DNA of 64,000 nucleotides from Halogeometricum sp. S3BR5-2. GTDB taxonomy: Archaea; Halobacteriota; Halobacteria; Halobacteriales; Haloferacaceae. The first letter of the stretch is position 1. Every line of letters starts with the position of its first letter. Position numbers and translations under genes: made by a program. The stretch lies in NCBI RefSeq assembly GCF_031624635.1, contig NZ_JAMQOQ010000001.1, positions 930,001 to 994,000 of the forward strand. Direction: 5' to 3'. This document shows, one piece after another, positions 1 to 64,000 of this stretch. The notes beneath the pieces are model-generated. The model worked only from the letters and a program-made list of their open reading frames with translations. It was not told the DNA's origin and did not search any database.

Positions 1-1
1 G

Positions 2-2206
2 CCGGGGTTCGTCGTCACCGCCGGGACGTACCGTTCGTTCATCGAGGAAGCGGGTATCGACGAGGAACTCTTCGACGCCGTCGACGTCGACCACGAGGAT
101 TCGGGAGCGCTGAAGACGGCGCACGAACGGGCGCACGAACTCATCATGGAGACGCCGGTGCCGGAGGAGGTGGGCGAGGAGATTCTCGCCGCCTACGACG
201 ACATCGGCGAGGGCGAGGCGTTCGTCGCGGTTCGCTCCTCGGCGACGGCCGAGGACCTCCCCGACGCGTCGTTCGCCGGCCAGCAGGAGACGTACCTGAA
301 CGTTCAGAAGGACGACCTCATCCAGCGAGTGAAGGAGTGCTGGGCGTCGCTGTTCTCCCAGCGCGCCATCTACTACCGCAACCGGAAGGGGTTCCCGCAC
401 CGCGACGTCGACATCGCCGTCGTCGTCCAGGAGATGGTCGACGCCGAGAAGTCCGGCGTGATGTTCACCTCCCACCCCTCGACGGGCGACCCCCGAATCA
501 TCATCGAGGCGGCGTGGGGCCTCGGCGAGGCCGTCGTCTCCGGGTCCGTCTCGCCCGACAACTACGTCGTCGACCGCGAGTCCGGGGAGGTGGAGACGGC
601 CACCATCGCGGACAAGAAGATGAAGATGGTCAAAGACGAGGAGACGGGCGAGACGGTCGAACTCGACGTCGAAGAGGAGATGCGGGACGCGCGCGTCCTC
701 GACGAGACCGAGATAGCGCGCCTCGTCGAACTCGGCGAACGCGTCGAGGACCACTACGGCGAACCGCAGGACGTCGAGTGGGCCGTCTACGACGGCGAGG
801 TGTACATGCTCCAGTCCCGTCCCATCACCACTATCTCCGACGGCGAGGAGGAGGCGGCGGCCAGAGAGTCCGCCGCGGGCGACGGCGGGTCCGAGAACGG
901 GCAGGCTGGGGAGGCCGCGCAGGCCTCGGGGTCCGGCGACATGATACTGCGCGGCCTCGGCGCGAGTCCCGGCATCGCGGCCGGTAACGCCCGCATCATC
1001 ACGAAACTCGACCACCTCGACCAGGTGGCCGAGGGCGACATCATCGTCACCGAGATGACGATGCCGGACATGGTGCCCGCGATGAAGCGCGCGGCGGGCA
1101 TCGTCACCGACGAGGGGGGGATGACCTCCCACGCGGCCATCGTCTCGCGCGAACTCGGCGTCCCCGCCGTCGTCGGCACGGGGTCGGGCACCCGGGAGAT
1201 ACCCGACGGTCAGACCATCACCATCGACGGCGACAAGGGGACGGTCCGCGAGGGCGCCGAAGAGACGGAGGACCAGCGCGAGCCCATCGAGGAGGCGCGG
1301 CCGAAGACGCCCGTCAAGCCGATGACGGCCACGGAGGTGAAGGTGAACGTCTCCATCCCCGAGGCCGCCGAACGCGCCGCCGCGACGGGCGCCGACGGCG
1401 TCGGCCTCCTGCGCATCGAGCACATGGTGCTCTCCCTGGGCAAGACGCCGACGAAGTACATCGAGGACAACGGCGAGAGGGCGTATATCGAGGAACTGGT
1501 CGACGGCATCCGCGGCGTCGCCGAGGAGTTCTACCCGAGACCGGTCCGCGTCCGCAGCCTCGACGCCCCCACCGACGAGTTCCGGCAGTTGGAGGGCGGC
1601 GAGGACGAACCGCGCGAGCACAACCCGATGCTCGGCTACCGGGGCATCCGGCGGAGTCTCGACAAGCCCGACCTGTTCAAACACGAGTTGGAGGCGTTCC
1701 GACGGCTGTTCGAGATGGGCTACGACAACGTCGAGGTGATGTTCCCCCTCGTCAACGACGCCGAGGACGTGATTCAGGCGAAGGAACTCATGCGCGAGGC
1801 AGGCATCGACCCCGACAAGCGCGACTGGGGCGTGATGATAGAGACCCCCGCCTCGGCGCTCGGCGTCGAGGAGATGGCCGAGGCGGGACTGGACTTCGTC
1901 TCGTTCGGGACGAACGACCTGACGCAGTACACCCTCGCCGTCGACCGGAACAACGAGAACGTCGCCGGCCGGTTCGACGAACTCCACCCGGCCGTGCTGA
2001 AACTCATCGGCGACACCATCGAGACCTGTCGCGAACTGGACGTGAAGACGAGCATCTGCGGGCAGGCGGCGTCGAAGCCGCAGATGGTCCAGTTCCTCGT
2101 CAACGAGGGCGTCTCCTCCATCTCGGCGAACATCGACGCCGTCCGCGACGTGCAACACGAAGTCAAGCGGGAGGAGCAGCGACTCGTCCTCGATTCGGTT
2201 CGCTGA
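2..2206 (+). CDS. ppsA: Phosphoenolpyruvate synthase, 5' end cut off by the window
   Basis: Pyruvate, water dikinase: makes PEP, AMP and phosphate from pyruvate, ATP and water, the first step of gluconeogenesis, in the cytoplasm. The frame is open from the window edge, so the N-terminus lies outside; the in-frame ATG at 146 is internal. Three parts are visible. First is the rest of the ATP-grasp nucleotide-binding domain (RSSATAEDLPDASF, ending LQSRPITT near 820). After a Gly/Glu/Ser-rich linker (about 840-940) comes the phosphohistidine domain with GGMTSHAAIVSREL (about 1115-1155), which carries the phosphorylated His. Last is the C-terminal PEP-binding TIM barrel with FGTNDLTQYTLAVDRN and the acid/base Cys in SICGQAA (about 2050-2070). 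All catalytic landmarks of the visible part are intact. Confidence 0.96.
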   Translation, partial: PGFVVTAGTYRSFIEEAGIDEELFDAVDVDHEDSGALKTAHERAHELIMETPVPEEVGEEILAAYDDIGEGEAFVAVRSSATAEDLPDASFAGQQETYLNVQKDDLIQRVKECWASLFSQRAIYYRNRKGFPHRDVDIAVVVQEMVDAEKSGVMFTSHPSTGDPRIIIEAAWGLGEAVVSGSVSPDNYVVDRESGEVETATIADKKMKMVKDEETGETVELDVEEEMRDARVLDETEIARLVELGERVEDHYGEPQDVEWAVYDGEVYMLQSRPITTISDGEEEAAARESAAGDGGSENGQAGEAAQASGSGDMILRGLGASPGIAAGNARIITKLDHLDQVAEGDIIVTEMTMPDMVPAMKRAAGIVTDEGGMTSHAAIVSRELGVPAVVGTGSGTREIPDGQTITIDGDKGTVREGAEETEDQREPIEEARPKTPVKPMTATEVKVNVSIPEAAERAAATGADGVGLLRIEHMVLSLGKTPTKYIEDNGERAYIEELVDGIRGVAEEFYPRPVRVRSLDAPTDEFRQLEGGEDEPREHNPMLGYRGIRRSLDKPDLFKHELEAFRRLFEMGYDNVEVMFPLVNDAEDVIQAKELMREAGIDPDKRDWGVMIETPASALGVEEMAEAGLDFVSFGTNDLTQYTLAVDRNNENVAGRFDELHPAVLKLIGDTIETCRELDVKTSICGQAASKPQMVQFLVNEGVSSISANIDAVRDVQHEVKREEQRLVLDSVR

Positions 2207-2222
2207 CCTCCGAGAACGGCCC

Positions 2223-2951
2223 TCAGGGGTCCTCCCACTTTCCGACCTCCGTGTCGTGGAAGTCCTTTCTCGCCTCCCGCCGCGTCGGCCAGTAGGCGAC
2301 GGCCGCCGCCCCGACGTAGAACAGGGCCACCGCGGCGACGACGGCCTCGCCGGGAACCGAGGAGATGGCGGCCGCGTCCACCCACCGCGTCTGCGGGGTG
2401 AACATCGTGATGCGCAGCAGCCACGCGAGGCCGAGAACGGTCATCAGCGGGCCGTAGACGCGACGGAGGCGCCGCGAGAGCGCCTCGCGGAACGACATCT
2501 TCAGCGTCGGTGCCCGAAGGTCGGCGGCGAGGTGCTCGCGCCACTCGGCCCCGGAGTCGGTCGGGGGTGCGAACACGTCGGCGAAGAAGTTCTGCTCCAA
2601 CAGCCGCACCCGCGAGCGACTGGCGTCGTACGTTCGGTACCGGCGGACCTCGAACAGGAGGAAGCCGCACATCGAGAGGATACCGATGAGCAGGATGTAC
2701 GCCGCGAGGTTCGGTTGGGAGAAGACGACGGTGAGGAAGGCGGCCATGACGGTCACCGCCCAGTTCGTCGTCTGGTCGATTCGGGTCTGGCCGCTCGCCA
2801 TCTGTCTGGACTCGACCCGGTAGAACTCGGAGATGACGACCGCGGCTCGGGAGTCCTCGGGCGCCGCCCGTTCGCCGATGGCGCTCGCGTCGGGGCGCTC
2901 CGAGGCGTCGTCCAGTCCGGCGGATTCGGATTCGGATTCGGATTCTGTCAC
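2223..2951 (-). CDS. DUF2270-type integral membrane protein
   Basis: Predicted 242-residue membrane protein of the DUF2270 family; function unknown. It has an acidic N-terminal tail, two hydrophobic segments after the conserved-looking stretch [20 protein letters not shown], a soluble basic/aromatic middle part ([20 protein letters not shown]), and two more hydrophobic segments before a charged C-terminus. I chose the GTG at 2951 because the frame upstream of it is not protein-like and would run into the divergent mfnA promoter. The tail begins with a tandem GAATCC-type hexamer repeat (about 2929-2946) coding Ser-Glu repeats. It is convergent with ppsA, 16 bases away. Family assignment is from memory of the pattern; the start is less certain. 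Confidence 0.75.
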
Positions 2952-3063
2952 GGTGGTGGGATGCTCGAAGAGCGGAAGCGGGGAAAGAGATAGCGGCAGG
3001 ACGCGCCTCTCCCCGTCGCAGTACAACGGAATTGATAAACGCCGCGGCCCCCACCCGGAGACT

Positions 3064-4125
3064 ATGCAGCGGTCCGCGCCGCAGACGTTCGACCGCGTCC
3101 TCTCGTCGATGTGCACCGAACCGCACCCCGCGGCGCGCGCCGCCGCGGAGCGCTTTCTCGCCACCAACCCCGGCGACCCCGCCACGTACGAGGAGGTGGC
3201 CGCGTTGGAGTCCGCCGCCGTCGACGTGCTCGGGGAGATAGCCGGCCTCTCGGACCCGCACGGCTACGTCACCAGCGGCGGCACCGAGGCCAACATCCAG
3301 GCCGTCCGCGCGGCGCGCAACCGGAGTCGCGGGAGAACGTCGGACCCCAACGTCGTCGCCCCCGAGAGCGCGCACTTCTCGTTCAACAAAGCCGCCGACG
3401 TGCTCGGCGTCGAACTCCGCCTCGTCCCCACCGACGCCGACCGCCGCGCCGACGTGGAGGCCGTGCGCGCCGCCGTCGACGACGACACCGTGCTGGTCGT
3501 CGGCGTCGCCGGCAGCACGGAGTTCGGACGCGTCGACCCGATTCCCGAGTTGGTCGACATCGCCCACGGCGCCGGCGCGTTCTGCCACGTCGACGCCGCC
3601 TGGGGCGGCTTCCTCCTCCCGTTCACCGAGAAGGCGTGGAGTTTCGCGCACGCGCCCGTCGACTCGCTCACCGTCGACCCGCACAAGTGCGGGCGGGCGT
3701 GCATCCCGGCCGGCGGCCTCCTGTTCCGCGAGCGCGAGGGACTGGACGCCTTGGCCGTCGAGACGCCGTACCTCGAATCCACCTCGCAGGCGACGCTCAC
3801 GGGTACCAGAAGCGGCGCGGGCGTCGCCTCGGCCGCCGCCGCGATGGACGCCCTCTGGCCCGACGGCTACCGCCGCGAGTACGAACGCGCCGCGGACCTC
3901 GCCGCGTGGTTCGCCGAGGAACTCCGAACGAGGGGCATCGACGTGGTGGACCCCGAACTCCCCCTCGTCGCCGCCGACGTGTCCGACTCCGTCTTCGAGG
4001 CCCTCCGCGAACGAGGGTGGCGCGTCTCGCGCACCGGGTCGGACCTCCTCCGCGTCGTCTGCATGCCGCACGTCACGCGCGAGTCGCTCTCGGCGTTTCT
4101 CGCAGACATCGATGCGGTCCGCTGA
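3064..4125 (+). CDS. mfnA: L-tyrosine/L-aspartate decarboxylase (MfnA), PLP-dependent
   Basis: Group II PLP-dependent decarboxylase of 353 residues. The archaeal MfnA family makes tyramine (methanofuran route in methanogens) or beta-alanine from aspartate for coenzyme A. Haloarchaea lack methanofuran, so the beta-alanine role is the likelier one (inference). Landmarks: [17 protein letters not shown] near residue 60, HVDAAWGG (Asp contacting the PLP ring) near 175, and [17 protein letters not shown] carrying the Schiff-base Lys near 208. Length fits the family. The ATG at 3064 follows a TATA-like element GAATTGATAAAC (3029-3040), so the transcript is probably near-leaderless. The gene diverges from the DUF2270 gene. 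Confidence 0.92.
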
Positions 4126-4203
4126 TCTCGACTCCTCGGAGCGCGCCGAGCGGACCCCGAATCTCAAGACTTACGTCGCCTCGTCCGGGAGACACCGGTA
4201 GCC

Positions 4204-4821
4204 GTGTCCCTCGCCGCCGCCCTCGACGCGCTGTCGTCGATACCGAGTTCGCCGTCGCTCGCCGGCGCGGTCGCAGACCTCGCGGCGGGCGGCGTCGGAA
4301 ACCTGTTCCCGAACCTCGGTCTGCGGTCCGTCGTCGAGACGGCGACCGGGTGGGTCGGACTGCTCATCATCTTCGTCTACTCGTTTCTCATCGCCTTCGC
4401 GCTGCCCGGCGTGAGCGAAGTCGTCCTCCTGGCGCCTCTGGATTTGGGGCTCTCGCAGAACGCGCGGTACGCGGTCATCATCCTCGTGAGCGGCGTCGGC
4501 AAGGCGGCGGGGAGCGTCTTCGCGTTCCACATCGGACAGGAGGCGAAGAACTCCGGGTTCATCGAGCGAAAGCTCCGGGAGTCCCGGTTCGGGATCATGG
4601 AGTGGACCGAGGAGAAGACGCTGGAGATAGCGCAGACGTGGGGGTACGCCGGCCTCGCCGCGGCGCTCTGCGTCCCGACGTTCCCCGACACGCTCTCTAT
4701 CTACGCCTTCTCGGTCCTCGAAGAGGACTACGTGAAGTTCGCCGCGGCCACGTTCGTCGGGAGCGTCGGCCGACTGCTGGTGACGCTCGCCGGCGTCGAG
4801 GCGCTGTCGACGCTGTTCTGA
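4204..4821 (+). CDS. VTT/DedA-like membrane protein (YqaA-type)
   Basis: Membrane protein of 205 residues, GTG start at 4204. It has a hydrophobic segment at about 45-68, then LPGVSEVVLLAPLDLGLSQN, a glycine-rich segment VSGVGKAAGSVFAFHIGQEAK, a charged helix (IERKLRESRFGIMEW) and a second half with ALCVPTFPDTLSIYAFSVLEED. The re-entrant, proline/glycine-containing hydrophobic stretches resemble the VTT (SNARE-associated/DedA) superfamily, whose members act as lipid scramblases or lipid transporters. That role for this protein is an inference from the family. It stands alone, 78 bases after mfnA on the same strand. Confidence 0.7.
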   Translation: MSLAAALDALSSIPSSPSLAGAVADLAAGGVGNLFPNLGLRSVVETATGWVGLLIIFVYSFLIAFALPGVSEVVLLAPLDLGLSQNARYAVIILVSGVGKAAGSVFAFHIGQEAKNSGFIERKLRESRFGIMEWTEEKTLEIAQTWGYAGLAAALCVPTFPDTLSIYAFSVLEEDYVKFAAATFVGSVGRLLVTLAGVEALSTLF

Positions 4822-4942
4822 ACGGCCGCGCTGCGACCACGCGGGATAACTCGTCTCAATCGGTCTTCATCTCCTCGCGCGACGAATACGGTGCGAACCC
4901 ACTCGGTTCGCTCGCGCGGCGTGGCCGCGCAGGAACAACGCT

Positions 4943-5863
4943 ATGAACTACGACTCTCTCACCTCGTTCGACCGACGCTCCAGAGCCCGCGTCCGCACTC
5001 TCGACGGAACGCGACTCGGCGGCGTCGCGGTCACGGCCGGACGCGTGCTGCTCGCACTCGCCGCGATCCTCCTCGCCGTCGCCGCCTTCGGCGCCGCCTC
5101 CGTCGCGGCGATACGGCTCCTCGGGGCCGACGTGGCGACGTCGGTTCCGGTCGCGTTCGTCGCCGGTCTCGTCGGGACGCTCGGCGTCCTCGGCGCCTAC
5201 GCGGCGTACGTGCGCGTCGTCGAGGCCCGCCCCGTGACCGAACTCGGTCGCCGCGGCGCGGTCCGCGAGTTCCTCTCCGGGACCGTCCTCGGCGCCGGCC
5301 TGTTCACCGCAGCGGTCGGCGTCGTCTGGGTCGCCGGCGGCTACGAGGTGACCGGGACGAACCCGTGGCTCCTCGCGGTGCCGTTCGTCACGGGCGCGCT
5401 GTTCTGGGCGGCGCTCGAAGAACTCGTCTACCGCGCCGTGCTGCTTCGCATCGTCGAGCGCCGCTTCGGCACCTGGGTCGCGCTCGTCGGCTCCTCGCTC
5501 GCGTTCGCGGCCTTCCACGTCGTCGCGACGCCGAACGTCACCGTCTGGACGGGACTGACGGTGTTCCTCGCCGGCCTCTGGCTGGGCGGAGCGTACCTCT
5601 ACACCCGCCGACTCTGGCTCCCCGTCGCGCTCCACGCCGCGTGGAACTTCGCACAGGGCGCCGTGTTCGGCATCGCCGTCTCCGGCGACGAGGGCGGTCA
5701 GGGACTGCTCGTCGGAGTCACGTCGGGTCCAACGTGGTTGACCGGCGGCGCCTACGGTCTCGAAGGCTCGGCCGTCGTCGTCGTGGTCGTCCTCCTCGCG
5801 GCGGCGGTCGTCCTCCGCGCGGCCCGCCGAGACGGGCGGTTCGTCCCCTCTCGGCGGTCGTGA
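4943..5863 (+). CDS. CPBP-family intramembrane metalloprotease
   Basis: CAAX/CPBP (Rce1-like) intramembrane protease, 306 residues with about eight hydrophobic segments. The three family motifs are present in order: EELVYR (paired Glu and Arg) near residue 155, FAAFH near 190, and LHAAWN near 232; Glu and His residues are expected to bind the catalytic zinc or activate water. The substrate is not known. Haloarchaeal genomes carry many paralogues, and a second one lies at 33310-34233. ATG start at 4943; the preceding 120 bases hold no gene. It is convergent with the DUF21 protein downstream. Confidence 0.85.
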   Translation: MNYDSLTSFDRRSRARVRTLDGTRLGGVAVTAGRVLLALAAILLAVAAFGAASVAAIRLLGADVATSVPVAFVAGLVGTLGVLGAYAAYVRVVEARPVTELGRRGAVREFLSGTVLGAGLFTAAVGVVWVAGGYEVTGTNPWLLAVPFVTGALFWAALEELVYRAVLLRIVERRFGTWVALVGSSLAFAAFHVVATPNVTVWTGLTVFLAGLWLGGAYLYTRRLWLPVALHAAWNFAQGAVFGIAVSGDEGGQGLLVGVTSGPTWLTGGAYGLEGSAVVVVVVLLAAAVVLRAARRDGRFVPSRRS

Positions 5864-5933
5864 GCGGCTTTTCATACCGACCGTACCGACCGAAATGCGA
5901 CCGAACGCGGACCGAGGCGCGGCGCGCGGTCGG

Positions 5934-6446
5934 TCACTCGGTGTACGGCTTCTCGATGTCCGACTCGCCGCCGAGCCACGCCGTCAGCCGCCGAGTCAGC
6001 GCGTCGAACAGCGAGACCAGCGGCGAGATGGCGCGTTCGACGAAGGAGACGGGGCCCGCCACGACGAGCGACCAGCGCTGCGCGTTGCCGAGGCCGTAGG
6101 ACTTCGGCACGATTTCGCCGAAGACGAGGACGGTGGCGCCGACGAGGAGCGTCGCGGCGGAGACGGCGACGCCCGCGGAGAACTGTTCGACGAGCAGCAC
6201 CGTCACGATGCTCGAAATCGCCACGTTCACGAGGTTGTTGCCGACGAGGATGGTGACGAGCAGTCGGTGCGGGTCCTCGCGCAGGCGTTTCAGCGTCGTC
6301 GCGCGGCGGTCGCCCGTCGCGGCGCGTTCGTTCACCCACGCGGCCGGCAGCGAGAAGATGGCCGTCTCGGAACTGGAGAAGAAGGCGCTGCACAGCAGTA
6401 GGACGACCACGGCACCGAACCCGAGGGCGGCGGACGCGAGTTCCAT
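5934..6446 (-). CDS. DUF21/CNNM-type transmembrane protein without CBS domains
   Basis: Protein of 170 residues matching only the transmembrane DUF21 (CNNM) domain: FFSSSETAIFSLPAAWVNE near the N-terminus, a cytosolic linker RRATTLKRLREDPHRLLVTILVGNN-type region, and VFGEIVPKSYGL near 125. In larger family members (CorB/CNNM magnesium exporters) this domain is followed by paired CBS domains and a CorC-type domain; here the protein stops after DUF21. Possible Mg2+ transport is an inference from the family. The ATG at 6446 (MELASAALG) is preferred over one 27 bases upstream, which would add a Gly/Pro-rich stretch. It diverges from metG with a 137-base gap. Confidence 0.82.
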   Translation of the reverse strand: MELASAALGFGAVVVLLLCSAFFSSSETAIFSLPAAWVNERAATGDRRATTLKRLREDPHRLLVTILVGNNLVNVAISSIVTVLLVEQFSAGVAVSAATLLVGATVLVFGEIVPKSYGLGNAQRWSLVVAGPVSFVERAISPLVSLFDALTRRLTAWLGGESDIEKPYTE

Positions 6447-6583
6447 GCCCGGCGGTTCGGGACCGCCGGCCAAAACCGCGGTGGTGTCGGCCGCCCGCGC
6501 CGTCTCTTCGGTGTCGGGGAGTGGGGAAGCGAACGAACCCGACGAAATTTAGGCCTCGCCCCTCCGACTCACCAGACACGACT

Positions 6584-8674
6584 ATGAGCCACGAACCATT
6601 CCCCACGGAGCACCCGGCGGTGGTGACCTGCGGGTTGCCGTACGCGAACGGCGACCTGCACATCGGCCACCTCCGGACGTACGTCGGCGGCGACGTCTAC
6701 AGTCGCGCGCTGAAACGACTCGGACAGGAGACGGCGTTCGTCAGCGGGTCCGACATGCACGGCACGCCCGTCGCCGTCAACGCCGAGAAGGAGGGCGTCA
6801 CGCCCGAGGAGTTCGCGCTCCGCCACCACGAGCAGTACGAGGAGACGTTCCCGAAGTTCGACATCGAGTTCGACAACTACGGGCACACCCACGACGAGAC
6901 GAACACGGAGTTGACGACGGACCTCGTCCGCACCTTAGAGGAGGAGGGCTACCTCTACGAGAAGGAGATACCCATCGCCTACGACCCCGAGGCCGACCAG
7001 TGGCTTCCGGACCGGTACGTCGAGGGCACCTGCCCCTACTGCGGCGCGCACGCCCGCGGCGACGAGTGCGACGAGGGGTGCGGCCGTCACCTCGAACCCG
7101 GCGAGATAGAGGACCCCGAGTCGACGCTGACGGGCAACCCCGCCGAGTACCGCGAGCGGAGTCACCGCTTCTTCCGCGTCTCGGAGCTACAGGACTATCT
7201 CGTGGAGTTCATCGATAGACTGGAAGGGACCTCGAACGCGCAGAACCAGCCGCGCGAGTGGATCGAGGGCGAACTGCAGGACTGGTGTATCACCCGCGAC
7301 ATGGACTGGGGCATCGACTACCCCGGCGACACCGAAGACGACCTGGTCCTCTACGTCTGGGTGGACGCCCCCATCGAGTACATCGCCTCCACGAAGCAGT
7401 ACTCAGAGCGGGTCGGACCCGAGACGTTCGACTGGGAGAAGGCGTGGCGCGAGGAGGGCGACATCGTCCACATCATCGGCCGCGACATCATCCAGCACCA
7501 CACCGTCTTCTGGCCGGCGATGCTGCGCGCGACGGGGTACGTCGAACCCCGCGCCGTGATGGCCTCGGGGTTCATCACGCTGAACGGCAAGGGGTTCTCC
7601 ACCTCGCGCAACCGCGCCGTCTGGGCCGACGAGTACCTGGACGAGGGCTTCGCCCCGGCGCTCATCCGCTACTACCTCGCCACGAACGGCGGGTTCCAAC
7701 AGGACGTGGACTTCTCGTGGGAGAAGTTCCGCGACCGGGTGAACAACGAACTCGTCGGCACCGTCGGCAACTTCCTCTACCGGTCGCTGCTGTTCGCGCA
7801 CCGCGAGTACGAGGGAACGCCCGACGCGGACCTCTCCGAGGAGGTGCGCGACCGCATCGAGGAGGCCATCGACGAGTTCCGCGCGGGCGTGAACGGCTAC
7901 TCCGTCCGCGAGGTGGGCAACGCCGCCGTCCGACTCGCGCAGTTCGGCAACGAGTACATCCAGCGGAACGAGCCGTGGAAGCTCGACGACGGCGAGGAGA
8001 AAGAGCGGGTCATCCGCGACTGCGTGCAGGTGGCGAAGGCCGTCGGCGTCCTCTTCGAACCCATCGCACCGACGAAGGCCGAACGCCTCTGGGCGGACCT
8101 GAACGAGAACGGCGACGTGCACGAGGTTGGCGTCGGCGCCGCCCTCGACGCTCCGGCGGCGTCGTTCGGCGAGCCCTCTGAACTGTTCGAGAAGATCGAG
8201 GAGGACCGAGTCGAGGAACTCAACGAGAAACTCGAAGCGCGCGTCGCGGAGACGGAAGCGGACGAGGAGGAGGGCGACGCCGACGACTCCGACGACGGCG
8301 AGAGCGGGGACGAGTCCGAGGATGGCGAGAGCGGCGACTTCGAACCCCTCGTCGAAGACCGCATCGGCTTCGAGGAGTTCCAGGACCTCGACCTCCGGGT
8401 CGCCGAGATACTCGACGCCGAGGGCATCGACGGCGCGGACAAACTGGCGAAACTGACCGTCGACATCGGCGTCGAGGAGCGTCAGATCGTCGCGGGGCTG
8501 AAACAGCTTCACGACCTCTCGGAACTGCCCGGCAAGAAGGTGGTCGTCGTGGCCAACCTGGAGAAGGCCGAACTGTTCGGCGTCGAGTCGAACGGGATGG
8601 TGCTGGCCGCGGGCGAGGAGGCGGACCTCCTGACCACCCACGGCGACGCGGAACCCGGGACGCGCGTTCGGTAG
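6584..8674 (+). CDS. metG: Methionyl-tRNA synthetase
   Basis: Class I aminoacyl-tRNA synthetase charging tRNA-Met, 696 residues. Visible in order: Rossmann catalytic core with the HIGH motif (NGDLHIGHLRTYVGGD, residues about 22-38), zinc-knuckle insertion CPYCGAHARGDECDEGCGRH (about 148-167), and the KMSKS-equivalent LNGKGFSTSRN (about 330). Then come the anticodon-binding alpha-helical domain, a very acidic linker (about 560-590), and a C-terminal OB-fold tRNA-binding domain starting FEEFQDLDLRVAEIL. The terminal domain, often a separate protein in other archaea, is fused here. The ATG at 6584 fits the first conserved segment VVTCGLPYANG. Confidence 0.97.
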   Translation: MSHEPFPTEHPAVVTCGLPYANGDLHIGHLRTYVGGDVYSRALKRLGQETAFVSGSDMHGTPVAVNAEKEGVTPEEFALRHHEQYEETFPKFDIEFDNYGHTHDETNTELTTDLVRTLEEEGYLYEKEIPIAYDPEADQWLPDRYVEGTCPYCGAHARGDECDEGCGRHLEPGEIEDPESTLTGNPAEYRERSHRFFRVSELQDYLVEFIDRLEGTSNAQNQPREWIEGELQDWCITRDMDWGIDYPGDTEDDLVLYVWVDAPIEYIASTKQYSERVGPETFDWEKAWREEGDIVHIIGRDIIQHHTVFWPAMLRATGYVEPRAVMASGFITLNGKGFSTSRNRAVWADEYLDEGFAPALIRYYLATNGGFQQDVDFSWEKFRDRVNNELVGTVGNFLYRSLLFAHREYEGTPDADLSEEVRDRIEEAIDEFRAGVNGYSVREVGNAAVRLAQFGNEYIQRNEPWKLDDGEEKERVIRDCVQVAKAVGVLFEPIAPTKAERLWADLNENGDVHEVGVGAALDAPAASFGEPSELFEKIEEDRVEELNEKLEARVAETEADEEEGDADDSDDGESGDESEDGESGDFEPLVEDRIGFEEFQDLDLRVAEILDAEGIDGADKLAKLTVDIGVEERQIVAGLKQLHDLSELPGKKVVVVANLEKAELFGVESNGMVLAAGEEADLLTTHGDAEPGTRVR

Positions 8675-8709
8675 TCGTCTCCGTCGACCGAGTCGTTAGG
8701 GCCGAACCG

Positions 8710-8940
8710 TCAGGGGGACGACACGCGCACTTCGTCGTCCGTCACCTCGACCACCTGGTCGGCGCTGACCGAGAGCGTCTCGTCGTCCTCTCCGCTGAGG
8801 GCGTCCTGCATCTCCGCGGAGACGCCCGTCTCGCCCTTCAGCATCGCCTTGCCGTCCTCTACGCCCGTCACCTTGCCGATGCGCTCGCCGTCGGGGCCGA
8901 CGACGTGCTTACCGACGATGTCGTCCGTGATGTGCTGCAC
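8710..8940 (-). CDS. PRC-barrel domain protein
   Basis: Small protein of 76 residues consisting of one PRC-barrel-like beta domain: GKHVVGPDGERIGKVTGVEDGKAM is the typical first half (a GxxVxxxxGxxIGxV pattern), with an acidic C-terminus. PRC-barrel proteins in archaea are mostly uncharacterised; relatives act in ribosome maturation (RimM-like) or photosynthetic reaction-centre regulation. No function can be assigned here. It is convergent with metG (35 bases) and followed on the same strand by the cytochrome b-like gene upstream at 9021, so it could share that transcript. Confidence 0.8.
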   Translation of the reverse strand: MQHITDDIVGKHVVGPDGERIGKVTGVEDGKAMLKGETGVSAEMQDALSGEDDETLSVSADQVVEVTDDEVRVSSP

Positions 8941-9020
8941 ACGTCCGCCGTCGCCCGCGCGGCGCTAAAGCGTGACGGCGGGCGCCGCGCGGGTCGTTCC
9001 CGTCCGCCGGAACCGGGGCG

Positions 9021-9836
9021 TCACCGCGGCGGCCGGAGCCGGTAGTAGCGCCTGTTGAGGTCGTACATGTACCCCTGCCGCATCGTCCGCAGGACGGCGT
9101 ACGTGATGAAGCCGAAGACGACGGGCGCGAGGAACGTCAGGTCGAACAGCAGGTCGACGTTGCCGGGGTAGAGATTCTGGACGGCGAGGACGCTGATGGT
9201 GAACGCGAAGACGACGCCGGCGACGCCGACGGCGGCCCAGAACGGCTGCTCGACGGGCCGGCGCGCGCTCCCCTTGTTGAGGAACGGCACGATGGCGATG
9301 AAGCCGACGATGACGACGTTGGCGAGCACGCCGTACGTCCGGTCCGCCATCAGTTTCTGGCCGTCCAGAACCGCCAGTTCGGGGTTGAGCGGGCCGAGCT
9401 TTAGCAGGCCGAACGACCAGTAGAGATACCAGTCGGGCAGGATGATTACGGGGGTCGTACTCGGGTTCGCCGGTGCGCCGATGTGCGGCGGCAGCGTCGC
9501 CGAGAGGAACAGCACCATCCCGGTGAAGAAACTCACGATGGAGAGGTTCCGGACGGTTTCGTGCGGCCACGTCGGGAACGCGAGCACGTCGCGTTCCACG
9601 TAGTCCGACTCCCCCCTGAGCGTCTGGTCCTCGTACCGCGAGCGCTCGAAGTACTCGTAGGTGAGTCGCGAGAGGCCCACGGTGCGCGCCTTGCGCTCGC
9701 GCCACGTCGGCGTCTCGTCGTCCGGTGCGACGATGCCGCCGCCGTCGCCGCGGAGCGCCGCGGAATCGGCCCGCCGCCCGTCTCCGCTCGTCGTCTCGTC
9801 ACCTCCACCGGCGTCCGAGCGTCGCGTCGAGACCAT
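9021..9836 (-). CDS. Cytochrome b C-terminal (subunit IV, PetD-like) membrane protein
   Basis: Protein of 271 residues. After a soluble, acidic N-terminal part of about 95 residues (WRERKARTVGLSRLTYEYFE) come about five hydrophobic segments. The stretch ATLPPHIGAPANPS followed by LPDWYLYWSFGLLKLGPL matches the quinone-site region of the cytochrome b C-terminal half (P-[DE]-W-[YF]-x...), so this is a subunit-IV-like partner for a quinol-oxidising b-type cytochrome complex. No Rieske, cytochrome b N-terminal or halocyanin gene is present nearby. The heme-binding half is absent, as expected for subunit IV. I chose the ATG at 9836; an earlier one at 9872 adds 12 weak residues. Confidence 0.75.
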   Translation of the reverse strand: MVSTRRSDAGGGDETTSGDGRRADSAALRGDGGGIVAPDDETPTWRERKARTVGLSRLTYEYFERSRYEDQTLRGESDYVERDVLAFPTWPHETVRNLSIVSFFTGMVLFLSATLPPHIGAPANPSTTPVIILPDWYLYWSFGLLKLGPLNPELAVLDGQKLMADRTYGVLANVVIVGFIAIVPFLNKGSARRPVEQPFWAAVGVAGVVFAFTISVLAVQNLYPGNVDLLFDLTFLAPVVFGFITYAVLRTMRQGYMYDLNRRYYRLRPPR

Positions 9837-9953
9837 GGTCGTGGGAACGGTCCGCACGGATATAACCGCCACAGTCGCCCCCCGTGACAGTCACCGCGGC
9901 GGAGGAGCCGTATCGATGACTGTTTTTACCACAGAAGTAGTGGCATCGTCGGG

Positions 9954-9963
9954 CTTTTTTATG
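9954..9963 (+). promoter_or_regulatory. TATA-like element of pyk
   Basis: CTTTTTTATG centred 27 bases before the pyk ATG at 9985, the usual spacing for a leaderless or short-leader haloarchaeal transcript. A short inverted repeat CCAC-N7-GTGG (about 9930-9944) sits just upstream of the TATA/BRE region and might be a regulator site. I looked for the TrmB consensus (TACT-N7/8-GAGTA) here and did not find a match. Confidence 0.55.
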
Positions 9964-9984
9964 CGGTGACCTGTAGTCGCCTCC

Positions 9985-11754
9985 ATGAGAAACGCGAAAA
10001 TCGTCTGCACGCTCGGGCCGGCCTCCGACGACCGGGCGACGATTCGGGCGCTGTCCGACGCCGGGATGAGCGTCGCACGCCTGAACGCCAGCCACGGCAC
10101 GCCGGAGCACCGAGAGGAAGTGATAGACCGCATCCGCACCGTCGACGAGGCCACCCCGGAACCGCTGGCCGCGATGGTCGACCTGCAGGGGCCGGAGGTC
10201 CGGACCGCGCCCATCGACGGCTCCATCCGCCTCGACACCGGGAGCGAGGTGCGCTTCGTCGAGGGCGAGGACGCGACGCCGGAGGAGGTGGGCCTCTCGT
10301 ACTCTATCTCGGCCGCCGAGAGCGGCGACACCGTCCTCCTCGACGACGGTCGCATCGAGGCGACGGTCGAACGCGTCGAAGGCGACGCCGTCGTCGCGCG
10401 CATCGAGTCGGGGGGAGAACTGGGGGCGCGGAAGGGGGTCAACCTCCCGGGCGTCAAACTCGACATCGACCTCATCACGGAGGGCGACCAGCGCGAACTG
10501 GAGGTCGCCGCCGAGAAGAACGCCGACTTCGTGGCCGCCTCGTTCGTCCGCTCGGCCGAGGACGTCTACACCATCAGCGACGCCCTCGAGAACCTCGGCG
10601 CCGACATCCCCGTCGTCGCCAAGATAGAGCGCGCGGGCGCCGTCGAGAACCTCGACGAGATAATCGAGGCGTCCTACGGCGTGATGGTCGCGCGCGGCGA
10701 CCTCGGCGTGGAGATGCCGCTCGAAGAGGTGCCCATCATCCAGAAGCGCATCATCCGGCGGTGTCACGCGACGGGGACGCCCGTCATCACGGCGACGGAG
10801 ATGCTCGACTCGATGGTCCACTCGCGGCGCCCGACGCGCGCGGAGGCCTCGGACGTGGCCAACGCCGTCCTCGACGGCACCGACGCCGTGATGCTCTCCG
10901 GCGAGACGGCCATCGGTGACAACCCCGTGCGCGTCGTCCAGACGATGGACCGCATCGTCCGGCAGGTCGAGTCCAGCGAGGAGTACGCCGAGAACCAAGA
11001 ACAGCACGTCCCCGTCGCGCAGGACGACTCGCGGACGGAGGCGCTCGCTCGCTCGGCGCGCTACCTCTCGCGGGACGTGAACGCCAGCGCCATCGTCGCC
11101 GCCTCCGAGTCGGGCTACACCGCCCGGAAGACGGCGAAGTTCCGCCCCGGCGTGCCCGTCGTCGCGACGACGCCGAACGACCGCATCCGCCGGCAGTTGA
11201 CGCTCTCGTGGGGCGTCATCCCGAAGTACGCCGACTACCGCGACGGCATCGACGACATCATGGACGACGCCGTCGACGCCGCCCTCGACGCCGACGTCGC
11301 CAGTTCGGGCGACACGCTCGTCGTCCTCTCGGGGATGATGACCGAACTGGAGGGGACGAACACGACGAACATGCTGAAGGTCCACGTCGCCGCCGAAGCC
11401 GTCGCGACCGGAAGGAAGGTCGTCGGCGGCCGGGTCGCCGGACCGCTGGCCGTCTCCGACGACGGCGACCTCTCGGACGTGCCGGAGGGGGCGCTGCTGG
11501 CGCTCACCGCCGCCTTCGACGGCGAGTTCGACGGCGACGCGAAGAAACTCGGCGGCATCATCGACGCCCGTCCCGGCATGACGGGCTACCCCGCCTTGGT
11601 CGCCCGCGAACTCGACCTCCCGATGATTTCGGGCGCGCCCATCCCCGACACCGTCTCGGTCGGCACCGAAATCACCCTGCACGCCGAACGCGGCATCGTC
11701 TACGAGGGCAACGTCATCAAACACGAGTCCGACCGGAACCGGCCGGTGCGGTAG
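9985..11754 (+). CDS. pyk: Pyruvate kinase with C-terminal PEP-utilizer-like domain
   Basis: Glycolytic enzyme converting PEP and ADP to pyruvate and ATP; 589 residues, against about 470 for the core enzyme. The core is complete: RNAKIVCTLGPAS (N-term barrel), ARLNASHGTPEH, B domain about 70-155, catalytic Lys/Glu/Asp region VVAKIERAGAVENLDEI and MVARGDLGVEMPLEEVP, the cation site VITATEMLDSMVHSRRPTRAE, and the allosteric C domain. The extra approximately 110 residues (about 475-589) resemble the phosphohistidine domain of PEP synthase. The active His is missing: GMTGYPALVAREL stands where PEP synthase in this window has GMTSHAAIVSREL. The tail is probably structural or regulatory, as proposed for bacterial pyruvate kinases with such a domain. 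Confidence 0.96.
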   Translation: MRNAKIVCTLGPASDDRATIRALSDAGMSVARLNASHGTPEHREEVIDRIRTVDEATPEPLAAMVDLQGPEVRTAPIDGSIRLDTGSEVRFVEGEDATPEEVGLSYSISAAESGDTVLLDDGRIEATVERVEGDAVVARIESGGELGARKGVNLPGVKLDIDLITEGDQRELEVAAEKNADFVAASFVRSAEDVYTISDALENLGADIPVVAKIERAGAVENLDEIIEASYGVMVARGDLGVEMPLEEVPIIQKRIIRRCHATGTPVITATEMLDSMVHSRRPTRAEASDVANAVLDGTDAVMLSGETAIGDNPVRVVQTMDRIVRQVESSEEYAENQEQHVPVAQDDSRTEALARSARYLSRDVNASAIVAASESGYTARKTAKFRPGVPVVATTPNDRIRRQLTLSWGVIPKYADYRDGIDDIMDDAVDAALDADVASSGDTLVVLSGMMTELEGTNTTNMLKVHVAAEAVATGRKVVGGRVAGPLAVSDDGDLSDVPEGALLALTAAFDGEFDGDAKKLGGIIDARPGMTGYPALVARELDLPMISGAPIPDTVSVGTEITLHAERGIVYEGNVIKHESDRNRPVR

Positions 11755-11870
11755 CGACGCGGAGACCGAGCGACCGCGGCGCACTCTCGGACCAGAGTGG
11801 GAGCGACGGGACAGGGAAGGCGAAGCCGAGGGCGGTAGGCCTTTGCCGGCCCGTCGCCTAGGTCGAACCG

Positions 11871-12218
11871 ATGGACACCCGCGACGACGGCGCCGACGAC
11901 CCCGACGGCCGGCGGGACGGCACCGCCGCCGACGCTGACGCTGACGTCGACCGACGCGGCGGCCCGGACCGCACGCCCCCCGACCCGAGAGCGGAGCGAC
12001 CGGACGACGCCGCGGGCGCGGACCGCGCTATCGACGCGACCGACGCCCGCGACGGCGCGAACGAGGCCGAGAGCGACGAGGTGGGTATCGCGGAGGCCGT
12101 CGGCGAGGACCGCCCGCCGCTCGGACCGCTCGAACCCGGGTCGCCCACGCCCGAGAACGTCCTCTTCGTGGTGCTGGGCGCGTTGGCCACCGTCGCGCTG
12201 ATCGCCACGTTGCTCTGA
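11871..12218 (+). CDS. Small acidic protein with a C-terminal membrane anchor
   Basis: Protein of 115 residues. The first about 70 residues are a low-complexity Asp/Ala/Arg-rich, probably disordered region. It is followed by a more constrained segment GIAEAVGEDRPPLGPLEPGSP and a single hydrophobic segment at the end (NVLFVVLGALATVALIATLL). The pattern fits a haloarchaea-specific tail-anchored family (I recall DUF7312), with no known function. ATG at 11871. It sits between pyk and the surface-protein gene on the same strand, 116 bases after pyk. Confidence 0.7.
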   Translation: MDTRDDGADDPDGRRDGTAADADADVDRRGGPDRTPPDPRAERPDDAAGADRAIDATDARDGANEAESDEVGIAEAVGEDRPPLGPLEPGSPTPENVLFVVLGALATVALIATLL

Positions 12219-12353
12219 GCGCCGAAGCCGGCGATTCCGCCGTGCCGGGACGCCCCGGCGCTCGCTCCTGTCGGCCGCCGAGATTATCAGTTCTGAGTAC
12301 TCGACCGCAGTCTTTTATGCCGGATACCGGGTAGAGGGGGTAACTGCCGCCCG

Positions 12354-14147
12354 ATGCATCCGACACGCCCACTCGCGGCGCTGGTCGCGGCGCTCCTACT
12401 CGTCGCCGCCGCCGTCGCCCCCGCACTCGCCCTCCCGCCCGACGAGCGGACGCGGTCGGTCGCCGTCGACGCCGACGCGTCCCCCGTCTTCGCCGCCGAC
12501 GCCGCCTCCGCCTCCGTCGACGGCGACCTGACCGTCACGCGCGGCGACGAGGTGACGTTCACCGTCAGCCACTCCGGCCCGGCGAACGTCACCATCGGCG
12601 AACCGGGGAGCGGGTTCCACCTCGTCGTCGCCCTCGGCGGAAGCGGCACCGACGAGGTGACCATCGACACCTACGCGTCGACGGCCGCCGACCCCGACGA
12701 GTTCGTCGACGGCGGCGACGCGACGCTTTTGTCGGAACCGCTCTCGAAGCCGCTCATGCCGTCGAAGTACCTGGTGAACGTCAGCATCGACGGCGACGAA
12801 CGCGCCGTGGCGACGCTCACCGTCGAACCGCGCGGGGAGATGCGCGCGGAGTCGTTCGTCGCGCCCGCCGAGTTCGAGGTGACCGAGTACGCCGTCGGCG
12901 GCGACGGCGACGACGCGGACGTCGGTCCGCTGACGGGCGTGACGTCCGATTCGAACGTCGTCGCCGCCGGCGACTACGCCGTGATGCGCGTCGAGGAGTC
13001 GGGACTGGAGTCGGCGCTGAACGCCGAGGACCTGACCGGGGACGCGGCGTCGAACGGCGTCGAGTGGTCCGTCTCGCAGGTGTCGCCGTCGCCGAACAGC
13101 GAGACGGACGGGTTCGTCGCCGGCACCCCCGAGGCCAACGTCACCGTCCTCCCCGCCTTCGAGGACGATATCGTCTACTTCGTCTGGGACACCTCCGAAA
13201 TCGTGCCGGACGAGGACCGCCCCGAGCGCAACGAGTACGAGGCGCGCCTGACGCTCACCGCGGCGAACGGACTGGTCGAGGAGGACACCGTCGTCGCCGC
13301 GACGACGTTCGAGATAGTCGAGTCGGAGGCGTCGCTCGAACCGGTGAACGACGCGACGCAGTACCCGTGGGAGAACGACACGTTCGTCGTGCGCGGGGAG
13401 ACGACGCGCGCGCCGAACGCAACGCTGGAGGTGCGCCTCCGGTCGCCGCGCCCCGACGCGTTCCTCCTCATCAGCGAGGCCACCGTGGACGCGAACCGGG
13501 AGTACGAGACGACCATCGACCTCGGCGGCGCGACGCGAGGCGTGACGGCGACGCTGTGGACGGACGAGTTCTACCCGGAGACGGCCCAGGAGGTGACGCT
13601 CGTCGCCCCGAACGCGACCGTCCGGTTCGACGACCAGTCGGCCGGCGACGCCGCGGTGACGCTCGCGTTCGTCGAAGTCCCCGAGGGCGGGTTCGTCCGC
13701 GTCCACGACGCCGACGGGAACGGCGTCGGCCGCTCGGACTACCTCGCGCCGGGGCGACACGAGAACGTCAGCGCCGGCCTGTCGCTGCCGCTGTACGAGG
13801 AGCAGACGCTCCGCGCGGAACTCGTGAACGACTCGGACGGCGACGCGGCGTACTCGCGGAACGACAGCGAGTACACGCGCTCCGGGTGGGTCGTGAACGA
13901 CACCGCGCGGGTCGCCTTCGAGTCGCCGCCGACCGAAACGCCGGCCGCGGCAACGGGGACGCAGACGGTCACGGCCACGCCGGCGCCGACGGCGACGCCC
14001 TACCCGGTGCTGTCGGAGACGCCGCTGGGTCCGTCCGACGGCACCTCCGAGACGGGCGTTCCGCTGTCGCCGGCCGTCGCCGTCGCGGCGATTCTGGCGG
14101 CCGCGGGGCTGTTCGCGCGCGGGACGAAGGGGGAGACCGACGAATGA
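12354..14147 (+). CDS. Secreted surface protein with Thr-rich stalk and C-terminal anchor
   Basis: Cell-surface protein of 597 residues. N-terminal Sec signal peptide: LAALVAALLLVAAAVAPALA, with likely cleavage near residue 25. The ectodomain consists of beta-rich repeats typical of haloarchaeal BGTF/DUF7827 surface proteins, with many N-x-S/T sequons (NVTIG, NATLE, NDTAR), so it is a candidate for N-glycosylation. A Thr/Pro-rich stalk (about 530-560, TPAPTATPYPV) precedes one terminal hydrophobic segment and the charged tail RGTKGETDE; no PGF motif is seen, so it is likely anchored as a transmembrane protein. The promoter TATA is TCTTTTATGC at about 12310-12319. The stop lies 37 bases before the next gene, so the two are probably co-transcribed. 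Confidence 0.8.
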   Translation: MHPTRPLAALVAALLLVAAAVAPALALPPDERTRSVAVDADASPVFAADAASASVDGDLTVTRGDEVTFTVSHSGPANVTIGEPGSGFHLVVALGGSGTDEVTIDTYASTAADPDEFVDGGDATLLSEPLSKPLMPSKYLVNVSIDGDERAVATLTVEPRGEMRAESFVAPAEFEVTEYAVGGDGDDADVGPLTGVTSDSNVVAAGDYAVMRVEESGLESALNAEDLTGDAASNGVEWSVSQVSPSPNSETDGFVAGTPEANVTVLPAFEDDIVYFVWDTSEIVPDEDRPERNEYEARLTLTAANGLVEEDTVVAATTFEIVESEASLEPVNDATQYPWENDTFVVRGETTRAPNATLEVRLRSPRPDAFLLISEATVDANREYETTIDLGGATRGVTATLWTDEFYPETAQEVTLVAPNATVRFDDQSAGDAAVTLAFVEVPEGGFVRVHDADGNGVGRSDYLAPGRHENVSAGLSLPLYEEQTLRAELVNDSDGDAAYSRNDSEYTRSGWVVNDTARVAFESPPTETPAAATGTQTVTATPAPTATPYPVLSETPLGPSDGTSETGVPLSPAVAVAAILAAAGLFARGTKGETDE

Positions 14148-14184
14148 TGGGAACACACGACGCGGACCGACGGGAGGAGCACTG

Positions 14185-15450
14185 ATGGAGAAACTGCCGG
14201 AACTGGAACCGGAGGCGTTCGTCTCGTTCCTGGCGGACCTGTGGGACGAGCGGGGATGGGATACCTCGGTCAAGCAGCGCCCCGACGAGACGTACTTCAT
14301 CGTCGGTCAGCGCGGCGACGGCAAGCGGGGGGTCCTCTACGTCTTCCCGACGACGGAGTCGCACGTGTCGGTGCAACACCTGAAGCGGTTCGTCGGCTTC
14401 TGCCGGAAGAAGGGCGTCGACGTGGCCGTGATGGCGACGCAGGGCGCCTACGCCGGAGAGGTGAGAGAGGTCGCCGAGTCGAAGGGTATCCACCTCCTCG
14501 ACCGCGAGACGCTCGCCGGAACCGTCGAAGAGGGCGGCTTCGAGCACGTCCTGCGCGCCTACGCCGGCGGGGGCGGCGAGGGACCGCTGGACCGACTGCT
14601 CGCCGCCCTGCGCTCCTACGGCGTTCCGGTCCCCGAGGCGCTTCCGTTCGACTTCGAGGCGCTTCTCGCCCGATTGCCGGTCGGCGGCGACGGGAGCGGG
14701 GACGACGCCGAGGAGGGGCGAGAGGGGTCGAACCGAAGACCGAAGAAGTCCGAGTCGAACTCCGAGACCCCGGCCGAAGCGGGCGGCGGGAAGTCCGACG
14801 CGTCCGGCGGCGCGAACGGAGACGGAGACGGAGACGGAGACGACGGCGGACGGACCATCGCGAGCGCGCTCCCCGGTCCGCTGACGGGGGTCCCGCGGCC
14901 GAACGTCGTCCTCCCGGCGGCGTTGCTCGTCCTCGTCGTCTTCCTCCTCGGGTCGGCCGTCGGTCCGGCGCTCGGACTCCCGGCCATCGGCGCGGGCGCG
15001 GCCGGCGGCGAGGGCGACCTCGCGGTCTCGGCGCTCTCGACGGCCGGGGCGAACGCGACGGCGGAGGTGCGGTGGAACGCGCGGACGGCCGACTCGCTGA
15101 CCGTCAACGGGACGGCGTACGACGCGCCGCCGAACGAGACGTTCGTCCTCGTGCGGATGAACGTGAGCAACGTCGGGGAGACGCCGCTGTCGATGGACGA
15201 ATCGTCGCTGGCGCTGGAAGTCGCGGGCGAGCGGTACGGATACCAGCCGCTGGACGGCGTCGTCGGCTTCGATCAGGGCGGACTGTTCGCCCCGGACGAC
15301 CCGCGCGAGGTGTGGGTCGTCTTCTCCGTCCCCGACGACGCCGAGAGCGCGACGCTGGTGCTCCGCGGCGACGAGTCCGTCCGGTTCGTCCGCGACGGCG
15401 CCGTCGAGGCCGAGGCGACGTCACCCCGGCGTGACGGCCGTGCGGCGTGA
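14185..15450 (+). CDS. Membrane protein: Mrr-like domain, TM helix, extracellular DUF4352-like domain
   Basis: Protein of 421 residues in three parts. Residues about 1-120 look like a restriction-endonuclease (Mrr/PD-ExK) fold (LADLWDERGWDTSV, GVLYVFPTTESHVSVQHLKRF, VDVAVMATQGAYAGEVREVAE). The usual catalytic D...QxK signature is not obvious, so nuclease activity is doubtful. A Glu/Ser/Gly-rich linker follows, including a Gly-Asp hexamer repeat (14818-14844). One transmembrane segment at about 240-265 then leads to an outer beta domain with DUF4352-like features (FVLVRMNVSNVGETPLSM). The start ATG at 14185 is preceded by GGGAGGAG, a good ribosome-binding site and unusual in this mostly leaderless window. 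That suggests translation from the upstream surface-protein mRNA. Confidence 0.72.
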   Translation: MEKLPELEPEAFVSFLADLWDERGWDTSVKQRPDETYFIVGQRGDGKRGVLYVFPTTESHVSVQHLKRFVGFCRKKGVDVAVMATQGAYAGEVREVAESKGIHLLDRETLAGTVEEGGFEHVLRAYAGGGGEGPLDRLLAALRSYGVPVPEALPFDFEALLARLPVGGDGSGDDAEEGREGSNRRPKKSESNSETPAEAGGGKSDASGGANGDGDGDGDDGGRTIASALPGPLTGVPRPNVVLPAALLVLVVFLLGSAVGPALGLPAIGAGAAGGEGDLAVSALSTAGANATAEVRWNARTADSLTVNGTAYDAPPNETFVLVRMNVSNVGETPLSMDESSLALEVAGERYGYQPLDGVVGFDQGGLFAPDDPREVWVVFSVPDDAESATLVLRGDESVRFVRDGAVEAEATSPRRDGRAA

Positions 15451-15485
15451 CAACGCTTAATCGACCCCCTTCCCTAGGTCCCCGT

Positions 15486-16112
15486 ATGCTCCGGTCGCCG
15501 CTCACGGCGTTCCTCCAGCCCCTCATCCCGCCAGAGCTTCTGCCGTACCTGCTCGTCGTCGCGGGCGTCGGCGTCTCCCTCGCGGAGGCGCTGGCGCCGG
15601 GGGCACACCTCGTCGTCCTCGGCGTGGCGCTGCTGGCCGCCGGGTTGGTCGGCCTCCTCCTCGGTCCGGCCGCCGGCCCCGTCGTCCTCGGCGTCCTCGT
15701 GCTCCTGTTCGGCGCCCTCGCGCTGTACGGCTATCGCGAACTCGACATCTACGGCGGCAAGGGAAGCGGGAAGACGAGCGACTCCGCGTCGCTCCGCGGG
15801 CGGACCGCGCGCGTCACGGAGCGCGTGACGCCGACGGAGGGAGAGGTGAAACTGGACGAGGGCGGCGGCTTCAACCCCTACTACGCGGCCCGGTCGGTGA
15901 GCGGCGAGATTCCCGAGGGCAGCGAGGTCATCGTCGTCGACCCCGGCGGCGGCAACGTCATCACCGTCGAATCGCTCGACGACGCGTTGGACGACATCGA
16001 CCGCGAACTCGAACGGGAGCGCCGACGGCGGGAGAACTGGGACGGGGGAGACGGCGAACGGCGCGGGGATGCGACCGAGACAGAGACGGAAACCGAAACC
16101 GAACGCGCCTGA
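15486..16112 (+). CDS. nfeD: NfeD-like membrane protein
   Basis: Protein of 208 residues. It has an N-terminal helix, then hydrophobic segments between about 15 and 85 (LLPYLLVVAGVGVSLAEAL and two more). A soluble OB-fold-like domain at about 95-165 follows (LRGRTARVTERVTPTEGEVKL, VIVVDPGGGNVITVE), and the charged C-terminal tail carries Thr-Glu repeats. NfeD proteins partner with SPFH/stomatin proteins, and that partner is encoded immediately downstream (16197). The ATG at 15486 follows GCTTAATCG (15455-15463) at TATA spacing, so the gene probably has its own promoter despite lying 35 bases after the previous gene. Confidence 0.85.
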   Translation: MLRSPLTAFLQPLIPPELLPYLLVVAGVGVSLAEALAPGAHLVVLGVALLAAGLVGLLLGPAAGPVVLGVLVLLFGALALYGYRELDIYGGKGSGKTSDSASLRGRTARVTERVTPTEGEVKLDEGGGFNPYYAARSVSGEIPEGSEVIVVDPGGGNVITVESLDDALDDIDRELERERRRRENWDGGDGERRGDATETETETETERA

Positions 16113-16196
16113 ATGCGCCGCGGAGGCGCGACGCGGACGGCGTCCGCCGGTTGTCACGTGCGAAGCCTTATTTGACCAACACACTAACCCCCGACT

Positions 16197-17477
16197 ATGG
16201 TAGTGGACCCCGTGACACTGCAGGTAGCGGCGTTCGGAGCCTACGCCGTCGGCCTGTTGGTGCTCCTCCTCGCCGTCGTGACCGTCTACCAGATGGTCGA
16301 AATCGTCGACGCCTACGAGAAGAAGGCGCTGACGGTGTTCGGCGAGTACCGCAAACTGCTCGAACCGGGTATCAACTTCATCCCGCCGTTCGTCTCGCGG
16401 ACGTACGCGTTCGACATGCGGACGCAGACGCTCGACGTGCCGCGCCAAGAAGCGATCACCCGCGACAACTCGCCGGTGACCGCCGACGCCGTCGTCTACA
16501 TCAAGGTGATGGACGCCCGGAAGGCCTTCCTCGAAGTCGACGACTACAAGCGCGCCGTCTCGAACCTCGCGCAGACGACGCTCCGGGCCGTCCTCGGCGA
16601 CATGGAACTGGACGACACGCTGAACAAGCGACAGGAGATCAACGCGCGAATCCGCAAGGAACTGGACGAACCCACCGACGAGTGGGGCGTCCGCGTCGAG
16701 TCCGTCGAAGTCCGCGAGGTGAACCCCTCCCAGGACGTCCAGCAGGCGATGGAGCAGCAGACGTCCGCCGAGCGTCGCCGCCGCGCCATGATTCTGGAGG
16801 CGCAGGGTGAGCGACGCTCCGCCGTCGAGGAGGCCGAGGGTGAGAAGCAGTCGAACATCATCCGCGCGCAGGGTGAAAAGCAGAGTCAGATCCTCGAAGC
16901 GCAGGGTGACGCCATCTCGACGGTTCTGAGGGCCAAGTCCGCCGAGTCGATGGGCGAACGCGCCATCATCGAGAAGGGGATGGAGACGCTCGAACACATC
17001 GGCCAGGGCGAGTCGACGACGTTCGTCCTCCCGCAGGAACTCACCAGCCTCCTCGGCCGCTACGGCCGGCAGTTGAGCAACTCCGACGTGCAGGAGCAGG
17101 CCGGCCTCGACAGCCTCGAGTTCGACGAGGAGACGCGCGAACTCATCGGCCTCGACGACATCGAGGAGATACTCGGCCAGATAGACGAGGCCGCCGAGAT
17201 GAACGTCGAGGAACTCGAACAGGAGGCCCAGGCCATCAAGGAGGGATCCGACCCCGGGATGAAGAGCGCGGACGAAGTCGTCGCCGAGGCGGACGCGGCG
17301 GACAAATCCGACATCAAGAGCGCGGACGAAGTCGTCTCCGAGGCCGACGAGGAGTCCGGAGGGCCCGCAGGCGCCGCGGGCAACGGGACCGAAGCCGAGA
17401 CCGGTTCCGCCGGCGCCGACAGCACGGACGGAAGCGACGCCGGCGACGGGGAACGCGAGACCGAAAAAGAGCTGTGA
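16197..17477 (+). CDS. SPFH/stomatin-like membrane scaffold protein
   Basis: Protein of 426 residues. It has an N-terminal membrane segment (about 8-35), then an SPFH/band-7 domain (about 45-230) with EKKALTVFGEYRKLLEPGINF, PRQEAITRDNSPVTADAVVY and RVESVEVREVNPSQDVQQAM. A coiled-coil follows with three EAQGE/RAQGE heptad-like repeats (about 200-240), ending in an acidic tail. The tail repeats KSADEVVAEAD and KSADEVVSEAD. SPFH proteins form membrane-bound cages or microdomains controlling membrane proteases and lipid order. The NfeD gene upstream is the standard partner. TATA-like GCCTTATTTG (16165-16174) precedes the ATG by 23-32 bases. Confidence 0.92.
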   Translation: MVVDPVTLQVAAFGAYAVGLLVLLLAVVTVYQMVEIVDAYEKKALTVFGEYRKLLEPGINFIPPFVSRTYAFDMRTQTLDVPRQEAITRDNSPVTADAVVYIKVMDARKAFLEVDDYKRAVSNLAQTTLRAVLGDMELDDTLNKRQEINARIRKELDEPTDEWGVRVESVEVREVNPSQDVQQAMEQQTSAERRRRAMILEAQGERRSAVEEAEGEKQSNIIRAQGEKQSQILEAQGDAISTVLRAKSAESMGERAIIEKGMETLEHIGQGESTTFVLPQELTSLLGRYGRQLSNSDVQEQAGLDSLEFDEETRELIGLDDIEEILGQIDEAAEMNVEELEQEAQAIKEGSDPGMKSADEVVAEADAADKSDIKSADEVVSEADEESGGPAGAAGNGTEAETGSAGADSTDGSDAGDGERETEKEL

Positions 17478-17635
17478 GCCTCGAAAGCCCCGTTATCGAC
17501 GGGTTCGGGCGTGAACGGCGCGGCTGGTAGGAGCGCACTACCGCCGGTAAATCTCGCGAACGGAGATATGTCGGACGCCGTCCGTCGGAGCGAAGAGTTT
17601 TTGACCGCCAACCGTCCTACTCAGAACGAGAACCG

Positions 17636-18262
17636 ATGACGAACCGAGGCGTAGACGAGGAGAAACGCGCGACGCTCCGGCGCTTCGCGGCCCTCGGTGC
17701 CGCGACGCCGTTCGCGGGTCTCGGGGCGGCCGAATCCGACGAGGAGGAGGCCCCCGAGTCCGGCAGCGACGCGCGCGACGCCATCGTCGGCTACGTCGCC
17801 TCGACGCCGGGCGCCCACTTCTCGAAGGTGCGCGACGACCTGCGCCTCGGAACCGGCGAGACCCAGTACCACCTGCGGCGCCTCGTCGACGACGGCGTCG
17901 TGGAGTTCAGCCGCGACGGCGACTACAAGCGCTTCTTCCCCGCCGGGCGGTTCACCGCCTTCGAGCAGACGGCGCTGGGCTACCTCCGCCGCGGTACGGC
18001 GCGCGGGATGCTCGTCGCCCTCCTCCGAACCCCGGACGCCACCGGGTCGGCGCTGGCCGCCGAACTCGACGTCTCCCGCGCGACGGTGAGCAACTACGCC
18101 CGGAAACTCGACGAGGCGGGACTGCTCTCCCGCGAGGACGGCTACGCCGTCGTCCGCCCGGAGACGCTCATCACGCTGTTGATTCGCTACGCCGACTCGT
18201 TCGGCCCCGCGGCCGTCTCGCTGGCGGACGACGCCGCGAGCCTCATCCGCTACGACCCCTGA
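17636..18262 (+). CDS. Two-wing HTH transcription regulator with Tat-like N-terminus
   Basis: Protein of 208 residues carrying two winged-helix domains. The first (about 45-105) has HFSKVRDDLRLGTGETQYHLRRLVD- and DGDYKRFFPAG-type segments, and the second (about 125-175) has ALAAELDVSRATVSNYARKL. This double arrangement is common in haloarchaeal regulators that sense stress or membrane state; the target is unknown. The first 32 residues are odd for a regulator: LRRFAALGAATPFAGLGAA looks like a twin-arginine/hydrophobic signal, then an acidic spacer follows. Either the protein is membrane-associated or the true start is a later codon. It lies 158 bases after the SPFH gene on the same strand. 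Confidence 0.78.
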   Translation: MTNRGVDEEKRATLRRFAALGAATPFAGLGAAESDEEEAPESGSDARDAIVGYVASTPGAHFSKVRDDLRLGTGETQYHLRRLVDDGVVEFSRDGDYKRFFPAGRFTAFEQTALGYLRRGTARGMLVALLRTPDATGSALAAELDVSRATVSNYARKLDEAGLLSREDGYAVVRPETLITLLIRYADSFGPAAVSLADDAASLIRYDP

Positions 18263-18468
18263 TCCCGAGCGGGCGCCGAATCCGCACGGCGTCCGGTCCG
18301 TCGTCTCCGCTCCGCGTTCTCTCGGTACTCTTCGACTTTCGCTTCGATGGGAAAAGCGAGCGACCGCTCGGAGACTCGGAGTTCGAGGCGCTCGAATCCG
18401 CGGCGGAGGGCCGAAGCGTCGCGGAGACGCGAGACGATTGGGTCGAACGCGAGGCGTGCGACGCCCAC
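18250..18468 (-). CDS. Possible small basic protein (doubtful)
   Basis: An open frame of 72 codons starting with GTG, with G/C-rich third positions in its first 40 codons and an amphipathic Arg/Glu-rich sequence (RLRDASALRRGFERLELRVSE). It overlaps the end of the upstream convergent regulator by 13 bases. No family is recognised and no clear TATA element precedes it, so it may be chance coding potential in GC-rich DNA. Without it, 18263-18531 holds no gene. Confidence 0.25.
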   Translation of the reverse strand: MGVARLAFDPIVSRLRDASALRRGFERLELRVSERSLAFPIEAKVEEYRENAERRRRTGRRADSAPARDQGS

Positions 18469-18531
18469 GCCGAAACCGCGTCGGTCCGGGGGACGATGAA
18501 CGCCCGAGTGGTACGGACGCCTAGCGCCCGT

Positions 18532-18780
18532 TCAGACGGTTACTTTCCACGTCGTCCCCGAGGAGTAACCCCACTTCTCGATGGTCACGTCGTGTTCGCC
18601 GTCGATGATGGTGCGCATGTTCGCGCCGACTTCCTTCGCGGAGAGCCCCAGTTCCTCGGCGATGAGGCGGGACTTGAAGTACGTCTGTTCCGCGGCGTTC
18701 GCGCGGAGGTACCGGAGGATGTTCTGCTGTTTCTCCGAGAGGTTGGCGACGGGTTCGGCGGTGGACGCGGTTGCGCTCAT
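18532..18780 (-). CDS. Small winged-helix protein (DUF7123-like)
   Basis: Protein of 82 residues with one HTH domain: LSEKQQNILRYLRANAAEQTYFK, RLIAEELGLSAKEVGANMRTI (recognition helix) and a beta wing with KWGYSSGTTWKVTV at the extreme C-terminus. It looks like a haloarchaeal DNA-binding mini-protein; the target is unknown. The ATG at 18780 is chosen because the upstream extension is Arg-rich noise. A TATA-like TGTTAAGCT on the minus strand (about 18825-18833) gives a leader of roughly 20 bases. It diverges from aglD. Confidence 0.78.
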   Translation of the reverse strand: MSATASTAEPVANLSEKQQNILRYLRANAAEQTYFKSRLIAEELGLSAKEVGANMRTIIDGEHDVTIEKWGYSSGTTWKVTV

Positions 18781-19026
18781 ACCTCTACGAAGGGGTGAGA
18801 CGGGTATGAGGGGTTTGGTACGGGAGCTTAACAGACCGCGGGCTCCCGGTTTCGACGCCGCGAGCGTCCGGCGTCGGACGCCATCGACGGCGCGGCGGTA
18901 CGGTCGTCTAACATCCACCTAATCGTGAGAATCACGCCGTAGAGAGCCGCTATTCGGGTGAGACGGACGGTCACGCTCGCCGAAAGCCAGAAACTACATA
19001 CGGGACCATGGCCGAATAGAGAGGCA

Positions 19027-20859
19027 ATGGGTCGCCCGACCACCGAGCAGTCGGTGACAGAAGTGAGCGTCGTTCTCCCCGCCTACAACGAGGAGGACAC
19101 CATCGAGGAGACGGTGGAAGAGACGCTCAGGACGCTGTCGTCGTTTCTCCCCGCGGACTCGTTCGAGGTCATCGTGGCCGAGGACGGCTGCGACGACCGG
19201 ACGCCGGAACTCGCGGAACGGATGGCCGCCCGCGACGACCGAGTGAGACACTTCCACAGCGACGAGCGACTCGGGCGCGGCGGCGCGCTCGAACACGCCT
19301 TCGCCGCGGCGAACGGGGAGGTGCTCGTCTACTTCGACACGGACCTCGCGACGGACATGAGCCACCTCGAAGAACTGGTCGACCGCGTCCGGTCCGGACG
19401 GTACGACGTCGCCACCGGGTCGCGCTGGATGCCCGGACGCGTCGCCGACCGCCCGACCAAACGCGGCGTGCCGAGCCGCGCGTTCAACCTCCTCGTGCGC
19501 CTCTTCCTCGGGTCGTCGCTCCGCGACCACCAGTGCGGGTTCAAGGCGTTCAGCCGCGAGGCGTTTCAGGACCTGCGGACGCAGGTCGAGGACGAACACT
19601 GGTTCTGGGACACGGAGATGCTCGTCCGCGCCCAGCGCGCCGGTTACCGCGTCGACGAGTTCCCGGTCGACTGGACGCCGAAGGGCGACACGAAAGTCGA
19701 TCTCGTCCGCGACGTGTTCGGCATGGGCAGTCAGATCGTCCGGACGTGGTGGCAGGTCGCCGTCAAGCCCCGCGTGACCCAGCGGGTCGCGCTGGCGGCG
19801 GGCGCGATTCTGACGCTGCTCGCCTTGGTGTTGATGACGCAGTACATCAGTTTCGGCGCCGTCCTCGACCAGATGCAGGCCGCCGACCCCGTCCTCGTCG
19901 CCGTCGCGGCCCTCGTGTACGTGCTCTCGTGGCCCGTCCGCGGGGTGCGCTACCGCGACATCCTCGCGGAGTTGGGGTTCCGCGAGAAGGCGTCGTTCCT
20001 GACGGGCGCGGTGTTCATCAGCCAGACCGGTAACCTGGTGTTCCCGGCACGGCTGGGAGACTTCATCCGCGCGTACGTCGTGAAGGCCCGCCGCGGCATC
20101 CCGTACCCCTCGGGTTTCGCCTCGCTGGCGGCCGAGCGCGTCTTCGACCTGCTCACCATCACGGCGCTCGCGGGCGTCGTCCTCGTGGGCTACACGGTCA
20201 CCGGACAGACCGCCGAACTGGCTGAGACCGTCGTCGGCGCGGAGGGTGCCGGACAGGTCGCCGTCCTCGTCGCCGTCGGCGTCGCCCTCGCGGCCATCCT
20301 CGCGGTGGCGGTCATCATCGCCTCCGCGCAGTCGGACGGCAACCTCGCCGGCCGACTCGTCCGCCGGGCGAGTTCGGACTCCTACGCGGAACTCGTCGCC
20401 AAGGTGGTCGAGCGCTTCGTCGACGACCTGCAGGCCGTCGCCGGGACGCGGCGCGGGTTCGCCCGCATCGGCGTCTCCAGCCTCGGTATCTGGATGCTGG
20501 ACGTGGCGACGGCGATGCTCGTCCTCGCCGCGTTCGACCCCGGACTGGCGCCGATAGAGTTCGTCTCGGTGTGTTTCTTCGCGGTCAGCGTCGGCAACCT
20601 CGCGAAGGTGCTGCCCCTCTCGCCGGGCGGCGTCGGCCTCTACGAGGGCGCGTTCACGCTCCTCGTCATCGGCCTGACCGGCATCTCGCCGGAGTTGGCG
20701 CTCGGCGCGGCCGTCCTCGACCACGCGGTGAAGAACATCGTCACCGTCGTCGGCGGCTACGCCTCCATGCTCGGTCTGAACGTCTCGCTCACGACGGCCG
20801 TCGAGGAGAGCAAGGAGGTCCGCGAGAGCCGCGAGGCGGAGCCGGCCGAACTGGACTGA
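19027..20859 (+). CDS. aglD: AglD-type dolichol-phosphate glycosyltransferase with flippase-like domain
   Basis: Protein of 610 residues. The N-terminal GT-A family 2 domain (about 10-245) has VSVVLPAYNEEDTIEETVEE, a DxD motif in YFDTDLATD (about 104) and WDTEMLVRAQRAGYRVDE. The C-terminal half has about eight membrane segments of the lysylphosphatidylglycerol-synthase/UPF0104 type. In Haloferax volcanii, AglD charges dolichol phosphate with mannose, the final sugar of the S-layer N-linked pentasaccharide; sequence architecture and length match it. The ATG at 19027 lies 25-34 bases after ACTACATACG (18993-19002). It is monocistronic, with convergent neighbours downstream. Confidence 0.93.
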   Translation: MGRPTTEQSVTEVSVVLPAYNEEDTIEETVEETLRTLSSFLPADSFEVIVAEDGCDDRTPELAERMAARDDRVRHFHSDERLGRGGALEHAFAAANGEVLVYFDTDLATDMSHLEELVDRVRSGRYDVATGSRWMPGRVADRPTKRGVPSRAFNLLVRLFLGSSLRDHQCGFKAFSREAFQDLRTQVEDEHWFWDTEMLVRAQRAGYRVDEFPVDWTPKGDTKVDLVRDVFGMGSQIVRTWWQVAVKPRVTQRVALAAGAILTLLALVLMTQYISFGAVLDQMQAADPVLVAVAALVYVLSWPVRGVRYRDILAELGFREKASFLTGAVFISQTGNLVFPARLGDFIRAYVVKARRGIPYPSGFASLAAERVFDLLTITALAGVVLVGYTVTGQTAELAETVVGAEGAGQVAVLVAVGVALAAILAVAVIIASAQSDGNLAGRLVRRASSDSYAELVAKVVERFVDDLQAVAGTRRGFARIGVSSLGIWMLDVATAMLVLAAFDPGLAPIEFVSVCFFAVSVGNLAKVLPLSPGGVGLYEGAFTLLVIGLTGISPELALGAAVLDHAVKNIVTVVGGYASMLGLNVSLTTAVEESKEVRESREAEPAELD

Positions 20860-20862
20860 ACG

Positions 20863-21369
20863 TCAGTACAACTCGCAGAGAAACGGCGCCGCGGCGGCGA
20901 CGACGGCCGATTCGAGCGCGTCCGTCCGCGATAGCTTTCCGCCGGTGAACGCGCCCGCCGCGCCCTGCTTTTTCGCCACGTCGGTCGTCCCCAGCACGTC
21001 GTCCATCACGGGGCCGAGTTCCTCGCCCGCCGCGATTCGCTTCGAGATTCCGTCCGGGAGACGGAGGCTCGGGCCCGTCCCGCGGCCCCACCGGTCGCCG
21101 TCGGTCACGGCGGCCCACATGACGAGAAACAGGTCCTCCCGGCCCTCGAAGCGGGCGACGCCGCCCTCGATGCCGACGCCGAGGTCGTACGCGCCCGCGT
21201 CGAGACAGGCCCGCGCGCGGTTCTCCGCGCCGGTTCGGGTCTCGGCGTGGCCCGTCGGTTGCTCTCCGACGCCGGAAGGGACGGGTTCGACCTCGACCGT
21301 CGCCTCGGGGAAGGCGCGGACGGTCGCGTCGCGCTTGACCGGGTTGCCGCTGCCGACTGCAACTTGCAT
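20863..21369 (-). CDS. Inosine/xanthosine triphosphatase (YjjX/NTPase family)
   Basis: House-cleaning nucleotidase of 168 residues that hydrolyses ITP/XTP, and perhaps oxidised nucleotides, to the diphosphate. Family landmarks: AVGSGNPVKRDATVRAFP at the N-terminus, PTGHAETRTGAENRARACL (about 40-58), GVGIEGGVARFEG (about 63-75) and RWGRGTGPSLRLP. The length agrees with YjjX proteins. It ends 3 bases from the end of the convergent aglD and lies 36 bases downstream of the BtuF-like gene, with which it may be co-transcribed. Confidence 0.88.
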   Translation of the reverse strand: MQVAVGSGNPVKRDATVRAFPEATVEVEPVPSGVGEQPTGHAETRTGAENRARACLDAGAYDLGVGIEGGVARFEGREDLFLVMWAAVTDGDRWGRGTGPSLRLPDGISKRIAAGEELGPVMDDVLGTTDVAKKQGAAGAFTGGKLSRTDALESAVVAAAAPFLCELY

Positions 21370-21405
21370 GCTCGGAGATACGGAGCGACCGCATTGGGCG
21401 TGTCG

Positions 21406-22173
21406 CTACGCGTCCGCGGGGTGGAGCAGGTCGGCGAGCGTCTCGACGCCGTCGACGAGTCGGGGACTCGGCTGGTTCAGGAGGGAGTCGTCGAGGACGT
21501 GGACCGCCGCGTCGACGTCCCACCCGCGGTCGCGGAACGACTCGGGGGAGACGCGGTCGCCGCGGCCGCAGAGGTGGAGGACGACGTGGTCGGGGTCGGC
21601 GCGTTCGACCGCCTCCCGGTCGACCTCGCGCGAGCGGTCGCCGGCGTCGACGAACGGACAGCGCCCGCCGGCGGCGGCGACGGCGTCGGGCACCCAGTTG
21701 CCGGCGGCCATCGGCGGGTCCGACCACTCCTCGCAGTAGACGACGGGGCCGGAGTCGGGTCCGTCGGGCGTGCGCGCCTCGACGGCCGCGAGTCTGTTGC
21801 GGCAGTCGGCTGCGAGCGCTTCCCCCGCCTCCGGACGGCCGACGGCGGCGCCGAGCGTCTCGAAGGAGTCGAGCACCTCGTCCAACCGCGCGGGTTCGAC
21901 GTGACACACTTCGTACCCCCGGTTCCGCAGTTCTTCGCGGACGTCCGACTGGAGGGCGTCGCTGGTGCAGACGAGGTCGGGGTCCGCCTCGGCGAGTCGG
22001 TCGTAGTCGGGGTTCAGCCACCCGCCGACGACCGGGGCGTCGGATTCGGACTCGCAGTGGGCGGTGACGCCGACGAGGCGGTCGGCCGCCCCCATCGCGT
22101 CGAGCGTCGCCGTCGCACTCGGGGCGAGGGAGACGACGCGCGTCGGGGCGCCTCGGGTGTCGGACTCCTGCAT
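21406..22173 (-). CDS. BtuF-like periplasmic-binding-fold protein without a signal peptide
   Basis: Protein of 255 residues with the TroA/BtuF class III binding-protein fold: RVVSLAPSATATLDAMGAAD, RLVGVTAHCESE, GGWLNPDYDRLAEADPDLV and a C-terminal lobe ending LADLLHPAD. This family binds cobalamin or metal chelates for ABC import. This one starts directly at the domain, with no signal peptide or lipobox in any upstream in-frame sequence, and no BtuC/BtuD genes are nearby. A cytosolic corrinoid-binding or salvage role is possible but unproven. ATG start at 22173. Confidence 0.82.
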   Translation of the reverse strand: MQESDTRGAPTRVVSLAPSATATLDAMGAADRLVGVTAHCESESDAPVVGGWLNPDYDRLAEADPDLVCTSDALQSDVREELRNRGYEVCHVEPARLDEVLDSFETLGAAVGRPEAGEALAADCRNRLAAVEARTPDGPDSGPVVYCEEWSDPPMAAGNWVPDAVAAAGGRCPFVDAGDRSREVDREAVERADPDHVVLHLCGRGDRVSPESFRDRGWDVDAAVHVLDDSLLNQPSPRLVDGVETLADLLHPADA

Positions 22174-22321
22174 ACCCGAGGTTCACGGCGGCACCCGTCA
22201 AGACGGTGGCGCTCGCGGGCGCGTCGCGTGTCACTGATACCATATAAACGTGATTGATATGTAGTCACAAACGGCGATTCGAGGGGCTGTGCGCCGCGTT
22301 CGCGCGAGCGATTCCGAACGT

Positions 22322-22330
22322 CTTATGTAT
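22322..22330 (+). promoter_or_regulatory. Probable TATA element of tfb
   Basis: CTTATGTAT lies 85-93 bases before the tfb ATG at 22415, implying a leader of about 60 bases, longer than for most genes here. The leader holds a nested hairpin: GCTCC (22358-22362) pairs with GGAGC (22393-22397), and inside it CACAG (22373-22377) pairs with CTGTG (22384-22388). A further AT-rich element, CATATAAACG near 22242-22251, could drive either tfb or the divergent BtuF-like gene. Confidence 0.4.
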
Positions 22331-22414
22331 CGATACTCTGTCTGTGATGTACGGAACGCTCCGAGCCTTTTCCACAGCCGTGCCTGTGCTCTGGAGCATT
22401 CGTCGCCTACATCC

Positions 22415-23473
22415 ATGAGCGAGAAGAGTACCTTCACTCGCCGGAACGCGAGAACGAAAGAGGAACGAGCGGATACCAACGAGAGCGAGTCGAAGCGGTC
22501 CATGGGACAGAAGTGGGGCCGTCGCGACGAGGACGAGTCGGAGACCGAATCCGAGTCCGAGAGCGCCGCCGAGGAACTGACCTGCCCCGAATGCGGCGGC
22601 AACGTCGTCGTCGACGACGAACACGGCGAGACGGTCTGTGACGACTGCGGTCTCGTCATCACCGAGGACTCCGTCGACCGCGGGCCCGAGTGGCGCGCGT
22701 TCGACTCCCAGGAGAAAGACCAGAAGTCCCGCGTCGGCGCGCCGACGACGAACACGATGCACGACAAGGGGCTGTCGACCAACATCGACTGGCGCGACCG
22801 CGACGCCTACGGCAACTCGCTGTCGTCGAACCAGCGTCAGAAGATGCAGCGACTGCGGAAGTGGAACGAGCGCTTCCGCACCCGCGACTCCAAGGAGCGC
22901 AACCTCAAGCAGGCGCTCGGCGAAATCGACCGCATGGCGTCGGCGCTCGGCCTGCCCGAGAACGTCCGCGAGACGGCCTCGGTCATCTACCGCCGCGCCT
23001 TGGACGACGACCTGCTTCCCGGCCGCTCCATCGAGGGCGTCGCCACCTCCTGCGTCTACGCGGCCGCGCGGATGGCCGGCGTCCCGCGCTCGCTGGACGA
23101 GATTTCGGAGGTCTCCCGCGTCGAGAAGAGCGAGGTCGCCCGCACGTACCGCTACATCGCGCGGGAGCTTTCGCTCGAAGTGAAGCCCGCCGACCCCGAG
23201 CAGTACGTCCCGCGCTTCGGCTCCGAACTCGGCCTCTCCGACGAGGCGAAGATGCGCGCGCGCCAACTGCTGCAGAACGCCAAGGAGAAGGGCGTCCACT
23301 CCGGTAAATCGCCCGTCGGCCTCGCCGCCGCGGCCGTCTACGCCGCCGCCCTCCTCACGAACGAGAAGACGACGCAGGCCGCCGTCAGCGAGGTGGCCGA
23401 CATCTCGGAGGTCACCATCCGCAACCGCTATCACGAACTCCTCGAAGCCGAGGAGAGCCTCGGAGTCGCCTGA
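22415..23473 (+). CDS. tfb: Transcription initiation factor B (TFB)
   Basis: Archaeal TFIIB homologue that bridges TBP at the TATA/BRE and RNA polymerase; 352 residues. It has an acidic, Ser/Glu-rich N-terminal extension (about 1-50), a zinc ribbon with CPECGGNVVVDD and VCDDCG (about 54-77), a B-reader segment EDSVDRGPEWRAFD, and two cyclin repeats (about 150-240 and 250-345), each with the typical helices (ASVIYRRALDDDLL; GLAAAAVYAAALL). Haloarchaea encode several TFBs with different promoter preferences; which paralogue this is cannot be told from the window. ATG at 22415; an earlier in-frame ATG lies inside the leader and lacks conserved sequence. Confidence 0.96.
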   Translation: MSEKSTFTRRNARTKEERADTNESESKRSMGQKWGRRDEDESETESESESAAEELTCPECGGNVVVDDEHGETVCDDCGLVITEDSVDRGPEWRAFDSQEKDQKSRVGAPTTNTMHDKGLSTNIDWRDRDAYGNSLSSNQRQKMQRLRKWNERFRTRDSKERNLKQALGEIDRMASALGLPENVRETASVIYRRALDDDLLPGRSIEGVATSCVYAAARMAGVPRSLDEISEVSRVEKSEVARTYRYIARELSLEVKPADPEQYVPRFGSELGLSDEAKMRARQLLQNAKEKGVHSGKSPVGLAAAAVYAAALLTNEKTTQAAVSEVADISEVTIRNRYHELLEAEESLGVA

Positions 23474-23589
23474 TTCGGACGCTCGCGTTCGACGCACGGC
23501 GACCGACGGAGTCGATTCTCGATTTCTTCGCCCGGAGAGCGGCGGCGAAACCCGACAGTTAAGCACGGGGGGCGCTTCGGGGTTTGACG

Positions 23590-24054
23590 ATGGCCGGCGC
23601 ACGACGGCGCGCGATGGTGGCCGCGTTCGTGGGCGTGCTGGGTGCCAGCGTCGGTATCGCCGGCGCGGGCCACGTCTACCTCCGCGAGTGGCGACGCGCC
23701 GCCTCCTGGTTCGCCTTCGTCGTCGGCGCGGGGCTGATTCTCCTGTCAGTGTTCGCCGACCCGACGGCGGTCACGCCGTCGACGCTCGATCAGGTTCCCT
23801 CCGAGGTGACGGGGCCGCTGTTCGTCCTGCTGTTTCTCAGCACGTTCGACGCCTACTACGTCGCCGCCCGCGACGCGCGGGACGAGGGCGGACCGCGCTG
23901 TCCCGCCTGCGGCGGCGAACTCGACCCGGAGGTGCGGTTCTGTCCGTGGTGCGCGACGGAGTTCAAGCGCCGCCCGGTCGAAACCGGCGCCGACCCCGAA
24001 CCCGTCGACCCGGAGACGTCGGAGGGCGGAAGCGAACATTCGGAGCGGGAGTGA
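23590..24054 (+). CDS. Membrane protein with C-terminal zinc ribbon
   Basis: Protein of 154 residues. Three hydrophobic segments lie in the first about 95 residues (MVAAFVGVLGASVGIAGAGH, SWFAFVVGAGLILLSVF, LFVLLFLSTFDAYYVA), followed by a cytosolic zinc ribbon CPACGGELDPEVRFCPWC (about 105-122) and an acidic tail. The pattern matches a haloarchaeal family I recall as DUF7575; function unknown. ATG at 23590, within a TTGACGATG context. The next 207 bases (24055-24261) hold no recognisable gene; GC content falls along that stretch. Confidence 0.75.
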   Translation: MAGARRRAMVAAFVGVLGASVGIAGAGHVYLREWRRAASWFAFVVGAGLILLSVFADPTAVTPSTLDQVPSEVTGPLFVLLFLSTFDAYYVAARDARDEGGPRCPACGGELDPEVRFCPWCATEFKRRPVETGADPEPVDPETSEGGSEHSERE

Positions 24055-24261
24055 GCGGTGAGAATCCAGAAGGCGAGACGAGTGCGTGCCGATGAGCGCG
24101 AGCGTCGGCGCGCGGTCGCGTCGCGTTTCCGTCGGCCAGATGCTGTCGAACCCCCCGAAGTCAGACAGCAATCGGGTGCTGACTACAGAGGGTGAGTGCA
24201 GCAGACAGTCATCCGTCATTCCATACAGGACGGGTTGAGCGAACCGGTTAGAGGAGCGTGC

Positions 24262-24456
24262 TCACTCCTCAATGGCTTCCTTGTACGACTGCCACGCGAA
24301 GGGAACGAATATGAGGAGAATACCCACGACCAATACTGCAAAAGGGTTGATACTGGCGTTGAACACGCTTGCCACAAAGGCAGTGAGAAAGACGAAGCCG
24401 TAGAGAATCCCGCCCCACCCGCCGGAGACCGAATTAGCGAGGTCAGCAGCCTTCAT
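24262..24456 (-). CDS. Small two-helix membrane protein in an AT-richer patch
   Basis: Protein of 64 residues with two membrane segments (GGILYGFVFLTAFVASVF and INPFAVLVVGILLIFVPFAW) and a short charged C-terminus. No family is recognised. Base composition of about 24190-24600 is visibly lower in GC than the flanks, and codons ending in A/T are commoner, which suggests acquisition or a rapidly evolving gene. The minus-strand element TTTATGCA (24478-24485 on the plus strand) sits 22-29 bases before the ATG at 24456, a well-placed promoter that supports this frame over the overlapping plus-strand frame. The region 24457-24637 holds only this promoter. Confidence 0.6.
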   Translation of the reverse strand: MKAADLANSVSGGWGGILYGFVFLTAFVASVFNASINPFAVLVVGILLIFVPFAWQSYKEAIEE

Positions 24457-24637
24457 TACAGGGCCACAAGCGATACTTGCATAAATTGTTATCTCTCCAT
24501 AATATGAAGGAGAACTCCTGCATCCGTGGTTATCCCTCTGGTACAGGGTTCTGAACTCGTGACCGACTTGCGCTCTCTATTCAGCACGACCGACGAAACC
24601 TATCGCCGCGGGAAAATATCGGCGGAGCCGTCGGACG

Positions 24638-25834
24638 CTACTTCTCGATGATGCTCTCTTCGACGGCCTCGCCGAAGTGCCGGGCGGTGTCCTCGTAGTA
24701 GAGCAGAATCTCGTCGCCCGCTTCGAGGTCCGTGACGGCCTTGCGGCCCTCGCGGGTCCGCACCTTGATGGTCTCGGCGTTCTGGAGGAGCGTCTCCACC
24801 CTGTCGCCCTCCACGTCGGCCTCGACGCGGAACATCGGTCGCTTCTCTATCTTCACGCGGCCGACGATGGCCTCGCGGGTGCGGCCCTCGCTGTCGACGA
24901 CCTGGACCTCGTCGCCCGATTTGAGTTCCGAGAGGTACTTCGTCCCGCCGTCGGGCGTGCGCACGTAGGCGTGGACGGCGCCGGCGTTGACGCGGAACGG
25001 GCGGGAGGCGACGTACGGCGACTCGGCCGTCTCCGCGTGGACGAAGAAAAGGCCGCGACCCATGCTCCCGACGAGCATCCCCTCGTCGTGTTCGAGGAGG
25101 TTACCGGTGTCGACGCAGACGCGGTCGGCCATCCCCGTCCGCTCGACGGCCGTCACCTCGGCCCAACTGAGTTCGAGCGTCTCGCGTTCGGCGGCGTCGC
25201 GCGCCTCCGCGGTCTTGCGAATCTCGTCGGGGTCGTCGCTGTCGAGGAGGACGCCGTCGGCGCCGAGTTCGAGCGTCTCGAAGGCCGTGCGCGCTTCCTC
25301 CGCAGTGGTGACGCCCGCGATGAGGTCCGTCTCCTCGCCGATGCGGGCGATGAGATTTTCGAGGGGAATGATGGTCCAGTCCTCGCCGACGACGATGGTG
25401 TAGTCGGCGTCCTCGGCGGCCGTCTCGGCGAACGACTCGTACTCCTTCGAGAGGATGCGGACGTAGGCACCGTTCGCGCGGTTGTCGCCGCGGCGGAGCG
25501 TCGTCAGGTCGGCGGACCCCGAGAAGTCGCCCGGCAGGTCGATGGTGCCGTCGCCCTCGCCGTCCTTGCCGACGATGTACGCGTCGGCGGCGGCCCCCGC
25601 CTCGGCCTCGGCGTCGGGGTTCTCCGCCTCCTCGACGTCGTCGATGAGGCTCGCGTCGGTATCCGTCCGGAAGGCGGCCACGTTCACGTCACCCAGCGAC
25701 CGGACGCGCCCGACGTCCGCCTCGTCGACGAGAACCCAGTCGACGCCCGCTTCGAGGCCCGCCGTTATCCGTCGCTTCCGCGCCTCCCAGTCGCCGACGC
25801 TGTCGTCGGCCTTCAACCAGACGCTCCGTGTCAT
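24638..25834 (-). CDS. aroB': 3-dehydroquinate synthase II (AroB')
   Basis: Second step of the archaeal shikimate entry: NAD-dependent oxidative deamination and cyclisation of 2-amino-3,7-dideoxy-D-threo-hept-6-ulosonate to 3-dehydroquinate. Length 398 residues. Landmarks: VWLKADDSVGDWEARKRRIT (N-term), DWTIIPLENLIARIG, LELGADGVLLDSDDPDEI, GNLLEHDEGMLVGSMGRG, SRPFRVNAGAVHAYVRTPDG and TKYLSELKSGDEVQVVD, which is characteristic of the family. Its partner AroA' is at 29024-29818 on the same strand but separated by three genes. The ATG at 25834 is preceded by a TATA-like GCTTTAACC, so it has its own promoter. Confidence 0.95.
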   Translation of the reverse strand: MTRSVWLKADDSVGDWEARKRRITAGLEAGVDWVLVDEADVGRVRSLGDVNVAAFRTDTDASLIDDVEEAENPDAEAEAGAAADAYIVGKDGEGDGTIDLPGDFSGSADLTTLRRGDNRANGAYVRILSKEYESFAETAAEDADYTIVVGEDWTIIPLENLIARIGEETDLIAGVTTAEEARTAFETLELGADGVLLDSDDPDEIRKTAEARDAAERETLELSWAEVTAVERTGMADRVCVDTGNLLEHDEGMLVGSMGRGLFFVHAETAESPYVASRPFRVNAGAVHAYVRTPDGGTKYLSELKSGDEVQVVDSEGRTREAIVGRVKIEKRPMFRVEADVEGDRVETLLQNAETIKVRTREGRKAVTDLEAGDEILLYYEDTARHFGEAVEESIIEK

Positions 25835-25957
25835 CGTCGGAGAGACTCGGTGGCGGGGTTAAAGCGTGGCGACTCTCCGGAGGTTTGCCGGACGGCGCGG
25901 CGGCGAACGGGACGAGAGCGGAGAGGAAAAGGAGGCGAAGGAAGGAAACGAGAGCGC

Positions 25958-26977
25958 TCAGTCCTGTTCGTTCCAGCGGACGTCGCCGTGGACGGCGGCC
26001 GACAGCGTGTCGGGGTCGGCGGCCACCTCGACGTCGACGGCCACCTCCTCCGCGACGCGGGCGCGGAGGCGCAAGAGTTCGACCGCGATGGCGCCGCGGC
26101 CCAGGACGGTGAAGCCGAGGAAGATGGTGGCGAACCCGGCGAGCGTCGTCGCGGAGATGGTCTCGCCGAGGAACGCCCACCCGCCGAGCGTCGCCACGAC
26201 GGGGACGACGTAGAAGACGAGGTTGCCGCGGATGGCGCCCACCTCGTCGAGCAGGCCGAAGTAGGCGATGAACGCCAAGGCGCCCGAGAAGACGCCTACG
26301 TAGCCGAGGGCGACGTACGCCGCGGGCGTCCACTGGATGGCGGCGAACGACTCGCCGGCGCCGAGACTCAGCAGGTGACAGACCAGCGCACCCACCGGAA
26401 GCGCCCACGCCGTTCGGACCGTGCTCGGGAGCGAGGCGTCCGCCCGGCGGATGAGCACGGCGCCCAGCGCACCGGAGACGGCGGCGGCGAGGAGGAGCGC
26501 CTTCCCCACGATGGCGCCGCCGAGGAGGTTCGAGGGGCTGACGCCGACGACGAGGGCGACGCCGACGAAGCCGAGCGCCATCCCGACGGCGCCCGCCTTC
26601 GAGAGCCGTTCGTCCGAGAGCAGGAACGCCGCGAGGAACGGCGTCAGGATGGGGTTGAGGCTGTAGATGATGGAGCCGACGCCGCTCGAAGTGTACGTCT
26701 GGCCGACGAAGATGAAGGCGTTCGTCAGGCCGATGGCGAACACGCCCGCGGCGAGGATGCCCGCGAGGTCCGAGCGGGACTGCGGGAGCCACTGTTCGCG
26801 GGGGAAGCGGTACGCCGCGTAGCCCAACAGCAGGACGGCACCGATGTCGAACCGGAGCGAGACGAACAGCAGGGGCGGGAAGTACGCCGCGCCGGCGGTG
26901 GCGGCGACGAACGTGCCGCCGAAGAAGACGCTGGCCGCGAGGAAGAACCCGAAGAGGCGGTACTTCGACGCGGCCAC
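25958..26977 (-). CDS. EamA/DMT-family transporter
   Basis: Protein of 339 residues with ten hydrophobic segments in two EamA repeats (first half about 5-140, second about 155-290) and a C-terminal cytosolic tail ending NEQD. Typical features: an FFLAASVFFGGTFVA start, and YSLNPILTPFLAAFLLSDERLS at the end of the first repeat. Drug/metabolite transporters of this type export amino acids or other metabolites; its place between aroB' and aroA' invites, but does not prove, an aromatic-compound substrate. GTG start at 26977. The approximately 200 bases upstream are AT-rich and hold divergent promoters. Confidence 0.88.
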   Translation of the reverse strand: MAASKYRLFGFFLAASVFFGGTFVAATAGAAYFPPLLFVSLRFDIGAVLLLGYAAYRFPREQWLPQSRSDLAGILAAGVFAIGLTNAFIFVGQTYTSSGVGSIIYSLNPILTPFLAAFLLSDERLSKAGAVGMALGFVGVALVVGVSPSNLLGGAIVGKALLLAAAVSGALGAVLIRRADASLPSTVRTAWALPVGALVCHLLSLGAGESFAAIQWTPAAYVALGYVGVFSGALAFIAYFGLLDEVGAIRGNLVFYVVPVVATLGGWAFLGETISATTLAGFATIFLGFTVLGRGAIAVELLRLRARVAEEVAVDVEVAADPDTLSAAVHGDVRWNEQD

Positions 26978-27217
26978 TATCGCCGTCCCCCCCGCATCAG
27001 TCGTTGCGTACCGATGCGTCCGTTCCGTGTGAGTGTGGAAGTCATCAAGTAATTCTATCTAATAGCCGTTCGTCCATATATCTGTCCAGAAATAGCTTCG
27101 ATAACTGCATTAATGTCACGCCGCGACTGGCTGTCCCCCCGCGGGAACCTTTCAGACCTTGACGAACTTTCATCCCTCGAAAAGCGCTATGTGGGGGCCG
27201 CGACAACGGGGAGGTAG

Positions 27218-28012
27218 ATGGACACCGCGCTCGAAGAGATAGAGTTCCTCGCGCTGTCGGCCAATCGGGTGCAGGTGCTCGACGCGTTGCGCGAGGGCAG
27301 GCACACGCGGCGCGAACTCGTCGAACGCACGGGCGCGTCCCAGCCGACGCTGGGCCGCATCCTGCGGGATTTCACCGACCGGCACTGGATCGAACGCGAC
27401 GGCGACGCCTACGCGGCGACGGCGACGGGGCGACTCGTCGCGGCGGAGTTCACCGACCTCCTGGAGACGCTGGAGACGGAGGGGAGACTCCGCGAGGTGA
27501 TGCAGTGGCTCCCCACCGAGGAGATGGGGTTCGACCTCCGATGCCTCTCGGATGCGACCATCACGACGCCGAGTCAGACCCGTCCCGGCGCGCCGGTTCA
27601 GCGGGTGCTGGAACTGCTCGAACGCGCCGAGTCGGTTCGCATCTTCTCGTACGCGTTCAACGAGCAGAGCCTCGACGTGATTCGCCGGCGGACCGTCGAG
27701 GAGGGACAGACGTTCCGGGGGGTGTTCTCGCCGGCGGCGGTGGACGCCCTCGCGCACGACTCGGCGCTCCGGCGCCGACTCCGCGAACTGACCGACCACG
27801 CGGACGCCGAGATTCGCCTGTACGACGGGGAGATTCCGCTGGCGGTGACGATAACCGACGACGTGGCGCACCTGTTTCTCCGCGACGAGAGCGGCCTGCT
27901 CCGGGCGGCCATCGATTCGGACGACCCCGAGGTGCTGGCGTGGGCCGAAGAGCGGTTCGAGCGGTACTGGGCGGAGTCGTCGCCGCTGGAGGGCGAGGAA
28001 CTGGCGGAGTGA
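27218..28012 (+). CDS. HTH transcription regulator, FilR1-domain type
   Basis: Protein of 264 residues. The N-terminal winged helix (about 8-85) has VLDALREGRHTRRELVERTG, SQPTLGRILRDFTDRHWIE and an AATATGRLV wing end. The C-terminal approximately 150-residue effector domain matches the FilR1 middle-domain pattern seen in many haloarchaeal regulators (VIRRRTVEEGQTFRGVFSPA; LRRRLRELTDHADAEIRLYD; ESGLLRAAIDSDDPEVLAWA). The ligand is unknown. A relative lies at 48921-49706. ATG at 27218; it diverges from the EamA transporter across an AT-rich 240-base gap, which makes that gene a possible target. Confidence 0.85.
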   Translation: MDTALEEIEFLALSANRVQVLDALREGRHTRRELVERTGASQPTLGRILRDFTDRHWIERDGDAYAATATGRLVAAEFTDLLETLETEGRLREVMQWLPTEEMGFDLRCLSDATITTPSQTRPGAPVQRVLELLERAESVRIFSYAFNEQSLDVIRRRTVEEGQTFRGVFSPAAVDALAHDSALRRRLRELTDHADAEIRLYDGEIPLAVTITDDVAHLFLRDESGLLRAAIDSDDPEVLAWAEERFERYWAESSPLEGEELAE

Positions 28013-28114
28013 GTCCGACGAGAGCGGCGAGCGGCGGGCGCCGGGGGACCGAGCCCGGACGACCCGACCGAACCGAGCCGAGAGACTATCTCGCCGGCCG
28101 CCCTCCGTGCACGG

Positions 28115-28951
28115 ATGGGAGACGAGTTCGAGTACAACAAACGGGGCGTCCTGAAGAAGAAACAGTACGAGCGGGAACTGGACCGGCTCCAAGAGGAGTT
28201 GGTGAAGTTGCAGTACTGGGTCAGATCCGAGGGGTTGCGCGTCTGCGTCGTCTTCGAGGGACGAGACGCCGCGGGCAAGGGCGGAGTGATAAAGCGAATC
28301 ACTCGCCGCCTCAATCCGCGCGTCGCCCGCGTCGTCGCGCTCGGAACGCCGACGGACAGAGAGCGCAACCAGTGGTACTTCCAGCGGTACGTCGAACACC
28401 TCCCGACGGCGGGCGAAATCGTGCTGTTCGACCGTAGCTGGTACAACCGCGCCGGCGTCGAACGCGTGATGGGCTTTTGCACCGACGAGGAGTACGAGGA
28501 GTTCATGCGCTCGTGTCCCGAGTTCGAGCGGATGCTGGTCCGGTCGGGAATCGTCCTCGTGAAGTACTGGTTCTCCATCAGTCCCGACGAGCAGGAGCGA
28601 CGCTTCCAGAGACGTATCGACGACCCGAAACGGCGGTGGAAGCTCAGCCCGATGGACCTGACGGCGCGGTCGAAGTGGGCGGAGTACTCGAAGGCGAAAG
28701 ACGAGATGCTCGAACGCACCGACATCGAGGAGGCGCCGTGGCACGTCGTCAACGCCGACGTGAAGCGGCACGCGCGCCTGAACTGCATCACGCACCTGCT
28801 CGACCAGTTCGATTACGAAGACCTCACGCCGGAACCGATGGACCTGCCGCCGCGGCAGTCCGATACGGGGTACGAGCGTCCGCCCATCGACGAGCAGAAC
28901 TGGGTTCCGGCGACGTACGGGACGAACCCGACCGAAGGCGACGACTGGTGA
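28115..28951 (+). CDS. ppk2: Polyphosphate kinase 2
   Basis: PPK2-family enzyme of 278 residues that moves phosphate between polyphosphate and nucleotides. Walker A EGRDAAGKGGVIKRI (about 51-65), Walker B/DRxxYNRAGVE motif LFDRSWYNRAGVERVMGF (about 108-125) and the lid Arg region DPKRRWKLSPMDL (about 170) are all present. It is the short, single-domain class; whether it prefers ADP, GDP or AMP cannot be read from sequence by eye. ATG at 28115, 102 bases after the regulator. The C-terminal tail (DEQNWVPATYG) is soluble. Confidence 0.94.
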   Translation: MGDEFEYNKRGVLKKKQYERELDRLQEELVKLQYWVRSEGLRVCVVFEGRDAAGKGGVIKRITRRLNPRVARVVALGTPTDRERNQWYFQRYVEHLPTAGEIVLFDRSWYNRAGVERVMGFCTDEEYEEFMRSCPEFERMLVRSGIVLVKYWFSISPDEQERRFQRRIDDPKRRWKLSPMDLTARSKWAEYSKAKDEMLERTDIEEAPWHVVNADVKRHARLNCITHLLDQFDYEDLTPEPMDLPPRQSDTGYERPPIDEQNWVPATYGTNPTEGDDW

Positions 28952-29023
28952 GCGCCGACGCTCGCTCGTCGGCATCGAGACGGGCGGCGGCAGTGGGCGG
29001 GCGGAAAAGAACGGAAGGGAAGC

Positions 29024-29818
29024 TTACGCTTCGAGTTCCAGACCCGCCTCGTGCAGGGCCGTCTCGGCGTCCTCGTCGCGGTGGAGGACCGAACTCACCG
29101 CGCGCGTGATGGACTCGGGGTCGTCGTGCTGGAAGATGGAGCGACCCATCGAGACGCCGGCCGCGCCGGCGTCCATCGCGCCGCGGACCATCTCGATGGT
29201 CTGTCGGTCCGTCCCGCGGCTTCCGCCGGCGATGACGACGGGGAGGCGCGTCGCCTCGCAGACGCGTTCGAAGGTGTCGGGGTTCCCGGTGTAGGCCGTC
29301 TTCACCACGTCGGCGCCGAGTTCCTCGGCGAGGCGGACGGCGTGCGCGAGGTTCTCGGCGTCGTGCGGGTCGGTGTCGCGGCCGCGCGCGTAGTTCATCG
29401 CGAGGACGGGGACGCCGAAGCGGTGGGCCTTCTCGGTGAGTTCGCCCAGTTGAGTTATCTGGTCGGGTTCGAACTCGCTGCCGACGTTCATGTGGAAGGA
29501 GACGGCGTCGGCGCCGGCGCGCAGGGCCTCTTCGACCGACCCCGTGATGCGCTTGTCGTTCGATTCGGGGCCGATGACCGTCGACCCGTTCAGGTGGACG
29601 ATGAAGCCCTTGCCGTTCTTCTTCGGGTGGACGCGCCGCGCGACGCCCTTCTGCGTGAGGACGGCGTCCGCCCCGCCGCGCGTGATGGCGTCGACGGTCG
29701 TTTCGAGGTCGACGAGCCCTTTCACCGGGCCCAGCGTGATTCCGTGGTCCATCGGGACGACGAGGTATCGCCCCCCTGTCGAGATGCGTTCGAGCCGTGA
29801 TGTGATTCCTACGTCCAT
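29024..29818 (-). CDS. aroA': 2-amino-3,7-dideoxy-D-threo-hept-6-ulosonate synthase (AroA')
   Basis: Class I aldolase-type TIM barrel of 264 residues that catalyses the first step of the archaeal shikimate route (condensation with aspartate semialdehyde). Landmarks: LVVPMDHGITLGPVKGL, NGKGFIVHLNGST, MNYARGRDTDPHD, and ADVVKTAYTGNPDTF carrying the Schiff-base Lys, then VVIAGGSRGTDRQTI and GVSMGRSIFQHDDP. It could be misread as fructose-bisphosphate aldolase (DhnA/Fba family), but the context (trp genes, aroB') favours AroA'. ATG at 29818; the upstream 37 bases to trpA contain a TATA-like CCTATTTGC on the minus strand, so it can be transcribed separately. Confidence 0.92.
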   Translation of the reverse strand: MDVGITSRLERISTGGRYLVVPMDHGITLGPVKGLVDLETTVDAITRGGADAVLTQKGVARRVHPKKNGKGFIVHLNGSTVIGPESNDKRITGSVEEALRAGADAVSFHMNVGSEFEPDQITQLGELTEKAHRFGVPVLAMNYARGRDTDPHDAENLAHAVRLAEELGADVVKTAYTGNPDTFERVCEATRLPVVIAGGSRGTDRQTIEMVRGAMDAGAAGVSMGRSIFQHDDPESITRAVSSVLHRDEDAETALHEAGLELEA

Positions 29819-29855
29819 GGTGCAGTTAGTATGGTAGTGTGTAGCAAATAGGGCG

Positions 29856-30698
29856 TTATGTGCGTTCCGCTTCGGGCGCACGTTGCGCCAATCCGCGCTC
29901 GGCCCCCTCTTTCAGTTCCCGCGCCTTCTCCTCCAGTCGGGCCGCCACCGTCTCGGCGTCCTCGTCGTCTTCGTGGCCCTCAGCCACGATGTCGACGAGG
30001 GCGCTCCCGACGATGATGCCGTCGGCGCCCGCGGCGACGATTCGCTCGGCGTGGTCGCCCGTCTTGATTCCGAACCCGACGGCCTTCGGGACGTCGTATT
30101 CGGCGAGTCTATCGAGGCTCGATTCGGTCTGCCCGGAGACGTCGTCCTGCGCGCCGGTGACGCCGAGGCGCGCCTGCACGTAGACGTAGCCGGAGACGCG
30201 TTCCATGATGCGGTCGAGTCGGTCGCCCTCCGTCGTCGGCGCGACGATGAACACGAGGTCGAGGCCGAACTCGTCGCAGGCCTCGCGCAACGGGTCGGCC
30301 TCCTCGGCGGGAAGGTCGGGGACGACGAACCCCGACAAGCCCACCTCCGCGGCCTTCTCGACGAACGGCCGCGGTCCTTCTTCGTCTCCGTAGCGATAGA
30401 TGAGGTTGTAGTAGGTCATACAGACCAGCGGAACCTCCACGTCGAGGGCCTCGACGAACTCGAAGAACCGGTCGGGGGTCATCCCCCCCTCCAGCGACCG
30501 GACGACAGCCTCCTGAATCGTCGGGCCCTCCGCGACGGGTTCCGAGAAGGGGAGACCGAGTTCGATGACGTCGGCGCCGCCGCGTTCGAGGGCTTCGACG
30601 TATTCGAGAGAAGAGTCGAAGTCGGGGTCGCCCGCCGCGAGGTACGGCACGAACGCCGCGCCGCCCTCGAAGGCGGCGTCGAGTGCGGGGTTGCCCAT
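29856..30698 (-). CDS. trpA: Tryptophan synthase alpha chain
   Basis: Cleaves indole-3-glycerol phosphate to indole, which is channelled to TrpB; 280 residues, TIM barrel. It begins [21 protein letters not shown], and the catalytic region is [18 protein letters not shown]: Glu46 corresponds to the bacterial catalytic Glu49, and Glu57 stands where bacterial enzymes have catalytic Asp60. The phosphate loop is seen as [11 protein letters not shown] and [11 protein letters not shown]. The acidic C-terminal tail is longer than usual. The start codon lies 1 base after the trpB stop, so translation is probably coupled in a trpC-trpB-trpA operon. Confidence 0.95.
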
Positions 30699-30699
30699 C

Positions 30700-31947
30700 T
30701 CAGAACCCCCCCGCGAACGCGTCCATGTCGGGCGCGATGTCGATGTCGCGCTTCGACGTCTCCTCGATGACGGATTCGAGGTCCTTGTCTCCTCGGCCGG
30801 AGACGTTCACCAGCACCGTCTCGCCGAGTTCGTCGTGGTTCTCCTCTAAGTAGGCGAACGCGTGCGCCGTCTCCAGCGCCGGGATGACCCCCTCCAACTG
30901 CGAGAGGCGGTGGAAGGCGGTGAGGGCGGCGTCGTCGTCGACGTTCACGGCCGTGACGCGCCCCTCGTCGACGAGGTGTGCGAGTTCCGGACCGACGCCG
31001 GCGTAGTCCAATCCGGAGGAGACGCTGTGGCTCTCCATTATCTGACCGTCCCTGTCTTGGAGGAGTTTCGTCCGCGCGCCGTGGAGGACGCCCTCGGACC
31101 CCGTCGACAGCGACGCGGAGTTGGGAGCGACGCCCGCCTCCTCGTCCACGTCGAGGGAGGACCCGCCGGCCTCGACGGCGTAGAGACCCACGCCGTCGTC
31201 GTCGACGAACTCCGCGAACGCGCCCATCGTGTTCGACCCGCCGCCGGCGCAGGCGAGCACCGAATCGGGCAGGCCGTCCGTCTTCTCGCGCATCTGCGCG
31301 CGCGCCTCCTCGGAGATAACTGATTGAAAGTCGCGGACCATCGCCGGGAACGGGTGCGGGCCGACGACCGACCCGATGACGTAGTGGGTGTCCTCGACGT
31401 TCGTCGCCCAGTCGCGCATCGTCTCGGAGATGGCTTCTTTGAGGGTGCCGCGGCCGACGGTGACTGGGTTCACCTCGGAACCGTTCAGCCGCATCCGGAA
31501 GACGTTGGGTCGCTGGCGGTTGATGTCGCGTTCGCCCATGTACACCTCGCAGGGCATGTCGAGGTGGGCGGCCGCCATCGCCGTCGCGGTGCCGTGCTGG
31601 CCCGCGCCCGTCTCGGCGACGATGCGCTCTTTGCCCATGTACTTCGCGAGGAGCACCTGCCCGAGGGCGTTGTTGAGTTTGTGCGCGCCGCCGTGGAGGA
31701 GGTCCTCGCGCTTGAGGTACACCTCGCGGCCGTAGCGCTCGGAGAGTCGCTCCGCGTGCTGGGTGGGCGTCGGCCGCCCGCCGAAGTCGCGGAGGCGGCG
31801 CCGGAACTCGTCCATGAAGCCGTCCTCGTTGCCCAACACGTACCGCTCGTACGCGTCGTTCAGTTCCTCGATGGCCGGCATGAGGGCCTCGGGAACGTAC
31901 TGTCCGCCGTAGTCGCCGAACTTGCCGTCGAAGGTGGTCTCGCTCAT
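30700..31947 (-). CDS. trpB: Tryptophan synthase beta chain
   Basis: PLP enzyme joining indole and serine to tryptophan; 415 residues. Landmarks: [20 protein letters not shown] at the N-terminus, [20 protein letters not shown] with the PLP Lys (about residue 99), [17 protein letters not shown] with the catalytic Glu, [12 protein letters not shown] binding the PLP phosphate (about 235), and GRGDKD near the end. It is the TrpB1 type that works with TrpA. The start overlaps the trpC stop by four bases (ATGA, 31944-31947). Confidence 0.97.
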
Positions 31948-32759
31948 TCTGTCGTCTCCGTATCCGTATCCGCGTCCGTCTTCGCATCCTCGGCAGCGTC
32001 TGTCGCTCCCGCGAACCGCTCCGTGTTCGCCCGCACGTCGCCGTCCATGATGGCCGTGCCGATGAGGAGGGCGTCCGCGCCCGCCGCGCGCATCCGCCGG
32101 GCGTCCCCGACCGTCTTCACGCCGCTCTCGGCGAGGAGCGTCACGTCGTCCGGAGCGTGGGGCGCGACCGACTCGAACGTTTCGAGGTCGACCTCCAACT
32201 TCCCCAGGTCGCGGTTGTTCACGCCGATAATCTCCGCACCGGCTTCCAAAGCCGATTCGAGTTCCGCCCGGTCGTGGACCTCCACGAGCGGTTGGAACCC
32301 GCGCTCTCGCGCCGCCGTCACGAGGTCCGGGAGGTCTTCACCCACGAACCGCGCGATGAGAAGCACCAGATCGGCCTCCACGGCGTCTAACTGCGACTCC
32401 TTCACGACGAAGTCCTTGCGCAGGACGGGCACGTCCACCGCCTCGCGGATTCGTCGAAGGTTCTCCGTCGACCCGCCGAAGTGGTCGGGTTCGGTCAGTA
32501 CGGACAGCGCCGTCGCGCCGCCGGCGACCATCTCCTCGGCGAGTTCGACCGGGTCGTCGGTCCGTTCGCCGTCGGTCGTCGGGCTGGTGGGTTTGACCTC
32601 CGCGACGACCGGCACCCGACCCGCCGCCTCCGTCTCGGCGACGGCGTCGGGGAACGACCGCGCGGAGACGGAGACCCGTTCGTCGCCGCCGGGTCGCTCC
32701 CGCGCGGCGTTGAGGATGGAGCGGACCTCGGGGGCGAGTGAATCCTCACTAGCGTTCAT
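31944..32759 (-). CDS. trpC: Indole-3-glycerol phosphate synthase
   Basis: Closes the indole ring from carboxyphenylamino-deoxyribulose phosphate; 271 residues, TIM barrel. Landmarks: [13 protein letters not shown] (catalytic Lys region), [52 protein letters not shown] and [18 protein letters not shown] with the phosphate-binding end [11 protein letters not shown]. The last about 20 residues are an Asp/Thr/Glu repeat tail coded by short tandem repeats. First gene of the trpCBA unit; trpD, trpE, trpG and trpF are not in the window. The start region carries a palindromic operator candidate. Confidence 0.95.
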
Positions 32760-32760
32760 C

Positions 32761-32793
32761 AGTGTACACTAACGTACTCATCTGCACATAAGA
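32761..32793 (-). promoter_or_regulatory. trpCBA promoter with palindromic operator candidate
   Basis: Reading the minus strand, TCTTATGTGC (32784-32793) is a TATA-like element 25-34 bases before the trpC ATG. Between it and the ATG, two bases from the start codon, lies the perfect 10-base palindrome AGTGTACACT (32761-32770). Its core TGTACA equals the TRP-box consensus known for the TrpY repressor of Methanothermobacter. A site between TATA and transcription start would block polymerase, consistent with tryptophan repression; that a TrpY-like protein acts here is inference. Confidence 0.6.
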
Positions 32794-32843
32794 CTTGCGC
32801 GTCGTCGTCAAGGTTCAAGGGCGAACCGGGCGAAGCCGTTCGC

Positions 32844-33296
32844 ATGAACGCCGGTGTGTTCGCCCGCCACTCCGAAGTGCTCGGGCGAGCGGTGCAGATA
32901 GGCGTCGCGAGCGGAAGCGTCATCAGCGTCTCCTTTCCCGCCGAGGTGCCGCCGGACGCCGACGCGGAGCACTCGCTGCTCGACAGGGTGTTCGACTACC
33001 TGGAGGGAGAACCCGACCACTTCGACGACGCGCCCGTGGCGCTGACCGTGCCGACGGAGCACCGGCGCGTCCTCGACGCCGTCGGGAACGTCCCGTACGG
33101 GGAGACGGTCGAACTCCGACGCGTCGTCCGCATGGCGGGACTGGACCCCGACGACGAGGAGGACGCGTCGACGGCGCGAACCGCGCTACGAGAGAATCCG
33201 GTGCCGCTGTTCGTCCCGGACCACCGCGTCGAGGACGCCGCGGGCGCGACGCCCGACGAGGTGGCCCGGCGCCTGCGGGCGCTCGAATCCGGGTAG
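32844..33296 (+). CDS. Alkyltransferase-like (MGMT-fold) protein lacking the active Cys
   Basis: Protein of 150 residues whose C-terminal half has the DNA-binding fold of O6-alkylguanine-DNA alkyltransferases: VLDAVGNVPYGETVELRRVVRMAG (HTH), TARTALRENPVPLFVP and DHRVEDAAGATPDEVARRL. The methyl-accepting motif PCHRV is PDHRV here (Asp126, codon at 33219-33221), so suicidal repair by Cys cannot occur. In alkyltransferase-like proteins the Cys is replaced by Trp or Ala and the protein flags lesions for excision repair; Asp is unusual. ATG at 32844, divergent from trpC. Confidence 0.8.
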   Translation: MNAGVFARHSEVLGRAVQIGVASGSVISVSFPAEVPPDADAEHSLLDRVFDYLEGEPDHFDDAPVALTVPTEHRRVLDAVGNVPYGETVELRRVVRMAGLDPDDEEDASTARTALRENPVPLFVPDHRVEDAAGATPDEVARRLRALESG

Positions 33297-33309
33297 TTTC
33301 GTCTCCTCC

Positions 33310-34233
33310 CTACGTCAGCCGCGCCGCCCAGTCGAGTTCGAGCCCCTCGTGGACGACGAACTCCAGGGCGTTCACGAGGTAGTGCGCCAGCACGACGGCG
33401 AACAGGCTACCCGTGAGGACGTACGCCGCCGCGAGGACGAACCCGAGCGTCCCGGTGACGAGGACGCCGAGGCGCCCCTGCGCGTTGTGCCCGAGGGCGA
33501 ACGCGACCGAGGAGACGAGAGCGAGGAGCCACGGCGAGACGCCGAAGCCGGCGGCGAAGACGCCCACGAGGGCGCCGCGGAAGAGCAGTTCCTCGAACCC
33601 GGCGATGACCGGGAGGACGGCGAAGAGGAGGACGGCCCACCCGGCGGGCGTCTCGGGCGCCAGCGCCTCCCGGAGTTCCTCGGCGTTGCCGAGTCCGCGC
33701 GCGGCGCCCAGCGCGGCCCCGACTTGGTTGACGACGTACAGGACGACGCCGAGAGCGGTGCCGACGGCGAGGGACGCGGCGGACAGCGAGTCCGCCCCCG
33801 CGCCGAACGCCGACGGGGGAATCCGCGCGTACCACGCGCCCGCGAGGAGGAAGACGGCGAACAACCCCTGCGAGAACGCGACGTTGGCGAGCAGTTCGGC
33901 GGTCGATAGCTCCGGAATACCTCCGGCTTCGACCCCGTTCTCGTCTTCGTCCTCGTGCGGCGGGTCCAACCGGTAGCGGACGCCGGATTTCGGGAGGACG
34001 ACTTCCCGGTGGTCCGGGGCGCCCCCGGACGGCTTCCGCGCTCGGTCCGACGACCCCTCGGGGTCGTCCGGCGCCGCTCGGACGTCGCCGTCCCTGCTCC
34101 CGTTCTCGTCCTCGACCGCTCGGTGCGGCCGCTCGTCGTCGGGTGAAATAGCGCCTCGGGAGGCGAAAGAGAGGACCAGGAGGCCCGCCGTGACGACGCT
34201 CGCGAACGCGGCGAACGTCGCCCAGTCGGGCAT
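33310..34233 (-). CDS. CPBP-family intramembrane metalloprotease
   Basis: Protein of 307 residues. An N-terminal hydrophobic segment is followed by a long disordered, charged loop (about 30-110) and then about six membrane segments bearing the CPBP motifs: FEELLFRG (about 215), FALGHNAQG (about 245) and HYLVNALEFV (about 285). Catalysis by Glu/His-bound metal is expected; the substrate is unknown. The long soluble insert distinguishes it from the paralogue at 4943-5863. It lies 6 bases downstream of lonB on the same strand, so the two membrane proteases are probably co-transcribed. Confidence 0.85.
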   Translation of the reverse strand: MPDWATFAAFASVVTAGLLVLSFASRGAISPDDERPHRAVEDENGSRDGDVRAAPDDPEGSSDRARKPSGGAPDHREVVLPKSGVRYRLDPPHEDEDENGVEAGGIPELSTAELLANVAFSQGLFAVFLLAGAWYARIPPSAFGAGADSLSAASLAVGTALGVVLYVVNQVGAALGAARGLGNAEELREALAPETPAGWAVLLFAVLPVIAGFEELLFRGALVGVFAAGFGVSPWLLALVSSVAFALGHNAQGRLGVLVTGTLGFVLAAAYVLTGSLFAVVLAHYLVNALEFVVHEGLELDWAARLT

Positions 34234-34239
34234 CCGGCG

Positions 34240-36333
34240 TTACTGCGGGCTCGGGCTCGACGGCCCGGACACCTGCTCCGGGTTGAACGCGGAGCCGGTG
34301 ATGCTCTTGAGGCGGTCGACGAGCGAGTCCTTCTCGGGTTCGCCCTCGAGCGCCACGTCGAGCACTTCGCTGATGTGGCTGACGGGGATGATCTCGACCA
34401 TCTCCTCGTACTCCTCTTCGATCATCACGTCCTGCATGTTCGCCTGCGGGATGATGACCTTCGAGCAGCCCGATTTCGCGGCGGCCTCTATCTTGTGCGT
34501 GACGCCGCCGACGGGGAGCACGTCCCCGCGGACGGACAGGCTGCCGGTCATGGCGAGCGACTGGTCGACGCCGACGTTCTCCAGCGCGGAGATGACCGCC
34601 GTGGCGACCGTCACGGACGCGGAGTCGCCCTCCACGCCCTCGTAGGACTGCACGAACTGGATGTGGATGTCCTTCTGGGAGATGTCCTCGTCGGAGAACT
34701 TCTTGATGATGGCCGATACGTTCTGGACGGCCTCCATCGCTATCTCCTGAAGTTTCCCGGTGGCGATGACCTCGCCCGGCCCCTGCGAGGGCGTGACCTC
34801 GGCCATCACGGGCATCATGATGCCGGAGTCCTCGCCCATGACGGCGAGACCGTTGACGCGGCCGACCTGGTAGCCGTCGGCCACCTGCAGTTCGTAGTCC
34901 TTGCGGCGCTCGATGTAGTCGTCCGCGAGCTGCTGTTCGATGGAGCGGCTGCGGCCCTTCGCCTGCAGCACGTGCGCGCGGGTGACCACGTCGGCGTCCT
35001 CCGCGCGGGCGATGTCGCCCGAGACGCGGACCAGACCGCCGAGGTTGCGCAGTTCGAGCGTGAGGTGGCCCTTCCGGCCCGCGCGGCGGCGGGCTTCGAG
35101 GATGACCTCCTCGATGGCCTCGGAGCTGTATTCGGGCAGGCGGCCGTCCTTCTTGACCTCCTGTGCGACGAAGCGCGCGTACTTGCGCCGCATCTCGGGG
35201 GTGTCCTCGATGGTGTCGTCCATGTACACCTCGTACCCGTACCCCTTGATGCGCGAGCGCAGGGCGGGGTGCATGTTCTCCATCGCGTCGAGGTTCCCGG
35301 CTGCGATCATGATGAAGTCCGTCGGGACGGGTTCCGTCTGGACCATCGCGCCCGAGGAGCGCTCGGACTGGCCCGTGATGGAGAACTCGCCCTCCTGGAT
35401 GGCCGTCATCAGGTGCTGCTGGGAGCGGATGTCGAGCGTGTTTATCTCGTCGATGAACAGCACGCCCTTGTTCGCCTTGTGGATGGCGCCGGGTTCCACG
35501 CGGTCGTGGCTCGGCGTCTCCATCCCGCCGGACTGGAACGGGTCGTGCCGGACGTCGCCGAGGAGCGCACCGGCGTGCGCGCCCGTGGCGTCCTGGAACG
35601 GCGCGGCCGCGCCGTCGGCGTTGTTGACGATGAGGTTCGGAATCATCGCGTCGCTTCCGCGGGAGCCGTAGCGGAAGGCGAGGTAGATGACGCCGGCCGC
35701 GAGGATTCCGAGCAGTATCTGCCCGGCGATGATGAGCGAGTAGCCGAGGACGATTGCGATGATGATCCACATGAGGAACGAGCGCATCTGGTTGCGCTTG
35801 CGCGCCTCTTCTTTGTGGGCCTCGACTATCTGTTCGCCTTTCCCCGCGGGGACCGTTCGGACCTTGGGGTTGTTGCCGTCGTCGGGGTTGTGGTAGACGA
35901 GAACGTCCTGCAGTTCCTCTTTCGGCAGCAGTTCGGACATCGCCTTGGCGAGCATCGATTTGCCCGTCCCGGGCGACCCGATCATCATGACGTGGCGGCG
36001 CTGTTTGGCGGCCTTCATGACCACGTCGCGGGCGTGCTCCTGACCGATAACTTGGTCGACGAGGCGGTCCGGCACCTCTATCTCGCTCGTCGAATCGATC
36101 CGGAGCCCACCGAGGAGGTCGTCTTCGTCCACGTCGTCGGCGACGTCGGCTTCGACTTCGACGTCGCTCCCGAGGTCGTCGATAGTCCGCTCGTCGACGT
36201 CGTCGGTCCCGTCGTCGGGGACCGACTCCGGGAAGACCTCCTCGTCCGCACCGGTGGAGGAGTCGGGGGACTCTTCGGGGATGTCGACCCCCTCTTCCGA
36301 GGAGTTTTCGTCGGTATCCATGTCGTTACTCAT
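34240..36333 (-). CDS. lonB: Membrane-anchored ATP-dependent Lon protease (LonB)
   Basis: Archaeal LonB, an AAA+ protease on the cytoplasmic face of the membrane; 697 residues. After an acidic N-terminal tail (about 1-75) come Walker A MIGSPGTGKSMLAKAM (about 117-132), two adjacent membrane segments inserted in the AAA domain (about 185-225, MWIIIAIVLGYSLIIAGQIL), Walker B GVLFIDEINTLD (about 290), a sensor and lid region, and the Lon protease domain. The last has the Ser-Lys dyad: Ser in EGDSASVTVA (about 565) and Lys in GGVTHKIEAA (about 607). In Haloferax LonB is essential and controls carotenoid enzyme levels. It diverges from nadM; AAGTATATC on the minus strand is a likely TATA element. 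Confidence 0.97.
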   Translation of the reverse strand: MSNDMDTDENSSEEGVDIPEESPDSSTGADEEVFPESVPDDGTDDVDERTIDDLGSDVEVEADVADDVDEDDLLGGLRIDSTSEIEVPDRLVDQVIGQEHARDVVMKAAKQRRHVMMIGSPGTGKSMLAKAMSELLPKEELQDVLVYHNPDDGNNPKVRTVPAGKGEQIVEAHKEEARKRNQMRSFLMWIIIAIVLGYSLIIAGQILLGILAAGVIYLAFRYGSRGSDAMIPNLIVNNADGAAAPFQDATGAHAGALLGDVRHDPFQSGGMETPSHDRVEPGAIHKANKGVLFIDEINTLDIRSQQHLMTAIQEGEFSITGQSERSSGAMVQTEPVPTDFIMIAAGNLDAMENMHPALRSRIKGYGYEVYMDDTIEDTPEMRRKYARFVAQEVKKDGRLPEYSSEAIEEVILEARRRAGRKGHLTLELRNLGGLVRVSGDIARAEDADVVTRAHVLQAKGRSRSIEQQLADDYIERRKDYELQVADGYQVGRVNGLAVMGEDSGIMMPVMAEVTPSQGPGEVIATGKLQEIAMEAVQNVSAIIKKFSDEDISQKDIHIQFVQSYEGVEGDSASVTVATAVISALENVGVDQSLAMTGSLSVRGDVLPVGGVTHKIEAAAKSGCSKVIIPQANMQDVMIEEEYEEMVEIIPVSHISEVLDVALEGEPEKDSLVDRLKSITGSAFNPEQVSGPSSPSPQ

Positions 36334-36469
36334 AGAACTGTTTCGCTACTTCAAAGAAAGGCTGCACGACTGATATACTTTCTCCCCGTGTGCGTTTCCA
36401 CCACCCTGACGCCATTCGGCTGATTCAGCCCTCCTGCATCGTGAAATCGCGGATTCGTCGGACTCGCCG

Positions 36470-36480
36470 GGTTTATAAAG
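36470..36480 (+). promoter_or_regulatory. TATA element of nadM
   Basis: GGTTTATAAAG, one of the clearest TATA boxes in the window, centred 27 bases before the ATG at 36502; this predicts a leaderless transcript. No palindrome or hairpin separates it from the start codon. Confidence 0.7.
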
Positions 36481-36501
36481 GCAGCCGGAGAAATCGAAAG
36501 C

Positions 36502-37041
36502 ATGCGGGGGTTCTACATCGGTCGCTTCCAGCCCTTTCACAACGGCCACCACCGGATGGTCGAAGAGATAGCCAAAGAGGTGGACGAACTCGTCCTCGGT
36601 ATCGGTTCCGCCGGCGATTCCCACTCGCCGCGAAACCCGTTCACGGCCGGCGAACGCGTCATGATGGTGACGAAGTCCGTCGCGGACTTCGACATCACCA
36701 CCTACGCCGTCCCCATCGAGGACCTGGACAGAAACTCCGTCTGGGTGAGCCACGTCCAGAGCATGTCGCCCGCCTTCGACGTGGCGTACTCGAACAACCC
36801 CCTCGTCATCCAACTGTTCTCCGAGGCCGGCGTGGAGGTCCACCAGTCGCCGATGTTCAACCGCGACGTGCTGGAGGGCACGGAACTCCGCGACCGGATG
36901 AGACACGACGAGAACTGGCGCGACCTCGTCCCCGACCCCGTCGAGCGAATCATCGACGAGGTGGGCGGCATCGAACGCCTCCAACGCGTCAGCGACACCG
37001 ACTCGAACGGCGGGCGCGAGGACTACCCCTCGCCGTCGTAG
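36502..37041 (+). CDS. nadM: Nicotinamide-nucleotide adenylyltransferase (archaeal NadM)
   Basis: Makes NAD from NMN and ATP; 179 residues. It has the archaeal nucleotidyltransferase fold with GRFQPFHNGHHRMV (the (H/T)xGH motif at about 8-18), LGIGSAGDSHSPRNPFTAGER, and the C-terminal phosphate-binding motif as EGTELRDRM (about 130) in place of the usual IS(G/S)TxxR form. ATG at 36502 right after the initiating Met-Arg-Gly. It ends 5 bases before the next membrane protein, suggesting co-transcription. Confidence 0.95.
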   Translation: MRGFYIGRFQPFHNGHHRMVEEIAKEVDELVLGIGSAGDSHSPRNPFTAGERVMMVTKSVADFDITTYAVPIEDLDRNSVWVSHVQSMSPAFDVAYSNNPLVIQLFSEAGVEVHQSPMFNRDVLEGTELRDRMRHDENWRDLVPDPVERIIDEVGGIERLQRVSDTDSNGGREDYPSPS

Positions 37042-37046
37042 CCGGC

Positions 37047-37691
37047 GTGTCCGTCCCTCCGTTCGTCTCCACCGTCACCCCCGACCCGTTCGCCGTCATG
37101 AACGTCGTCGGCCTTCTCGCGTTCGCCGTCGCGGGGTCGCTGAAGGCGTCCGACGCCGGCCTCGACCTGTTCGGCGTGGCCGTCCTCGGCGTCCTCACCG
37201 CCCTCGGCGGCGGCACCGTCCGCGACGTCCTCGTCAACCGACCCCCCGCATCGCTGACGACGACGGGAGACATGACCGTCGCCCTCGTCGGCGTGGCCCT
37301 CGCCGTCGCCATCTCGCGGCGCGCCTCCGAACACGCCCGCGTTCTCGACAGTCGCGCGTTCCTCGTGAGCGACGCCGTCGGCCTCGCGGCCTTCGCCGCG
37401 ACGGGGGCCCTCGTCGGCACGGACGCCGGACTGGCGCCGTACGGGGTGGTCGTCCTCGCGGCGGTGACGGCCGTCGGCGGCGGGTCGCTGGCGGACGTGC
37501 TCCTCGGCCGCGTGCCCGTCGTCCTGCGCGAGGACTTCTACGCGACGCCCGCCCTCCTCGGCGGCGGCGTCTTCCTCCTCGCGCGTCTCGCCGGCGCGCC
37601 GACCGGGATTCCCGCCGGCGCCTGCGCCGGCGTCGTCTTCGCCGTGCGGATGCTGGCGCTCCGGCGCGAGTGGCGACTCCCGCGGGTCTGA
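37047..37691 (+). CDS. TRIC-type (UPF0126) membrane protein
   Basis: Protein of 214 residues with seven hydrophobic segments in two internal repeats, each containing the family's glycine motif: LTALGGGTVRDVLVNRPP (first repeat) and VTAVGGGSLADVLLGRVP (second). Bacterial and archaeal UPF0126/TRIC proteins are trimeric cation channels or glycine transporters (YadS/YicG relatives). I chose the GTG at 37047, 5 bases after nadM, because DPFAVMNVVGLLAFAVAGSL is the usual N-terminal start of the fold and needs a few residues before it. An internal ATG at 37098 would cut the first helix. Confidence 0.82.
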   Translation: MSVPPFVSTVTPDPFAVMNVVGLLAFAVAGSLKASDAGLDLFGVAVLGVLTALGGGTVRDVLVNRPPASLTTTGDMTVALVGVALAVAISRRASEHARVLDSRAFLVSDAVGLAAFAATGALVGTDAGLAPYGVVVLAAVTAVGGGSLADVLLGRVPVVLREDFYATPALLGGGVFLLARLAGAPTGIPAGACAGVVFAVRMLALRREWRLPRV

Positions 37692-37757
37692 GGGCGCGGC
37701 GGTCGCTCCGAACAGGACGACGAACGAAAGAAAACGACAGTCTGCGACGCTACGGTC

Positions 37758-39329
37758 TCACTCGGCGGCGATGACGTCGTCGATGCGGACGATCATCGTC
37801 GCGGCCTCGGTGGCGGACTCGACCGCCTCGCGCTTGACCGCGGCGGGGTCGAGGATGCCGTGCTCGACGGGGTCGCCTATCTCGCCGCTGCGACCGCTGG
37901 AGATGACGCCCGCGATGCCCTCGTTCTCGTAGCGCGCGCGCAGGTCGACCAGGGCGTCGATGGGGTCCATGCCGGTGTTCTCCGCGAGGGTGCGCGGAAG
38001 CGCCTCGACGGCGTCGGCGAACGCCTCGACGGCGAGTTGCTTGCGGCCCTCGATACCCGCGGCCTCGGCGCGGACGTGGTCGGCGATGGCGATTTCGGTC
38101 GCGCCCGCGCCGGGGACGACGCCGCCCTTGTCGAGGGCCGCGACGGTCACGTCGATGGCGTCGTTGATGGCGCGTTCGAGTTCGTCGACGACGTGTTCGG
38201 TGCCGCCGCGGAGGAACAGCGTGACCGCCTTCGAGGCGTCGCCGCCCTCGACGAACACGAGTTCGTCGTCGCCGTACTTCTTCAGCGAGACGGAGTCGGC
38301 GCGACCGAAGTCGGATTCGTCGAGGTCGGTCGCGGAGCCGAGGCGCTTGGCGCCCGTGGCGCGGGCGATGGCGCGCGCGTCGGACTTCTTCACGCTCTTG
38401 AACGCGAGGACGCCCGCGGCGGCGAGGTGACCGGCGACGCGGTCCGAGATGGACTTCGTGCAGAACACCACGTCGACGCCGGCGTCGGCGAACGCCTTCG
38501 CGTAGCCGCGGAGTTCGTCGTCCTCGGCCTTGAGCGCCGCGTCCAACTGCTCGACGGAGGTGATGGTGTACTCGGTGTCGACCTCGCCCTTGCGGACGTC
38601 GAGTTTCGCGTCGAGGACCGCGACGGTGGCGTCCTCGACGGACTTGGGCATGTTGTCGTTGACGGGGTCTTTGTCGATGACGACGCCCTCGACGAGTTCC
38701 GTCGCCGAGGAGGACGCGCCCGTGCGGGTCAGTACGCGCACGTCGTCGCGGTCGAACCGACCGTTCTCGGCGTGGACCATGCGGACCGCGCGGACGACGT
38801 GCTGTGCGAGGACGTCGGCGGTCACGTCGCCGGTGCCCTTCCCGGTCATGCTGGACTCGGCGACCGTCTCGAGGAGGTCGTCGTCGAGGTCGACGTCGAG
38901 CACCTGCGCGTCGATGGCCTCCTGCGCGAGGCGGGCCGCCTCGGTGTAGCCCTCGACGATGACGGTCGGGTGGAGGTCCGCTTCGAGGAGGTCCTCGGCG
39001 TGCGCGAGGAGTTCGCCCGTCAGAACGGCCGCGGTGGTGGTGCCGTCGCCGACCTCCTTCTCCTGTGTCTCGGCCACTTCGACGATCATCTGCGCGGCGG
39101 GGTGTTCGATGTCCATCTCTTCGAGGATGGTCGCGCCGTCGTTCGTGATGACGACGTTACCTGTGGAGTCGACCAGCATCTTGTCCATCCCGCGGGGGCC
39201 GAGCGTCGTCCGTACGGCGCTCGCGACGGCCTTACCCGCTCGGATGTTCGAATCTTGGGCGGCCTGACCGCGCGTTCGGGAGCTACCGCCGGAGAGGATG
39301 TACAGGGGCTGCTGCATTCGTGACGACAT
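37758..39329 (-). CDS. cct3: Thermosome (group II chaperonin) subunit, Cct3-like
   Basis: ATP-driven protein-folding ring subunit of 523 residues. Landmarks: [34 protein letters not shown]-type region (read as [12 protein letters not shown]), [15 protein letters not shown], and an equatorial C-terminal region with [17 protein letters not shown]. It ends [10 protein letters not shown] with no Gly/Met-rich tail; the short tail and length match Haloferax volcanii Cct3 rather than the longer Cct1/Cct2, so the symbol is an inference from these. ATG at 39329, with an alternative at 39317. Confidence 0.9.
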
Positions 39330-39365
39330 GAGTGTGAAACCTCACCCCTGTAGACGACAGCGGTT

Positions 39366-39381
39366 CTATAAATACCTTTCG
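39366..39381 (-). promoter_or_regulatory. Thermosome gene promoter
   Basis: On the minus strand CGAAAGGTATTTATAG: a BRE-like purine stretch joined to a TATTTATA box, 37-52 bases before the ATG at 39329, giving a short leader of roughly 10-20 bases. The form (CGAAA followed by TATTTATA) resembles the heat-responsive cct promoters described in Haloferax. No other operator-like repeat is obvious. Confidence 0.6.
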
Positions 39382-39567
39382 TAGCCGGAGTGTCGAAAAA
39401 TCGCACGACAGGAGCCGAATGAGGGTGCTACTCGGTCGCAATCCGAACGCAGCGAGTGTATCCAAGATACAAAAAGCTTTGGTAACCGCGAGGGTTCGGC
39501 GGACGACCAGTCTCGTAGCTGAACAGTTCTGAGAAGCTATTTTACCTCGCCCGAGAACGGTCGAACC

Positions 39568-40398
39568 GTGCTCGAACTGAACCACGGGTTCCGGGTGGTG
39601 GACGTCCACGCGCGGTTGGACCCCGACGGCGAGGAGTCGGTGGCCACGCGGGGACGGGAGACGAGTCCCGAACGGTTGGAGCGGGAACTCCACCAAGCCG
39701 GCGTCGTCCGCGCCGTCGTCTCGCCGGGGCGGCGCGCCGAGGGGGAGGGGTACCTCCGCGCGAACAACGCCGTCGCGCGGATGAGCGTCGACCGGCCGTT
39801 CGTCGCGTTCGCGCGCGTGAACGGCCCGCGGGACCCGAGCGGACGCGCCAGCGCGCGCCTGCGGAACCTCACCGCCTCCCGGGACGACAGCCACGCCGAC
39901 CCGGACGACATCGAGCAGTACGCCTACGACGACCGGTTCCACGGGTTCACGCTCGCGCCCGCCGTCGACGGCCTGCCCGACGAGGAGACGCTGGACCGAC
40001 TGGACGACGTGGGCCTGCCCGTCCTCGTCCACGGCGGCCGGGAGTTCACCCCCGACGACGCCGCCGAGACGCTCCTCAGACGGGAGTTCCCCGTGATACT
40101 CGCCGGGTTCGGCGGCTATCCGCTGGAACGGGACCTGATGAACCGGAGCATCGACCTGTTGGAGGAGTTCGACGGCCTCCACCTCGACACGAGTTTCGTC
40201 CGCTTCCGCGGCGTGATGGAGCGCGCGCTGTTGGAGCACCCCGACCGAGTGTTGTTCGGGAGCGGCGCCCCCGAGGCGCACCCGAACGTCGGCGTGATGG
40301 AACTACTGACGCTCGACGTTTCGGAGGACGCGATGCGCCGGGCGTTCTCGAAGAACGCCGCGCGTGTTATCCCCGAACTCGGGCCCGGCGAGGAGTGA
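39568..40398 (+). CDS. Amidohydrolase-like TIM-barrel protein with degenerate metal site
   Basis: Protein of 276 residues resembling the amidohydrolase_2 family: FRVVDVHARLDPDGEE at the N-terminus, VLVHGGREFTPDDAAE in the middle, VILAGFGGYPLERDLM and a C-terminal FGSGAPEAHPNVGVMELL followed by a SKNAARVI helix. The usual metal-binding HxH is HAR here, and the Asp of the FGSDxP motif is Gly, so the metal centre is probably lost or altered. Substrate unknown. GTG start at 39568 after a TATA-like CTATTTTACC. The upstream 238 bases (39330-39567) hold the two divergent promoters only. Confidence 0.75.
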   Translation: MLELNHGFRVVDVHARLDPDGEESVATRGRETSPERLERELHQAGVVRAVVSPGRRAEGEGYLRANNAVARMSVDRPFVAFARVNGPRDPSGRASARLRNLTASRDDSHADPDDIEQYAYDDRFHGFTLAPAVDGLPDEETLDRLDDVGLPVLVHGGREFTPDDAAETLLRREFPVILAGFGGYPLERDLMNRSIDLLEEFDGLHLDTSFVRFRGVMERALLEHPDRVLFGSGAPEAHPNVGVMELLTLDVSEDAMRRAFSKNAARVIPELGPGEE

Positions 40399-40402
40399 GG
40401 GG

Positions 40403-41305
40403 TCAGCGCCAGTCGTACGTCGCGACGGCGCGGTCGGTCCGCTTCGAACAACCGTGGGGGTTCCGCGCCGTCGACCGGTCGCGGGCGCGGGCGACGAGTC
40501 CGTCGGAGATACCCGTGGCCATCCCGCCGACGACGTCCCTCCCCGTCCCGAACCACCCCGTCGGCGTCGCGTCGCCGCGGACGACGTCCCGAGCGGCGGA
40601 GAACGCGTCCGTCCGGGCGTGCCTGAGCGTCCGCCGGGCGACGGTGGGACGGAAGCCGTAGTTCTTCGCGAGTCGGTAGCCGAGCGCGCGGTACTTCCAG
40701 CCCCAGTCGCGTTCTTTCACGCCGCCGTCGGCCTCGTACTCCGTCCGGACGCTCATCTCCGGGCGCCACGTCACCGCCTCCCCGGCCCCGGCGAGTCGGT
40801 GCGCGACGTCGCGCGCGCCGCCGGTGAGGAGGTACTCGTCGAAGCCGTCGAGTTCCTCCAGGGCGTCCCGCCGGAAGGCGACGTTGCCGCCGTTGAAGTA
40901 GGTCACGTCGCGGCCGCAGATGGTCCGCCGTTCGAGCGTCTCGGTGGTCATCCCGGCGCGGAGCGTCCGGTGGGAGGGCCCGGTCACCGCCGCCGCCTCT
41001 TCGAGGCCGTCGGTGACGCCGTCCAGCCATCGCTCCTCGACGGCGAAGTCGTAGCGCAGGAACGCGATTGCGTCGCCGGAGGCGGCGCGGATGCCGGCGT
41101 TGCGGGCGACGTTCAGCGTCCGGTCGGATATCTCGACGAGGACGTCCACGTCGTCTCGGTCGCGCACCATCCCCGTGGTGCCGTCGGCCGAAGGGCCGTT
41201 GACGACGACGACTTCGGCGTCCGGGGCGGCCTCGGCCAGGGCGTCGAGGCCGGCCGCGAGGCGGTCCCGACCGTTGAGCGTCGGAACCACTACCGAGAGA
41301 TGCAT
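40403..41305 (-). CDS. Family 2 glycosyltransferase
   Basis: GT-A glycosyltransferase of 300 residues: MHLSVVVPTLNGRDRLAAGL, VVVVNGPSADGTTGMV, ARNAGIRAASGDAIAFLRYD (the acidic nucleotide-sugar/metal region; Tyr-Asp instead of a plain DxD) and YFNGGNVAFRRDALEELDGFDE, which is typical of the acceptor half. No membrane segment is present. It likely adds a sugar to a surface glycan or lipid; donor and acceptor unknown. ATG at 41305; the promoter carries a 14-base palindrome. It ends 4 bases from the convergent amidohydrolase-like gene. Confidence 0.87.
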   Translation of the reverse strand: MHLSVVVPTLNGRDRLAAGLDALAEAAPDAEVVVVNGPSADGTTGMVRDRDDVDVLVEISDRTLNVARNAGIRAASGDAIAFLRYDFAVEERWLDGVTDGLEEAAAVTGPSHRTLRAGMTTETLERRTICGRDVTYFNGGNVAFRRDALEELDGFDEYLLTGGARDVAHRLAGAGEAVTWRPEMSVRTEYEADGGVKERDWGWKYRALGYRLAKNYGFRPTVARRTLRHARTDAFSAARDVVRGDATPTGWFGTGRDVVGGMATGISDGLVARARDRSTARNPHGCSKRTDRAVATYDWR

Positions 41306-41308
41306 ACG

Positions 41309-41338
41309 CGTCCGTACGGACGGAGAGACTTAAATGCC
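41309..41338 (-). promoter_or_regulatory. Glycosyltransferase promoter with 14-base perfect palindrome
   Basis: On the minus strand GCATTTAAGT (41329-41338) is a TATA-like element 24-33 bases before the ATG at 41305. The perfect palindrome CGTCCGTACGGACG occupies 41309-41322, between the TATA element and the start codon, where a bound repressor would block transcription. The regulator is unknown. Confidence 0.55.
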
Positions 41339-41460
41339 GTCGCTCCGGCCGACGGGAGAAGAACGGCGCGGCGGCCCCGTCGTACCGTCTCTCGCCGGTC
41401 GGACCGCCGGTTCGCCGCAACGGGGTGGTGAACCGGGGAAAACGGCGGCGAGAGACGGTA

Positions 41461-42183
41461 TCAGTCCGCGTCGGGGACCGAGGCCGTCCAGTACGACACC
41501 GACGCGAGACGTTCGCCGAGCGACGTCCCGCCGAACGAGGTGTCGAGGCCGCGGAGTTCGCTGGCGACGCCGTTCGGCATCTTCCGGTAGACGCCGTACG
41601 GGACGACGAAGTCGTGGGTCGCCTCGGTCAGTCTGAGACCGGCGTCGCGGAGGAGGCCGTCCACCTCCGACTCGCCGTAGAGTCGCGACCCCATCGGCAA
41701 CAGCCAGTTGTACACGAGGCGCGCGCTGGTGTCATTGAACGTGTCGAAGAACACCACGTCCTTCGAGACGCGCGCCATCTCCGCGAGGAACTTCGCGGGC
41801 GTGTCCGCGAGGTGGAAGAATCGCATCGCGAACACGGCGTCGAAGTGGTCGTCGGGGAACGGCAGACGCGCCGCGTCGCCCCGGAGGAACTCGATTCGCT
41901 CCGCGACGTCCGCTCCGGCCCGCCGCGCCTTCTCGCGTCCCTGCGTCATCATCGCCCGCGAGATGTCGAGTCCGACGATGTTCGCACCGCGTTCGGCGAG
42001 CATGACGGTGAACCGACCGGTACCGCAGGCTATCTCCAGAACGTTCTTGCCCTCGACGGGACCGACGGCGTCGAGGACGGCCTGCTTCTCTCGGTGGTCG
42101 ATGAGTCGCCCGCCGCGGGAGAATCGCTTCGAGTCGTACTCTTGGGCGACGTCGTCCGCCTGGTACCACTCCTTTCCTTTCAC
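41461..42183 (-). CDS. Class I SAM-dependent methyltransferase
   Basis: Protein of 240 residues with the Rossmann methyltransferase motifs: motif I VLEIACGTGRFTVMLAERG (about 50-68), GLDISRAMMTQGREK (motif II area), FLRGDAARLPFPDDHFDAVF (motif III) and FFDTFNDTSA. The N-terminal KGKEWYQADDVAQEYDSKRF fits the UbiE/Methyltransf_11 type acting on small molecules. Substrate unknown. GTG start at 42183, with a TATA-like GGTTTTAGG about 30 bases upstream on the minus strand. Confidence 0.86.
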   Translation of the reverse strand: MKGKEWYQADDVAQEYDSKRFSRGGRLIDHREKQAVLDAVGPVEGKNVLEIACGTGRFTVMLAERGANIVGLDISRAMMTQGREKARRAGADVAERIEFLRGDAARLPFPDDHFDAVFAMRFFHLADTPAKFLAEMARVSKDVVFFDTFNDTSARLVYNWLLPMGSRLYGESEVDGLLRDAGLRLTEATHDFVVPYGVYRKMPNGVASELRGLDTSFGGTSLGERLASVSYWTASVPDAD

Positions 42184-42307
42184 ACTACACCGTACTGCAC
42201 GCCGACGGCCTAAAACCGTACTGGATGCGGCCGGACGACCGACCGCCGGCGGGCGCGCCGACGACGGGACGGACCGACCGCGGCGCGCCTCGGCCGCGTC
42301 CGCCCGG

Positions 42308-42700
42308 TTACCCGCTGGTGACGACGTTCTCGGCCGGGATGCGGATGATGACTCGGCCCCCGGACTCCTCGTCGTGGTAGGGGTACTCGTCGACGTCCAT
42401 GTACCGCCGCGCGAGTTCGTCGATGTGTTCGCGGGCGCCCTCGTCGACCAACTCCGCCTCGCCGCGGACGGAGACGTAACGGTAGGGGTCGTCCGGGTCC
42501 AGGACCGAGACGCCCACCTTCGGGTCTCGCTGGACGTTCTTTACCTTCCGGCGGCCGTACGCGCTGTTGAGGAGGACGTACTCGCGGTTCTCGTGACCGA
42601 CCCAGACGGGCGTCACCTGCGGCGTTCCGTCGGGCATGACCGTCGCGAAGTGGGCGAACGACTCCTTCTCGAAGATGTCGACGTGAGACTCGGGAATCAC
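42308..42700 (-). CDS. PPOX-class (F420/flavin) split-barrel oxidoreductase
   Basis: Split beta-barrel protein of 130 residues. FAHFATVMPDGTPQVTPVWVGHE, GRRKVKNVQRDPKVGVSVLDP and YRYVSVRGEAELVDEG are typical of pyridoxamine-phosphate-oxidase-like proteins that bind F420 or FMN. A reductase or cofactor-binding role is likely; the substrate is not identifiable. GTG start at 42700. The 137 bases upstream are strongly AT-rich (ATAATAATATGACC) and contain divergent promoters with the HTH gene at 42838. Confidence 0.87.
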   Translation of the reverse strand: MIPESHVDIFEKESFAHFATVMPDGTPQVTPVWVGHENREYVLLNSAYGRRKVKNVQRDPKVGVSVLDPDDPYRYVSVRGEAELVDEGAREHIDELARRYMDVDEYPYHDEESGGRVIIRIPAENVVTSG

Positions 42701-42837
42701 GTTCCGCCCGTCGACGCGGCGGGAGAAAACGGTTCGCCATCGAATAATAATATGACCTTATTTGTGTATAATGTGACTGCATTGTTTTGACACACTTGTA
42801 GCCAAGCTTTACCACGGCAGACGTGTTCGCGTGGAGT

Positions 42838-43110
42838 ATGAGCACCAGTACCGCAGAGATGAACCGTGAGGACCCCCTCTCGGAGGGCGAGTTCCGCGAA
42901 CGACTCCGAGAGTTACCCCCGAGCGCGAAGCTCGTCGCCAAGGTGTTAGAGGGCGACGCGCCGCTCTCACAGGGCGAACTCGCGGAGGAGTCTCTGCTTC
43001 CGGACCGGACTGTCCGCTACGCGCTGAACCGGCTGGAGGAGTCGGACCTCGTCGGGTCGCGCTACAGTTTCAAAGACGCTCGAAAGCAGGTCTACTTCCT
43101 GAACACGTAA
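42838..43110 (+). CDS. Small MarR-like HTH protein
   Basis: DNA-binding mini-protein of 90 residues with one winged helix: SAKLVAKVLEGDAPLSQGELAEE, LPDRTVRYALNRLEESDLV (recognition helix) and a beta wing ending KQVYFLNT. The fold is of the MarR/TrmB type without an effector domain, common in haloarchaea. ATG at 42838; a TATA-like GCTTTACC lies about 25-32 bases upstream. It is divergent from the F420/flavin oxidoreductase gene, a possible target (inference). Confidence 0.85.
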   Translation: MSTSTAEMNREDPLSEGEFRERLRELPPSAKLVAKVLEGDAPLSQGELAEESLLPDRTVRYALNRLEESDLVGSRYSFKDARKQVYFLNT

Positions 43111-43210
43111 TCGACCGACGACCGTGAACGGCGACCGCAGGACGGACTGACCAAGCCACCTCCCGCCGTTCACCAGTACCGTTTTCTCAGACCCCCGCGA
43201 ACCCGGAGCC

Positions 43211-43999
43211 GTGACTTCCATCGCCCGCGCGCCGGTTCCGGTCACCACCCGCGCGCCCGCGGGGTCGACGAACGCCTACGTCGTCGGGTCCGACCGAGCG
43301 CTGCTGGTCGACCCGGCCGGCCGGACGGACGAACTGGACGAACTCGTCGTCGAGCGACGCGTCGAGCACGTGACGGTGACACACACTCACCCCGACCACA
43401 CCGGCGCGGTACGGGCGTACGCCGAGGAGACGGACGCGACCGTCTGGTGTCGGCGCGGCCGCGAGGTCCGCTTCGCCGACGCGACGGGCGTCGAACCCGA
43501 CCGGACGTTCGTCGAGGGCGAGACGATCTCGGTCGGCGGAGGCGACGGCGTCGCCGTCCTCGACACGCCCGGCCACGCCCCCGACCACGTCGCCTTCGAG
43601 GGCGACTTCGGCGTCTGCTGCGGCGACTTGGCCGTCGCCGAAGGCAGTGTCGTCGTCGGCGCGCCGGAGGGGAGCCTCCGCGCCTACCTCGTCGCCCTCC
43701 GCCGCCTCCACGCCCGCGACCCGCCCGCCCTCTACCCGGGGCACGGTCCCGTCGTCGACGACCCGCGAGCGACCTGCGAGCGCCTGATCCGACACCGCCT
43801 CGACCGCGAACGGAGCGTCCTCGACGCCGTCGGCCGCGGCGCGACGGACGTCGACGCGGTCGTCGACGCCGCTTACGGGAAGGACCTCACCGGCGTCCGC
43901 GACCTCGCACGCGCGACGGTCATCGCCCACGTCGAGAAACTCGACGCCGAGGGGCGCCTCCGGTGGGACGCCGAGTCCCGGCGCGTCGAACCCGTCTGA
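43211..43999 (+). CDS. Metallo-beta-lactamase-fold hydrolase (glyoxalase II / LACTB2-like)
   Basis: Protein of 262 residues with the zinc motif VTHTHPDHTGAVRAYAEE (HxHxDH, about 57-74), further ligands in DTPGHAPDHVAFEG (about 118-131), the Asp in CGDLAV (about 138) and the His in LYPGHGPVVDD (about 177). The C-terminal winged-helix-like tail (VIAHVEKLDAEGRLRWD) is typical of LACTB2-type RNase/hydrolases. GTG start at 43211. The next gene follows after 62 bases on the same strand. Confidence 0.9.
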   Translation: MTSIARAPVPVTTRAPAGSTNAYVVGSDRALLVDPAGRTDELDELVVERRVEHVTVTHTHPDHTGAVRAYAEETDATVWCRRGREVRFADATGVEPDRTFVEGETISVGGGDGVAVLDTPGHAPDHVAFEGDFGVCCGDLAVAEGSVVVGAPEGSLRAYLVALRRLHARDPPALYPGHGPVVDDPRATCERLIRHRLDRERSVLDAVGRGATDVDAVVDAAYGKDLTGVRDLARATVIAHVEKLDAEGRLRWDAESRRVEPV

Positions 44000-44061
44000 G
44001 CGAGGACGCTCGCCCTCGACCGGACCGGGAACGTTTTTCGACCGCGCACCGAAGCGACGGT

Positions 44062-44760
44062 GTGAGCCACGCCGGACCCAGTCTGGAGGAGGAACTCGAA
44101 CGCGCCCGCGACCTGTCGGTGTCGGACCTCGCGGACGCCATCGAGTCCATCGGCTTCGAGTGCACCCGGTGCGGCGCCTGCTGTAAGGGACACGGGGAGG
44201 AGGGCGACCGGGAACCGCACACCGCGACCGTGTTCCCGGACGAGGTACGGGAGTTGCAGGCGGCGACCGACGACGAACGCGAGTGGCGGGACGTCGCCCG
44301 ACCGATGCCCTACGGCCTCTCCGAGGGCGACGACGGCCCGGAGGGCGAGACGTTCGAGTGGGCGCTTCAGACCGACGCCTGCGGCGACTGCGTCTTCTAC
44401 GAGGAGTCCGAGACCGGCGGGGAGACCCGGGGCGCCTGCACCGTCCACGACGACCGACCGCTCATCTGCGAGACGTACCCGTTCAGCGTCGGCCTCGGCG
44501 GGACGAGTCAGCCGATGGGCGAAGCCGTAGATGAGGAGGGGATGGTCCGCGCCCACGAGTGCGAGGGCCTCGGCCGCGACATCTCCCGCGGGGACGCCGA
44601 GGAACTGGCCGGGGCGCTGAAAGAGCGCGCGGTCCGGGAACTGGAGGAGGCTATCGGCGTCAGGGACGAGTACCGCCCCGTCGACACGGGACCGGGCGAG
44701 GTGGTCGTCCACGACTCCGAGGGGGCGAAGCGGCCGGACGGGTCGGTCGTGGACGACTGA
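44062..44760 (+). CDS. YkgJ-family cysteine cluster protein
   Basis: Protein of 232 residues. FECTRCGACCKGHGEE (about 33-48) is the FxCxxCGxCC signature of the YkgJ family (possible Zn or Fe-S binding), and further Cys residues fall in DACGDCVFYEE, GACTVHDDRPLICETYPF and HECEGLG. The role is unknown; relatives are linked to flagellar lysine methylation (FliB) or metal handling. GTG start at 44062. A short AT-rich stretch ACGTTTTTCG precedes it by about 25-35 bases. Confidence 0.82.
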   Translation: MSHAGPSLEEELERARDLSVSDLADAIESIGFECTRCGACCKGHGEEGDREPHTATVFPDEVRELQAATDDEREWRDVARPMPYGLSEGDDGPEGETFEWALQTDACGDCVFYEESETGGETRGACTVHDDRPLICETYPFSVGLGGTSQPMGEAVDEEGMVRAHECEGLGRDISRGDAEELAGALKERAVRELEEAIGVRDEYRPVDTGPGEVVVHDSEGAKRPDGSVVDD

Positions 44761-44846
44761 AGGGGGCTTCCGACCGTTCGAACGACCCGACTCCGGCGGT
44801 ACACATTTAACAGTTCCGCGAGAGTTTTGCGTGGAGGTCTATCACG

Positions 44847-45257
44847 GTGGAAATCTCAGATAAACTCCTGTGTCTGTTCAACACCGACGTGCGCGCGGAG
44901 GACGACCGGTACGTGGTCGAGGTTCCGAAGCGCGAAGTCGAGTCCGGCACGGTCGAACCCGGCGAGACGTATCGCGTCGCTCTCATCTCCCGCGAGGCGG
45001 TCGAGTCCGACGAGTCGACCGACACGAGTACCGCGTCGACGACGCCCTCGTCCGAACCGCAACCCCCCGTCGAAGTCGGCGAACTGCGCTACGTCGAGAT
45101 AGAAGACATCGGCAAGCAGGGCGACGGCATCGCCCGCGTCGAACGCGGTTACGTCATCATCGTCCCCGGCGCGGAAGTCGGCGACCGGGTGAAAATAGAG
45201 GTGACCGAAGTGAAGTCCAACTTCGCCGTGGGCGAAGTGATAGAGGACGACTTCTGA
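44847..45257 (+). CDS. TRAM-domain RNA-binding protein
   Basis: Protein of 136 residues: an N-terminal segment (KLLCLFNTDVRAEDDRYVVE), a Ser/Thr-rich linker (about 52-70) and a C-terminal TRAM domain (about 78-134) with VEIEDIGKQGDGIARVERGY and VGDRVKIEVTEVKSNFAVGE. TRAM proteins bind tRNA or act as cold-shock-like RNA chaperones in archaea. GTG start at 44847. The upstream element CACATTTAAC at about 44803-44812 gives a short leader. Transcription probably ends at the nested inverted repeats downstream. Confidence 0.88.
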   Translation: MEISDKLLCLFNTDVRAEDDRYVVEVPKREVESGTVEPGETYRVALISREAVESDESTDTSTASTTPSSEPQPPVEVGELRYVEIEDIGKQGDGIARVERGYVIIVPGAEVGDRVKIEVTEVKSNFAVGEVIEDDF

Positions 45258-45263
45258 ACCCAC

Positions 45264-45360
45264 CTTTTTGCTGACTCGGGGTCGCTACGCGACCCGCTCG
45301 TCGCAAAAAGCTGGACCAAAAAGCTGCCGCGCCTCGCTCGCTGACGCTCGCTCGGCGCGG
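45264..45360. terminator. Nested inverted repeats between convergent genes
   Basis: Three perfect stems lie between the stops of the TRAM gene (plus) and the radical SAM gene (minus): CTTTTTGC (45264-45271) with GCAAAAAG (45303-45310), enclosing GGGTCGC/GCGACCC (45279-45285 and 45289-45295, loop TAC), then CCGCGCC/GGCGCGG (45327-45333 and 45354-45360) around a GCTCGCT direct repeat. Position and T-runs on both strands fit a bidirectional terminator. Confidence 0.6.
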
Positions 45361-45412
45361 TCCTAATTCTCTTCTCTTTCCGCACCGCACTGCCCCGCAG
45401 ACGCCTCTCTTC

Positions 45413-47140
45413 TCACTCCGCCTTCGGTTCCACCGGGTACGGACCGGTGAACTTCGAGAGGTCCACGTCCGCGACGCTCACCTCGTCCGCGGAGGCGTAC
45501 GGGCGATTGACGACGATGTCGCCGGCGGTGCGGTTGCCGATGCCCGGGATGGACGTGAGTTCGTCCATGCTCGCCTCGTTCGGGTCCAGCGGATGGGGAA
45601 CGCCCGTCACGGAGCGGTAGCCGTGGTCGACGATGGCCACGTCGATGGTCTTCCCGAGTTCCAGTTCACCGGGGATGCCCACGAGGAGCGGGTAAGTGCC
45701 GAGTTGGCGGCCGAACGTCCGGCCGTCCTGGTGGTATTCGAGGTGGACGTTCGGGAGGACCGTTCCCGCGGGCGCGACGCGTTTCAGCATCGGCCGGTCG
45801 ATTTCCTCTCGAACTTCCTTCTTGTACTGCTGGAACAGTTTCTTGTGTTCGGCGGCGATGTTCGCGCCGTCCTCGGCCATCTCCGTGCCCTCGAACGCCA
45901 TCACCTGCCGGATGTTGATGCGTCGGACCATCAGACCGGCGTCGTAGACGCGGTGGAGGAAGCGCTTGTTGTGCGCGAACGTTTCCTCGCGTTCGCCCTT
46001 CAGGCCGTGCAGGAGGTTGATGCCGGGCAGGAGTTTCGGCAGGCGATTGGCGGCGCCGTCGCCGTGCGTCGGCGCGTCTTCGGGGGATTCGCCGGGGCGC
46101 CAGCCGGCCTCCTCGTTGACGATTTTGACCGCTTCGAAGCACTCGTCGGCGGTGACGTTCAGCGTGTTCTGCTCCTGCACCACGGGGTCGGCGGATTCGA
46201 GGCCGAAGGCGGCGGTGTCGCCCGGCGTGTTGTGCTCGGCGATGATTCGGATACACTCGCGGGATTTCTCGGGCCACTCCACCACCGTGATGGGGTTCAT
46301 GTTGTCGAGGTGAAGCGTCTCCAAGTCGGGCGCCACCTCCCGGATGCCCTCGTACAGTCGCCGGAGGGCGTCGGGGTTCGGCGCCTCGCCGTCGCCGCCG
46401 AACGCGAGGATGTCGGCCTGCCGGCCGAGGCGGAAATGTTTCGCCCCCCTGTCGGAGAGATTGCCCACCTCGCGGACGACGGACTCCGGCGTCCGGAACG
46501 CCGGGTTGCCGTACATCGGTTCGGTGCAGAACGAGCACCGGTAGGCGCATCCCCGAGAGGTCTCCATCTCGCAGATGAGGTACTCCGGGTGGTTCGGATG
46601 CTGTTCGACGACGAACGCCCCCTTCGCGGCCCAGCGGTCGAGTTCGTCGTTGTCGCGGTAGCGGTTGTCGAAGCCCTCCAACTCGTTCGAGACGAGATCG
46701 TACGCCGCCGCCTCCACGTCGGCCATCGCGAGGAAGTCGTAGTCGAGGTTCCGCCGCTCCATCTCCTGGGCGCCGGCGTTCTCCTCGCCGACGCCGAAGC
46801 GGATTGGGCCGCCCATCACGGAGGTGCCGTCGGCGGTCCACGCGAGTTCGCGCACCTCGTCGGGTTCGGCGGGGGTGCCGCCGACGTACTTGCCGGGGAC
46901 GGTCATCCCGCCGATGTATATCATCAGGTCGGCGTCGGCCACGTCGGCCCACTTCTGTCTGTCGTCGCGGAGTTCGTCGATGGTGTGGTAGGTGACGTTC
47001 TCCTCGGGGACGCCGGCGTCGACGAGGGCCCCGGCCGTGAAGCGCGGGTACGTCGAGATGTACGGCGGCACGCCGAAGTGCGCCGGTTCGTCGACGTAGC
47101 CGTCCACGAGCGTCACGGAGAGGTCGGCCGGGTCGGTCAT
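45413..47140 (-). CDS. Radical SAM protein with C-terminal helix-hairpin-helix
   Basis: Protein of 575 residues. An N-terminal B12-binding-like domain (about 1-180) is followed by a radical SAM core with the [4Fe-4S] motif SRGCAYRCSFCTEPMYG (about 200-216). A long barrel follows (GINLLHGLKGEREETFAHNK, RRINIRQVMAFEGTEMAE), then a TRAM-like beta segment (about 480-535), and a helix-hairpin-helix end DELTSIPGIGNRTAGDIVVN (about 540-560). Similar proteins are widespread in euryarchaea, but the substrate is unknown; the HhH and TRAM-like parts suggest a nucleic-acid substrate (inference). ATG at 47140. Confidence 0.85.
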   Translation of the reverse strand: MTDPADLSVTLVDGYVDEPAHFGVPPYISTYPRFTAGALVDAGVPEENVTYHTIDELRDDRQKWADVADADLMIYIGGMTVPGKYVGGTPAEPDEVRELAWTADGTSVMGGPIRFGVGEENAGAQEMERRNLDYDFLAMADVEAAAYDLVSNELEGFDNRYRDNDELDRWAAKGAFVVEQHPNHPEYLICEMETSRGCAYRCSFCTEPMYGNPAFRTPESVVREVGNLSDRGAKHFRLGRQADILAFGGDGEAPNPDALRRLYEGIREVAPDLETLHLDNMNPITVVEWPEKSRECIRIIAEHNTPGDTAAFGLESADPVVQEQNTLNVTADECFEAVKIVNEEAGWRPGESPEDAPTHGDGAANRLPKLLPGINLLHGLKGEREETFAHNKRFLHRVYDAGLMVRRINIRQVMAFEGTEMAEDGANIAAEHKKLFQQYKKEVREEIDRPMLKRVAPAGTVLPNVHLEYHQDGRTFGRQLGTYPLLVGIPGELELGKTIDVAIVDHGYRSVTGVPHPLDPNEASMDELTSIPGIGNRTAGDIVVNRPYASADEVSVADVDLSKFTGPYPVEPKAE

Positions 47141-47224
47141 AGGGGAGAGAAAACGGTCGACGGGTAAAACGGTGACTACCTCGGGACTTCGGTGCGGGGG
47201 GGTCGAGGCGAAGAGAACGCACGC

Positions 47225-48097
47225 TCAGACGAAGATGTGTCCCTCGCGCCGCCACGCCGTTCCCGACGGCCGGAGTCGCTCGGCGCTCCGGGTGCGCTCC
47301 CACGTCGCCACCGCGGCGACGACGGCGTCGAGGGCGTCACCGTCGGCGTCCGCGACGGCCCGCTTTCGTACGTCGTCGGCGACCGAGACGCCGTCGAGGG
47401 CGGCGAGGGCGTCCACGTTCTCCGCCCGTCGCCGCCTCCCCGACTCGTCGTTCGTCTTGTACCGCTCGCGGTGACCGCCGAGGCGGTCCAGCGTCGCGGC
47501 GGGGTAGGCTTCGAGCGCCCACGGAAGGTCGGGGTCGGGGTCCCGCATCGGGAGGACGCGCGCCGACCCGGCTTCGACGAGCGGTTTCAGCACGTCGCGG
47601 ACGCCGTGGAACGTCTGCGCCTTCACGAAGAAGTGGTAGGGCGAGGTGGCTCCGACCGCGCGGTCGGTCTCTCTTCGATAGTACGTCCGGTCTCCCTCCC
47701 TTTCGGCGGCGCGTTCGCGCGCCCACGCCGAGAACTCGCTCGCGTCGGCGAACCCGTCCGGGAACCACCGGACGAACGCCGCCCAGTCGTCGACGCCGGC
47801 CGCGTCGAGCAGGAACGCCGGGAGGCCGAACGAGAAGTCGAGTCCGAAGGCGGTCCCCCCGCCCGTCTCGGCGAGAAACGACCGGAGCGCCGGCAGGACT
47901 GACTCCCGGACGGCGTCGGCTTCGAGGAGGTCCGGCGCGGGAACGCAGGCCTCGACGTCGAGGGCGCCGTCCTCTGCCGTCCCGCGCGCGAGGTATATCG
48001 ACTCGCCGGCGCGGCGGGCGCCGCTGAAGTCGACGCCGTAGACGGTCGTCGGCGCGCGGAATCCGCTCACGACCGGCGGTTCGGACGGCGGCGGCAT
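47225..48097 (-). CDS. DUF429 family protein (RNase H-like fold)
   Basis: Protein of 290 residues: TVYGVDFSGARRAGESIYLA at the N-terminus (Asp of an RNase H-like core), AFGLDFSFGLPAFLLDAAG in the middle, then RYYRRETDRAVGATSPYH-type region and ALEAYPAATLDRLGG near 215, all typical of DUF429, a predicted nuclease family. The exact role is unknown. I chose the ATG at 48097 (MPPPSEPP); the frame upstream is Arg/Gly-rich without family signal. It lies 84 bases beyond the radical SAM start on the same strand. Confidence 0.82.
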   Translation of the reverse strand: MPPPSEPPVVSGFRAPTTVYGVDFSGARRAGESIYLARGTAEDGALDVEACVPAPDLLEADAVRESVLPALRSFLAETGGGTAFGLDFSFGLPAFLLDAAGVDDWAAFVRWFPDGFADASEFSAWARERAAEREGDRTYYRRETDRAVGATSPYHFFVKAQTFHGVRDVLKPLVEAGSARVLPMRDPDPDLPWALEAYPAATLDRLGGHRERYKTNDESGRRRRAENVDALAALDGVSVADDVRKRAVADADGDALDAVVAAVATWERTRSAERLRPSGTAWRREGHIFV

Positions 48098-48205
48098 AAC
48101 CTCTCGGACCCCTCCGCCGGTCGCTCCGCGTCGGCCGGCCGTTCGGCGTCCGCCAATTCCGCCGTCACCGAGAGAGGTTTCAGCCCCCCGCGCGGCCGTG
48201 TGGGT

Positions 48206-48835
48206 ATGAGCGACGAGGACCGCGCGAGCGGCGAAGCGGCGGACGGACTGACCCTCCGGCCGGTCGACCCCGACGACGCGGCGCGGATTCGAGACATCTA
48301 CGCCCCGTTCGTCGAGGGGACGGCGGTGACGTTCGCGAGCGAGGTGCCGGACGTCGAGGAGATGCGCGAGGAGATACAGCACAAGCGCGAGGCCGACGAT
48401 TACCCGTGGTACGTCGCCGAGACGGGCGGAGACGGGAGCGGGGGCGAGGACGGGAGCGTCGTCGGCTACGCCTACGGCGATGCGCTCCGAGAGCGGGACG
48501 CCTACCAGTGGGCCGTCGAGACGTCCGTCTACGTCGACCCGGACGCCCAGCGCGGTGGTATCGGGAGCGCGCTGTACGAGCGCCTGTTCGAGACGCTGCG
48601 GGCGCAGGGGTACGTCGCCGCCTACGCCGCCCTCGGGATGCCGAACCCCGAGAGCGTCGCGTTCCACGAGGCGACCGGGTTCGACCACCTCGGGACGTTC
48701 CCGGCGGCGGGGTTCAAACTCGGCGCGTGGCACGACGTGGAGTGGTACCGTCGACCGCTTCGGGAGGCACCCGCGGACCCCGACCCGCCGCGCCCGGTTT
48801 CGACGGTCGACGCCGCGTTTCTCGGTGCGGAATGA
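48206..48835 (+). CDS. GNAT N-acetyltransferase (phosphinothricin-acetyltransferase type)
   Basis: Acetyl-CoA-dependent transferase of 209 residues: LTLRPVDPDDAARIRDIYAPF (N-term), YQWAVETSVYVDPDAQRGG with the acetyl-CoA loop QRGGIGSALYERL (about 113-125), ALGMPNPESVAFHEATGF and GAWHDVEWYRRPL. This order matches PAT/YncA-type GNATs acting on amino-acid analogues such as methionine sulfone; the natural substrate here is unknown. A Gly/Glu-rich insertion (about 72-84) is a haloarchaeal extension. ATG at 48206, divergent from the DUF429 gene. Confidence 0.9.
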   Translation: MSDEDRASGEAADGLTLRPVDPDDAARIRDIYAPFVEGTAVTFASEVPDVEEMREEIQHKREADDYPWYVAETGGDGSGGEDGSVVGYAYGDALRERDAYQWAVETSVYVDPDAQRGGIGSALYERLFETLRAQGYVAAYAALGMPNPESVAFHEATGFDHLGTFPAAGFKLGAWHDVEWYRRPLREAPADPDPPRPVSTVDAAFLGAE

Positions 48836-48920
48836 CGGACCGAAACGGCTCGCCCGAACCGCGACGCGGCGCGGGGCGGGAAACGCACACGACTAAACCG
48901 ACCCGAGAGATACTCGCGGT

Positions 48921-49706
48921 ATGACACGCGACGACGACGAGCGGCTTCGACGCACCCTCGAACGGCGTTCGGCCGTCGCCTCCCGACTGGCGGCGGCTCC
49001 CGCCCGCAAACCCGCGCTCGTCGACGCGCTCGATAGCTCCCGCTCCACGGTCGACCGAGCCATCGACGAACTCGCGGCTGTCGGCTGCGTCCGGCGGGAG
49101 GACAGCGAGTACGCGCTGACGACCACCGGTCGCCTCGCGCTCCGAACGTACGAGGGGTACCGGAGCGCGACGGACGCGATCGCGGCGACGACCGAGTTCG
49201 TCAACTGCCTGCCCGCCGACGCGCCGCTCGATACGTCCCTCCTCGACGGCGCGTCGGTCAGCATGAGTTCCGAACACGTCCCCGACCAGGCGCTCGCCCC
49301 GAGCACCGACCTGTTCAAACGTGCGACGCGAATGCGGGGACTCGCGCCCGTCGTGCTCGGGTTTTATCCGAACACCGTCGCCGAACAGCTTTCGAGGGAC
49401 GAGTTGACGGTGGAAATCGTCGCGTCCGCGGAGGTGCTCGGGGCGCTGCCGTCGATTCCGGACGTCGGCACCGCGTCGCTCTCGGAGGCGGACGGGCTGT
49501 CGCTGTACGAGAGCGGAGGGGAGCTTCCGTACGCGCTCTGGCTGATGGAGACGCCCGAATCGGACTACGCCGGTATCACGGCGTACGACGCGGGAGGCGC
49601 CGCCGGCGTCCTCATGAACGACTCGCCGGCGGCCGTCGAGTGGGCCGAATCGGAGTACGAGCGGTACCGCGCCGACGCGAGCGAAGCGAACCCGTTTCGG
49701 TCGTGA
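48921..49706 (+). CDS. HTH transcription regulator, FilR1-domain type
   Basis: Protein of 261 residues with the same plan as the regulator at 27218-28012. The N-terminal winged helix (about 15-80) has LVDALDSSRSTVDRAIDELAAVG and YALTTTGRLALRTYEGY. The FilR1-like effector domain (about 100-255) includes APVVLGFYPNTVAEQLSRDE, GLSLYESGGELPYALWLMET and VEWAESEYERYRADA. Ligand and target are unknown. ATG at 48921, 85 bases after the GNAT gene. Codon use is slightly less GC-biased than in its neighbours. Confidence 0.85.
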   Translation: MTRDDDERLRRTLERRSAVASRLAAAPARKPALVDALDSSRSTVDRAIDELAAVGCVRREDSEYALTTTGRLALRTYEGYRSATDAIAATTEFVNCLPADAPLDTSLLDGASVSMSSEHVPDQALAPSTDLFKRATRMRGLAPVVLGFYPNTVAEQLSRDELTVEIVASAEVLGALPSIPDVGTASLSEADGLSLYESGGELPYALWLMETPESDYAGITAYDAGGAAGVLMNDSPAAVEWAESEYERYRADASEANPFRS

Positions 49707-49837
49707 ACACGACTCGGGCGAGCACGGACCGCGAGCGGGCGGTTCGATCAGTCGGTGAGGAATTCACCGCGCTCCGGGAATTACTCGAGACCGTGACGAT
49801 ATACGAGTCGGACGCGTCCGTACGATACGCCCGCTGA
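49703..49837 (+). CDS. Possible 44-residue hypothetical protein
   Basis: A GTG codon overlaps the regulator's stop codon (GTGA, 49703-49706) and opens a frame of 44 codons: NTTRASTDRERAVRSVGEE then a leucine-rich helix TALRELLETVTIYE. Translational coupling like this is common for real haloarchaeal partners, but the protein is very short, has no recognisable motif and only moderate GC3 bias. I regard it as possible, not established. Confidence 0.3.
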   Translation: MNTTRASTDRERAVRSVGEEFTALRELLETVTIYESDASVRYAR

Positions 49838-50164
49838 CGACGGCCCTCCACGACATCAGCGCGGCCCGGTCGGCGGTAACTCGTCCGCCGCCTCCCCCTC
49901 TCGGCGGGCGCCCCCGACGCCGACTTCGCCGGTAGCGACCTCCCGAAATCGAGACGCCGAGCGACGCGGCCGTGCCGTCCGCCGTCGTACCGACGGTAGC
50001 GTCCGCGGCGGGCCGGAACATCCGTCGACCGGCGCGCTTCGGTGGTCACGAAAGGTCACCGCTCGGCCCGCCGAGCATCACCGAGGGCTGCCGAGGACCG
50101 CGACACCGCGGCGAGGTGGGCCGAAGCCCGCGTGTTTATCATCGTGGCGGGGCTAGACGGAGAC
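49838..50164 (+). other. 327-base region without a recognised gene
   Basis: GC-rich DNA with no frame that looks like protein on either strand; the frames present are Arg/Ser/Pro-rich shadows. It may contain a decayed gene, but I cannot identify one. Its right end carries the promoter of the next gene: CGTGTTTATC (50131-50140), 25-34 bases before the ATG at 50165. Confidence 0.5.
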
Positions 50165-50323
50165 ATGCCTGCGACCCTCGAAGTGAAGTGTACGGATTCG
50201 GACTGCGAGATGGATATGTTCGAGATGCACTACACCTACGACATGCCGGACGACGTGGGCGTCGAGGAGTTCGCCTGTCCGTACTGCCGAGGGACCGACT
50301 GTCTCGAAGCCATCGAGCTATGA
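50165..50323 (+). CDS. 52-residue zinc-ribbon mini-protein
   Basis: Small protein with KCTDSDCEMDMFEMHYTY and FACPYCRGTDCLEAIEL: a Cys-x4-Cys pair and a Cys-x2-Cys-x4-Cys set compatible with one zinc site (a haloarchaeal family I recall as DUF7559). Mini-proteins of this kind in Haloferax bind zinc and affect fitness, but the role of this one is unknown. ATG at 50165 follows a good TATA element at 50131-50140. Its stop overlaps the Hsp20 start (ATGA), so the two are translated together. Confidence 0.82.
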   Translation: MPATLEVKCTDSDCEMDMFEMHYTYDMPDDVGVEEFACPYCRGTDCLEAIEL

Positions 50324-51063
50324 GCGGGTTCAAGGAGTTCGGCGAGTCGGCGGCCCGGAGCGTCCTCGAACGCATCGGCCGCGGCGTCGGCCGGGTGCAG
50401 GAGCGGAAACCGCTCCCGTACGACGTCTTGGAGAGCGACGACGCCTACCTCGTCGTCTTCGACGCCCCCGGCGTCCAACGTAGCGACGTGCAGGTGCGCT
50501 TTCTGGACGGCGAGGTGCAGGTCCAGATAGACCGCTTCCGCGACTTCCACGAGGGGTTCGAGATGCGCTTCCCCGGCCGCGGCCTCTCGCTGGACGGCAG
50601 CGCGAAACTGCCCGACGACGCCGTCGTGGACGCCACGGGCGCCAACGCAACGCTCGCCGCCAACGGGACGCTCCGCGTGGAGATTCCGAAGGACGAACGC
50701 GCGCAGGACGTGGCCGTCACCGACGAGGCGGACGCCTCCTCGTCCGACGTGGACGCCACCGGCGCCGGTGCGGGCGCGGAGACGACGATGGGCGAGACGA
50801 TGGCCCGCGACGACACCGAGGGCGAGACGATGGCCCGCGACGACACCGAGGGCGAGACGATGGCCCGCGACGACACCGAGGGCGAGACGGACCGCGACGA
50901 CGTCGACAGTTCGGGAGACGGCGCCGGCCTCGACGCCACCGGGTCCTCGACGGACATCGACGCGACGGACGCCGCCGACGGCGTCGGGTCGACGGACTCC
51001 GTGGGCGAAGGCGACGATGACGACGAGGACGAAGACGACAACTCCGCCGGCCTCGACCGCTAA
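50320..51063 (+). CDS. Hsp20/alpha-crystallin-type protein with acidic repeat tail
   Basis: Protein of 247 residues. The N-terminal helix (FKEFGESAARSVLERIGRG) is followed by an alpha-crystallin-like beta domain (about 30-130): LPYDVLESDDAYLVVFDAPG, DVQVRFLDGEVQVQIDRF, FEMRFPGRGLSLDGSAKLPD and ATLAANGTLRVEIPKDE, the last being the usual GxLxVxxPK end. The C-terminal approximately 110 residues are disordered and acidic, with three exact copies of GETMARDDTE and a run of Asp/Glu. The IxI-type oligomerisation motif is not visible. Holdase function is inferred from the fold. It is coupled to the zinc mini-protein by a 4-base overlap. Confidence 0.86.
   Translation: MSGFKEFGESAARSVLERIGRGVGRVQERKPLPYDVLESDDAYLVVFDAPGVQRSDVQVRFLDGEVQVQIDRFRDFHEGFEMRFPGRGLSLDGSAKLPDDAVVDATGANATLAANGTLRVEIPKDERAQDVAVTDEADASSSDVDATGAGAGAETTMGETMARDDTEGETMARDDTEGETMARDDTEGETDRDDVDSSGDGAGLDATGSSTDIDATDAADGVGSTDSVGEGDDDDEDEDDNSAGLDR
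50791..50880 (+). repeat. Three exact 30-base tandem repeats in the Hsp20 tail
   Basis: Three identical 30-base units (50791-50820, 50821-50850, 50851-50880) followed by a partial fourth unit (first 9 of 10 bases from 50881). Each codes GETMARDDTE. The 30-base unit keeps the reading frame, so copy-number changes would alter tail length only. Confidence 0.95.
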
Positions 51064-51090
51064 CCGGGTTCGATTTTGACCTGACGCCGG

Positions 51091-52275
51091 TCAGTCGACG
51101 GTCATCCCCTCGACCACCTCGAACGCTTCACTTCCGTCGAACCGACGCGGGTCGTACGCTTCTTCGACGCTCTCCCCGCCGAGCATCGCGGCCGCGACGG
51201 CCTCGCCCGAGGCGGGCGCCCACATGAACCCGTGGCCGTGCCACCCGGTGGCGACGAACACGCCCTCGGCGACTTCGCCGAGCAGCGGCTTTCTGTCGGG
51301 CGTCGCCGTGCAGAGGCCCGCCCACGCCCGCGCCACGTCGGCGTCGTAGTTCGCCCGGCGGTCGAGGACGCCCGTCGCCGCCTCGACGAACCAGTCGTCG
51401 CCGTCGCGGGACCACTCGTCGGGGTCGAACTCGACGGCCTCGGTGCCGTCGCCCGCGAGGAGGCCCTCGGGGTGCGGGCGGAAGTACGCCCCCGCCGTCG
51501 CGTCGTAGCAGATGGGACCGTCGTAGGGACGGCGGCTGACGAGCGCCTGCACCCGGTAGGGTTTCGTCGCGAGGGGGACGCCCGCCGCCGCGAGCACCCG
51601 CTTGGTGTGCGCGCCCGCCGCGACGAGCACCGAGTCGTACCGCTCGGTCACCGCGCCGCCCGGACGGACGACGCCCGGCGGGTCGGCGCGGACTCCTACC
51701 TCCTCGCCCGTCCGAATCTCGACGCCCGCCGCGCGGGCGCGGTCGGCCGCCGCCTCGACGTAGGAGGCCGGGTCGGTCCACATCGCGTCCGCGGCGACGG
51801 CGGCCGTCCCCACGTCGTCGGTTCGGAGGGCGTCGCCGAACCGCTCTCGAAGACCGGCGCCGTCCGTCGTCGTCACGTCGCGGCCGTGGGCGCGCATCCG
51901 CTCGGCCGTCTCGGCGACGGCCTCGCCGGTCCGCCCGTCGTCCGCGCGGGCGAGGAACACGTACGGGCAGGGCGTCGTGGAGAAGTCGTTCGCGTCGTCG
52001 GCGTCGAACGCGCGGAACCGCGAGAGGGCGCGCGCGGCCATCCGCACGTCCACGTCCTCGGCGTAGGCGTCGTAGAGGATGCCGGCGGCGCGCGAGGAAG
52101 ACCCCGCGCCGACGGCGTCGCCGCGTTCGTACGCCGTCACCGCCGCGCCCGCCGCCGCGAGGTCGGCCGCGGCCGTGAGTCCGACCGCGCCCGCGCCGAC
52201 GACGGCGACTCGCCGGCCCGACCCGTCCGGAATCTCGAACGGCCGCGCGAAGTCGTCTTCTCGTTCTCCCGTCAT
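51091..52275 (-). CDS. FAD-dependent amino acid/glycine oxidase (DAO family)
   Basis: Flavoprotein of 394 residues: Rossmann FAD motif RVAVVGAGAVGLTAAADLA (about 22-40), GAGSSSRAAGILYDAY (isoalloxazine loop), VLVAAGAHTKRVLAAAG, and a C-terminal flavin-binding segment GVFVATGWHGHGFMWAPASG (about 345-364). The family oxidises D-amino acids, glycine, sarcosine or similar secondary amines. The start overlaps the stop of the creatininase-family gene (ATGA, 52272-52275), so the two form an operon. Creatine/sarcosine breakdown is a tempting joint role, but haloarchaeal creatininase relatives have diverse substrates. Confidence 0.88.
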   Translation of the reverse strand: MTGEREDDFARPFEIPDGSGRRVAVVGAGAVGLTAAADLAAAGAAVTAYERGDAVGAGSSSRAAGILYDAYAEDVDVRMAARALSRFRAFDADDANDFSTTPCPYVFLARADDGRTGEAVAETAERMRAHGRDVTTTDGAGLRERFGDALRTDDVGTAAVAADAMWTDPASYVEAAADRARAAGVEIRTGEEVGVRADPPGVVRPGGAVTERYDSVLVAAGAHTKRVLAAAGVPLATKPYRVQALVSRRPYDGPICYDATAGAYFRPHPEGLLAGDGTEAVEFDPDEWSRDGDDWFVEAATGVLDRRANYDADVARAWAGLCTATPDRKPLLGEVAEGVFVATGWHGHGFMWAPASGEAVAAAMLGGESVEEAYDPRRFDGSEAFEVVEGMTVD

Positions 52276-53045
52276 CGGTGCTCCGCCGGCAGCAGCGACT
52301 CGAACGACCGCTCCGAGAGCCAGTCGATAAGGGTCTCTAAGTCCTCCTGCGCCTCGGTCAGGAGTCGCTCCCCCGCCTCGGCGGACGCGCGGGTGGGGCG
52401 TCCGACGGCGCCGCTGTCGGTGAACTCCGCGGCGTCGACGGGCAGCGACGCGCCCGCGACGGTCGTTCCCCACGAGTCCGCGCCCTCCTCTTCCGCCGCC
52501 GCGAGGGCGTCCTCGCGAACGAGTTCGGGCGCGGCCGCGTAGACCATGCTCGTCTCCATCTCGTCGGCGTGCCCGATTCCCTCGGTGCCGAACAACTCCT
52601 CCGCCGTCCCGTCGAGATTCGACCACCAGTTCCACGGGACGACGAACGCCGTCTCCTCGCTCCGAAGGCGGCGGGCGGCGCGTTCGAGGGCGTCGTCGTT
52701 GCCGCCGTGGCCGTTGGCGACGACGACTTTTCGAAGGCCGTGGGCCGCGAGGCTCTCGACGGTCTCCTCGACGTACGCCGCGAACGTCTCCGGCGAGACG
52801 GCGAGCGTTCCGTCGAACTGCCGGTGGTGGTCGCTCACGCCGACGGGAATCGGCGGCAGGAGGATGGCGTCCTCGCGGTCGACCGACTGGGCGACTGCGC
52901 GGGCGGCGAGGTAGTCGGTGCCGAGGGGGAGCGCCGGTCCGTGCTGTTCTATCGCGCCCGTCGGCAGGACGGCGACCGAGGCGTCCTCGAATCGCTCGGC
53001 GGCGGTGGTCGTCGTGTGCTCCTGAAGGTGCGGCGAACGTTCCAT
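52272..53045 (-). CDS. Creatininase-family amidohydrolase
   Basis: Metal-dependent amidohydrolase of 257 residues: VLPTGAIEQHGPALPLGTDY (Glu, His and Asp metal ligands, about 27-46), KVVVANGHGGNDDALERAA (about 107-125) and IGHADEMETSMVYAAAP with the ligand Glu (about 160). Relatives open creatinine, formamido-pyrimidine (ArfB-type) or guanidino rings. The motif set is complete, so it is probably active. First gene of a two-gene operon with the FAD oxidase. ATG at 53045. Confidence 0.9.
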   Translation of the reverse strand: MERSPHLQEHTTTTAAERFEDASVAVLPTGAIEQHGPALPLGTDYLAARAVAQSVDREDAILLPPIPVGVSDHHRQFDGTLAVSPETFAAYVEETVESLAAHGLRKVVVANGHGGNDDALERAARRLRSEETAFVVPWNWWSNLDGTAEELFGTEGIGHADEMETSMVYAAAPELVREDALAAAEEEGADSWGTTVAGASLPVDAAEFTDSGAVGRPTRASAEAGERLLTEAQEDLETLIDWLSERSFESLLPAEHR

Positions 53046-53095
53046 CGTAGTCGTCGCTCGTCCGGACGCTACTTATTCTTCGACGAATCGGCGGT

Positions 53096-53413
53096 TCAGA
53101 CGGCGGTCGTGAGGAGATACCCGGCGACGACCGAGAGGAGCAGTCCGCCCGCGACGACGCCCGCGACTTCGAACCAGCGGCGGGGCGCGCGGTCGCTCCC
53201 GCGGTCCACCGAATCCGGGCGAACGTAGAGAAGCGCGCCGAACGCGCCCGAGACGACGGCCGCGCCGAACCAGCCGGCCACCTCGACAGAGAGACCCGCC
53301 GAGAGCAGCCCCCACCCGGAGAGTGCGAGGAAGTAGAGCGCCGGGACCGCCTGCGTCAGCGCGAGGAAGTCCGCGCGAGCGATTCGGACGGGAGCGGACT
53401 CGGTCGACTCCAT
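53096..53413 (-). CDS. Small membrane protein, three hydrophobic segments
   Basis: Protein of 105 residues with hydrophobic segments at about 18-38 (LALTQAVPALYFLALSGWGL), 45-63 and 85-104, separated by a charged loop (RPDSVDRGSDRAPRRWFEV). No family is recognised; the small size suggests an accessory or haloarchaea-specific protein. ATG at 53413, 50 bases upstream of the creatininase start on the same strand, so possibly in the same transcript. Confidence 0.7.
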   Translation of the reverse strand: MESTESAPVRIARADFLALTQAVPALYFLALSGWGLLSAGLSVEVAGWFGAAVVSGAFGALLYVRPDSVDRGSDRAPRRWFEVAGVVAGGLLLSVVAGYLLTTAV

Positions 53414-53458
53414 GAGAGGACGACGTGTCGGACGAGTAATAAGATGTCGGACGCGAGA

Positions 53459-54241
53459 CTACTCCGAGAACTCCTCGACGCCGCGGGCGGGGTAGCCGAC
53501 GACGAGGTCCGCGCCCGCCTCCTTTATCGAGGAGACGCGGTCGCGGACCGTCTCGACGTCGCCGACGAGGGCGTAGTCGCGGACGGCTTTCCCGAGCACC
53601 TCGCGGGCGCGGCCCTCGGCCCGGGCGTCCGTCGCCGCGTCGGACGGGAGCGCCTTCGCCACGGGCCGGCGGCGGGCGGCGTAGGCGCCGACGCCGTCCA
53701 GAATCTCGTCCTCGTCGTCGGCGAGCACCGTCGGCGCGTAGACGGCGATTTCGCCGTCGTACCCCGTCGCGCGGAGGGCGCGGAGGTCCGCCTCCGTCGA
53801 CCGCGAGAGCAGTTCGTACTGCGTCCCGCCGGCGGCGAGGGCGACGCGTTCGACGCCCTCGGTACCGACCCACGCGTCCGGCGCGCGTTCGAGGCCGGCG
53901 GCGAGGCGCGGCGCGACGGCGCGGCGGCGTTCCTCCTCGGAGAGGTAGGCGGCGTGGCCGGCGACGAAGACGCGGCGAACGTCTTGCGGAACCCAGTCCC
54001 AGAGGCTGTCGTCCCCCGTCGGGTCGAAGCCGTCGGCGCGGACGGGCATCGTGAGGCGGACCTCTCGGTCGGCCGCGAGTTCGCGCAGCACCTCGGCGTC
54101 CGGGAGGTGCTCGCGGCCCTCGTAGTCGACGGCGACGGTGTCGAACGGCGTGTCGAGGGCCGCCCGCACGTCGCACTCTTTCGGCTTCAGGGCCACCGCG
54201 TCGAGACCCGTCCGCGAGACGGCGCACTCACCGGTCAACAT
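53459..54241 (-). CDS. Haloarchaeal protein resembling a luciferase-like monooxygenase C-terminus
   Basis: Protein of 260 residues of a haloarchaeal family I recall as DUF7388. It looks like a TIM-barrel (VRLTMPVRADGFDPTGDD; VRRVFVAGHAAYLSEEERR; YDGEIAVYAPTVLADDEDEI). The end, RDYALVGDVETVRDRVSSIKEAGADLVVGYP, resembles the F420-dependent luciferase-like (LLM/MER) C-terminal pattern. No cofactor-binding residue can be assigned confidently. ATG at 54241. The gap 54242-54449 carries promoters and nothing else I can recognise. Confidence 0.65.
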   Translation of the reverse strand: MLTGECAVSRTGLDAVALKPKECDVRAALDTPFDTVAVDYEGREHLPDAEVLRELAADREVRLTMPVRADGFDPTGDDSLWDWVPQDVRRVFVAGHAAYLSEEERRRAVAPRLAAGLERAPDAWVGTEGVERVALAAGGTQYELLSRSTEADLRALRATGYDGEIAVYAPTVLADDEDEILDGVGAYAARRRPVAKALPSDAATDARAEGRAREVLGKAVRDYALVGDVETVRDRVSSIKEAGADLVVGYPARGVEEFSE

Positions 54242-54449
54242 CGTGTATCACTACTCACGGGAAGAGAACTATCGTCGTCGCGGAACTCGATCCATCGTCT
54301 GTGCGACCATGTGACCTCTCGTTGCCGACCGGACGGCATAAACGCGTCGCTCAGGGTCACTTCTTGCCTACGGGCGTTTTCACGAACTGGGACTCGGTTC
54401 CGAGTTACTTGTCCCTTCCCCCGCAACGACTAGGTGTGTGGTGAGCACG

Positions 54450-54974
54450 ATGGCGACCGACGCGTCGGTACGACCGCGAGAACTGCTCGATTTCGACCTC
54501 GGGAACACGGCGGCCGGTTACTGGGTGGCGGTGCTGCGCGTCGTCACCGGCTACTGGTTCCTGCAGTCGGGGCTCGGAAAACTGCTGGCGGCCGAACCGT
54601 TCGACGCCACCGGATGGCTGGTGAACGGGACGCAGGGGAGTCCCGTCCACGGCTTCTTCGCGTGGGTCGGCGGGACGCCGTGGCTGATGGAGGTGGTGAA
54701 CGTCGCCGTGCCCGTCGGGGAGACGCTCATCGGACTGGGTCTCCTCCTCGGCGCCCTGGTCCGACTGGCCAGCCTGTTCGGGGCGTTCCTGATGACGTGG
54801 TTCTACCTCGGGAACGCCGAGTGGGGGCACGGACTGGTCAACGGCGACCTGTTCGGTCTGCTGCTGTTCGTCACCCTCGGCCTCCTCGGCGCGGGGCGCG
54901 TCCTCGGCGTGGACGCCTACCTCGAACGGATGGAGTTCGGGCGGACGCGCGCGGCGAAGGCCGTCCTCGGTTGA
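54450..54974 (+). CDS. DoxX-family membrane protein
   Basis: Protein of about 174 residues with four membrane segments. AVLRVVTGYWFLQSGLGKLL near the N-terminus is the DoxX signature, followed by an outer loop (GTQGSPVHGFFAWVGGTPWL), AVPVGETLIGLGLLLGALVR and NGDLFGLLLFVTLGLLGAGR. In Acidianus DoxDA is a thiosulfate:quinone oxidoreductase; general DoxX proteins have unclear redox or membrane roles. I chose ATG 54450 (MATDAS); tandem GTG codons at 54438 and 54441 are alternatives. A short cytosolic C-terminus follows. Confidence 0.82.
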   Translation: MATDASVRPRELLDFDLGNTAAGYWVAVLRVVTGYWFLQSGLGKLLAAEPFDATGWLVNGTQGSPVHGFFAWVGGTPWLMEVVNVAVPVGETLIGLGLLLGALVRLASLFGAFLMTWFYLGNAEWGHGLVNGDLFGLLLFVTLGLLGAGRVLGVDAYLERMEFGRTRAAKAVLG

Positions 54975-55020
54975 GGGGGAGCGAGCGGCCGCGGCCGCGC
55001 GTCTCTGTTCTTCTGTGACC

Positions 55021-55620
55021 CTACAGCGGCAGTTCCGCGTCCGGGTCGACCACCCGGTCGGGTTCGGGCGGCGCCTCCCAGTCGGTGGCGAGTTCGAGCA
55101 GTTGGACGAGCATCCGACCCGTCGCCCCCCAGACGGTGTAGCCGTCGACGTGGAAGAAGTGGATGCGGTGGTCGCCGTACTGGGGGTGCATCCGCTGTTC
55201 GGACTCGTAGTTGTCCAGATTCGTCAGGTCCGACTCCGCGAGGACGGCTATCTCGGCCACCTCGCGTTCGTCGGGGTCGTACTCCCTGTCGGGGACGCGC
55301 GCGACGAACGGCGTCACGGAGTAGTCGGTGACGGTGCCGATGTCGTCGAGTCGGCCGAAGAACTCGACTTCGTCGCGGAGGAGGCCGATCTCCTCGTACG
55401 CCTCGCGGAGCGCCGTCTCGCGCAGGTCCTCGTCGCTCGGTTCCCGGCCGCCGCCGGGGAAACTCATCTGGCCGGGGTGCTCGCCGAGGTGGTCCGCCCG
55501 CTTCGTGAACAGGACGTGGTCCTCGCCGTCGCGGACGAGGACGGGGGCGACGACGGCCGCCTGCCGGTCCGCGTCCGCTACCGTCTCGGCGTCGTGCGAC
55601 GACACCCGCGAGAGGTCCAT
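55021..55620 (-). CDS. NUDIX hydrolase (CoA pyrophosphatase type)
   Basis: Protein of 199 residues with a complete Nudix box: GGGREPSDEDLRETALREAY followed by EEIGL (about 57-80), and the preceding HLGEHPGQMSFPGG, the UPF0035 signature of CoA diphosphatases (NudL/PCD1 type). Later segments YSVTPFVARVPDREY and FHVDGYTVWGATGRML agree. Likely cleaves CoA or oxidised CoA; other nucleoside diphosphate substrates are possible. ATG at 55620. Convergent with the DoxX gene, 46 bases away. Confidence 0.92.
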   Translation of the reverse strand: MDLSRVSSHDAETVADADRQAAVVAPVLVRDGEDHVLFTKRADHLGEHPGQMSFPGGGREPSDEDLRETALREAYEEIGLLRDEVEFFGRLDDIGTVTDYSVTPFVARVPDREYDPDEREVAEIAVLAESDLTNLDNYESEQRMHPQYGDHRIHFFHVDGYTVWGATGRMLVQLLELATDWEAPPEPDRVVDPDAELPL

Positions 55621-55696
55621 GGTGGTTCGAACCGTCGGAGGCGCTTAGCCTTAGCTCTCGCGGCGAGCCGACTTCTATGCGGATTAAACGGGATAG

Positions 55697-56218
55697 TCAG
55701 TCGAGCGCTGCCTCTAACCGCGAGCGAACCGACTCGACGTCTGTGCCTGTCTCGCCGCTCACGTCCACGTTCGCGCCGTCGGATGCCCACAGTTCCGCGT
55801 CGTAGGTCACGTCGAGGAGACGTTCGATGCGCGCCTCGTCGCCCGCCCTGACGGCCGCCTCGGCGTCCCGCCGCAGGCGGGCGAGGGCCGCGTCGGCGGC
55901 CGCCCCGCGGTCGACCGTTCGCCGGTCCAGGTCGAGGATGTGCGGCAGGTCCTCGGCGTTCTCGGGGAGCGACGGGAACGCCGCCGGGCCGGGGACGAGG
56001 AGTTCGGCGCCGTCGCCGTCGCCGTCGCGGTCGTACGCGACGAGGTAGTACTCGCGCACCGCGTCCTCCACCGCCGCCGACAGCGCCTCCGCGTCGGCGT
56101 CCCGCCCCTGCTTGAACGCGAGTTCGTCCAGCGCGCGCCGGAGTTCCGCCCGGGAGAGCGCACCGAACAGGTCGACGACGCCGGCGAGGTCGTCGTACAG
56201 CGCCTCGGCGTCGGTCAC
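55697..56218 (-). CDS. Haloarchaeal conserved protein coupled to the GT81-like gene
   Basis: Soluble, acidic protein of 173 residues (a family I recall as DUF7109). It is mainly helical: EALYDDLAGVVDLFGALSRA, AELRRALDELAFKQGRDADA, AALARLRRDAEAAVRAGDEA. A short beta part, REYYLVAYDRDG, LLVPGPAAFPSLPE, lies in the middle. No catalytic motif. The GTG start at 56218 overlaps the stop of the glycosyltransferase (GTGA, 56215-56218), so it is translationally coupled and may be a partner of that enzyme; this is inference from arrangement. Confidence 0.72.
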   Translation of the reverse strand: MTDAEALYDDLAGVVDLFGALSRAELRRALDELAFKQGRDADAEALSAAVEDAVREYYLVAYDRDGDGDGAELLVPGPAAFPSLPENAEDLPHILDLDRRTVDRGAAADAALARLRRDAEAAVRAGDEARIERLLDVTYDAELWASDGANVDVSGETGTDVESVRSRLEAALD

Positions 56219-57312
56219 GACGACACCTCCTCGGCGTCTCGCTCGGCGGCGGCGACGACGTCCGCGGGGTCGAACGGCGCGTCCGACCACGCGGGCAGGC
56301 GGCGGTCCTCGCCCTCGGGTTCGACCACGGCGTCGGCGTAGGCGGCCACCTGTTCGCGCTCGCCCGCCCGGTCGAACGCGAAGTCGTTGAACGCCGCGTC
56401 GGCGGCGTACTGGTCGACCAGTCGGAGCGCCGCCTCGCGGTAGCGGTCGGGGAGCGTCCCGAAGTCGGGGTCGACGCCGCGGTCCGCGAGCGTCCGGAAC
56501 AGCGTCTCGCCGACCGACTCGCTCATATCGGAGAGGCCGGTCGGCCCGGAGACGGCCCGGTGGTCGTGCTCGTAGGCGCCGAGGTCCACCTGCGCCGTCC
56601 CGTCGAAGCCGACGGCGTCGAACGCGCCGCCGAGGACGCCGACTTCGAGCCCCCACGACCGCGGCGCGCGGAGCGACCGGGCCACCTCGCTCGTCGCGGC
56701 GAACTCGCCGGAGAGCGCGTACCGGAAGGCGTCGAGGTAGTCGACGACGGGCGCGCGCGTCTCGTCGGCCAGCGCGCGGACCAGCGGCGCGTAGAACAGG
56801 CGGAACAGCCGACCGTACAGGCGGCCGTCCTCGACGCGGGCGTAGTAGCCCTTCGAGAAGCCGTAGCCGTGAGCGAGGGGGAAGAGCAGGCGGGGGACGT
56901 ACGAGCGGTCGTACGTCTTCGTGTCGGCGTCGTGGACGACGACGAACTCCTCCTCGGCGGCGCGGCCGAGGGCCAGCCATACGTCGCGTCCCTTTCCCCT
57001 GACTCCGTTCAGTCCCTCCGCGTCGAGCAGGTCCGAGACGCGCGGCCCGTCGCACCACAGCACTTCGAGGGGGAGGTCGTACTCCGAGAGCCACTCGCGG
57101 AACGGTCCGACGCGCTCGGCCGGCGCGCGGAGGGGGACGACCACGCGGGCGGGGTCGACGCCTTCGAGCGTCGAGAGGACGCGGTCGGCCGCCAGCCCCG
57201 CGTACTCGCGTTCGGTCATCGGGACGACCACCGCCGCCCGCGCCGTCGGCGCGTCGGGCACCGGGTCCGAGAGGTCGTGAAGCGTCGTCACCCGCTCCTG
57301 CACGTACTCCAT
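56215..57312 (-). CDS. GT81-like glycosyltransferase (glucosyl-3-phosphoglycerate synthase type)
   Basis: GT-A glycosyltransferase of 365 residues. Motifs similar to GpgS/MpgS: AAVVVPMTEREYAGLAADRV (N-term), VVVHDADTKTYDRSYVPRLL with a DxD equivalent (about 125-144), FSKGYYARVEDGRLYGRLFR (about 155-174), and WGLEVGVLGGAFDAVGFDG (about 222-240). GpgS transfers glucose from a nucleotide sugar to 3-phosphoglycerate, leading to glucosylglycerate, an osmolyte or precursor; that reaction here is inferred from the motif pattern, and no phosphatase gene is adjacent. ATG at 57312; it overlaps the downstream gene by four bases. Confidence 0.8.
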   Translation of the reverse strand: MEYVQERVTTLHDLSDPVPDAPTARAAVVVPMTEREYAGLAADRVLSTLEGVDPARVVVPLRAPAERVGPFREWLSEYDLPLEVLWCDGPRVSDLLDAEGLNGVRGKGRDVWLALGRAAEEEFVVVHDADTKTYDRSYVPRLLFPLAHGYGFSKGYYARVEDGRLYGRLFRLFYAPLVRALADETRAPVVDYLDAFRYALSGEFAATSEVARSLRAPRSWGLEVGVLGGAFDAVGFDGTAQVDLGAYEHDHRAVSGPTGLSDMSESVGETLFRTLADRGVDPDFGTLPDRYREAALRLVDQYAADAAFNDFAFDRAGEREQVAAYADAVVEPEGEDRRLPAWSDAPFDPADVVAAAERDAEEVSS

Positions 57313-57361
57313 CGGCCGACAGTGAGGACCGCCCGAAGAAAAGCGGGCGGGTCTCCGTCCG

Positions 57362-58594
57362 TCAGTTCGGGAGTCTGTCGAGACGCTGGAGTGCGAGCAG
57401 CGCGCTCACGACGACGGCGAGGCCGAGCGAGAGCCCCGTGAAGATGGCGTCGTACGAGAGGCCGCCGGGCGGAAGCGGTTCGACGACCGGCAGCAGGGCC
57501 GTCGCGGCGCGGACGACGTCGTAGGCGCCGTGGCCCTCGCGGAGCACCCCGACGGCGGAGGACCCCGTGGCCTGCACGATCATCATCCCGGCGGAGTAGA
57601 CGGCGTAGGCGCTGCCGCGGTGTTGGTCGGGGAGCGTGTCGAGCAGGTAGGTGTCGAGCGCCGGAAAGAGGCTGTGAACGACGTAGCCGACGACGGCCGT
57701 GAGGAGGAGGATGGGGACGAGGCTGGTGGCCGCCGTCAGCGCGAGGACGGCGACGACGAACACGACGACGATGGAGAGGAGATACGGCACCTGCGGCAGG
57801 CGGTCGGCGAGGCGCCCCGAGACGAAGAAGGCGGGGACGCCCGCGGCGAACAGCAGCGTCAGCGTGTTCTTCGCCGTCGCGCTTCCCAGCCCCTTCGTCT
57901 GCATGTACAGTTCGTAGAAGTTGAACAGCCCCTGCCAGACGAACCCGGTGGTGCCGAGGATGGCGACGCCGAGGAGGATGACCCGCCACTGGGCCCGCGC
58001 GGCGCCGAGGAGGTCCCTGTCGGCCGCGCCCGCCGCCGGGAGTTCGGTGCGCCGGGCGGTGCGGTAGAAGGCGACGGTGGCGAGGAAGGCGGCGACGCCG
58101 ATACAGACGAAGACGACGCGCCACTCGACGAACACGGAGAGGACGAGCGTGACGAACGGCGCGGCGATGACGGCGGCGAGTTGGGCGGCGGTGCCGTGGA
58201 TTCCCAGCGCCCGCCCGACGCGCTCGGGGTAGAGTTCGCTCACGAGGGGGTTGGCGGCGACCAAGTAGACGCCCGAGGAGAGGCCCATCAGGAGGGCGCC
58301 GGCGCCCACCATGACGATGGAGTCGGCGGCAGCGGTGAACGCGGAGGCGACGGTGAGTATCCCGCCGGTGGCGAGGACGACGCGGTGGCGGGGGACGCGT
58401 GTCAGGAGCCACCCGGTCGGGAGGCGGGGGACGGCGCTGCCGACCCACACGAGCGTCGCGACGAGGCCGGCCGTCGCCTCCCCGATGCCGAAGACGGCGA
58501 TGAACTCCTCTAAGAGGGGGGCGAATATCACCCGCGCGAGGTTGACGAGCAGCACCATCGAGCAGAGCGTTCCGAACAGCCGACCTCGTGACAC
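57362..58594 (-). CDS. Major facilitator superfamily transporter
   Basis: Protein of 410 residues with about twelve membrane segments. WVGSAVPRLPTGWLLTRVPRHR between helices 2 and 3 is the MFS motif A region, and PERVGRALGIHGTAAQLAAV and LPDQHRGSAYAVYSAGMM resemble the repeats at helices 4-5 and 10-11. No substrate can be inferred. I chose GTG at 58594 (SRGRLFGTLCSMVLLVNLAR follows): the first helix needs these residues, and the next in-frame ATG would truncate it. The frame upstream is basic noise. Confidence 0.85.
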   Translation of the reverse strand: MSRGRLFGTLCSMVLLVNLARVIFAPLLEEFIAVFGIGEATAGLVATLVWVGSAVPRLPTGWLLTRVPRHRVVLATGGILTVASAFTAAADSIVMVGAGALLMGLSSGVYLVAANPLVSELYPERVGRALGIHGTAAQLAAVIAAPFVTLVLSVFVEWRVVFVCIGVAAFLATVAFYRTARRTELPAAGAADRDLLGAARAQWRVILLGVAILGTTGFVWQGLFNFYELYMQTKGLGSATAKNTLTLLFAAGVPAFFVSGRLADRLPQVPYLLSIVVVFVVAVLALTAATSLVPILLLTAVVGYVVHSLFPALDTYLLDTLPDQHRGSAYAVYSAGMMIVQATGSSAVGVLREGHGAYDVVRAATALLPVVEPLPPGGLSYDAIFTGLSLGLAVVVSALLALQRLDRLPN

Positions 58595-58742
58595 GCCCGT
58601 GCGTTTCGCTCCGGGGGGGTCAAGCGTTCCGGAACGCCGCTCCCGCGCTCTGACCCGCCCTCGAAACCGCCCGACGACGAGCGTGCGAATCGGTGTCATC
58701 TCCCAGCGACTTTTTAAGTAACGCTGACAAAACCCAAGCGGT

Positions 58743-58913
58743 ATGAAAACGACGCGGAAGGGGTTGCGCGAGGGGGAACTGGAGAAAGATACGTACGACC
58801 GCCTCGCGTGCAGCGAGTGCGGGGAGACGCTGAAGACGCGGAACGACCCCGAGGAGGTGTTCTCGGTTCGGACCTGTCCCGACTGCGGCACCGAGTGGAA
58901 GGAACTGGGCTGA
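58743..58913 (+). CDS. 56-residue zinc-finger mini-protein (HVO_0758-like)
   Basis: Small protein with KTTRKGLREGELEKDTYDRL followed by a zinc ribbon: CSECGETLKT and CPDCGTEWKELG, two CxxC knuckles. Sequence and length strongly recall the Haloferax volcanii HVO_0758 family of zinc-finger mini-proteins. Function is unsettled; probably nucleic-acid or protein binding. ATG at 58743; TATA element TTTTTAAGTA (58711-58720) lies 23-32 bases upstream, and the MFS gene diverges from it. It ends 6 bases from the convergent aldo/keto reductase stop. Confidence 0.85.
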   Translation: MKTTRKGLREGELEKDTYDRLACSECGETLKTRNDPEEVFSVRTCPDCGTEWKELG

Positions 58914-58919
58914 GCGCGT

Positions 58920-60014
58920 CTACTCGAACACCGCGTCGAACGCGCGGGCGCCGAGCGGTTCGAAGGTGCCGGCGGCGACGTTCTCCGCGACGTGTTCGGG
59001 CGACCCGGTGCCGACGAGGGCACCCGTGACGCCGGGTGCGCTCCGCGCGAAGTTGAGCGCTCGCTGCGCGGGCGTCTCCCCCGAGAGCTGTTCGTCTATC
59101 GGCGAGGGAATCGAGTCGACGAGGTCGCCCTGCGAGAGGCTGGCGCTGGCGAACGCGTCGAGGCCGCTCTCCTGGACGTACCTGAGCGCGCTCACGTCCT
59201 CGTCCTCCTCGGGGTGGCGGTGCGCCTCGACGGTGAACGCGTCGGCCATCCGCACGTTGAACGGGAGTTGGACGGCCGCGAACCCGCAGTCGTCGGCGCC
59301 CGCGGACTCCGCGGCGCGTTCGGCGCGCGCGACGACTTCCGGCAGCGAGAGATAGCTGTCGTGGCCGCGCGGGACGCGGAACGCCTCCCACGTCGCCACG
59401 CCGTAGACGCCCAACTCGCCCGCGAGGCGGCGCTCCTCAAGCGTCTCGAACGCCGCCTCCAACTGGTCGTAGACGTCCTCTCTCGACCGCTCGGTCAACT
59501 GCGTCTCGGGATTGTGGACGTAGTAGCAGTCGATTTTCTCGACCCGGAGGTTCTCCAGCGAGCGGTCGAACATCGCGTCCAGAAAGCCGGGCGCGATGCA
59601 GTGGCTCCCGCGGGCCAAGTCGTCGGCGTCGACGAGGCCGGTCCGGACGAACTCGTCGCGGACGTACGCGCCGGGGTCGTCGGGGCGCGAGCCGTCGAAC
59701 GGGACGAACCCGCCCTTCGTCGCGACGACGACTTCCTCGCGGGAGACGTCCGCGGCTTCGAGGGCGTCGCCGACGGCGCGTTCGCTGCGCTGACAGCGGT
59801 AGTTTATCGCCGTGTCGAGGAGGTTGACGCCCGATTCGAGCGCCTCCGTCATCGCCTCGCGGTAGCGTACGTCGGCCTCGTCCGTCGGGTCGCCGAGGTA
59901 GGTGCCGAGGCCGATGCTGGAGACGACGCCCGGCCCGAACCGACGGAAGTACGTCCGCGCGAACGCGTCGCCGAATCGGTCGCGATACTCCCACGTGCCG
60001 GCTGTCGTCGCCAT
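58920..60014 (-). CDS. Aldo/keto reductase
   Basis: NADPH-dependent TIM-barrel oxidoreductase of 364 residues. The catalytic tetrad is visible: Asp and Tyr in LLDTAINYRCQRSERAVGDAL (about 66-85), Lys in VVVATKGGFVP (about 100) and His in CYYVHNPETQLTE (about 166). The C-terminal coenzyme-binding region GVTGALVGTGSPEHVAENV is present. It belongs to the longer AKRs with an insertion around DPGAYVRDEFVRTGLVD (about 112-128). Substrate unknown. ATG at 60014. Confidence 0.92.
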   Translation of the reverse strand: MATTAGTWEYRDRFGDAFARTYFRRFGPGVVSSIGLGTYLGDPTDEADVRYREAMTEALESGVNLLDTAINYRCQRSERAVGDALEAADVSREEVVVATKGGFVPFDGSRPDDPGAYVRDEFVRTGLVDADDLARGSHCIAPGFLDAMFDRSLENLRVEKIDCYYVHNPETQLTERSREDVYDQLEAAFETLEERRLAGELGVYGVATWEAFRVPRGHDSYLSLPEVVARAERAAESAGADDCGFAAVQLPFNVRMADAFTVEAHRHPEEDEDVSALRYVQESGLDAFASASLSQGDLVDSIPSPIDEQLSGETPAQRALNFARSAPGVTGALVGTGSPEHVAENVAAGTFEPLGARAFDAVFE

Positions 60015-60054
60015 GGGCGGGGTAGGGCGCGGGCGGGTAAACGCGCTCTGGTCG

Positions 60055-61245
60055 TCACACGTCGCCCGACATCGCCTCGAACAGGCGCTCGCAGAGCGTC
60101 GTCCGGGCGAGGGCGTCGCCGCCGTCGGTGAGGATGCGGCCGTCTCGCTGGGGAATCTGCCCGCCGCCCATGCGGGCGTGGCCGCCGGCGGAGGCGCCGG
60201 GGACGTTGTCGAGGGCGTGTTCGAGCGTCCGCCCCATGTGGACCCGGTCGTCGCGGGAGCGACCCGAGAGGAAGAGCGTGCCGTCGCGTTCGCCGCAGAC
60301 GACGACGGCGGTGACGCCCTCCAACTGGATGAGTTCGTCCGCCGCCTGCGGGATGGCGTCGACGTTCGACAGCGTGCCGACGTCGCTGACGGCGAACGGG
60401 CCGCGCACGTCCCGGCCGGCGATGGCGCGCGCCTTCAGTTCGAGCACTTCTTTAGACACCTCGGGGTTGGCCACCCGGTCGAGCACGTCCTCGTCGACGC
60501 CGGGGTAGAGGTAGCCCGCGGCGGTGAAGTCGTCGGCCGAACAGCCCGCGGTGAGCCGCTTCGTGTCGGTGAGGATGCCGTAGAGCAGTCCCGTCGCCAC
60601 CATCGAGGGGACGGTGTACTCGGTGCCGACTTCGCTGGCGTGACGGTCCGGCGGGACCGGCCGCGCGCCGACGTCGCGGAAGTACTCCGCGACGATGCTC
60701 GAACAGGCGCCGTAGTCGGTCCGCACGTCGGTGAACCGCTCGCCCGTCCCGTCGCCGGGGTGGTGGTCGACGACGGCGAACGGGAGGACGCCGTCGGCGC
60801 CGGCGAACCCGCGCGGGCGATTGTGGTCCACGAGGACGACGTCGCCGGCCGCGAGGTCCGTGACGTGGTCGATGGATTCCAAATCGAGGTCCAACACCGT
60901 CTCGAACGCGCGGTTCTCCTGGTGTCGTATCTGTCCGGTGTACTGGATGTGCGCGGTCGCGCCGACCTGTTCGGCGAGACAGGCGACGCCGATGGCCGCG
61001 GCCATCGAGTCGGGGTCCGGGTTGGGATGCATCAGCACCGCCACCTCGTCCAACTCCGACAACCGCTCCAGAAATCGGGTCCCGGTCGGACGCTTGAAGT
61101 GCAGGGTGACGTACAGACCGCCGACAAGCGCCACCGCGGCGACGACGATAGCCACGACTAACCCCGGATGGTCCGCGAGGACGGATCGGGCCCCACCCAC
61201 CACCTGCGCGACCCCCGTCGCGCCGACGGCTGCCCTCGGATCCAT
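60055..61245 (-). CDS. Membrane-anchored DHH-family phosphoesterase
   Basis: Protein of 396 residues: one N-terminal membrane segment (about 28-50, LVVAIVVAAVALVGGLYVTL), then a DHH domain with VLMHPNPDPDSMAAAIGVA (about 70-88), VVLVDHNRPRG (about 135) and FAVVDHHPGDGTGER (the DHH motif, about 155), and a DHHA1 domain ending ASAGGHARMGGGQIPQRDG. Soluble NrnA and membrane GdpP of the family degrade nanoRNA or cyclic di-nucleotides; the substrate of haloarchaeal members is not settled. The two domains are complete. ATG at 61245. Confidence 0.9.
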   Translation of the reverse strand: MDPRAAVGATGVAQVVGGARSVLADHPGLVVAIVVAAVALVGGLYVTLHFKRPTGTRFLERLSELDEVAVLMHPNPDPDSMAAAIGVACLAEQVGATAHIQYTGQIRHQENRAFETVLDLDLESIDHVTDLAAGDVVLVDHNRPRGFAGADGVLPFAVVDHHPGDGTGERFTDVRTDYGACSSIVAEYFRDVGARPVPPDRHASEVGTEYTVPSMVATGLLYGILTDTKRLTAGCSADDFTAAGYLYPGVDEDVLDRVANPEVSKEVLELKARAIAGRDVRGPFAVSDVGTLSNVDAIPQAADELIQLEGVTAVVVCGERDGTLFLSGRSRDDRVHMGRTLEHALDNVPGASAGGHARMGGGQIPQRDGRILTDGGDALARTTLCERLFEAMSGDV

Positions 61246-61325
61246 ACCGTGCGGTCCCGTGCCACACGTATGAAGATTCCCTTTGTTTCACCGTCACGAG
61301 AACGACAGTATGTGGGGAGAAAACG

Positions 61326-62234
61326 CTAGCCCGCGCCGCCGTCCGCGCGGTAGTCGTCTATCGCCGCGCGGTAGCCCTCCCGGAAGGTGGGGTAGGCGAA
61401 CTCGTAGCCGAGTTCCCGGAGGCGGCCGTTCGAGCACCGTTTGCTCGTCAGAATCCGCCGCCGCGCCGCCTCCGAGAGGTCGCCGTCGGCCAGGCGGTCC
61501 TCCTTCGTCCGCTTGTCCGGTCGGGCGACGCCGCACTCGTCGGCCAACCAGTCGGCGAACGACCACTTGGCGACGGGTTCGTCGTCGACGACGAGGAGCG
61601 TGTCCGTCCCGCGGGCGCCCTCGTCCGAGAGGAGAAAGCGCACCGCGCCGGCGGCGTCGTCGCGGTGGACCATGTTGAGATACCCCTCCGTGACCGGTCC
61701 GGAGAGATAGCGGTCGAGGCGGTAACGGTCCGGGCCGTACAGGCCGGCGAAGCGCGCGACGGCGCCGTCGATGCCCGCCTCGGCGGCCCCCTCGACGGCG
61801 ACGCGTTCGGCCTCCGCGAGGACGCGCGTCTTGTCCGTCGTCGGGTCCAGCGGCGTCTCCTCGTCGACCCAGTCGCCCCCGTGGTCGCCGTAGACGCCCG
61901 TCGAGGAGGTGTAGACGAGTCGCTCCGGCGGCGACTCGCGGTCCCCGTATTCGTCGAGGACGTTCCGCAGACCGTCGACGTAGACCCGTCGGGCGGCGTC
62001 GGCGCCGCGGCCGCCGGAACTCGCGGCGAAGACGACCCAGTCGGCGTCCGGGAGCGAGGAGAGCGACTCGGGGTCAGTCGCGTCGGCGCGCGCCGGGTCG
62101 AGGCCCGCCGATTCGACGGCCGCGAGGCCGTCGTCCGAGCGACGGACGCCCGTCACGTCGTGGCCGTCGCTCGCCAGTTGTCGGCCGAGTTCGAGGCCGA
62201 CGTAGCCGCACCCGACGATGACTGCGCGGGCCAT
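61326..62234 (-). CDS. NAD(P)-dependent epimerase/SDR-family protein
   Basis: Extended-SDR protein of 302 residues: nucleotide-binding start AVIVGCGYVGLELGRQLASD (GxGYVG, about 4-12), VVFAASSGGRGADAARR, VYTSSTGVYGDHGGDWVDEE (about 107-126, Ser-Tyr of the active site) and a C-terminal half with NMVHRDDAAGAVRFLLSDEG. Relatives act on nucleotide sugars or carry unknown functions (YeeZ type). The stop of the adjacent upstream gene (TAG) abuts its ATG at 62234 directly, so the two are likely co-translated. Confidence 0.87.
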   Translation of the reverse strand: MARAVIVGCGYVGLELGRQLASDGHDVTGVRRSDDGLAAVESAGLDPARADATDPESLSSLPDADWVVFAASSGGRGADAARRVYVDGLRNVLDEYGDRESPPERLVYTSSTGVYGDHGGDWVDEETPLDPTTDKTRVLAEAERVAVEGAAEAGIDGAVARFAGLYGPDRYRLDRYLSGPVTEGYLNMVHRDDAAGAVRFLLSDEGARGTDTLLVVDDEPVAKWSFADWLADECGVARPDKRTKEDRLADGDLSEAARRRILTSKRCSNGRLRELGYEFAYPTFREGYRAAIDDYRADGGAG

Positions 62235-62666
62235 CTACCGGTCGTTCCGCTCGGCGATGTAGCCGTGGATGGCCGCCAACTGTTCGAGCGTCATCGCGTT
62301 CCGGCCCTCCAGCGCCTGCTGTATCTCCTGCCCGGAGAGACCGAGGTCGACGTTCGAGGCGATGGTGTCCACGTCGAGGACGCCCGTCGTCATCCCGAGG
62401 AGGAGGTGGTCGCGGAGTTCGAGCACGATGGCCTCTTGGTCGGGGTACTCCTCCGAGAGCGCCAACAGCGCGGCCGCGTCCTCGACGCGCATGTCGGGCG
62501 CGGGGCCGTCGGCGACGGCGGCGACCTGTTCCTCGTCGACGTCGGCGTCCGCCGCCGCCGCCTCGACGCCGACCGAGTCGACGACGGTCCGAATCTGCGC
62601 CTCGTAGGCTTCCCGCAACTCAGCCGGCGAGAGCGACGCCGGGTCGTCGGCCGCGTCGTAGAGCAT
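62235..62666 (-). CDS. Haloarchaeal conserved protein (DUF5791-like)
   Basis: Acidic, all-helical protein of 143 residues: SPAELREAYEAQIRTVVDSV, VDEEQVAAVADGPAPDMRVE, DAAALLALSEEYPDQEAIVL and a final AMTLEQLAAIHGYIAERNDR. It matches a haloarchaeal family I recall as DUF5791; function unknown. I chose ATG at 62666 (MLYDAADDPAS); upstream in-frame sequence is Arg-rich noise. It lies immediately upstream of the SDR gene with no gap. Confidence 0.78.
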   Translation of the reverse strand: MLYDAADDPASLSPAELREAYEAQIRTVVDSVGVEAAAADADVDEEQVAAVADGPAPDMRVEDAAALLALSEEYPDQEAIVLELRDHLLLGMTTGVLDVDTIASNVDLGLSGQEIQQALEGRNAMTLEQLAAIHGYIAERNDR

Positions 62667-62716
62667 ACCCCCACTCGCCGCGCCGCGGGCAAAACGGTTT
62701 CCGTACTCCTCCGCGC

Positions 62717-64000
62717 TCACTCCCGCGGACACCGCCCCGTCGGCGTGTCGCACCGCGGTCCCGGCGCCGCGCCGGACCACGCCGGGGACGCCTCGAACGC
62801 GTCGCCGTCGACGTCGCCGACGCCGTTGCCGGCGGGCGGGACGACGGCGACGACGACAGTCCGCACCTCGAAGCCGATTCGCCCGTTCGAGCCGACGACC
62901 TCCCGACTTCCGTCGCCGTCGACGTCTAACCGGACGACCGACCCGTCGCGGACGTACGTCGTCGGCACGGCGCCGCCGCCCGCTGAGACGGCGAAACGGG
63001 CGTACGCGCCGCGTGCCTCGACGATCCAGAGGTTCGTCGTCGCGACCCACGGGTTCAGCGTCGGCGAGAGCGGAAGCCCCGCCGGAACAGACCCGAGCGT
63101 GCCGTTCAGCGCGCGGTCGGTCAGGCGGTCGGCGCCGCGAGAGGCCGCCTCGGTCGTCAGTTCCGTCGCGAGCGTCCGCGTCCGGGAGGCGGTGTCGTTC
63201 GCGGCCGCTTCCGGGACGCGGACTCCCGGCGCGGTCGTCGCCCCGCGCAACTCGACTCTGAGCGCCGTGGCGAGTCGGTCCCGCGCCGCGCCGTCCTCGA
63301 CGTCGGCCTCGGCGGCGACGGCGGCCGCGAGCGACCCGTTCGACGCGGCGACGGCGCGCCCCCCCGGCCCGTCCCAGCGTGCGAGCGCGACATCCACCGC
63401 CTCGGCGCTCTCTCGACGCGTCAGCGTCGTCTCGCGTCGAACCGCGATTGCCGCTCGGAGTCGAACGGCGGTCAGTGACCGGTCGACCTCCGCCGCGAGT
63501 CGGTCCCGCCGGCCGCGGAGCGTCGCGTCCTCGCGGACGGCGAGCGTCCGGTCGGCGGCGACGAGCGCCCGCCCCGCCGTGCGGAGCGAGACCCCGCCGC
63601 CGCCGAACACCGCGCCGACGACCGAGTCCGCGAGGTCGCCGTACGGCAGGGTGAACAGGTTGGTGTTCCGCGCCGCCAGCGGGGTGTACGTCGCGCCGTC
63701 CGCGACGCCGTCGACCCCCGCGCCGCCGACGCCGGACAGCGAGAGGTACGCCGGGTCGCCGTCGGGGACGAACGCGTCGGGGTCGGCGGGGTTGACGGGG
63801 TCCACAGCATCCGAGTCGTTCTCGGCCGCGCGACTGGCGAGCGCCCTCCTCACCGCGTCCGCGTCCACGTCGCGGGAGGCGAGCGCATCCCGCAGTCGGT
63901 CGTTCCGCCCGCCCGCCGCCGCGGCGCGTTCGTCCAGCGCCGCGAGCACCCGGTCGAGGTACGCCGCGCGCGCCGCGACGCGGGTTCGGTCGGCGACGCC
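62717..64000 (-). CDS. Secreted/membrane-type haloarchaeal protein, start beyond the window
   Basis: The frame is open to the right edge (428 codons including the stop visible), so the N-terminus is missing. Content: a helical Ala/Arg/Asp-rich part with repeated RAAYLDRVLAALDERAAAAG-like helices, FTLPYGDLADSVVGAVFGGG, a long helical stretch (ARDRLATALRVELRGATTAP), and a beta-rich end (TTYVRDGSVVRLDVDGDGSR). There are several N-x-T sequons and a Cys pair in CDTPTGRC near the C-terminus, which suggests an extracellular domain. I recall it as the DUF7286 family, often found near type IV pilus/TadC-like secretion genes in haloarchaea; that context lies outside this window. Confidence 0.7.
   Translation of the reverse strand, partial: GVADRTRVAARAAYLDRVLAALDERAAAAGGRNDRLRDALASRDVDADAVRRALASRAAENDSDAVDPVNPADPDAFVPDGDPAYLSLSGVGGAGVDGVADGATYTPLAARNTNLFTLPYGDLADSVVGAVFGGGGVSLRTAGRALVAADRTLAVREDATLRGRRDRLAAEVDRSLTAVRLRAAIAVRRETTLTRRESAEAVDVALARWDGPGGRAVAASNGSLAAAVAAEADVEDGAARDRLATALRVELRGATTAPGVRVPEAAANDTASRTRTLATELTTEAASRGADRLTDRALNGTLGSVPAGLPLSPTLNPWVATTNLWIVEARGAYARFAVSAGGGAVPTTYVRDGSVVRLDVDGDGSREVVGSNGRIGFEVRTVVVAVVPPAGNGVGDVDGDAFEASPAWSGAAPGPRCDTPTGRCPRE

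Follow-up and report, generated by a model that had tools for sequence, protein, structure and literature searches.

A 64,000-nucleotide stretch of the Halogeometricum sp. S3BR5-2 genome (hereafter the window) carries a gene for a small protein of the AGT/MGMT alkyltransferase family in which the alkyl-accepting Cys has been replaced by Asp. We consider it probable that this protein is a non-catalytic pseudo-alkyltransferase, which would no longer flip lesions or transfer alkyl groups and would act by binding something else. The reading draws on the sequence changes and the order in which they fall on a tree, on a predicted fold, on the presence of the gene in nearly all haloarchaea and on the purifying selection acting on it. 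What makes the case worth attention is that the product of so widespread a gene lacks the acceptor Cys as well as the canonical parts for flipping DNA.

The ORF at 32844-33296 of the forward strand was confirmed; its translation contains ...ALRENPVPLFVPDHRVEDA... and the full protein of 150 residues is NPVPLFVPDHRV. The preliminary description had reported PDHRV instead of the alkyltransferase motif PCHRV, and the acceptor Cys is indeed gone, with Asp126 (codon GAC, 33219-33221) in its place. The interval given for the motif, 33213-33227, lies one codon early, however, and would read VPDHR; the motif occupies 33216-33230. The family link is diverged yet real: the protein scores 32 bits against PF01035 (Pfam, cut-off 27) and 22.9 bits against TIGR00589 (ogt, NCBIfam), the latter below the cut-off of 46.4. 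The second PF01035 gene of the same genome is a canonical Ogt with PCHRV.

Table 1 Features of the window around the Asp-type gene (columns: feature, position in the window, strand, remark).
trpC, divergent neighbor	31944..32759	-	in 127/168 haloarchaeal loci
TGTACA-type block at the trpC promoter	32763..32792	+	travels with trpC
Putative Asp-type pseudo-alkyltransferase P0001, 150 aa, predicted two-domain AGT fold	32844..33296	+	ORF, PF01035, distribution, predicted fold
Leu codon 91, where AGTs have the base-flipping Tyr (human Y114)	33114..33116	+	Tyr/Phe in 5/168
Residues 101-117, comprising an acidic turn and the recognition helix	33144..33194	+	Ser109 in place of the arginine finger, Arg112 in place of a conserved Gly, Thr113, and Glu117 where Lys/Arg is usual
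PDHRV motif, aa 125-129	33216..33230	+	Asp126 in place of the alkyl-acceptor Cys
Shortened active-site loop and start of the C-terminal helix, aa 129-147	33228..33284	+	outgroup AGTs have 4 more residues here
Residues 145-148, with Arg145 (Leu in AGTs) and, a helix turn later, the conserved Glu148 (human E172)	33276..33287	+	
CAAX-protease-like neighbor (PF02517)	33310..34233	-	
lonB protease	34240..36333	-	
PF01467 (nucleotidyltransferase-type) gene	36502-37041		

The Asp-family gene is a core gene of the Halobacteriales: with the protein as query it was matched in 384 of 392 genomes, and in 345 of the 345 good ones. The residue at the acceptor position was read in 168 haloarchaeal species, a sample that is not random and combines the best-scoring loci of the genome search, loci picked for divergence and the best of a further search. 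Two loci were left out as a canonical (L001) and a bacterial (L035) Ogt and others as repeats (L002, L004 and 13 of L126-L155); where a genome had two family hits (G015), the better one alone was counted. Asp was found in 154 species, Ser in eight, Cys in two, Thr in two, Ala in one and Gly in one; Trp occurred in none of the 168 proteins. In contrast, Cys occupies this position in all 20 outgroup proteins, taken from other families of the same phylum, and the 30 canonical Ogt genes fetched from haloarchaea all have PCHRV. Asp is thus nearly fixed, and homologues mostly carrying Cys, which would have turned the substitution into a single mutation, were not what the survey returned. Since the Halogeometricum pallidum and H. 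limi proteins (91% and 77% identity to the query) both have PDHRV and most other species have Asp, a lone mutation or sequencing error is ruled out. A search of viral contigs with profile A1 found no relatives of the Asp family.

Alignment columns were compared among three sets: the 168 Asp-family proteins, the 20 outgroup proteins and the 30 canonical haloarchaeal Ogt proteins, the last being a matched control for salt adaptation in the comparison of HTH charge. The relevant passages of PMC10779285 outline what the arginine finger, the flipping Tyr and the Glu-His-Cys network do in AGTs. The base-flipping Tyr/Phe is present in 20/20 outgroup and 30/30 canonical proteins and in only 5/168 of the Asp family. 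The conserved Gly of the recognition helix is changed to Arg or Lys in 147/168, a change with no counterpart in the outgroup or the canonical Ogts, and the usual Lys/Arg preceding the Asn hinge is replaced by an acidic residue in 93/168 (outgroup 0/20, canonical 1/30). The mean net charge of the HTH is -5.2 in the Asp family, +3.3 in the outgroup and -1.4 in the canonical Ogts. The arginine finger is absent from 138 Asp-family proteins, the remaining 30 of 168 having Arg in this column, and it is missing from 0/20 outgroup proteins and from 30/30 canonical haloarchaeal Ogts, so that its loss alone proves nothing in haloarchaea. These canonical PCHRV proteins (L001, L212-L240) have Val or Ile at the finger in every case and keep both Cys and the flipping Tyr. 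The active-site loop is four residues shorter in 151/168; the spacing from HR to Glu is mostly 19 residues in the Asp family, 23 in the outgroup and 25 in the canonical Ogts.

The other side of the comparison is what has been kept. Asn118 is found in 167/168, His127 in 168/168 and Glu148 in 167/168, and seven columns are invariant across the 40 rows of alignment A1. Asp126 and Arg145 occur together in 147/168, and Ser, Thr, Ala and Gly are also seen with Arg145, for which reason a strict Asp126-Arg145 coupling was dropped. Judging from the alignment, Arg145 probably lies near Asp126 in the old pocket. From these columns we infer a loss of DNA binding and of catalysis; with these losses and the scaffold kept, the protein would be neither a methyltransferase nor a lesion flipper. 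DNA may still be bound in a new mode via Arg112, Arg128 and Arg96.

The protein was predicted by AF2 with eight aligned sequences to adopt a two-domain AGT fold (pLDDT 93.1, pTM 0.85; three of the five models at 67-76); an earlier model from three sequences (pLDDT 61) was set aside. The predicted N-terminal strands and helix align to AGT N-domains. Foldseek with VIA-align returned AGTs throughout, the first 31 rows having Z of 14.2-17.6 over 134-143 residues and the best rows Z of about 17 over 134-140 residues with an rmsd of 1.8-2.6 to AGT structures, whereas Schizosaccharomyces pombe Atl1 aligned with aa 68-150 only (Z 6.3). Because AGTs align over the full length and Atl1 over this part alone, the protein is a two-domain AGT and not an alkyltransferase-like protein (ATL). 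The preliminary description held that the alkyltransferase HTH is kept, which is true of its fold (AF2 pLDDT 93) and not of most of its DNA-contact residues. With Ogt/AGT/MGMT proteins (PF01035) the Asp family shares the full-length two-domain fold, the Asn hinge, the PxHRV frame, the His and Glu of the activating network, and ancestral members with Cys at the same locus; it differs from them in having no acceptor Cys and no flipping Tyr, in the change of Gly to Arg, in the acidic HTH and in the loop shortened by four residues. In the ATLs (S. pombe Atl1, E. coli ATL and T. thermophilus TTHA1564) the acceptor Cys is replaced too, mostly by Trp, against Asp here. As described in the part of PMC10779285 that deals with them, ATLs lack the N-terminal domain and keep the HTH, the arginine finger and the Tyr. 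Here the N-terminal domain is present, with Ser109 for the finger and Leu91 for the Tyr, and on the features compared membership of the ATLs is rejected.

These differences also bear on one of the two readings offered by the preliminary description, that of a lesion sensor, which by analogy with ATLs would bind O6-alkylguanine DNA in an altered way and hand it over to nucleotide excision repair. The kept fold, Asn hinge, His and Glu fit such a role, and so does the Ogt repertoire. According to our own class counts, made from the table of a PF01035 search of 117 haloarchaeal genomes, a canonical-scoring match (at least 77 bits) is present in 36, five have an f9/f11 Cys/Ser orthologue only, six have no match and 70 have a low-scoring match only, which is taken to be the Asp family. 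Canonical Ogt is therefore patchy in haloarchaea (36/117), and an Asp-family protein that is the sole PF01035 match may cover for the missing Ogt. We nevertheless regard a lesion sensor as unlikely, given the lost Tyr, the acidic recognition helix with Arg112 (HTH charge well below that of the canonical Ogts), the widespread change of Gly to Arg/Lys, the shorter loop, and the N-terminal domain, absent from the ATLs as treated in that part of PMC10779285. Of the two we prefer the other reading: the protein has probably moved from direct DNA repair to a different job.

The order of the losses can be followed on a tree of 83 rows, comprising all 14 non-Asp proteins, 57 Asp proteins and 12 of the 20 outgroup proteins, with the acceptor column masked. 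The families f9 and f11 (two Cys, three Ser) branch outside all other haloarchaea, with support of 100/96 for the rest and 97/85 for f9 plus f11, on a tree whose bootstrap is not fully settled, which has many open forks and in which some rows differ in composition. The minimum number of state changes is ten. Since the Cys/Ser families branch outside the rest, Cys is ancestral, and Asp was later fixed and then loosened; it was replaced again in a few lineages after the loss of Tyr and loop. The five f9/f11 proteins already have Arg112 and the acidic HTH and still keep Tyr and the full loop. Given these intermediate states, the DNA-contact changes came first, followed by the loss of Cys and then by that of Tyr and of four residues of the loop. 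The orthologue adjoins lonB, the PF01467 gene or both in each of the four f9 genomes read; these neighbors also lie near the window gene, so the f9 copies are orthologues by place too. No such neighbor was seen for the f11 copy. The basal lineages thus hold a rare stepwise record of an enzyme becoming a pseudo-enzyme.

The path from enzyme to pseudo-alkyltransferase may be pictured as follows. The ancestor would have been a two-domain, Cys-containing O6-alkylguanine transferase. Binding to the minor groove of DNA would have gone first, with the recognition helix turning acidic and its Gly changing to Arg; the acceptor Cys would have followed, and finally the flipping Tyr together with part of the active-site loop. 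The old active-site scaffold of Asn hinge, His, Arg and Glu is kept. The old pocket, lined by Asp126, capped by the short loop and probably with Arg145 nearby, could then hold a segment of a partner or a small ligand.

A man-made protein offers a parallel to the first of these steps. Among PDB sequences the family profile matches 6ga0 best, which is SsOGT-H5, a self-labelling tag engineered from Saccharolobus OGT. As reported in the pertinent parts of PMC7216122 and PMC4605297, five HTH mutations in SsOGT-H5 abolish DNA binding, while alkyl transfer from free substrates is retained. The wild type is SPRAVGMALSKNP and the tag is APAAVKTALSENP; by our own reading of the alignment, the five published mutations would be the letters that differ between the two. 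In the aligned HTH, the wild type has RAVGMALSKNP, H5 has AAVKTALSENP and the window protein has STARTALRENP. Four H5-like states were scored (no Arg finger, a basic residue at Gly, Thr, and an acid at Lys). All four are present in 56/168 Asp-family proteins, the window protein included, and three in 36/168, compared with at most one in the outgroup and at most two in the canonical haloarchaeal Ogts. The natural family thus resembles the tag in the lost arginine finger, in Gly turned basic, in Thr and in Lys turned Glu, and several changes reached naturally match those introduced on purpose to keep an AGT off DNA. Unlike the Asp family, H5 has both Cys and Tyr, and its alkyl transfer persists, which means that an AGT can lose DNA binding and retain its pocket.

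The gene lies back to back with trpC in 127/168 loci, within 200 bp in 111 of them, the flanks examined being 1-1.5 kb in most loci. Among 30 genomes picked because trpC was not adjacent or not seen, 29 contain trpC. The block between the two genes looks like a candidate trp operator, and its triple TGTACA pattern has a single exact match in the whole genome. In 20 non-adjacent trpC loci (L252-L271), with trpC starts set approximately from the alignment, the block is recognizable by eye at 16/16 non-basal loci, with an exact TGTACA in 13 of these, and is absent from the four basal f9/f11 trpC loci. It is missing upstream of the Asp gene in three of 17 upstream stretches (L006, L037 and L120), where trpC is absent or more than 1 kb away. 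Because the block follows the relocated trpC, it belongs to trpC and not to the Asp gene. It is curious that the branch following f9/f11 is where the block as well as the Asp-type protein first appears, but this is one branch. Whether loci separated from trpC are also those that lost Asp was looked at by eye, and the independent events are too few for a correlation to be claimed.

This neighborhood raises the possibility of a regulator of tryptophan synthesis that would recognize the TGTACA boxes of the trpC promoter and might hold tryptophan where guanine once fitted. The divergent arrangement and the overlap of the conserved block with the trpC promoter would suit it, as would the four basal loci, which have no block and a protein still of the old type. 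A precedent is given in the portion of PMC6737238 on methanogen TrpY, which is divergent to its trp operon and represses it. The likeness to TrpY of Methanothermobacter, an analogy of function only, consists in the divergent trp neighbor and the repeat boxes in the promoter region. A TrpY-type operator is tied to the promoter of its own regulator, whereas the boxes here travel with trpC alone; moreover, the HTH is acidic, and the same portion of PMC6737238 reports TrpY homologues in haloarchaea. We therefore hold such a regulator to be quite improbable.

A bolder variant of the ligand-binding pseudo-alkyltransferase would make the old O6-alkylguanine pocket a sensor of a small molecule, either a nucleobase or an aromatic amino acid, whose charged groups Asp126 and Arg145 might read; the protein would control trpCBA via the TGTACA boxes or another core process via a partner. 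It is a long shot; if true, a repair enzyme would have become a sensor early in haloarchaeal history, at the root of the group. Very little credit can be given to Asp126 as a catalytic residue of a new enzyme, whether it accepted alkyl groups on its carboxylate or served as the nucleophile of a hydrolase, with an Asp-His-Glu network as the basis: the invariant His127 and the near-invariant Glu148 and Asn118 alongside Asp would suit it, but in nine of the 163 proteins outside the basal families the residue is Ser, Thr, Ala or Gly and the rest of the protein is kept, which disfavors a nucleophile. That the gene is a decaying relic persisting by chance is scarcely believable, despite an in-frame TAG inside the matched stretch of one species' copy (G144, L184) and the occasional loss of Asp itself, in view of its presence in every good genome, the invariant columns and a dN/dS of about 0.15-0.25 in six close pairs (Nei-Gojobori, ratios from dN and dS); the gene is under purifying selection.

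Automatic annotation can be expected to call such a gene a DNA-repair methyltransferase. Literature searches for HVO_0785, which we take to be the locus tag of the H. volcanii orthologue, for alkyltransferase-like proteins in Haloferax and for methylated-DNA methyltransferase in halophilic archaea returned nothing. The letters PDHRV gave unspecific matches, none of them on the Asp family among the matches listed, as far as titles and the starts of abstracts tell, and the portion of the Haloferax open-issues review consulted does not mention methylated, alkyl or HVO_0785. Finally, a TTCAAG-like element lies at 32814-32819 of the window, about 30 bp before the ATG. It recurs in most of the upstream stretches examined, including loci without an adjacent trpC, and may serve as core promoter for a transcript without a leader.
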